This document shows, in pieces, positions 1-24,863 of a stretch of 24,863 bases of DNA (its first letter is position 1; each line of letters starts with the position of its first letter). Origin of the DNA: a virus; IMG/VR virus record IMGVR_UViG_3300007540_000095, positions 1 through 24,863 of that record; one strand, written 5' to 3'. The notes under the pieces were generated by a model. That model was not told the origin of the DNA and did not search any database. It saw nothing but the letters and a program-made list of their open reading frames with translations. The translations under genes were made by a program, and so were the position numbers.

Positions 1-434
1 CCTACTCCTGTAGGATTACCATATTCATTATTGGGATACCAATCTCCAGGGTAGTATATAGAGTAAAGACGTACTACTGGATTCTGAGTAAAAGCATTTT
101 TTTCTGCTATATAAGGGCTAAGAACTATAGAGCTAATTGCAGTACTAGCAATAGTAGAATTACTAACAAAAATATTAGCTTGAAAAGGCAAATTACTAGT
201 ATTTAAATAGCCGTTAGCCGTACCACTAATAACAGCTACATTAGAGTGTATATACTCTGATGTGTAAAACTCGGTTAATACATTTGCTAGTTTTACTTTT
301 ATAGTACTACTTATATGGTCTACGTTAGATATAGTAGCTACAGTAGCGCTAGTATTACCTACTATAACGTTACCATAACTAAACCCAGCTGTATTAGCTA
401 CTGTAAGTTTAAAATCGTATGTTTTTGAAGTCAT
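1..434 (-). CDS. Tail structural protein, partial (3' end outside window)
   Basis: An open frame begins with ATG at 434 and runs off the left edge without a stop, giving about 144 visible residues starting MTSKTYDFKLTVANT. It is absent from a closed-ORF list only because it is truncated. The start overlaps the previous gene's TAA by one base (TAATG), the same coupling used elsewhere in this tail operon. The product is rich in Thr, Val, Ser and Asn. Segments such as GFSYGNVIVGNTSATVATI and a later YPGDWYPNNEYGNPTG look like the beta-strand repeats of marine phage virion proteins. Position directly after the tape measure and a minor tail protein suggests a tail-tip or baseplate hub component. 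That role is inferred from context; I do not recognise a named family. Confidence 0.75.
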   Translation of the reverse strand, partial: MTSKTYDFKLTVANTAGFSYGNVIVGNTSATVATISNVDHISSTIKVKLANVLTEFYTSEYIHSNVAVISGTANGYLNTSNLPFQANIFVSNSTIASTAISSIVLSPYIAEKNAFTQNPVVRLYSIYYPGDWYPNNEYGNPTGV

Positions 435-850
435 TAGTTATTTACTTCTTTAAGTTTAAAAGAGACCGTATATATATTAGATAAAACGTTAGAAGATGAG
501 GACTGGTTATGTGTTGAGGATAGCTGACCATTAAATCTCACTCTCATAATACCAGGCTGATTTATATGAGACATATCTAGTATAAAAGATTCATAATTAC
601 CATTTCTAGCATTATAAAACGTTTCAATAGCTTCTTTTGCTAGACCGTTTATATTAGTATAAGTAATTTCAACTTCTCTAATACCTCTACGACTACGTAA
701 TCTTCTTTTCTCATAACCAGCTTCACTAGTAAATTCTATTACATTAAACATCTTGGTTATTTCAGTTTCTTTGTCTGGTTTTCTATCTATCATTGATGAA
801 AACCCTGGTATAGTAAAACTAGCTACTGCATCGTCTGGGTATGTTGCCAT
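434..850 (-). CDS. Minor tail protein (DUF2460/lambda gpM-like, tail tip)
   Basis: This 138-residue protein follows the tape measure gene; its ATG overlaps the tape measure stop by one base (TAATG), so translation is probably coupled. The core pattern, with a short FT..AGYEKRR segment, an R-rich turn, a beta strand EVEITYTNI, then a helix ending in FYNARNG and a strand ESFILDM, matches the layout of small minor tail proteins of the lambda gpM or DUF2460 type. Those cap the tape measure end of the tube and start the tail tip. The C-terminal strand (NIYTVSFKLKEV) fits the same beta-sandwich fold. Assignment rests on pattern and gene order, not on an alignment, so the family label is moderate; a structural tail-tip role is likely. 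Confidence 0.7.
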   Translation of the reverse strand: MATYPDDAVASFTIPGFSSMIDRKPDKETEITKMFNVIEFTSEAGYEKRRLRSRRGIREVEITYTNINGLAKEAIETFYNARNGNYESFILDMSHINQPGIMRVRFNGQLSSTHNQSSSSNVLSNIYTVSFKLKEVNN

Positions 851-3800
851 TATATTCCTCCTGAACGTAAACTACGTCTTATTGGTCCGTTATTTGAAAG
901 GTCTCTAGTTATTATATCAATAACATAATTTTCCCCGTCAAATTTTGGCTGAGAAGCTTCAACATCCTTAGGAGATCCTTCATTTTTGAAATTAATTATA
1001 GGCGCGCTGTTAGTAGGAACATTGCCTGTCGCATTCATAGACCTTAACGCAGGACCTCCTATAGCACGCGCAGCAGGGCGTCTTATAACAAACTCGCCAG
1101 GCTCTAGTAGGGCGGGTACGCGGTCACGTAGTTGACCACCGCTTGCTAGTGTTTGAGCCATAATAGGCGACCCCCCAGCTGCAAATTGTTGTATAGAGCC
1201 TCCAGAAGCTTTTTTGCTTACTAAAGCAGTAATACCCATCATTATAAGCATAGGCCAGAAAGATTGTAATAAACTAGTAAAAGTAGTACCAGCACTTCCT
1301 ACTGCAGTTCCTGCGGCAACAGTTCCTTGAGCTACTGTTTGCCCTGTCGTAGTCACTTTTGTAGTTAGTTGCTGGCCGCCGCTTTGTATTTTATTTGCAG
1401 AAGTATTAGCAGCAGTCTGTGTACCGCCACTAAATCTTTGCATTGCGGCAGCAAATTGTTGTTGAGCAGTATTAATTTGGTTTACTGCCAATTGCGTAGA
1501 GCTAGCTACCGTACTGCCTAAGCCTTCCATAGCGGTACCAGCGGTAAAAGCACCTTGCCCCATAGTATTAACATTTAACTGCTCAGTAGTACCTCCTGCT
1601 ATAGAACCTACGACACCACTAAGAGGAGACCCCATTATGTCAGTACCCCCAACCATGTCATATATCACACCTGTTAGCCAATTTGATATGATATTAGATA
1701 AAGGCTCGGATATAAGCTTTTCAAATAGCGTTTCTTGTATCGACCTAAAGAATGCAAAAGCAATTTCTTTAGCAGAACCCTCGCCGTACATTATTAAACT
1801 ATTTAGACTAGAAAAAGCAGTATTTACAGCGCTATCTATAGAAGACTGAATAGAAGATAGACGGCCTGTTAGCGAATCTATAGCTTTAGCACCCTTGTCA
1901 GCACCTCCTGCTGCTTCTTTAGCTGCATCACCTAAACGTTTAATAGCATTAGCTCCTTCTATATCACCAGCAAGGTCTAATGCAGCAAACTTAGCGTCAT
2001 ACGTGGCTCCTACTTTTTCTGCCTCTGCGTCTAGCAATTCCATAGATCTAGTATGTCTAGTACCCTCAGCCTCTATTTCTGCAAGCTTATTGTTGATTAA
2101 AGCAACCTGCGCATCATTAGCAGTATTAGTAAAATCAGTTGCAAGCGCCTCAAAGTTTGTTTTTATAGCAGACATATCTGGAGGCGTTATAGCTGTAAAC
2201 CCTACTGCACTAGCTCCTGACCATGTCTCTTGTACAGCTTGCTGCAGCGCAGTAGCTCCACTAGCAAAAACTGTTGATAGACCCGTTAATAGCCCATTAC
2301 CTACCTCACCAAAACCGTTTACAAGCTGAGCGTTTACAGCTTGTTGGGAGTTGATATTTTCTGCATAAAGAGCTATCAAAGCATTTACGTGTTTTACGTC
2401 GGCAGCTATTTTGTCTGCTTGTAGTTTATATTGAGCTTCTATCTCGGCTAATGCATTTGTACGTTCTTGTTCCGCTATTTCTCTACGAGCTTCTATAGCC
2501 ATTAAAGCATTACCCATCTCCAGATGAAGTAAGTGTCTACGCTCTTCTAGTATTCGCTGCTGTAAAATATTTTCGTCTTTAGCGCCTTCAACAGGGCCTG
2601 TAGTACCAGCGTCTACTTTAGCATTAGATAAACTAACTTGTAATCCTAATTGCTCTATTAGTCCTTCTTGTTTTATGATATCTATATCTCTCGTAATCTG
2701 AGACATATCAGCTTCAAAAGTTAGTTTTAAAATTCGCTCTTCTGCTACTAGGTTATCCATATTTATATTTAGATCATTTATTAAAGAGCTGTAACTAGCT
2801 ATAGCCTCTGACATAAATTTAGTAGCCATAGATAGCGCTTGCTTACCTAGTGCTGTAATTGCATCAGCTGCTTTTGTCGCTGCGCCGCCTACTCGAATAA
2901 TAGCAGACCTAACAGGTTCATACTCTTTTACAGTACTCTTATTTAAATCAGTAACTGCGATTTTATTATCTTTTAATACAGCACTATACTTTTCTAAAGC
3001 ATCAATTGTTTTAGCTATAGATTCAGCGTTTTCTGCTGTAGCAGAACTTAATAAAAGTTTAAGATGGCTATCCTCTATATCGTCTAGCGATTTTCTGTAA
3101 ACACTCACTTTCTCAGTAGCATCGCTATAACCGTTAGTTATACTTTTTAAATACTCAATAGTTATAGCTAGTTCTTCAGCAGGATTTTTTGCTCTAGCTT
3201 TAAATATATCTAGTTCTAAACCAAATATAGATTGGTCTTTAGGAGTAACCGATTTTATAAAATTATCTATATCAGACATTGTTTTAATAGTATTTTCTTG
3301 TTTTTTTAATATGTCTAGCTTTTCTAACTCTACGGCAGTGGTCTCTTTTGCAAGGTGTAATTGCATTCCTAAACTAGCTAGCAGAGTTACATAACGTGTT
3401 TTTTCTTCTTCAGTTAATGCGTTAGCACCTTTTACAGCTATAGCTTGTTTAAAAGCTTCTTCGGTTGCTTCTATCTTATTGTTTAGGACTATAGCACCCT
3501 CTCCAGCTTCTACTAGCGCTACTCCTATATTAGAAGTTGCCTGTGAAAAACGTTCGTAGTCTATAGTACCGCTTTGTATAGCGCTAGAAGTACTCATTAA
3601 TAAGTCGGTAGTCCTGAATAATATAGCATTTAACCCCTCACCAGCAGTTATAGATTCAGAAAAACTTTGTCCTATATTGAGAGTTCTAGCAATTTCCTCA
3701 CCTGAAGCAAGGGCTTCTTTTTCTGCTTCAGTTAAGAGGCTTAAAGCTTTTAGGTAGGCACTAGCCGTCTCGCCTTTCTTTTTTAACGCTTCCAAACGCT

Positions 3801-6306
3801 TACTAATAGCTTCAGAAAAGCTCATACCCTTAGTATCATCCATTAGCTTTTGCAGAGCGTCAGTATCAGCCTTTATTGCAGCAGTGTCTACAACACCCGT
3901 ATAATTAAGTGTGGGATCATAGCTAATTATCTTATCTAACTCTTTCTGTATTTCGTCTCTGTTTATTATCTGAAGCTCTATAGGTATATCAGTTATAGCA
4001 GACAAATCTGCACGCACCGTAGAGCTAAACCCATCATCGAGTTTTTCAAAACCTTGAAATACTTTTACTATCTGGTCCGCTGATTTGCCAGTAGCAGCTA
4101 TTATAGAAGCTATTTCATATATATTTTTTTGGTATTTTGCAGATTCTAGTACAAGTTTTTGCTGAGTCATTAAGTATGCTTTAGCTACAGGATCTAATTT
4201 AGCAGAAACTCCATATTGATCTTCTAAAACTGCTAGTGCTTTAGTGCTTAATTCTGCAACAGGAGCACCAAGCTCAATCTCTATTTTATTGAGAGCATTT
4301 TTATAAACTGCCTTTACTTTTGTCATAGACTCTTCGCTAGCTACTACAGCTTCATTTCCTACTTGTGAAAATAGATAAGTTAAGCCGCCTACAATTGCAC
4401 CAGCAGCCGCGCCTACACCGGCGGTAACCGCGCCTCCCCAAAGAGCTGCTAAAGCGCCCGCACCAGCACCCGCACCTACTGAACCAAAAAATCCACCACT
4501 CGATACAGCATCTGATAAAGTTATGCTAGACTTAGTAGAAACATCGGTGAGTACTTTTGATACTTCTTTGACTAAGTCTTCTTTAGTCTTCTCAATTTCA
4601 ATAGTAATACCTAGCTTTTTTCTTTGTTTAAATTTAAAGGTATCTAGTCCACGAAGCTGAGCATTAGCTTGCTGTATATTATCTAAACTACCGCTAACTA
4701 ATCCTGTAAATACTTTACTAGCGTTTGCAGTAGCTACGTCTGTAAAAAACCCGCGTATAGTCTGCCCTAATCCTTTTAACCAGGCACTAAACTCATCACC
4801 TTTACCCATAGCCTTTGCTATAGCAGAACCTAGTATGCTAAATATAGAAGCAGCGCTTAGCAAAAAACCACCTAAAGATACCATGCGTAAAGCAAGAGTA
4901 GATATAGCCACTATAGCAGCACCCGACCTTAGTACCACTGTACTAGCAAATTTAGCGAAGGCAGCACCACTAGTAGCACTTGCAGCTGTTACAGCTTGTA
5001 ATTGAGTAGTTGTCGCTCTTAGTAGAACTCCGGTAGCTTGTAACTTTTTATTAGCATCAGTTAAAGCAGCATTAGCAGCAAGTCTAGCAGTAGTGCCTGC
5101 TTGAGTTGCTGCTCTATCTTGTCTAGCTGCTAATACTGCTTGAGTTTCCGTAAGCCTAATTGTTTTTAAATTATCAATTCTTTTCTCTAATACTGTCTGT
5201 GCTTTTGCTAACTCTTGTGAGTTTAATTTTCTCTGCGCCGCTATTTCTTTAAGAGCTTTTAGCTCAGGTCGTAGACCACCCGCAGTACCTTTACTAGCTA
5301 AACTTATACTAGAAACAGCCTGCTGTGCTGCAACAACTCTCTCTGTTGAAGCTTTAGTTAGGCCTATTAGGCTATTGCTTATTTTTGCAGCAATGTTGTC
5401 TACAGTATTTTGAAAACTTTTCAGCTTGTCACTAATTACAGATAGAGTCTTACCTAGTACGATAGAGCCAAGAACTCCAAAAGCACCTATAGCAGCTCCT
5501 AAATTATTAGTAAAAAAGTCTGCTAAGGGCGCTAAACGTTCCGCAATAAAAGAGCCTAACTGAGTACCCAGGTCTATAATACGCTTTCCAAAAGCTTCAA
5601 TTTTTTCTGCTGCTGTAGGAACTGTAGTATTTATAGAACTAAATTTTTGTTGACCTTCTGCTATTACAGAGTTAACAAAAGCTTGCCTTCTCTCGTACTC
5701 ACTAAGCTGTGATACAGTCTTACCTATAGCAGCTGCGTAGGCCCTAGTTGCCGGCTCGATTTTAGTGTATATACCTAGTTCATCTAAAAGTTCAGTTTCC
5801 ATCTTAGCAGAACCTCGTACTACTCGTGTGTACGCGTCCCCTAAATCTCTACCGAGGGCTCTAGAGGCTTTAAGTGCTACCTCCGATAATCCCTCTATTT
5901 GAGAGGTGTTAAAACCCGCACTTAAAGCAAGGTTGGTTTGCTGTGCAGATTCTACCAAACTAAGTTGACCCTTAGTTATTTTTTGTACATTATTTAATAT
6001 TTCTTTACCGGCAATACCACTAGCAGCGGCTAGAGAAGTAAGGCCCTCAACCGTTTGTAGCGCTCTCGCGCTATTAGCAAGCGCAGAGAAAGCAGCTTCT
6101 AAAGCAAAACTAGTAGCTGCTGCTCCAGCATAGGCACTTACTAAACCACCTAAACCTTGAGCCTGAGCAGCAAAAGACCTACCAGCTCCGGCAGAAGATT
6201 GCCCGAGTCTAGTCTGAGCACGACCTAAACGTTCTAAATCCGCTGCTGCTCTGTCCGCACCCGCAGTCTGAAGTCTAGTTAGAATAGTATTTATAATACC
6301 TGCCAA
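850..6306 (-). CDS. Tail tape measure protein
   Basis: At 1818 residues this is the longest gene in the window and follows the two tail chaperones, the standard tape measure position. Residues about 90-250 form the common tape measure N-terminal helical domain (for example TSLAAASGIAGKEI and LLDELGIYTKIEPATRAYA). Hydrophobic Gly/Ala-rich segments lie near 267-292, 455-500, 600-645 and 1685-1700, as expected for a protein that enters the host membrane. A long charged helical stretch (about 1180-1310, with RREIAEQERTNALAEIEAQY) is probably coiled coil. The C-terminus carries the typical GGSIQQFAAGG...VPALLEPGEFVIRR motif. At roughly 0.15 nm per residue the tail would be about 270 nm (inference). 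The start codon is TTG, immediately after the preceding gene's TAA and in the same frame, with only a weak AAGG upstream. Confidence 0.95.
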   Translation of the reverse strand: MAGIINTILTRLQTAGADRAAADLERLGRAQTRLGQSSAGAGRSFAAQAQGLGGLVSAYAGAAATSFALEAAFSALANSARALQTVEGLTSLAAASGIAGKEILNNVQKITKGQLSLVESAQQTNLALSAGFNTSQIEGLSEVALKASRALGRDLGDAYTRVVRGSAKMETELLDELGIYTKIEPATRAYAAAIGKTVSQLSEYERRQAFVNSVIAEGQQKFSSINTTVPTAAEKIEAFGKRIIDLGTQLGSFIAERLAPLADFFTNNLGAAIGAFGVLGSIVLGKTLSVISDKLKSFQNTVDNIAAKISNSLIGLTKASTERVVAAQQAVSSISLASKGTAGGLRPELKALKEIAAQRKLNSQELAKAQTVLEKRIDNLKTIRLTETQAVLAARQDRAATQAGTTARLAANAALTDANKKLQATGVLLRATTTQLQAVTAASATSGAAFAKFASTVVLRSGAAIVAISTLALRMVSLGGFLLSAASIFSILGSAIAKAMGKGDEFSAWLKGLGQTIRGFFTDVATANASKVFTGLVSGSLDNIQQANAQLRGLDTFKFKQRKKLGITIEIEKTKEDLVKEVSKVLTDVSTKSSITLSDAVSSGGFFGSVGAGAGAGALAALWGGAVTAGVGAAAGAIVGGLTYLFSQVGNEAVVASEESMTKVKAVYKNALNKIEIELGAPVAELSTKALAVLEDQYGVSAKLDPVAKAYLMTQQKLVLESAKYQKNIYEIASIIAATGKSADQIVKVFQGFEKLDDGFSSTVRADLSAITDIPIELQIINRDEIQKELDKIISYDPTLNYTGVVDTAAIKADTDALQKLMDDTKGMSFSEAISKRLEALKKKGETASAYLKALSLLTEAEKEALASGEEIARTLNIGQSFSESITAGEGLNAILFRTTDLLMSTSSAIQSGTIDYERFSQATSNIGVALVEAGEGAIVLNNKIEATEEAFKQAIAVKGANALTEEEKTRYVTLLASLGMQLHLAKETTAVELEKLDILKKQENTIKTMSDIDNFIKSVTPKDQSIFGLELDIFKARAKNPAEELAITIEYLKSITNGYSDATEKVSVYRKSLDDIEDSHLKLLLSSATAENAESIAKTIDALEKYSAVLKDNKIAVTDLNKSTVKEYEPVRSAIIRVGGAATKAADAITALGKQALSMATKFMSEAIASYSSLINDLNINMDNLVAEERILKLTFEADMSQITRDIDIIKQEGLIEQLGLQVSLSNAKVDAGTTGPVEGAKDENILQQRILEERRHLLHLEMGNALMAIEARREIAEQERTNALAEIEAQYKLQADKIAADVKHVNALIALYAENINSQQAVNAQLVNGFGEVGNGLLTGLSTVFASGATALQQAVQETWSGASAVGFTAITPPDMSAIKTNFEALATDFTNTANDAQVALINNKLAEIEAEGTRHTRSMELLDAEAEKVGATYDAKFAALDLAGDIEGANAIKRLGDAAKEAAGGADKGAKAIDSLTGRLSSIQSSIDSAVNTAFSSLNSLIMYGEGSAKEIAFAFFRSIQETLFEKLISEPLSNIISNWLTGVIYDMVGGTDIMGSPLSGVVGSIAGGTTEQLNVNTMGQGAFTAGTAMEGLGSTVASSTQLAVNQINTAQQQFAAAMQRFSGGTQTAANTSANKIQSGGQQLTTKVTTTGQTVAQGTVAAGTAVGSAGTTFTSLLQSFWPMLIMMGITALVSKKASGGSIQQFAAGGSPIMAQTLASGGQLRDRVPALLEPGEFVIRRPAARAIGGPALRSMNATGNVPTNSAPIINFKNEGSPKDVEASQPKFDGENYVIDIITRDLSNNGPIRRSLRSGGI

Positions 6307-6636
6307 TTACCTTGCTCTCTTTGCTTTAGACAGCTGCTCCTGCTCTTTACGTTTCTGAGCGTAGTAGTCACCTAATTCTTTTTCTGCTATTTTTAGTAGC
6401 TCAAACACAGAACGTCTATTTTCTATCTCGTATATTTCCATTATAGCTAGCAGACCGCTATAATCTTTACCTAACCAAGTACCACCCATCCCTTCCCAAT
6501 TATCGGGCAAAGATTCTAGTAGTACTAAAGCTAGTTGGGAGTCTAAAGATAGTTCAGAAGCGCCAATAGGCATTTGATTTTCATCAGGCTCCCAACCCAT
6601 CTGCTCACACATAGCTAAATATTGATTTAAGTTCAT
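6307..6636 (-). CDS. Tail assembly chaperone, downstream part (GT-like T domain), made by frameshift
   Basis: This 109-residue ORF (MNLNQYLAMCEQMGWEPDE...) sits between the first chaperone and the tape measure, the place of the lambda T region. It has a plausible ATG at 6636, but the only Shine-Dalgarno-like run (GGGGGAGG) ends one base before the ATG and lies in the 3' arm of a hairpin, so independent initiation should be poor. The frame is open upstream through the first chaperone's stop to a canonical slippery heptamer, so a -1 shift adds LKKYLRHSFNGGG and joins the two into a 266-residue fusion. Residues 1-65 are acidic and helical (DNWEGMGGTWLGKDYSGLLA); the tail is basic (KRKEQEQLSKAKRAR). 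Chaperones of this kind bind the tape measure and load tube protein. The gene ends with TAA immediately before the tape measure start. Confidence 0.8.
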   Translation of the reverse strand: MNLNQYLAMCEQMGWEPDENQMPIGASELSLDSQLALVLLESLPDNWEGMGGTWLGKDYSGLLAIMEIYEIENRRSVFELLKIAEKELGDYYAQKRKEQEQLSKAKRAR

Positions 6637-6681
6637 ACCTCCCCCATTAAAAGAATGGCGAAGGTATTTTTTTAGTTTTTT
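6637..6681 (-). promoter_or_regulatory. Programmed -1 ribosomal frameshift signal
   Basis: On the minus strand the heptamer A_AAA_AAC (6681-6675) lies in the correct phase: zero-frame codons GAA AAA AAC, then stop TAA at 6674-6672. After a 9-nt spacer comes a hairpin: 5' arm ACCTTCGCCATT (6665-6654), loop CTTTT, 3' arm AATGGGGGAGGT (6648-6637). It makes 11 pairs (one G-U) and one G-G mismatch. The -1 frame then runs without stop into the 109-residue downstream ORF. Slippery site, spacer and stem are all as expected for the conserved tail-chaperone frameshift of long-tailed phages. The stem also hides the only SD-like run before the downstream ATG. Confidence 0.88.
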
Positions 6682-7106
6682 TCGTCTTCCTCGGCTTTTT
6701 GGCGAGTAAAGTTCTCAAAATCATTTAGAGCATCGCTAACAAACTGGTCAAAAATTGTAGAGTTAGAAAGAAGGTCTACAGCGTCTTCTCTGCTATATTC
6801 TACTAGCTCTTCTTTATTCATAGCAGTAATATCAACAGGTAGTAGCATAGGAAGATGTTTAATTTTTAAACCTCTCCAGCCTAAAATAGCACGTTCTGCA
6901 TAGTTTTCTATGAATTTTTGAGAATCTACTTCTTCTTCGCGCTGTCTGGTTTTTTTACTAAATTTGTACGTAACACTAGCGTTTCGTATCTTTAATAGAT
7001 CTTCTCTTGTTAAGTACTGTAGTTGTACTTCAAATCCGTCAATATCAGGATACTCTACCCAGGTAGAAGTATCTTTTGCTATCATCATAGATTTTAGTTT
7101 ACTCAT
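6672..7106 (-). CDS. Tail assembly chaperone, upstream part (lambda gpG-like)
   Basis: The chosen start is ATG at 7106 (MSKLKSMMIAKDTSTWVEY), preceded by GAGGG about 8 nt upstream, giving 144 residues. The frame is open further to a TTG at 7157, but that stretch overlaps a terminator-like hairpin and has no ribosome site. The protein is charged and helical with a beta-like start (WVEYPDIDGFEVQLQYL) followed by LTREDLLKIRNA, a pattern typical of gpG-like chaperones, and WRGLK in the middle. The C-terminal EEDEKN is encoded over the slippery A_AAA_AAC, so most ribosomes stop here and a minority shift into the downstream T-like domain. It lies between the major tail protein and the tape measure. 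Role: keeps the tape measure soluble and nucleates tube assembly; only transiently present, not part of the virion. Confidence 0.85.
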   Translation of the reverse strand: MSKLKSMMIAKDTSTWVEYPDIDGFEVQLQYLTREDLLKIRNASVTYKFSKKTRQREEEVDSQKFIENYAERAILGWRGLKIKHLPMLLPVDITAMNKEELVEYSREDAVDLLSNSTIFDQFVSDALNDFENFTRQKAEEDEKN

Positions 7107-7119
7107 TGTAGTTTCCCTC

Positions 7120-7198
7120 AAATAAAATGAACGCCCACTAGTTGATCTGCTTTTCAAAGGTGAGGGGGGTACCTTGAATTGCTAGCTAGTGGACGTTC
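7120..7198 (-). terminator. Nested stem-loop after the tail tube gene (terminator or attenuator)
   Basis: In the transcript GAACGUCCACUAG (7198-7186) pairs along all 13 positions, with one U-G, with CUAGUGGGCGUUC (7141-7129). It is followed by AUUUUAUUU (7128-7120). Inside the large loop a second stem forms between UUCAAGGU (7178-7171) and ACCUUUGAA (7161-7153), with one bulge. It starts about 31 nt after the major tail protein stop and ends just before the chaperone ribosome site. It could be a leaky intrinsic terminator, an RNA-stabilising 3' end, or a processing site. The pairing is seen directly; the function is inferred. Confidence 0.55.
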
Positions 7199-7228
7199 TA
7201 TGTTTAATTTTACCCCTCGTTAGTAGTA

Positions 7229-8497
7229 TTAAGACTTAGCAGCTATTATAGTAACTTCTCCGCCCTGACCACAACCATCTCCAGGTTCTTGTGCAACAAA
7301 GTTAACACTCATAGAGATTACGTCTTCAATCGCAAGTTGTGGAAACTCAAATTGTACTGCATCTAACTGGAAGGCTACATAAGGAGCAGTAGTACCACCA
7401 ATTATTAGATTTGCGTTAGCAGTAGAAGAAGAGGAAGTCCTAGCGTCATTCGCAATATTTCTTAAAAATTGCGCTGATTGCGTATCGCCAGAACGCAGAT
7501 ACATAGTAGCAGAACCTGTTACAGCTCTTGTACCTGTAAACTGACCTATCGGTGCGTTTAGTGTAGCTAGTTCTTCTGGAGTTACATACGTAATATTGTT
7601 ATTATATTCGAACGATAGTTCGGTAACAGGGAATGTATATGTAACATCAGCACCACCCTCGCTAGTTGCGTGATGAAACTCAATAGTACTTAGACGATTT
7701 TTAATAAATGAGTTAGTACCTATACCAGCAGCAACATTCATCTGATTAAACGGGTGATAAGCAGCTACCGAATCAAAGGCAACTACATTGGAGTTAGCTG
7801 TAACAGTAGTTCCGTTATTTAGCACTCCCCCAAATACGGATACAGCGTTATCTCTAGAAGCATCCTCTAATTCTTTAAGAGTAGTTCCAAAACCTGTCCA
7901 AGTAACTGTAGCTATTTCGTCTATACCAGCGTCTACTGTAGCCTGATTTACTGTACTATTAGCAACTTGGTAAAAAACGTTACCTAGCTTAAAGTACATT
8001 TGATATTCGGCAGCAGTAGTAAAGTTAGTACGAGATGCATGTGCACCAGTAGAAGCAGCTACGTTAGTAGTAAATAGTGTGCCTTGGCTCCATACAGACT
8101 GTTCATCAGTTCCATCTGAACAAGCAGTGTTAGATACCATAGCTTGCCACATAAACCAATCTGCTATAGGTTTTGCGTTACCGGTAGCAGTAGTGCCAGC
8201 ACCTGAAGTACCAGCTGCAGCACCTGTAATAGCACCTGTAGGGCGAAGGTAAACTTGTAAATTCCAATCAACAGGGTTGATTGCAGTATTAAATCTTTTT
8301 TGAGATCTATCTGGGTTAGTACCAGACTCCATCGAAGTAATATCTTGGGTTTCAGCAGAAGAAGTAACAGCGAAACCAGCTAATACCTCTAATTTCCAAG
8401 TATTAGAAGGAGTCATTGAAGTAACTGCTCCACCGTTAACTAAGTCAACAGTAGAAAAAAACACCTCAGAATCTCTTTGTAAATTAAGACATGACAT
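7229..8497 (-). CDS. Major tail tube protein
   Basis: This 422-residue protein is rich in Ala, Thr, Asn and Val with alternating beta strands, and lies between the tail terminator and the tail chaperones, the standard tube position. Short signatures are the N-terminal NTWKLEVLAGF, the NPVDWNLQVYLRP strand and a C-terminal EDVISMSVNFVAQEP strand, a pattern seen in tube proteins that stack as hexameric rings. The start ATG at 8497 has a strong AAGGAG about 10 nt upstream, fitting high expression. It is about twice the length of a minimal tube protein, so it may carry an extra surface domain; the middle (about 200-330) is the likely insertion, but this is inference. Two cysteines, near each end (C3 and the GDGCGQGG segment), are notable. 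A strong stem-loop follows the gene. Confidence 0.85.
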   Translation of the reverse strand: MSCLNLQRDSEVFFSTVDLVNGGAVTSMTPSNTWKLEVLAGFAVTSSAETQDITSMESGTNPDRSQKRFNTAINPVDWNLQVYLRPTGAITGAAAGTSGAGTTATGNAKPIADWFMWQAMVSNTACSDGTDEQSVWSQGTLFTTNVAASTGAHASRTNFTTAAEYQMYFKLGNVFYQVANSTVNQATVDAGIDEIATVTWTGFGTTLKELEDASRDNAVSVFGGVLNNGTTVTANSNVVAFDSVAAYHPFNQMNVAAGIGTNSFIKNRLSTIEFHHATSEGGADVTYTFPVTELSFEYNNNITYVTPEELATLNAPIGQFTGTRAVTGSATMYLRSGDTQSAQFLRNIANDARTSSSSTANANLIIGGTTAPYVAFQLDAVQFEFPQLAIEDVISMSVNFVAQEPGDGCGQGGEVTIIAAKS

Positions 8498-8510
8498 AAT
8501 GTATTTCTCC

Positions 8511-8963
8511 TTAATATTCTAGTCTATAGACTACGGATAATTCTATCTCAGCAATACCATATGGAAATGCTAACCCTTCGTCCGCAGATATATTATTTAT
8601 TGTTATATCAAATATACCTTTTTCAGGGTTATCACCAATAGAGTATATAACGTGCTCTAAGTCATCGAGTAGATCATCAGAGATAGTTTGAGAATTATCT
8701 TCTCCATATACGTATGCTCTTATAATAACCTCTAATGAAGCTTCCGTCAAATTTTGTGATTGAAAATTTCTAGTTTCGGTTCCTGCAACTATGTACAAAG
8801 ATGGAAAATCATTTACCTCGTGTAAAAATTTTAACCCCCTAAAAGCGTTATTAAATATATTGGTTCTAAAAGTGTATAAAGAGTTAAATGGAGATATATC
8901 TCCATCTATTTCTTTTAATAGACTAATAATATAATTTACTATCTCAGTTCTTCTATTAAACAT
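8511..8963 (-). CDS. Tail terminator / tail completion protein (gpU-like)
   Basis: The 150-residue product begins MFNRRTEIVNYIISLLKEID, a helix opening typical of small tail terminator or minor tail proteins, then has FPSLYIVAG, a TEASLEVIIRAYVYGED strand and turn, a helix DDLLDDLEHVIYSI, and ends in a beta strand (AEIELSVVYRLEY). That alpha-beta order, with strand, acidic turn, helix and final strand, matches lambda gpU-like and related tail terminators, which cap the tube at its head-proximal end and fix tail length. It sits directly before the tail tube gene and 2 bp after the neck protein gene. AAAGG lies about 7 nt before its ATG. The family call comes from pattern and order; a capping role is likely but not certain. 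Confidence 0.72.
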   Translation of the reverse strand: MFNRRTEIVNYIISLLKEIDGDISPFNSLYTFRTNIFNNAFRGLKFLHEVNDFPSLYIVAGTETRNFQSQNLTEASLEVIIRAYVYGEDNSQTISDDLLDDLEHVIYSIGDNPEKGIFDITINNISADEGLAFPYGIAEIELSVVYRLEY

Positions 8964-8965
8964 TG

Positions 8966-10294
8966 TTAAGCCTTTATTAGGTTAAATTGTCTAGCAAATG
9001 CTTGTTGAGCTACGTAACGTACAGCACCTTTTATTTGTTCATCGGGGTTATAACCATATTGCTTATTTGATTCATACAAAGGGTTATACGAATAATATAT
9101 CAAATTTCTTCTATAGTCTGGCGATACATATACACTAGACCTAAATCTACCAGAACGTTCTGTAAAGTTAGGGGGACTAGCTGCTCCAACTTTTCGCATA
9201 GTAGCGCCTAATCTTTGCTGAGTTAGAGCAGTAAGTTGTATAGCCGATATAAATTTTTGTTTACTAGGTTGTTTAACTTTAGCTACGTTATAAGTAGCTT
9301 TTATAGATAACGCTCCAGAAGATGCTTTAGGTATCTCAGTAACTATGTCTATTGGCGTATGTGAGCTGTCGGCAAATTCATTAGCTAAAGTTATGACATC
9401 TCGCATATATCCAGCAGTGTCTTTTACATTACCAGAAGATATTCTTTTTTTAGCGTAAGATATAAAACTTGCAGAGACCCTTTTACCTAAAGATTTATGA
9501 AATTTAGCAGTAACATCAATAGCGTGCTTCTCTAAAAGTCGTTCGCCAGCCTTACTTAAGTTAATCTGAAAGCTAATACCAAGTGTAGTTTTAGCTACAT
9601 TTCTAGTTTGTCTAGCTTCTATTTTTATATAAGGAGATTGTAACGAATTTAGTTTAAGTAGGTTAGCCGCGTCAGGAACTAAAGTAGCGCTAGGCTTATT
9701 ATTATGTCGTTTATCTAAGTAGTTTATTAAAAGATAGTTTTCAAATTTTTCTTTAGCAGCAGCTGTTATAGTAGAAGATAGTTTGGGGTCTTTAGAAATA
9801 AAAGTTTTTATAGTATCTGAAGGTATTGAAGAGATAGAGGTACCTTTATAACTTATTATACCCTTATCATTTTTACCAGGAGATATGCCCATAGTCGATT
9901 CGAAAGACTTTAAAAGTTCTTTTGGTAGGGTTTTAGAGGTAATAGTAGTATCTGTAGAGCTACTTACTTTCTGTTTTAACTCTAAAAAAGCGTAGGGGGT
10001 ATTAGCACCCTGTATATTTGTAGGAGCTATACTAACTCCAAAAAAGTTTTCAAAAGCTTTATCACTACCTTGAATATCAGGAGCAGCTGAAGGTAGACTA
10101 AACAAATTTTTAGTTCTACCAGAAGGTTCCTTAAAAGAGCCTTTTTGTCCTAAAAAATCAGAGAAAAGGCGCAAAACTTCATTACGAACTTTTAGATTTT
10201 GTTTTTTTCCTGATTTAGTAGCTGCCCTAACTTCCGCCACAAACTTGTCAACGCTTTTACCGTCTATTGTAGTAACTATAGATTCCTTAACCAT
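8966..10294 (-). CDS. Large neck / head-tail joining protein (HK97 gp10 position)
   Basis: The 442-residue protein is basic, with an N-terminus rich in Lys, Ser and Thr. It occupies the slot between the head-tail connector and the tail terminator, where siphoviruses encode a small (about 130-150 residue) neck protein of the HK97 gp10 type. Only the last ~100 residues look like such a protein: NFTERSGRFRSSVYVSPDYRR, the aromatic YYSYNPLYESNKQYGYNP and a terminal helix. The first ~330 residues are not recognised; there is a hydrophilic Ser/Thr-rich middle and a helical part near AGERLLEKHAIDVTAKFH. The ATG overlaps the connector's TAA by one base (TAATG). Function as a neck component is inferred from position plus the C-terminal pattern. 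Confidence 0.6.
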   Translation of the reverse strand: MVKESIVTTIDGKSVDKFVAEVRAATKSGKKQNLKVRNEVLRLFSDFLGQKGSFKEPSGRTKNLFSLPSAAPDIQGSDKAFENFFGVSIAPTNIQGANTPYAFLELKQKVSSSTDTTITSKTLPKELLKSFESTMGISPGKNDKGIISYKGTSISSIPSDTIKTFISKDPKLSSTITAAAKEKFENYLLINYLDKRHNNKPSATLVPDAANLLKLNSLQSPYIKIEARQTRNVAKTTLGISFQINLSKAGERLLEKHAIDVTAKFHKSLGKRVSASFISYAKKRISSGNVKDTAGYMRDVITLANEFADSSHTPIDIVTEIPKASSGALSIKATYNVAKVKQPSKQKFISAIQLTALTQQRLGATMRKVGAASPPNFTERSGRFRSSVYVSPDYRRNLIYYSYNPLYESNKQYGYNPDEQIKGAVRYVAQQAFARQFNLIKA

Positions 10295-11625
10295 TATTTT
10301 ATAATCCTATACATATCTAACACTCTTCTAATATGAGGAGGGAAACCTCCAGATAACTCAGTAGACTGACCTCGCTCGCCTTCAAAACTGAAACCTTGTT
10401 TTTCTTGATCTTGCTTATATAACATTTTTATATAGTCTAAGGTAGCTAGTTGTAAATCATAAGGTACTTGCGTACTAGGATACCCTGCTCTATAGGAAAT
10501 CTGCACACCGTTAGGAAAAGGTAAAAATCCTCTAGGTCCTGCCATAGTCAGTGACGGATATGTTCTTCTAGAAGAAAAGCTACCGGCAATACCCATTGCC
10601 CCAATATCTCTAGTTATTTCGCCAGTATCTTTGGCAAAAGTATATTCAGGTACTTCTGCGTGCACATCTCTTGCTGATCTACTATTATTTTTTCCATCAA
10701 AATGCACTAATAAAGTAGTATCTTCATCAGGCCTAAACCTATGACTTGTAGGCACGAAACTCTCAGAGTATCTGGCTACAGAGGATACTCTTAGCTCGTC
10801 TATATAGCCTACAAAGCTTGACCCTATAAGTACATTAGTAGTGAATGAATGCTCTGTTACAGTATAAGCAGCATTAGCTATAGTATTACCATTATAATGT
10901 AGATATAGTCTTTCATTATCTATATCGGCAGTAACCGCTATATGTGCCCACTTTTTCTTTTTAAACTGTTGAGATTCTAAGTATACATTAGCGCCATTTA
11001 TAGTAGTTATATCTCCCGCGTCAGCACTACTAAAAGTTAAAGCATAGGAATTTGCTAGACCAAATTTTAAATAGTTATTTTCATCTGTATTAATCTCGAA
11101 AATAGTCTTATTTTCTAGGGTAGGTGGGTCGTATCGCATAAACAGCTCTACTGTAAAATTAGATTCTTCAAAGTCTAAGCCGCTAGATACGACTGAAGAT
11201 TGTAAATAGTCATCAGCTGCTAGCTGTAAACTAGATTGTCCAAATTTTTTAGTTCTTGTAGTGATAGAAGCATTATTTACAAAATTTATATTTAACGCAT
11301 CAGAACTAGTAGTACGAGGAACTCCAGAGGTACTAGGGTCGTTAAGTAATCTATGTTCTACGCCATTAAACTCACTAACATAGTATACATTAGATAGTGG
11401 TAGCCTATTTACATAAATAGACGAGGTACCGCCATCAAAAATTTCGGCATAATCGTTCTCAACTATTTCTTGACCTATATAATGCTCAACTACACTAGTA
11501 GCATAGCTAACAATATTAGACAACCTAGCATCTTGAGTATTGCTAGAGATACTTAAGTAATCTTTTACCTGATTTATGCTGATATAGGGATTTCTACCTA
11601 ATCCTTCTTCAAATGTGTCTGCCAT
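10294..11625 (-). CDS. Head-tail connector (gp6-like) with embedded LamG-type domain
   Basis: Residues 1-85 have the helical head-tail connector opening (ISINQVKDYLSISSNTQDARLSNIVSYA split by helices, then VVEHYIGQEIV) seen in HK97 gp6-like adaptors. Residues 360-443 look like the rest of such an adaptor: VQISYRAGYPSTQVPYDLQLA followed by a helix. Between them, about 115-312, is a jelly-roll of the LamG/concanavalin A type: KFGQSSLQL, ESNFTVELFMRYD, KKWAHIAVTADIDNERLYLHY and VGYIDELRVSSVARY are characteristic. The connector forms a ring under the portal; the extra domain could decorate the neck and bind glycans. A strong GGGAGG lies about 9 nt upstream of the ATG. The usual family length is about 100-200 residues, so the domain accounts for the large size. 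Domain calls are by motif, not search. Confidence 0.8.
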   Translation of the reverse strand: MADTFEEGLGRNPYISINQVKDYLSISSNTQDARLSNIVSYATSVVEHYIGQEIVENDYAEIFDGGTSSIYVNRLPLSNVYYVSEFNGVEHRLLNDPSTSGVPRTTSSDALNINFVNNASITTRTKKFGQSSLQLAADDYLQSSVVSSGLDFEESNFTVELFMRYDPPTLENKTIFEINTDENNYLKFGLANSYALTFSSADAGDITTINGANVYLESQQFKKKKWAHIAVTADIDNERLYLHYNGNTIANAAYTVTEHSFTTNVLIGSSFVGYIDELRVSSVARYSESFVPTSHRFRPDEDTTLLVHFDGKNNSRSARDVHAEVPEYTFAKDTGEITRDIGAMGIAGSFSSRRTYPSLTMAGPRGFLPFPNGVQISYRAGYPSTQVPYDLQLATLDYIKMLYKQDQEKQGFSFEGERGQSTELSGGFPPHIRRVLDMYRIIK

Positions 11626-11649
11626 TTAGCTCTACCTCCCATATAGTAA

Positions 11650-11673
11650 GGGGAGACGTGTTAGCGCCTCCCC
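11650..11673 (-). terminator. GC-rich hairpin after the major capsid gene
   Basis: In the transcript GGGGAGGCG (11673-11665) pairs with CGUCUCCCC (11658-11650) through nine base pairs, one of them G-U, around a 6-nt loop CUAACA. It starts about 31 nt after the capsid stop, in an otherwise AT-rich genome. There is no clean U-run after it (UUACUAUAU follows), so it is more likely an mRNA-stabilising or attenuating stem than an efficient terminator. The connector's SD lies just downstream. Confidence 0.55.
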
Positions 11674-11704
11674 CTCTTAGCTTTATTTGTATGTGTAGCT
11701 ACTA

Positions 11705-13063
11705 TTAGCCTGCTATAACAGTTGAAGCATACGCATACTTGCTTGAGTCTAGAGCCGCACTAGAATTAGTGGTTAGTGCTTTAAAATCAAAACGAGTGCT
11801 CATATACATAGCAGTTACTTGCTGACGTGGTTCATACTCAGATTCAATCTCAATACCACGACGCTCTGCTATCATAAAGCCTGGCTTATAAAGTAGGGTA
11901 CCTAGATGGTTACCTGTAGTACCTACACCGTCTAGGAACTCGGAAATTACGATAGGAATACCGTAAACAGCACCTACTGAACCTGTTAGGTAAGTAGCGT
12001 TTGGACCGAATTTATCAACAGTACGGAAGTCAGAAGTAGTAACTAGGTTATTGTAACCTTCAATAGAAGTCACATATACTAGGTCGTTACCTAGCTGTAG
12101 TCCATACTTACCCATCTGCGCGCGAGCAGCTGCAATATCAGAAGGATCAGCTTTATCAGTAGAAGAGCCTGTTGACACTGTTAGAGATGCATCACCAGTT
12201 AGGTTAGTAATACCTTCGATTACAGAGGCATAACCCGCACCAGCGGTAATACTGTTGGTAGGTGAAGCTGTAAATCCTGTTAGGGCACCTGTACCACGTA
12301 GAATAGACTTATCGATTGCACGAGCTAGACGACGAGTAGCCGCTGCACGTAGGAAATCTAGAAGTGGAAGTACTGTATCTTCTTCTTCGTCTTTTGCTAG
12401 GTGAGTTGTAGCCATAAACTTATGTGGCGTAAAGTCTACAGAAGCTATAGAGTTTTGATTGGATGTAGGTACGTTTGTTAGATCAGCAATACCAGTCGCG
12501 TAAGTACCCGAACGGAACATTGCTACATCACCATCAGCATCCTCATCTGCTACTGGTACACGAAAGGTTTTAGCATCTACAGGTAGACGGTTAAACATAG
12601 GAGCAATAACTAGTTGTTGTTCCATTTCGGTATATATATTAGAAGAGAAATTAGATAAGAACTGGTCTACAGAAGTAACTGCTTTCATACGTGAAGCATA
12701 TTTAGTATCAAATACGTCACGCTTGTTTAGCATCTTAGCTAGTAGAACAGCATTTGCCATTTCTTTTTCGTTAAACTGGGAAGACCCGCGTGAGTTCTCA
12801 GCATATAGCATCTTGCTATTTTGTAGAGACTTTATCTCATCTCTATACTTTGCAATTTGCGATTGAAGCTCTTTAACTTCAGAAGTCTCGGCGATAGAGT
12901 TATAATCACCGTATTTATCTTTAGCGTCTGCTTCTTTTAGCATAGCTTCACCAGTTTTTTCAACTAGATTAGCAACATTAGGCTCTTTAACTGTAGCAGT
13001 TGCTACAGATTTAGTTGCCTCAATCTCTGTTAGATTGATTGATTCTACGACTTGCTCAGCCAT
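11705..13063 (-). CDS. Nested major capsid protein from internal start (predicted)
   Basis: Inside the fused ORF, ATG 13063 (MAEQVVESINLTEI) has AAAGGAGA with 9 nt between AGGAG and ATG, as strong a site as any in the window. Initiation here gives 452 residues: about 100 residues of coiled-coil delta-like sequence (ELQSQIAKYRDEIKSLQ) plus about 350 of HK97-fold shell. That is close to the HK97 gp5 layout (about 100-residue delta and a ~280-residue mature shell). Virions need hundreds of capsid copies and far fewer proteases, so a separate start makes stoichiometric sense. It overlaps the longer fused gene in the same frame, as in other nested phage head genes such as lambda C/Nu3. Real use is inferred from the site strength and protein architecture. 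Confidence 0.6.
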   Translation of the reverse strand: MAEQVVESINLTEIEATKSVATATVKEPNVANLVEKTGEAMLKEADAKDKYGDYNSIAETSEVKELQSQIAKYRDEIKSLQNSKMLYAENSRGSSQFNEKEMANAVLLAKMLNKRDVFDTKYASRMKAVTSVDQFLSNFSSNIYTEMEQQLVIAPMFNRLPVDAKTFRVPVADEDADGDVAMFRSGTYATGIADLTNVPTSNQNSIASVDFTPHKFMATTHLAKDEEEDTVLPLLDFLRAAATRRLARAIDKSILRGTGALTGFTASPTNSITAGAGYASVIEGITNLTGDASLTVSTGSSTDKADPSDIAAARAQMGKYGLQLGNDLVYVTSIEGYNNLVTTSDFRTVDKFGPNATYLTGSVGAVYGIPIVISEFLDGVGTTGNHLGTLLYKPGFMIAERRGIEIESEYEPRQQVTAMYMSTRFDFKALTTNSSAALDSSKYAYASTVIAG

Positions 13064-14419
13064 TTGGTCGTTCTCCTTTGTTGAATCTTCGTGAAGTTCT
13101 GCAATACTGCTGTTTTCATCAGTTTTTGTAGTATTTTCTTCACTTTTAATTAGATCTTTTGTTATTTGAATTTGTGAAATTTCTTCAACGTTCACACTGA
13201 TAGTATTATCACAGGATTGTCCCGAGGCGTCAACTGCTAAAAATTTAAATAGGGGGTTTTGGGCAGATGGTACTTCGAGTACTTCATAGAATTTTTCATT
13301 ATAAATTACGTAGGTATTTTTAATTATAGTATCAATAGGAGCAGACAGTAGGTTTATAAAAGGTATAGATGCGTTAGGGTCTTTAACTATAACCTCTTCT
13401 TCTGCTTCTGAAAGTTCTAATGTTTCTTCAGCATAGTTTAGCTGCTCATTAGCGACTTCTTTATTAACTATTTCTGTTTTGGTTATAGCATCTTCGGAAA
13501 TCTCTGTTTCTTCTTCTGATTTACTACTTAGTACAGCATCTTCGGAAATCTCTGTTTCTTCTTCTGATTTACTACTTAGTACAGCTTCTTCAGAAATCTT
13601 TATTTCTTTTTCTGCTTTACCGCGTAGTACAGCTTCTTCAGAAGGTGATAACTCTCGCTCACTCATTTCTTCATCCTCCTCCGTGCTATTAGGTATGCCT
13701 AGTACAGAAATACAATGAGAGTGGTCATCCTCTTCTTGCACTACTCCATTTACTATTTTATGGGAGTGGTTAGCCATATGAGATGCGTATGTAGTAATCC
13801 CATTACCGCTCTCATCTACTTCTACCGAGTGGTAGTGGCCTTCACACATATCTGTGTACCCAGCTTTTATACCTAAAGCAATTTTTACCTCTTCTTCACT
13901 AGCTGGTTCAAAATCTTCTATAAAAGATTTATAAGAGCTAGTATCCTCAAAACTCTTGCGAATACTAAACAAAGATTCCTGGTTAGCAGGAACACTAACA
14001 ACTGAAATTTCTAGTAGCTCTACATCAGTGATTATCATAGTATCGTCAGTATTATTATATTTACCGTCTTTTACTCTAAAACCCACACTAAAGCTTTTTA
14101 AAGCTCCATCCTTAATTAGTGTGTGGACTCCGTAGTTATTCTCAGCTGCTTCGCTAACGGTGCCTTCAACATAAATACCTTTTTTATCGACTGTGATTTT
14201 ATCAAATCTGCCTATAGGTTGGTCATGTTTATGCTGGTATAGCATTACTGGATTTTTTCTAAAGTTCTCTACGCCTTTTGCCCAGGCTTCAGCAGTAACT
14301 ATATCGCCTGTACGATCTTTGGTCGTAGTATTAGCATACCCAGCAATTTTTACCGACTTTGACTTAGCTAAGCCTTTAGTCACGAATGAACTGTTTAGAT
14401 AGAATGTTTTATTGCTCAT
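11705..14419 (-). CDS. Fused prohead protease - acidic linker - HK97 major capsid protein
   Basis: One uninterrupted ORF of 904 residues holds two normally separate head genes. The start is taken as ATG 14419 (MSNKTFYLNSS), which has GGAG 9 nt upstream; an earlier ATG at 14446 lacks one. Residues 1-156 form a herpes/HK97-type prohead serine protease: H63 in YQHKHDQPIG, S111 in LKSFSVGF, and an acidic residue in ELLEISVVSVPAN. Residues 188-240 are His-rich (GHYHS, ASHMANHSHK, DHSHC), possibly metal-binding. An acidic repeat region follows (about 247-330), then a small beta region, then from M453 a coiled-coil delta-like segment and the HK97-fold capsid protein (LPVDAKTFRVPVADE, LDFLRAAATRRLARAID, GIPIVISEFLDG). 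Two strong internal ribosome sites suggest nested products. Protease should self-cleave and trim the delta region. Confidence 0.92.
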   Translation of the reverse strand: MSNKTFYLNSSFVTKGLAKSKSVKIAGYANTTTKDRTGDIVTAEAWAKGVENFRKNPVMLYQHKHDQPIGRFDKITVDKKGIYVEGTVSEAAENNYGVHTLIKDGALKSFSVGFRVKDGKYNNTDDTMIITDVELLEISVVSVPANQESLFSIRKSFEDTSSYKSFIEDFEPASEEEVKIALGIKAGYTDMCEGHYHSVEVDESGNGITTYASHMANHSHKIVNGVVQEEDDHSHCISVLGIPNSTEEDEEMSERELSPSEEAVLRGKAEKEIKISEEAVLSSKSEEETEISEDAVLSSKSEEETEISEDAITKTEIVNKEVANEQLNYAEETLELSEAEEEVIVKDPNASIPFINLLSAPIDTIIKNTYVIYNEKFYEVLEVPSAQNPLFKFLAVDASGQSCDNTISVNVEEISQIQITKDLIKSEENTTKTDENSSIAELHEDSTKENDQMAEQVVESINLTEIEATKSVATATVKEPNVANLVEKTGEAMLKEADAKDKYGDYNSIAETSEVKELQSQIAKYRDEIKSLQNSKMLYAENSRGSSQFNEKEMANAVLLAKMLNKRDVFDTKYASRMKAVTSVDQFLSNFSSNIYTEMEQQLVIAPMFNRLPVDAKTFRVPVADEDADGDVAMFRSGTYATGIADLTNVPTSNQNSIASVDFTPHKFMATTHLAKDEEEDTVLPLLDFLRAAATRRLARAIDKSILRGTGALTGFTASPTNSITAGAGYASVIEGITNLTGDASLTVSTGSSTDKADPSDIAAARAQMGKYGLQLGNDLVYVTSIEGYNNLVTTSDFRTVDKFGPNATYLTGSVGAVYGIPIVISEFLDGVGTTGNHLGTLLYKPGFMIAERRGIEIESEYEPRQQVTAMYMSTRFDFKALTTNSSAALDSSKYAYASTVIAG
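13063..13079 (-). promoter_or_regulatory. Internal ribosome binding site for capsid protein
   Basis: AAAGGAGA at 13079-13072 precedes ATG 13063 with a 9-nt gap after AGGAG. The bases also encode part of TKENDQ in the fused frame, so a perfect SD here is not forced by the protein. Confidence 0.65.
13488..13631 (-). repeat. 48-bp tandem repeat in the acidic linker
   Basis: Three units of 48 bp (13488-13535, 13536-13583, 13584-13631) each encode 16 residues of the form EEAVLSSKSEEETEIS. Units one and two are identical base for base; the third is diverged, and a partial fourth follows from 13632. Length is a multiple of three, so copy change keeps the protease-capsid frame. This looks like a recent in-frame duplication of a disordered acidic spacer. 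Confidence 0.9.
13666..13682 (-). promoter_or_regulatory. Second internal ribosome binding site in the fused head ORF
   Basis: GGAGGAGG at 13682-13675 lies 8 nt before an in-frame ATG at 13666 (MSERELSPSEEAV). Initiation would give a 653-residue scaffold-capsid form lacking the protease and most of the His-rich region. Acidic Glu-Glu codons naturally give GAGGAG, so chance is possible; the use of GAG rather than GAA here is suggestive only. Confidence 0.4.
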
Positions 14420-15659
14420 TTTTTGCTTCTCCGCTTGTAGAATCATCTTCTACTGGTCTACCACCTAAAGTAGCGTCTGTAGCGCTACCTGTTATATTTT
14501 GTGGTACTCTTATATTATCATTTCCTTCAAGTTTTGCAAATCTTAATCCCTCTCTAGCTTCATTTGGGGTTATAATTCCCGTGTTAACTAGAGTAGAGTA
14601 ATACATAGCTTGAGTTCTGTTATCAGGCTGTAGCGCAGGTATAGATAATCTATCAGGTCTTATTGTTACATTAGTAAAAAAATGAGAAAATGCAGAGCAA
14701 AACTGAGCTAATAGTGGTATAATAGTATGTTGGTAAAATAACTTTTGGTTAGCATCTATATTAGCGTTATTGCCAGATTTTAATAGTACGTAGGGTACAC
14801 CTAAAGCTTTAGCCATATCTTGCTGTATTCTCTCAATAGAGTTTTCAAAATCTAATTTATCAAAACTTACTGAAGAAAAACTATCAATTTTTAAGCCGCC
14901 GTCTAATATTGCTGGATTTCTTGCTCCATCAAATATAGTTGTGTACGTAGATCTCCAAGCTTCAAGCAAACGCTCTTTAACTCTTTTTGATAGTATATTA
15001 TCAGTAGTTAGCACAAAACCTGGTACTGCATTATTCTTAAAAAACTGACGCTGAAAGCTAATCATATAATAATAAACTTCTAGTAGTCGTAATACTGATT
15101 TTAGTTTTGAAGTGCCCCTGAATATAGAACTTTCATTCTCATTCATAACGTGTATAATCTCGTGTGATTCAAACCTAATGGAATCTGATTTGCTAGTACG
15201 CTTAGAATATCCGTAATACTGGTCAGCATTCTGATTAGATACTAAATAGTTATAATGAGATATAAAAGTTTTTTGATCTGGTATTACTTCAACATCATTA
15301 GCAGGTAGTAGAAATAAACTATCGCCGTCATAATAAAAAAACATATTACCATCTAGAAAGAAGTCTAAAAAAGCTCGTCTAAAAAATCTCTGTCTATCTT
15401 CAAAAGGATTAGGCCTAGTATTTAATAGTTTATTTACTTTTTTTGCAGCACCAGTACCCTCAACTATTAAAGGTATTTCAACGCAAGCACTAATAACCAT
15501 CTCCACAGAGCGGTGAATAATTTCTATTTCGTTATACGCTTGCTCAAAATCTACGATAGTCTCAGGTAAGACTCTCGGTTCCATCGATGCTATTGATGGT
15601 TGGGCAGGGTTTAGTTTTTCTACTAACCACCCTCTAAATGATGACATATTACCCGCCAT
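14409..15659 (-). CDS. Portal protein (HK97 type)
   Basis: The 416-residue product matches the HK97-family portal in length and pattern: an N-terminal VDFEQAYNEIEIIHRSVEMV helix region, NPFEDRQRFFRRAFLDFFLDGNMFFYY, a HEIIHVMN strand-turn, RGTSKLKSVLRLLEVYYY, and the late IERIQQDMAKALGVPYVLL followed by IITPNEAREGLRF. Portals form a twelve-part ring at one capsid vertex for DNA entry and exit. The gene starts 11 bp inside the end of the HNH gene and its stop overlaps the start of the protease-capsid ORF by 11 bp, so all are probably translated from one message. The start at 15659 has AAAGGG upstream; an alternative ATG four codons later is possible. Catalytic activity is not expected. Confidence 0.93.
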   Translation of the reverse strand: MAGNMSSFRGWLVEKLNPAQPSIASMEPRVLPETIVDFEQAYNEIEIIHRSVEMVISACVEIPLIVEGTGAAKKVNKLLNTRPNPFEDRQRFFRRAFLDFFLDGNMFFYYDGDSLFLLPANDVEVIPDQKTFISHYNYLVSNQNADQYYGYSKRTSKSDSIRFESHEIIHVMNENESSIFRGTSKLKSVLRLLEVYYYMISFQRQFFKNNAVPGFVLTTDNILSKRVKERLLEAWRSTYTTIFDGARNPAILDGGLKIDSFSSVSFDKLDFENSIERIQQDMAKALGVPYVLLKSGNNANIDANQKLFYQHTIIPLLAQFCSAFSHFFTNVTIRPDRLSIPALQPDNRTQAMYYSTLVNTGIITPNEAREGLRFAKLEGNDNIRVPQNITGSATDATLGGRPVEDDSTSGEAKNEQ

Positions 15660-16026
15660 TCTTTTCCCTTTGTATTTCTAACCAATTCTTAACTTTTGTT
15701 GCTAGTGTACTAGTATAGGACTTACCATATAAATTGTGTAAGGTACTGTGGTGATTTTTGCATAGAGTATATAAATTATCATTAGATAATGCTTCTGCAT
15801 TATCTTTTGCAAATATAACTCTAATTTCTTTTACCCGCTCTACGGTATCTATAGTGTCAAAACCTTTTTTATCGCACCACTCTCTAAACAGGTCACTAAC
15901 ACAGTATAAATGGTGCAATTCTAATTTATCCTTAGAACCACATATATAGCAAGATTCTCTAGCTTTATAATCTTTTTTGAGGTAATCCCTAATCATTTTT
16001 ACAGGATAACGTTTTAATTCTGTCAT
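15649..16026 (-). CDS. HNH endonuclease
   Basis: The 125-residue protein has zinc-type pairs C26-x2-C29 (CYICG) and C89-x2-H92 (CKNHH) and the catalytic LELHHLY (H38, H39) and DNLYTLCKNHHSTLH sequence of the HNH nucleases. It lies between the large terminase and the portal and overlaps the portal gene by 11 bp. In HK97 and relatives an HNH protein of similar length (gp74) next to the terminase is needed for specific DNA end cutting, so a packaging role is likely. A free-standing homing nuclease is the alternative. Unlike its neighbours it has no clear ribosome site before ATG 16026, but an extended -10 promoter-like element lies about 30 bp upstream. Confidence 0.9.
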   Translation of the reverse strand: MTELKRYPVKMIRDYLKKDYKARESCYICGSKDKLELHHLYCVSDLFREWCDKKGFDTIDTVERVKEIRVIFAKDNAEALSNDNLYTLCKNHHSTLHNLYGKSYTSTLATKVKNWLEIQREKNGG

Positions 16027-16052
16027 ATGTATATTCTATTCTAAAATGTTTT

Positions 16053-16061
16053 ATTATACCA
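16053..16061 (-). promoter_or_regulatory. Extended -10 promoter-like element before HNH/portal
   Basis: The minus strand reads TGGTATAAT (16061-16053), a perfect extended -10 box, in the 46-bp gap between terminase and HNH genes. No good -35 box is seen 17 bp upstream. AT-rich sequence makes chance matches common. Confidence 0.3.
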
Positions 16062-16072
16062 ATTATTTTTTA

Positions 16073-17320
16073 TTAAGAGTGTATAGATACTGAACTCATT
16101 TTATGGTGTGTATATACTGCATATCTTACAGCATCGCAAGGATGTGAGGCCCAATCGTGATGAGGTTTAGGTATATCTGTTTTAACATTCCATTTATAGG
16201 AAGTCATAGCATGAAATGTGTGTTTAGCACCTTCTAAATCAAAAAATAATCTATCGTGTTCTACTAGAGTTTGTATAAAATTTATACCGTCATTAACTGA
16301 CTTTATCGCGTTTTCGCAGTATATGTCGTAATCGTAGGCAAAATCTGCTTTAACTTGTTGCGCTGCGCTATCTATGTAAATACTATCTATATTCCACTCA
16401 TCAATTTTTTCTTGTATTACGCTAGCTAGTTCTGAGGTAGTAGATTCACTAGATACATATTCATCTAAAATATAGTAGTTTTCGCCATCAAAACCTATAA
16501 CTACAAAAACGTTATCATCTCTATAACCAACGTCTAACCCAGCTAATATTTCTACAAACCTAGTAGTTCTAAAGTCGCCCTGATGTTTATCCTCATCTAT
16601 TCCTTCAAATATCTGTGCTTCCGTAGTAGTCCACTCACACTCATACTCTTGCGCATACAAAGCTCTAGTCATAGACTGTTTAGCTTCATTAACATCTTTT
16701 TCAGAGAGTAAAGGATTAGATCTCCAGGTAAATACAGCGGAACCCCACTCATCAAAATCGTTACTCTGACCTCTCATATAGTAGTCATATAAGTAATTAC
16801 CTTTACCTCTGGGTGTAGAAATCCACAAACATCTAGAGTTTCTAAATGTAGATAGAGCAGGTCTTAAGTCTCTAATATAATACTCATCGTTAGGTATAAT
16901 AGCAGCTTCGTCTATTATTAGTAGGTTAGCAGCGCGACCGACTAGCGAATCTCTATTATTAGCAGATAAAAGTCTAAACACAGAGCCATTAATTAGTTTA
17001 ACTATTTTGTCTTTTTGATTATATTGTTCTGTCTCTACTCCTAATTTTTTAATTAAGTCAGTAGTATAATCCCAAATAATAGAAGATAAATTATAGTTAG
17101 GAGCAACAACCATCACTTGCTGATTAGGCTCAAGTAGCTTGGCAAAAGCTAAAATTGCTGCTGCAAAAGATTTACCTGTACGTCTACCAGCTACATGAAC
17201 CCAAAATCTTTTAGATTCTAATCCATCAATCATAGCTCTTTGACCCTCGTTAAAAGTAACAGGAACAGGTAACCGTTCTAGCAGCTTTTCTACAGGTATT
17301 TTAAAAAATTTTTCTGACAT
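16073..17320 (-). CDS. terL: Terminase large subunit
   Basis: The 415-residue protein is the DNA-packaging motor. ATPase: Walker A GRRTGKS (residues 45-51), Walker B LLIIDE (133-138) with catalytic E138, and coupling motif STP (168-170). Nuclease: acidic residues in GLDVGYRDDN (D263), YIDSAAQQ (D317) and HPCDAVRYA (D396), the RNase H-like triad that cuts the concatemer. It docks on the portal and pumps DNA into the prohead. The ATG at 17320 has GAGG about 5 nt upstream. No small terminase subunit is recognisable beside it; the preceding gene encodes a membrane-type protein. HNH and portal follow. Confidence 0.96.
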   Translation of the reverse strand: MSEKFFKIPVEKLLERLPVPVTFNEGQRAMIDGLESKRFWVHVAGRRTGKSFAAAILAFAKLLEPNQQVMVVAPNYNLSSIIWDYTTDLIKKLGVETEQYNQKDKIVKLINGSVFRLLSANNRDSLVGRAANLLIIDEAAIIPNDEYYIRDLRPALSTFRNSRCLWISTPRGKGNYLYDYYMRGQSNDFDEWGSAVFTWRSNPLLSEKDVNEAKQSMTRALYAQEYECEWTTTEAQIFEGIDEDKHQGDFRTTRFVEILAGLDVGYRDDNVFVVIGFDGENYYILDEYVSSESTTSELASVIQEKIDEWNIDSIYIDSAAQQVKADFAYDYDIYCENAIKSVNDGINFIQTLVEHDRLFFDLEGAKHTFHAMTSYKWNVKTDIPKPHHDWASHPCDAVRYAVYTHHKMSSVSIHS

Positions 17321-17326
17321 ATATCC

Positions 17327-17653
17327 TCAAGTAAAAAAGTATCCAGCTATTGATGTAGTACCTATAGTTATAATGATCCATATAAGCTTACGTATATTTT
17401 CAGTAACCTTATTATTATCTTTAGCTATTTGTTTTACTGCGCTTAGCTCTAAATTTAAATCATCTATCCTACTAGAGTGTCTATTTAGTCTCTCTACAGT
17501 AGTATTTCTGTCTGATTCTATTGATGCTATTTTTTCTTCGGTTCTTGCTAGACTAATCATAGCATCAGATAGTTTATCTAGTTTTCTTTCTACTCTATCA
17601 AATCTATCGTTTAAGTCTTGTGCAGGTATAACATTTATATTTTGTTCAGACAT
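17327..17653 (-). CDS. Coiled-coil protein with C-terminal membrane span (XhlA-like architecture)
   Basis: This 108-residue protein has a long N-terminal helix with heptad spacing (RFDRVERKLDKLSDAMISLA, then ERLNRHSSRIDDLNLELSAV) and a single C-terminal hydrophobic segment (IRKLIWIIITIGTTSIAGYF) ending almost at the C-terminus. That is the layout of XhlA-type phage lysis accessory proteins and of some other tail-anchored phage proteins. It is 6 bp upstream of terL in the place where a small terminase would be expected, but lacks a helix-turn-helix region and is membrane-anchored, so a small terminase is unlikely. AGGAG lies 6 nt before ATG 17653. Role in lysis is inference from architecture only. 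Confidence 0.7.
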   Translation of the reverse strand: MSEQNINVIPAQDLNDRFDRVERKLDKLSDAMISLARTEEKIASIESDRNTTVERLNRHSSRIDDLNLELSAVKQIAKDNNKVTENIRKLIWIIITIGTTSIAGYFFT

Positions 17654-17696
17654 TAAGTTCTCCTAGTGCAGTAGCTGCAAAAGTATATTATAAGCT

Positions 17697-17726
17697 ATTA
17701 TATAACATCAATTATATCATGTCCAA
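17697..17726 (-). promoter_or_regulatory. Candidate sigma70-type promoter upstream of the packaging/head operon
   Basis: On the minus strand a perfect TATAAT (17702-17697) lies 18 bp after TTGGAC (17726-17721) in the 119-bp gap before the membrane protein and terL. Two more TATAAT hexamers are within 20 bp. The -35 match is only partial and the gap is very AT-rich. Confidence 0.38.
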
Positions 17727-17733
17727 ATTTAAA

Positions 17734-17779
17734 AAATTAATTAGTAGTAATATTGTAGTTATGGCAAAATAATTAATTT
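17734..17779 (-). terminator. AT-only inverted repeat at the end of the sugar cassette
   Basis: A perfect 10-bp inverted repeat (AAATTAATTA at 17779-17770; TAATTAATTT at 17743-17734) with a 26-nt loop overlaps the stop codon of the GT-A/FkbM gene and is followed by more U. The position suits a terminator, but the all-AU stem is weak. Confidence 0.28.
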
Positions 17780-19005
17780 AACAAAGACTTACGTTTAAAA
17801 TGATAGTCACCATCTACATCAGTTTTACAAAAGTTAGTTACCAAGCTAAAACCTATACTATCTAAATAAGATATGACTTCAGCAACTTTAGGGGCCTTAT
17901 CGTTATAGTTTTTGTGCTGAGCCTCTAAAATTATATTGTTAACACTTTCTAGTGTAAAACTAGCCCCTCTTAAGATGTCTAGTTCCGCACCTTGAACATC
18001 TAGCTTTAGTAAGTCGGGGGTTGGCCAGTTATTATTTTTTACTAAACTATCTAGAGTAATAGTACTTCTTTTAGTTGCGTGGCTTTCGCTATACGCAGAA
18101 CTATTTTCTTTGTAGTAGCTGTTACCTCCAGGATTGTGGCTATCTTCATAAAATTTTACTTGTTTATTATCTATATCAGATAGTACGGATATTGAATAAG
18201 GGTAGTTAGATTGTTTTAAGTATGGCTCAACAGATCTAGTAGCGTCTATCAAGTAAAAACTAGCAGTAGGCCATGATTCTTTAGCTTTTCTAGTCCAGTG
18301 AAGTAAACTCGCTCCTATATCATACACAACTAGGGGTGCTTCAATACTGTTTAAGTACTGAGCATGTTTTGTAGGTAGTAAATCTGCTTCTGCAACTTTA
18401 TCTAAATGACTTTTGTTATCTACAGTATGCTGTATAGTACCTACATGATTACATTTAATAGATACGTCCGCCCAAGCACTAAAATTAGCAGCTCTTGCTT
18501 TAGCACAGAAAAATATATCTTCAGAGATAGTACTTGCATGATTTATAGCAGACGAATAAACAAAATGAGGGTAATCTAATGTTCTATATACGTCAGAGTT
18601 TACTAACACTGCGCCAAAACCACAAGCTGCTATTCTTATAATTTCTAAATGGCTAATAGCACTATAGGGTATATTCTCTACGCCGGATCCTGCGTCTTGA
18701 TATATTTCTAAAATATGCTGACCTGGCTTGCGCTGTATATAAAGACCCGAAATAATAGGTTTATTAGCGCGTAACATCTTTACTAACGCATCATTCGGTA
18801 GAATGATATCCGAATCAACATGTAACACGTAGTCATAGCGCTTACCCCAATCAGCTATTAAATTTCTTACTTGATCAATTTGATAGCCGTAGAAAAACTG
18901 CAACTCAGTGCTAAAATTTGGAGGAACTATTAAGTCATAAATAGATTTCATGGTTTCTGTTTCTACATATTTATTAGTAGGTACAGCAATTAATACTCGT
19001 TTCAT
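17773..19005 (-). CDS. Fused GT-A glycosyltransferase and FkbM-family methyltransferase
   Basis: Residues 1-215 are a GT-A type glycosyltransferase: RVLIAVPT, the metal-binding DSD (64-66) in LHVDSDIILP, ISGLYIQRKPG, the conserved SED (161-163) and a later His (H187). Residues 222-400 are an FkbM-type SAM methyltransferase: VVYDIGAS (226-233), ITLDSLV, and the family signature PDLLKLDVQGAELDILRGA (330-348). FkbM enzymes O-methylate sugars. The two activities in one chain suggest adding a sugar and capping it by methylation. The start overlaps the upstream GT4-GT2 gene by 4 bp (ATGA), so the pair is co-translated. Substrate and acceptor are unknown; target may be virion proteins or the host surface. 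Confidence 0.87.
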   Translation of the reverse strand: MKRVLIAVPTNKYVETETMKSIYDLIVPPNFSTELQFFYGYQIDQVRNLIADWGKRYDYVLHVDSDIILPNDALVKMLRANKPIISGLYIQRKPGQHILEIYQDAGSGVENIPYSAISHLEIIRIAACGFGAVLVNSDVYRTLDYPHFVYSSAINHASTISEDIFFCAKARAANFSAWADVSIKCNHVGTIQHTVDNKSHLDKVAEADLLPTKHAQYLNSIEAPLVVYDIGASLLHWTRKAKESWPTASFYLIDATRSVEPYLKQSNYPYSISVLSDIDNKQVKFYEDSHNPGGNSYYKENSSAYSESHATKRSTITLDSLVKNNNWPTPDLLKLDVQGAELDILRGASFTLESVNNIILEAQHKNYNDKAPKVAEVISYLDSIGFSLVTNFCKTDVDGDYHFKRKSLLN

Positions 19006-20942
19006 GTGTATCTTATAACCGCATTTCTCATTTGTTCTTGTGGCCTAACCTTGTAGTCGTTAATAGGGTTTTTATCATTATAAACTGCAACAATTTCTTT
19101 TACTGCTTTTGGGTTTTTAGCTCTTGATATTGTCTCATAAAATAAGGGATTATCGGCTCCAGCTAACATCCATTCACCATCTACTTTAAAAGCTGCGTCA
19201 TCTAAATCTAAAGCTATTGCCCCAGAAAATGTTCTAAGATGAGTGTAGGGTACTAGCCAATTAAATTTATGTTTATGATAATCAATTGTATTTTCTGGGT
19301 AGTCTTGTGCAACTAAGGGGATATTGTCTGCTAAACTCCACATAGACCCATAAGTAAAATCTATATTTTTATATAAATTATTATAAAAGTGAAAAATTGA
19401 ATTGTTAGGAACAAGCCAATCATCACCATCTAAAAGCATAACAATATCGTCAGGTTGAACATAGTCACTAAAAGCTTTAATTTGGTTTTTAATAGCTCCT
19501 TGCCTGCTAGTATTATTATAAACTACAGTCTTATCAGTAGCTAATCTACTAAGAACTTCTAAGCTATTATCTGTTGAAGCATCATTTATAAGTATGTGAA
19601 TGTAATTATCGTAGTCTTGTTGATTAACAGACTGAATATGGTTAGTTAAATAGTCTTGAGCATTATAAAAAGGAGATATTACTACAATACGACGTTGTTT
19701 TCCGTAAGAACGGTATATACGTCTATCTTCTATATTATTAAACCGTCTATTAAATACTCTAGACACTGTATCATTTATAATAGAAACTTGTCTATATTTT
19801 TCAACTGGAAATGGTTTTTCTAACATTGTATGAAAATGCTGGTCCCATTGAAGTGCTATAGTTTCCCAACTAACGATATTCTTTACTACATCACAATAAT
19901 TAGCTTTTTGTTGCCACAGATATGTATCGTTATAAGCAGAAATTGCTATATCAGCTAACTTACTAGTTTGTTCATCTTCATCAACTGTATTAAATAGGGA
20001 ATTTGGGCTAATAGGATAAGGTATTTTATAGCAAGCTAGGTCTATAGCAGTTTCTTCTAATGCGCCAAAAGAATTAGTAATAATAGGAGTATTATAAAGT
20101 AAAGATTCTAAACTACTAATACCAAAAGTCTCGGGAAAAGCAGCGGGATAAAGCATGAAGCTTGCGTCAGCTAATATGTCTGCAATTTCTTTTTGTTTTA
20201 TAATACCCGTAAATGTTACGTCTAAAGCTGCAATACTAGAATCTTTAGATAGATTACTAACAGTTTTACCTTGCTCATCTAAACTTCCATCTTTCATGTT
20301 ATAATAACCGCCTATACAAGTAAGATGGGCACTAGGTATCTTTTGTTTAATTTTTGGCCAAACTTTTGTTACTAGTGGTACTAATCCTTTAGTAGCTGAG
20401 GCATTATAAACAAAATGATTTTTATCTTTTAACTTAATATCAGCGGTTCTATAACTAGTAGCACCGTTACGGGTTTGCCAGAATTTATGCTTTAAAGTTT
20501 CAAACATACGCCTAGTACCGTGAGATGCATTGCTAAAATAGTTTGAATGGAAATCTGAAAGCGTAAATACCTCGTCTATATAATTCCTTACTAGCATATC
20601 CTCTAAAAATTCATCTCCTTTACAAAAGGTATCGTGCATCCAGAGTACTCGTTTTTTAGCTTTAGCGCATATATGTACAAAAGGGTTATTAGAGAAAAAA
20701 GGTAAAACAGATCTAGATGATATTACTATATCATACTCCTCAGCAGTAATATTGTTAGTGTACAAAACTCCCTCATATACACCTTCTTTATCACAATTAT
20801 TATAAACAGTAACATTATAATTAAGTTTTACTAATTCTTTAGAAAGTAAAATTACTGCAGATTCACTACCGCCTAAACCTTTGTACTTTAGGGTATCTCC
20901 ATTATATGTTAAGCCTAAAGTATCTATAATTGCTATCTTCAT
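19002..20942 (-). CDS. Two-domain glycosyltransferase (GT4-like + GT2)
   Basis: Residues 1-385 are a GT-B fold, GT4-type enzyme: the donor-binding GLGGSES (22-28), RVLWMHDTFC, VFTLSDFHSNYF, TFTGIIKQKEIADIL and the sugar-nucleotide E-x7-E region in YPAAFPETFGISSLES (about 260-275). Residues about 415-640 are a GT2 GT-A domain: RRIVVISPFYNAQDYL, LINDASTDNSLE, the DGDDW metal site near 504, and a C-terminal domain with WMLAGADNPLFYE. Two unlike transferases in one 646-residue chain can add two sugars in sequence. AAGGA lies 6 nt before ATG 20942, after a 118-bp gap that separates it from the fibre block. The next gene adds two more activities. Confidence 0.88.
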   Translation of the reverse strand: MKIAIIDTLGLTYNGDTLKYKGLGGSESAVILLSKELVKLNYNVTVYNNCDKEGVYEGVLYTNNITAEEYDIVISSRSVLPFFSNNPFVHICAKAKKRVLWMHDTFCKGDEFLEDMLVRNYIDEVFTLSDFHSNYFSNASHGTRRMFETLKHKFWQTRNGATSYRTADIKLKDKNHFVYNASATKGLVPLVTKVWPKIKQKIPSAHLTCIGGYYNMKDGSLDEQGKTVSNLSKDSSIAALDVTFTGIIKQKEIADILADASFMLYPAAFPETFGISSLESLLYNTPIITNSFGALEETAIDLACYKIPYPISPNSLFNTVDEDEQTSKLADIAISAYNDTYLWQQKANYCDVVKNIVSWETIALQWDQHFHTMLEKPFPVEKYRQVSIINDTVSRVFNRRFNNIEDRRIYRSYGKQRRIVVISPFYNAQDYLTNHIQSVNQQDYDNYIHILINDASTDNSLEVLSRLATDKTVVYNNTSRQGAIKNQIKAFSDYVQPDDIVMLLDGDDWLVPNNSIFHFYNNLYKNIDFTYGSMWSLADNIPLVAQDYPENTIDYHKHKFNWLVPYTHLRTFSGAIALDLDDAAFKVDGEWMLAGADNPLFYETISRAKNPKAVKEIVAVYNDKNPINDYKVRPQEQMRNAVIRYT

Positions 20943-21060
20943 ATCTTTCCTTGTATATTTGTTGTTAAACTAATACTAGCATGAAATTAGCTAAGCAGCA
21001 ATAGTAAATCTACTGTTAGTTACATATTTCTGCATATACTATTTTAAAATAACCATTTTT
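20943..21060 (-). promoter_or_regulatory. 118-bp gap before the sugar cassette: weak promoter-like and hairpin sequence
   Basis: The minus strand has TTGCTG, a 17-bp spacer and TAGTAT, a weak sigma70-like pair, and a small interrupted stem (CTAACAGTAG with CTA..CTG.TTAG). The AAGGA ribosome site of the GT4-GT2 gene ends the gap. Nothing stronger is seen. Confidence 0.22.
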
Positions 21061-21498
21061 TTAGACTTCTGAGGTTATAAGTGTTGGTGTAGGATAAACT
21101 ATAAACCAAGGATCCTGGTCCCTAACATTGTTGTATAGCTCTCGTAACGCCTGCCTATACTCAATATACCCTGGGTCTATTAACTCACTAAGCTCTATTG
21201 CTTTTACTACTTTATAGTCTGTATCTTTTAAGAGTTTTTTACATTGTTCTCTGATTTCGTGTTGCTTAAAAGCAGTTTCAGAATCATTAGGGCTACGTAT
21301 CACCCATTGCTTGCTAGTATAATCCCAATCAATCTTTTTTGGGTACTCTGCTACTGGCTTATCAGGTACTGAAAACCAGCCAGAGTCGTCTAATTCTTCT
21401 TGTGTAAACGTCTCTTTATCGGTTCTTGTAAAACCGCTAGACAGCTTAATCCTATTTGGTAGTTGAGTAGGGTATGCCCCCCTAAACGAGTATAACAT
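21061..21498 (-). CDS. Tail (fibre) assembly chaperone-like protein
   Basis: The 145-residue protein ends the fibre block. Residues 80-140 have the pattern REQCKKLLKDTDYKVVKA, then YIEYRQALRELYNNVRDQDPW and IVYPTP, which is the layout of the phage tail assembly chaperone family (LLxxTDW...YRqaLRdi...WP). These proteins help fold or attach fibres. The N-terminal half (FRGAYPTQLPNRIKLSSGF, WDYTSKQWVI) is beta-like. AAGGA lies about 10 nt before ATG 21498, 13 bp after the beta-propeller gene. Placement next to two fibre genes supports the call. Confidence 0.72.
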   Translation of the reverse strand: MLYSFRGAYPTQLPNRIKLSSGFTRTDKETFTQEELDDSGWFSVPDKPVAEYPKKIDWDYTSKQWVIRSPNDSETAFKQHEIREQCKKLLKDTDYKVVKAIELSELIDPGYIEYRQALRELYNNVRDQDPWFIVYPTPTLITSEV

Positions 21499-21511
21499 TT
21501 ATTTGTTTCCT

Positions 21512-22801
21512 TTATCCTAGTATTTTATATAGATAGACTGTACCTGAGCTGGTACCCTCTGATGAGCTTTCCCCAGGCGCGCTTACTAACGCATAATTAT
21601 CTGGAGTAATAAATACGCTAGAACCAAAATTATCAGCTTGGGCATCACCATAGCTATTCGGATTTATAGTAGTGTTTACTAAAGACCCAGATTCTATGTT
21701 AAACGTGTAAAGTACTCCAGAGTTTAGATCTCCTAAAGGATCTTCTGCGAAAGCCCCTACTAATAGGTAGGTATCGTTTAATGATATAGATATCCCAAAC
21801 GAATCACCAACACCACTGCCGTAAGCGTTAGGATTGTTGATAGTGTATAATAATGAATAATCTGAAGTAGTAAATACATAAACTCTACCAGAATAACTTG
21901 AGTATGCTCGAGCAGTAACTACTAAATAGTCTTCAGAAATACGCATATTAATACCGAACTCTATATTAGCTAAATTATCAGGGCTTGTTATTGTATGTGT
22001 TAAAATACCACTGGATAAAGAAAATATATATAATATACCAACGTTGAATGCCTCACTTGAATCCTCCCCGTAGGCGCCTACAACAAGAGTATCGCCGAAA
22101 GCTGCTACGCCGAGACCGAAGTAGTCAGAGTCAGCTGTTCCATAATTATTTGGGTTAGTAAGGGTGTGTAGTAACGACCAGTCAGTAATGCTATAAATAT
22201 ATACCGTCCCGGAACCCAAATCTTCTTCGGCAGCGCTGACAATAAGATAATTACCTGATACAGCTATTCTAACACCAAAGCGGTCTCCAACACTTGTGCC
22301 AACATTATTTGGATTATCTATAGTATGTACTAACGAGTAGTCTAAGGTAGAAAATACATAAACCTTACCGGAATTGTCGCCCTCAACAGAATCTTCCCCA
22401 TTAGCACTGATAATAATATAGTCATCTGACATAACTACTGAGACACCGAATGCGTCTCCAGCACTTGTACCATAACCATTCGGATTATAAAATGTATGCA
22501 GTAAAGACCCGTCAGTTTTTGAAAATAAATAGGCTACACCTGCAATAGAACCACTCGCATCATCCTCAAGATAACTAGTAGCTAATATATAAGTTCCGTG
22601 CATATACACTTCACGACCAAACTGGTCGCCATCGCTAGTACCATATGCATTTGGGTTGGCTATTGTTAATTCTAGACTATTAGACAACCCCGACCAAATA
22701 CCGTAAAGTTTATACAGGTATGTATTGCGCAAATCCCAAACACCGCTAGCTACCTCTGTGGTAGGTATATTTTTAATCCCTATAAGCCCGCCATTACTCA
22801 T
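21512..22801 (-). CDS. Seven-bladed beta-propeller adhesin / receptor-binding protein
   Basis: After an N-terminal module (NGGLIGIKNIP..VASGVW) shared with the neighbouring fibre gene, residues about 44-429 hold seven repeats of about 50-57 residues. The repeat reads NPN.YGT..GD.FG..V....Y.IVSA..ED....SG.VYVFS, which matches the FG-GAP/integrin-alpha-like propeller repeat. Repeats 3 and 5 are shortened; the fifth has lost the GD..FG acidic part. Seven blades close a full propeller. Its place among fibre genes and the shared anchor suggest it is displayed on the tail and binds a host surface ligand. The gene starts immediately after the TAA of the glycine-rich gene and in the same frame, with weak SD, so it depends on coupling. 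Ligand and oligomer state are unknown. Confidence 0.82.
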   Translation of the reverse strand: MSNGGLIGIKNIPTTEVASGVWDLRNTYLYKLYGIWSGLSNSLELTIANPNAYGTSDGDQFGREVYMHGTYILATSYLEDDASGSIAGVAYLFSKTDGSLLHTFYNPNGYGTSAGDAFGVSVVMSDDYIIISANGEDSVEGDNSGKVYVFSTLDYSLVHTIDNPNNVGTSVGDRFGVRIAVSGNYLIVSAAEEDLGSGTVYIYSITDWSLLHTLTNPNNYGTADSDYFGLGVAAFGDTLVVGAYGEDSSEAFNVGILYIFSLSSGILTHTITSPDNLANIEFGINMRISEDYLVVTARAYSSYSGRVYVFTTSDYSLLYTINNPNAYGSGVGDSFGISISLNDTYLLVGAFAEDPLGDLNSGVLYTFNIESGSLVNTTINPNSYGDAQADNFGSSVFITPDNYALVSAPGESSSEGTSSGTVYLYKILG

Positions 22802-23731
22802 TTATACATCTTCTGTTCCAGTTGAGGGGAATGCTCTACCGGCACCCCAAATTATTCTTACAGCACCGCTTCCACCGTCACCGTTTTCAAGATTACTATT
22901 ATCTGCTGCACCACCGCCACCACCAAATAGGCCTCCATCACCTTGAGGAGAGTCTCCGTCAATACCGTTTGTTCCTCCAGAACCTCCCTCTCCTCCGTAA
23001 GAGTTACCCCCAGAACCCGCCCCTCCGATACCTGAGGCTCCTTCACCGTAAATACCGACTCCACCGCCTCCGCCAGCACTATCACGGCTTCCACAGTTTC
23101 CGCCCCCGCCTCCTCCTCCTCCAGTACCGTCAGCTCCGTCCCCCTCAGAATCGAAACCACTATCTCCTCCTTTGCCTGAGTATCCGCCAGCACCTCCTCC
23201 ACCAGAAGCGTAGGGGCCTGGGTATAAAGAATCACCTCCGGAACCCCCTCCATCACCACTAAAGTTACCGCCACTAGCCTTTGCAGACGAGTCAGTATTA
23301 TAAAATCCTCCAGCTCCGCCAAACCCGGCTGCAGTAGCCACATCAATAAAATAACTTGCACCACCGCCAGTAGCCGTATTAACAGTAGTAGAAAAACTAG
23401 TAGCTCTAGAACCACCGGCCCCTACAACTACTTCATAAGAATTTCCAGGTATTACTGCTATATTGTTTGTCCAACCTAAACCGCCGCCCCCACCGCCAAA
23501 GCTTCTAGTACTACCCATATGCCCTCCACCCCCTCCTCCGAATGCTACTACAGAAACACTGAAAACCGAAGGTGGAGCTGTCCATACGTAAGTACCTGGG
23601 GTAGTAAACTCTGCCTGCCCAGAAGGAGGGGTAAAATAGGTTTCTAAGTAGTTCCATATACCAGATCTACTGCTAGAGCCTGGAATTAAGTATTTTCCTA
23701 TTATACCGCCGTTATCGTATACACTACTCAT
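22802..23731 (-). CDS. Glycine-rich tail fibre adhesin
   Basis: This 309-residue protein opens with an anchor-like segment (NGGIIGKYLIPGSSSRSGIW) shared with the next gene, then GTYVWTAPPSVFSVSVVAFGGGGGG, the start of the glycine-rich domain common in phage and marine bacterial proteins. Residues about 65-290 are dominated by Gly runs (GGGGGG, GGAGSGG, GEGGSGG) separated by Ser, Asp and Asn turns, a pattern expected of polyglycine-II type packing as in some T-even receptor adhesins. It ends GGSGAVRIIWGAGRAFPSTG. The gene lies between a small beta-rich protein and the propeller adhesin. Very GC-rich codons here reflect the glycine content. Receptor binding is inferred. Confidence 0.82.
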   Translation of the reverse strand: MSSVYDNGGIIGKYLIPGSSSRSGIWNYLETYFTPPSGQAEFTTPGTYVWTAPPSVFSVSVVAFGGGGGGHMGSTRSFGGGGGGLGWTNNIAVIPGNSYEVVVGAGGSRATSFSTTVNTATGGGASYFIDVATAAGFGGAGGFYNTDSSAKASGGNFSGDGGGSGGDSLYPGPYASGGGGAGGYSGKGGDSGFDSEGDGADGTGGGGGGGGNCGSRDSAGGGGGVGIYGEGASGIGGAGSGGNSYGGEGGSGGTNGIDGDSPQGDGGLFGGGGGAADNSNLENGDGGSGAVRIIWGAGRAFPSTGTEDV

Positions 23732-23733
23732 TC

Positions 23734-24099
23734 TTAGCTAGCCGAAATAATTTCATACGAGCAAATAGCTTCTAAGTCCCCGTCAGCACTAGCTGCTATA
23801 CGTATTTCGTCTCCCTCTTCTAAATATATGCCCATCTCTTTTGAAACAGCAATTAGCACAGCATCTGCTGGAACTACTATTGTCTTAGCCAAAGTGAATG
23901 AAGTAGTAATACCTGCTTTATATAAAGTAACAGTAACATCTGCATTATTAATTCCATCAATATTAGATACTATAACAGAATTAATTTTAAATACTGTACT
24001 AGTAGAGCAAGTAGTAATAGCTGTTGGGCTAGTTGTGACAGCTAAACCATCACTTTTGCCAGTAATTGTAGTTACGTCTACTATATTTGGTGCTACCAT
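23734..24099 (-). CDS. Small beta-rich virion-type protein
   Basis: The 121-residue product (MVAPNIVDVTTITGKSDGLA...) is almost all predicted beta strand: AVTTSPTAITTC, FKINSVIVSNIDGINNADVTVTLYK, KTIVVPADAVLIAVSKEMGIYLEEGDEIRIAAS and ends EAICSYEIIS. Similar small proteins occur next to fibre genes in cultured and uncultured marine phages and are usually left as hypothetical structural proteins. AAAAGGA lies about 8 nt before the ATG and 17 bp after the collagen-like gene's stop. A decoration or fibre-base role is possible; function is not known. Confidence 0.75.
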   Translation of the reverse strand: MVAPNIVDVTTITGKSDGLAVTTSPTAITTCSTSTVFKINSVIVSNIDGINNADVTVTLYKAGITTSFTLAKTIVVPADAVLIAVSKEMGIYLEEGDEIRIAASADGDLEAICSYEIISAS

Positions 24100-24115
24100 G
24101 TTGTAATCCTTTTTA

Positions 24116-24863
24116 TTAACCGAATACTATCGCCATAGCAATAGCTTTGCCTGTAGAAACTCCGCCAGCAGTACCTGCCGACCCTGTATAACCTATATCG
24201 CCTGCAGATCCTGTATAACCAGCGCCTGCTGACCCGGTATAGCCTATATCACCTGCTGACCCTGTATAACCTATATCGCCTTGTATACCTGCACTGCCGG
24301 TATAACCTATATCGCCTTGTATACCTGCACTACCGGTATAACCTATATCGCCTTGTATACCTGCCGACCCTGTATACCCTATATCGCCTTGTATACCTGC
24401 ACTGCCTGTATAACCTATATCGCCTTGTATACCTGCACTACCGGTATAACCTATATCGCCTTGTATACCTGCACTACCGGTATAACCTATATCACCTGCA
24501 ACGCCTGCTGAACCGGTATAACCTATATCGCCTTGTATACCTGCACTACCGGTATAACCTATATCGCCTTGTATACCTGCCGACCCTGTATACCCTATAT
24601 CGCCTGCAACGCCTGCTGAACCGGTATAACCTATATCGCCTGCAACGCCTGCTGACCCTGTATAACCTATATCGCCTTGTATACCTGCACTGCCTGTATA
24701 ACCTATATCGCCTTGTATACCTGCACTACCGGTATAACCTATATCACCTGCAACGCCTGCCGACCCTGTATAACCTATATCGCCTGCTGACCCTGTATAA
24801 CCTATATCGCCTTGTATACCTGCACTGCCTGTATAACCTATATCGCCTTGTATACCTGCACTA
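24116..24863 (-). CDS. Collagen-like repeat fibre protein, partial (5' end outside window)
   Basis: An open minus-strand frame enters from the right edge (first full codon at 24862) and ends TAA at 24118-24116, giving 248 visible residues. Nearly all are Gly-X-Y triplets built from a 12-residue unit GSAGIQGDIGYT, with variants GSAGVAGDIGYT and a shorter GSAGDIGYT. One triplet is broken (GSA-GA-GYT). The C-terminus leaves the repeat and ends GGVSTGKAIAMAIVFG, a tail I associate with marine phage collagen-like proteins. Collagen repeats form trimeric rods, so this is probably a fibre shaft. No start codon is in the window, so total length is unknown. It is the first gene of the fibre block seen here. 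Confidence 0.85.
   Translation of the reverse strand, partial: SAGIQGDIGYTGSAGIQGDIGYTGSAGDIGYTGSAGVAGDIGYTGSAGIQGDIGYTGSAGIQGDIGYTGSAGVAGDIGYTGSAGVAGDIGYTGSAGIQGDIGYTGSAGIQGDIGYTGSAGVAGDIGYTGSAGIQGDIGYTGSAGIQGDIGYTGSAGIQGDIGYTGSAGIQGDIGYTGSAGIQGDIGYTGSAGIQGDIGYTGSAGDIGYTGSAGAGYTGSAGDIGYTGSAGTAGGVSTGKAIAMAIVFG
24174..24863 (-). repeat. 36-bp (and 27-bp) coding tandem repeats
   Basis: About 19 back-to-back units encode GSAGIQGDIGYT-like collagen repeats. Most are 36 bp; a few lack one triplet trio and are 27 bp. Units vary at synonymous sites (GGT/GGC/GGG; AGT versus TCA/TCG for the same Ser) in a mosaic order. The array continues beyond the right edge. There are no unique spacers and the frame is continuous. 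Confidence 0.92.

Follow-up and report, generated by a model that had tools for sequence, protein, structure and literature searches.

The window analysed here, a stretch of 24,863 nucleotides from an uncultured phage, very probably (about 0.93) carries a programmed −1 frameshift signal in the tail assembly chaperone genes of a tail module related to that of T5-like phages. An earlier note, made from the letters of the window, had proposed that a −1 frameshift joins two tail chaperones, and this proposal is now strongly supported by gene position, family matches, conservation, covariation, and synonymous constraint. The cassette is a standard, well-conserved G/GT −1 frameshift, a trick already known; its own value is that of a clean and deeply sampled case, with well over 100 natural slip-site and stem variants from uncultured phages. 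More than in the cassette, the main interest lies in the +1 register of the orthologous gene pair in T5-like phages and in a structured RNA upstream of G.

The cassette in the window

All features of the frameshift cassette lie on the minus strand (Table 1). The 3′ end of G reads ...GAA GAC GAA AAA AAC TAA, which places the heptamer in the phase A_AAA_AAC, with a zero-frame stop directly after it and a 9-nt spacer before the stem, as the earlier note had described. The stem comprises 12 positions, i.e., the 11 pairs given in that description and one internal G.G mismatch (6659/6643) that went unmentioned there; the loop, CTTTT, is 5 nt long. In the −1 frame the sequence reads KK-LKKYLRHSFNGGG-MNLNQYL... 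and remains open through the 109-residue ORF to 6307. This continuation had also been read correctly from the letters, with the minus strand left unstated.

Table 1. Coordinates of the frameshift cassette, its neighbouring genes, and the RNA upstream of G in the window
Feature	Position	Strand	Basis
Major tail protein, upstream of G	8497-7229	-	phrog_3575, E 7.6e-44
Structured RNA between major tail protein gene and G, single copy	7107-7238	-	covariance model, 99 bits (the model includes the window among its sequences)
Upstream GAGGGG; in relatives, the loop of the first small hairpin	7213-7218	-	sequence
Outer stem, 5′ strand GAACGTCCACTAG, 13 bp	7186-7198	-	sequence, covariation
Inner hairpin AAGGT / ACCCCCCTC loop / ACCTT	7157-7175	-	sequence, covariation
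Outer stem, 3′ strand CTAGTGGGCGTTC	7129-7141	-	sequence, covariation
G Shine-Dalgarno GAGGG, complementary to the C-rich loop	7115-7119	-	sequence
G-like tail assembly chaperone, 144 aa, zero-frame product	7106-6672	-	ORF; PHROG phrog_313 'Tail assembly chaperone', E 6e-14
Slippery heptamer AAAAAAC, phase A_AAA_AAC, zero frame of G	6681-6675	-	sequence; invariant in 56/56 relatives
Zero-frame stop TAA abutting the heptamer	6674-6672	-	55 TAA and 1 TAG in 56 relatives
Spacer TAAAAAAAT, 9 nt, heptamer to stem	6674-6666	-	sequence
Putative stimulatory hairpin ACCTTCGCCATT / CTTTT loop / AATGGGGGAGGT	6665-6637	-	fold; pairing in relatives; synonymous-shuffle z
Hairpin 5′ arm ACCTTCGCCATT	6665-6654	-
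Hairpin 3′ arm AATGGGGGAGGT	6648-6637	-
−1 frame extension LKKYLRHSFNGGG plus T domain, giving the predicted GT fusion	6681-6307	-	phrog_3914 tail assembly chaperone, E 2e-12
T ORF proper, 109 aa	6636-6307	-	ORF; phrog_3914
Tape measure protein, 1818 aa, immediately following the T stop	6306-850	-	phrog_3779, E 2.5e-31

Frameshifting of the G/GT type in the −1 direction is conserved across long-tailed phages, phage lambda among them (PMC5009743). As in lambda, the order is major tail protein, G, T, and tape measure, with two small ORFs separating the genes for the major tail protein and the tape measure; a tail terminator gene also precedes G. Further points of likeness are the −1 register of T, which is open back to the shift site, a slippery heptamer of the X_XXY_YYZ type in phase near the end of G, and a short downstream domain that would be fused. 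An RNA structure downstream of the site, common although not universal in such systems, is likewise present at the end of G. In contrast to lambda, the heptamer of the window is A_AAA_AAC, a stop follows it directly, a hairpin lies close downstream, and the profile matches of G and T are to phrog_313 and phrog_3914, the T5-type chaperone families. By protein, the nearest annotated relatives are T5-like Demerecviridae. The haloarchaeal virus HCTV-2 has a g-t frameshift at A_AAA_AAC (PMC5009743), identical in heptamer, gene pair, and direction; its host, however, is archaeal, and the comparison made here is one of the signal.

A nucleotide search of the region against phage records returned no match, and protein searches were therefore used. 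Pfam gave no model for G or T. Relatives of T were not confirmed in any genome (host) contig, and no host is therefore proposed. The virus record itself is 24.9 kb long, and related contigs reach 117 kb. No intrinsic terminator was found between the genes. The tape measure protein starts with a TTG directly after the T stop (6304-6309, minus strand); most relatives start it with ATG, GTG or TTG, often as TAA-TTG or TAAATGG, an arrangement suggesting that T and the tape measure protein are translated in tight coupling.

We infer the slippage itself, its ratio, and the functions of G and GT. Most ribosomes translating G would halt at the TAA after A_AAA_AAC and release the 144-residue G protein, and a minority, held by the downstream hairpin, would slip back one base at the heptamer and continue in the −1 frame. 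These slipped ribosomes would make the GT fusion, with the 109-residue T domain joined via LKKYLRHSFNGGG; the job of the hairpin would thus be to stimulate slippage. By analogy with lambda, coating of the tape measure protein may fall to G, and recruitment of the major tail protein to the T portion of GT. A_AAA_AAC is a far weaker slip site in E. coli than A_AAA_AAG (PMC5009743); efficiency would therefore depend on the hairpin and on the host of the phage.

Conservation of the slip site and stem, and competing explanations

A bare heptamer proves little, as AAAAAAC is common in the window (15 occurrences on both strands, against about 7 expected). Its conservation was followed in 56 distinct junctions from viral contigs that were found by protein search alone and were long enough to cover the site. 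Each of the 56 keeps the in-phase heptamer and has a hairpin, and the distance from heptamer to T is 38 nt throughout. The codon 5′ of the heptamer may encode Ala, Val, Ser, Glu or Ile, yet it always ends in A. AAAAAAC is also found in 126/126 distinct junctions of the clade, a set that adds further searches and is not independent, since one of these selected on the heptamer and stem. A stop follows the heptamer directly in 110 of the 126 and is absent in 16. In the divergent subclade formed by these 16 junctions, the G frame extends across the stem, typically as far as a TGA that overlaps the ATG of T; most members keep this ATG, and T could conceivably be initiated there independently or by coupling.

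Constraint at the junction extends to synonymous positions. Synonymous change at the three slip-site codons is zero, compared with a median of about 0.5 elsewhere. It is also zero at the transframe Tyr codon, which is always TAC even though these genes otherwise use TAT twice as often. The transframe segment, compared among close relatives, shows 495 synonymous and 393 non-synonymous changes if read in the −1 frame; the two remaining frames give 109/783 and 94/831. By this pattern of substitutions, the stretch linking the G stop to T is coding in the −1 frame and under purifying selection.

The stem is supported by the relatives more than by the window, whose hairpin as a single-sequence fold is only modestly unusual (z −1.9). 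When each of 97 distinct junctions was compared with synonymous shuffles encoding the same −1-frame protein, the natural sequences folded more stably, with a mean z of −3.7, and 90% of them out-folded 95% of their own variants (p 0.05 or less). Because the variants encode the same protein, this result indicates selection on RNA structure beyond coding. The earlier note had named covariation of the stem in related phages as a check, and compensatory changes are indeed seen: the lower 8 pairs are paired in 92.8% of cases across 33 relatives, compared with 41-58% in slid controls, and the seventh and eighth pairs show double changes (G-C to A-U and C-G to G-C), accompanied by many G-C/G-U exchanges along the stem. 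The upper half is poorly conserved, with pair 24-38 failing in 13 of the 33. Stem conservation partly overlaps −1-frame coding, and structure shuffles of a kind that takes no account of relatedness were exceeded only moderately. A pseudoknot is not proposed, as neither a conserved loop nor synonymous constraint past the 3′ arm was seen, and an upstream Shine-Dalgarno-like stimulator of the kind found in dnaX was rejected, as only 29 of 105 relatives have such 4-mers 5-22 nt ahead of the heptamer. With heptamer and structure conserved across relatives, a chance origin is excluded; a sequencing artefact or pseudogene is excluded as well by the recurrence of the cassette among relatives.

The earlier note had further suggested a dual use for the stem, in which the frameshift hairpin also sequesters the Shine-Dalgarno sequence and ATG of T, so that no free T is made. 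The 3′ arm of the window does abut the ATG of T, and GGAGG (6642-6638) lies one base from it, as had been noted; it is not the only such run, however, since an overlapping GGGGG (6645-6641) provides a second, G.U-containing register, overlooked at the time, at a spacing of four bases that may be usable. A GGAGG 1 nt from a start codon is probably too close for initiation, and the second register is missing from GGCGGAGGT, an arm that is common among relatives. Among the 110 distinct junctions with a stop after the heptamer, T begins with ATG in just 52 and otherwise with TTA, ATT, ATA, GTA, GTT, CTA, CTG, CTT, ATC or GTG; this position is one for a hydrophobic residue, Met being one option among several. 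On a tree of 105 sequences, the presence of ATG changed at least 11 times, 6 of them forced by well-supported branches, and the heptamer was never lost.

The 3′ arm occurs in two registers, and in 24 sequences it lies one codon further upstream. In this shifted register, GGAGG would stand about 4 nt from T, and yet 0 of the 24 have an ATG; in the normal register, where GGAGG is only 1 nt away, ATG is present in 45 of 75. Since ATG is absent from the shifted register and from half of the junctions, the stem does not track the start codon, and it is retained where there is nothing to mask. In favour of dual use stands, besides the local arrangement in the window, the divergent subclade, in which the mostly retained ATG overlapping the G stop makes a second start conceivable. 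Overall, the dual-use proposal is improbable. Masking could occur incidentally in individual phages such as that of the window, but it is not supported as a conserved function or as what the stem is kept for, and the G-rich 3′ arm is explained by its pairing with CCUYC together with its coding of Gly-Gly. As about half of the relatives lack a start codon for T, T can be reached in these only by frameshifting or from a distant internal start.

The fusion might instead arise at the level of transcription, if RNA polymerase added an A within the A run and the altered mRNA encoded E-K-K-L instead of E-K-N-L. Transcriptional slippage of this kind is used by some phage and IS genes (PMC5009743), and the window offers a run of 7 A's, with a second A7 run after the stop. 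In 80 of 99 distinct relatives, however, the run has just 6 A's, and none of the conserved C at heptamer position 7, the phase, and the downstream hairpin is required by such a mechanism, which makes it highly unlikely. A run of 6 A's is short for slippage by bacterial RNA polymerase. That G and T are not joined at all, T being started independently or by coupling and the heptamer arising as a side effect of coding Lys-Asn in an AT-rich genome, is scarcely credible: the window does have an ATG at T and abundant AAAAAAC, but half of the relatives lack a T start, the −1 frame from the G stop to T is under purifying selection, the synonymous positions of the slip site are frozen, and the RNA structure exceeds what coding explains.

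Orthologous chaperones of T5-like phages

Programmed −1 frameshifting, the preferred reading for the clade of the window, does not appear to extend to its nearest annotated relatives. T5-like Demerecviridae carry orthologues of G and T (among them T5.143/T5.142 and Sugarland 177/176), and here too the two genes precede the tape measure gene in this order; the G orthologues are 26-35% identical (tblastn E down to 2e-16) and the T orthologues about 23-31%. In these phages, however, T lies in the +1 and not the −1 frame, and both A_AAA_AAC and a hairpin of the window type are lacking. The earlier note had stated that related phages keeping both ORFs but not the heptamer or stem would speak against its proposal. 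The T5-like phages are formally of this kind, yet a different signal, apparently a +1 signal, is present in them.

The +1 register was found in 16 of 16 T5-like phages from many genera, including T5, Sugarland, SPC35, My1, pVp-1, Ceto, VCPH, and phi 3. Each G carries TTT CGT or TTT CGA in frame, 3-14 codons ahead of its stop, and from this TTT CGN onwards the +1 frame stays open through T; the other Phe codons of these chaperone genes are divided between TTT and TTC in a ratio of 56 to 49. Past the G stop and upstream of the annotated ATG of T, a comparison of SPC35 with misterkot gives 6 synonymous changes and 1 non-synonymous change in the +1 frame, against 0/8 and 0/7 in the other frames. 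For pVp-1 and Ceto, the corresponding counts are 9/1 in the +1 frame and 0/10 and 1/8 in the others. The almost exclusively synonymous changes in the +1 frame and the invariant UUU CGN together point to +1 frameshifting at this motif, which is the core of the influenza PA-X site.

The genome announcement for Sugarland describes its tape measure chaperone, as in T5, as being without a predicted frameshift signal (PMC6256483), and searches of the open-licence literature yielded no account of a +1 shift at UUU CGN in T5-like phages. On the sequence evidence, the orthologous pair appears to have changed the direction of its frameshift, −1 in one clade and +1 in the other. No intermediate between the two clades was found; a search with the G of a Vibrio phage matched only two viral contigs. 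Such a change of direction would open the evolution of recoding signals to direct tests in the laboratory phage T5.

RNA upstream of G

The segment between the major tail protein gene and G almost certainly forms a real structured RNA. From 5′ to 3′, it consists of a small hairpin with the loop TGAGGGG(G), a 13-14-bp stem enclosing a second small hairpin with the loop CCCC(C)TCA, and the G Shine-Dalgarno sequence GAGGG(G). In the window, the stem of the first small hairpin is degenerate. Across 37 relatives, 95.9% of cells are paired, compared with 46-53% when the pairing is slid, and changes on both sides are compensatory at 22 of 30 pairs overall and at 14 of 14 in the long stem. Every clade member tested, even the very divergent ones, has a single model match, immediately in front of G. 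The model found no such RNA at T5-like loci. A comparison with Rfam gave no match at the gathering score, and no report of an RNA upstream of G was found in the open-licence literature; the RNA is apparently undescribed.

The C-rich loop of the inner hairpin is complementary to both the upstream GAGGGG and the Shine-Dalgarno sequence of G. The G-run of the first loop matches the C-run of the second in length, between 3 with 3 and 6 with 6, in 62 of 77 sequences; this speaks for pairing between the two loops. It is possible, if somewhat doubtful, that a kissing-loop RNA toggles the C-rich loop between the upstream G-rich hairpin loop and the Shine-Dalgarno sequence, thereby controlling G translation. 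A wider, tentative reading would have the chaperone dose set by two RNA devices in series, the kissing-loop RNA acting on G and then the −1 hairpin. If this were true, the −1 hairpin would fix the ratio of G to GT after the upstream RNA had controlled G, and the sister T5-like clade, which is without both RNA devices, would reach GT via a +1 shift at UUU CGN. As an RNA family, the structured RNA upstream of G would be new, and its role in the dosage of tail assembly would be open to checking.

Elsewhere in the window, a tandem DNA repeat close to the end of the contig takes the form of a plus-strand ORF (24281-24511) built from short, nearly identical units (YTCT.GITYIAL). Two large minus-strand ORFs (17773-20942), whose sequence looks glycosyltransferase-like and FkbM methyltransferase-like by eye, lie between the terminase gene and those at the contig end.
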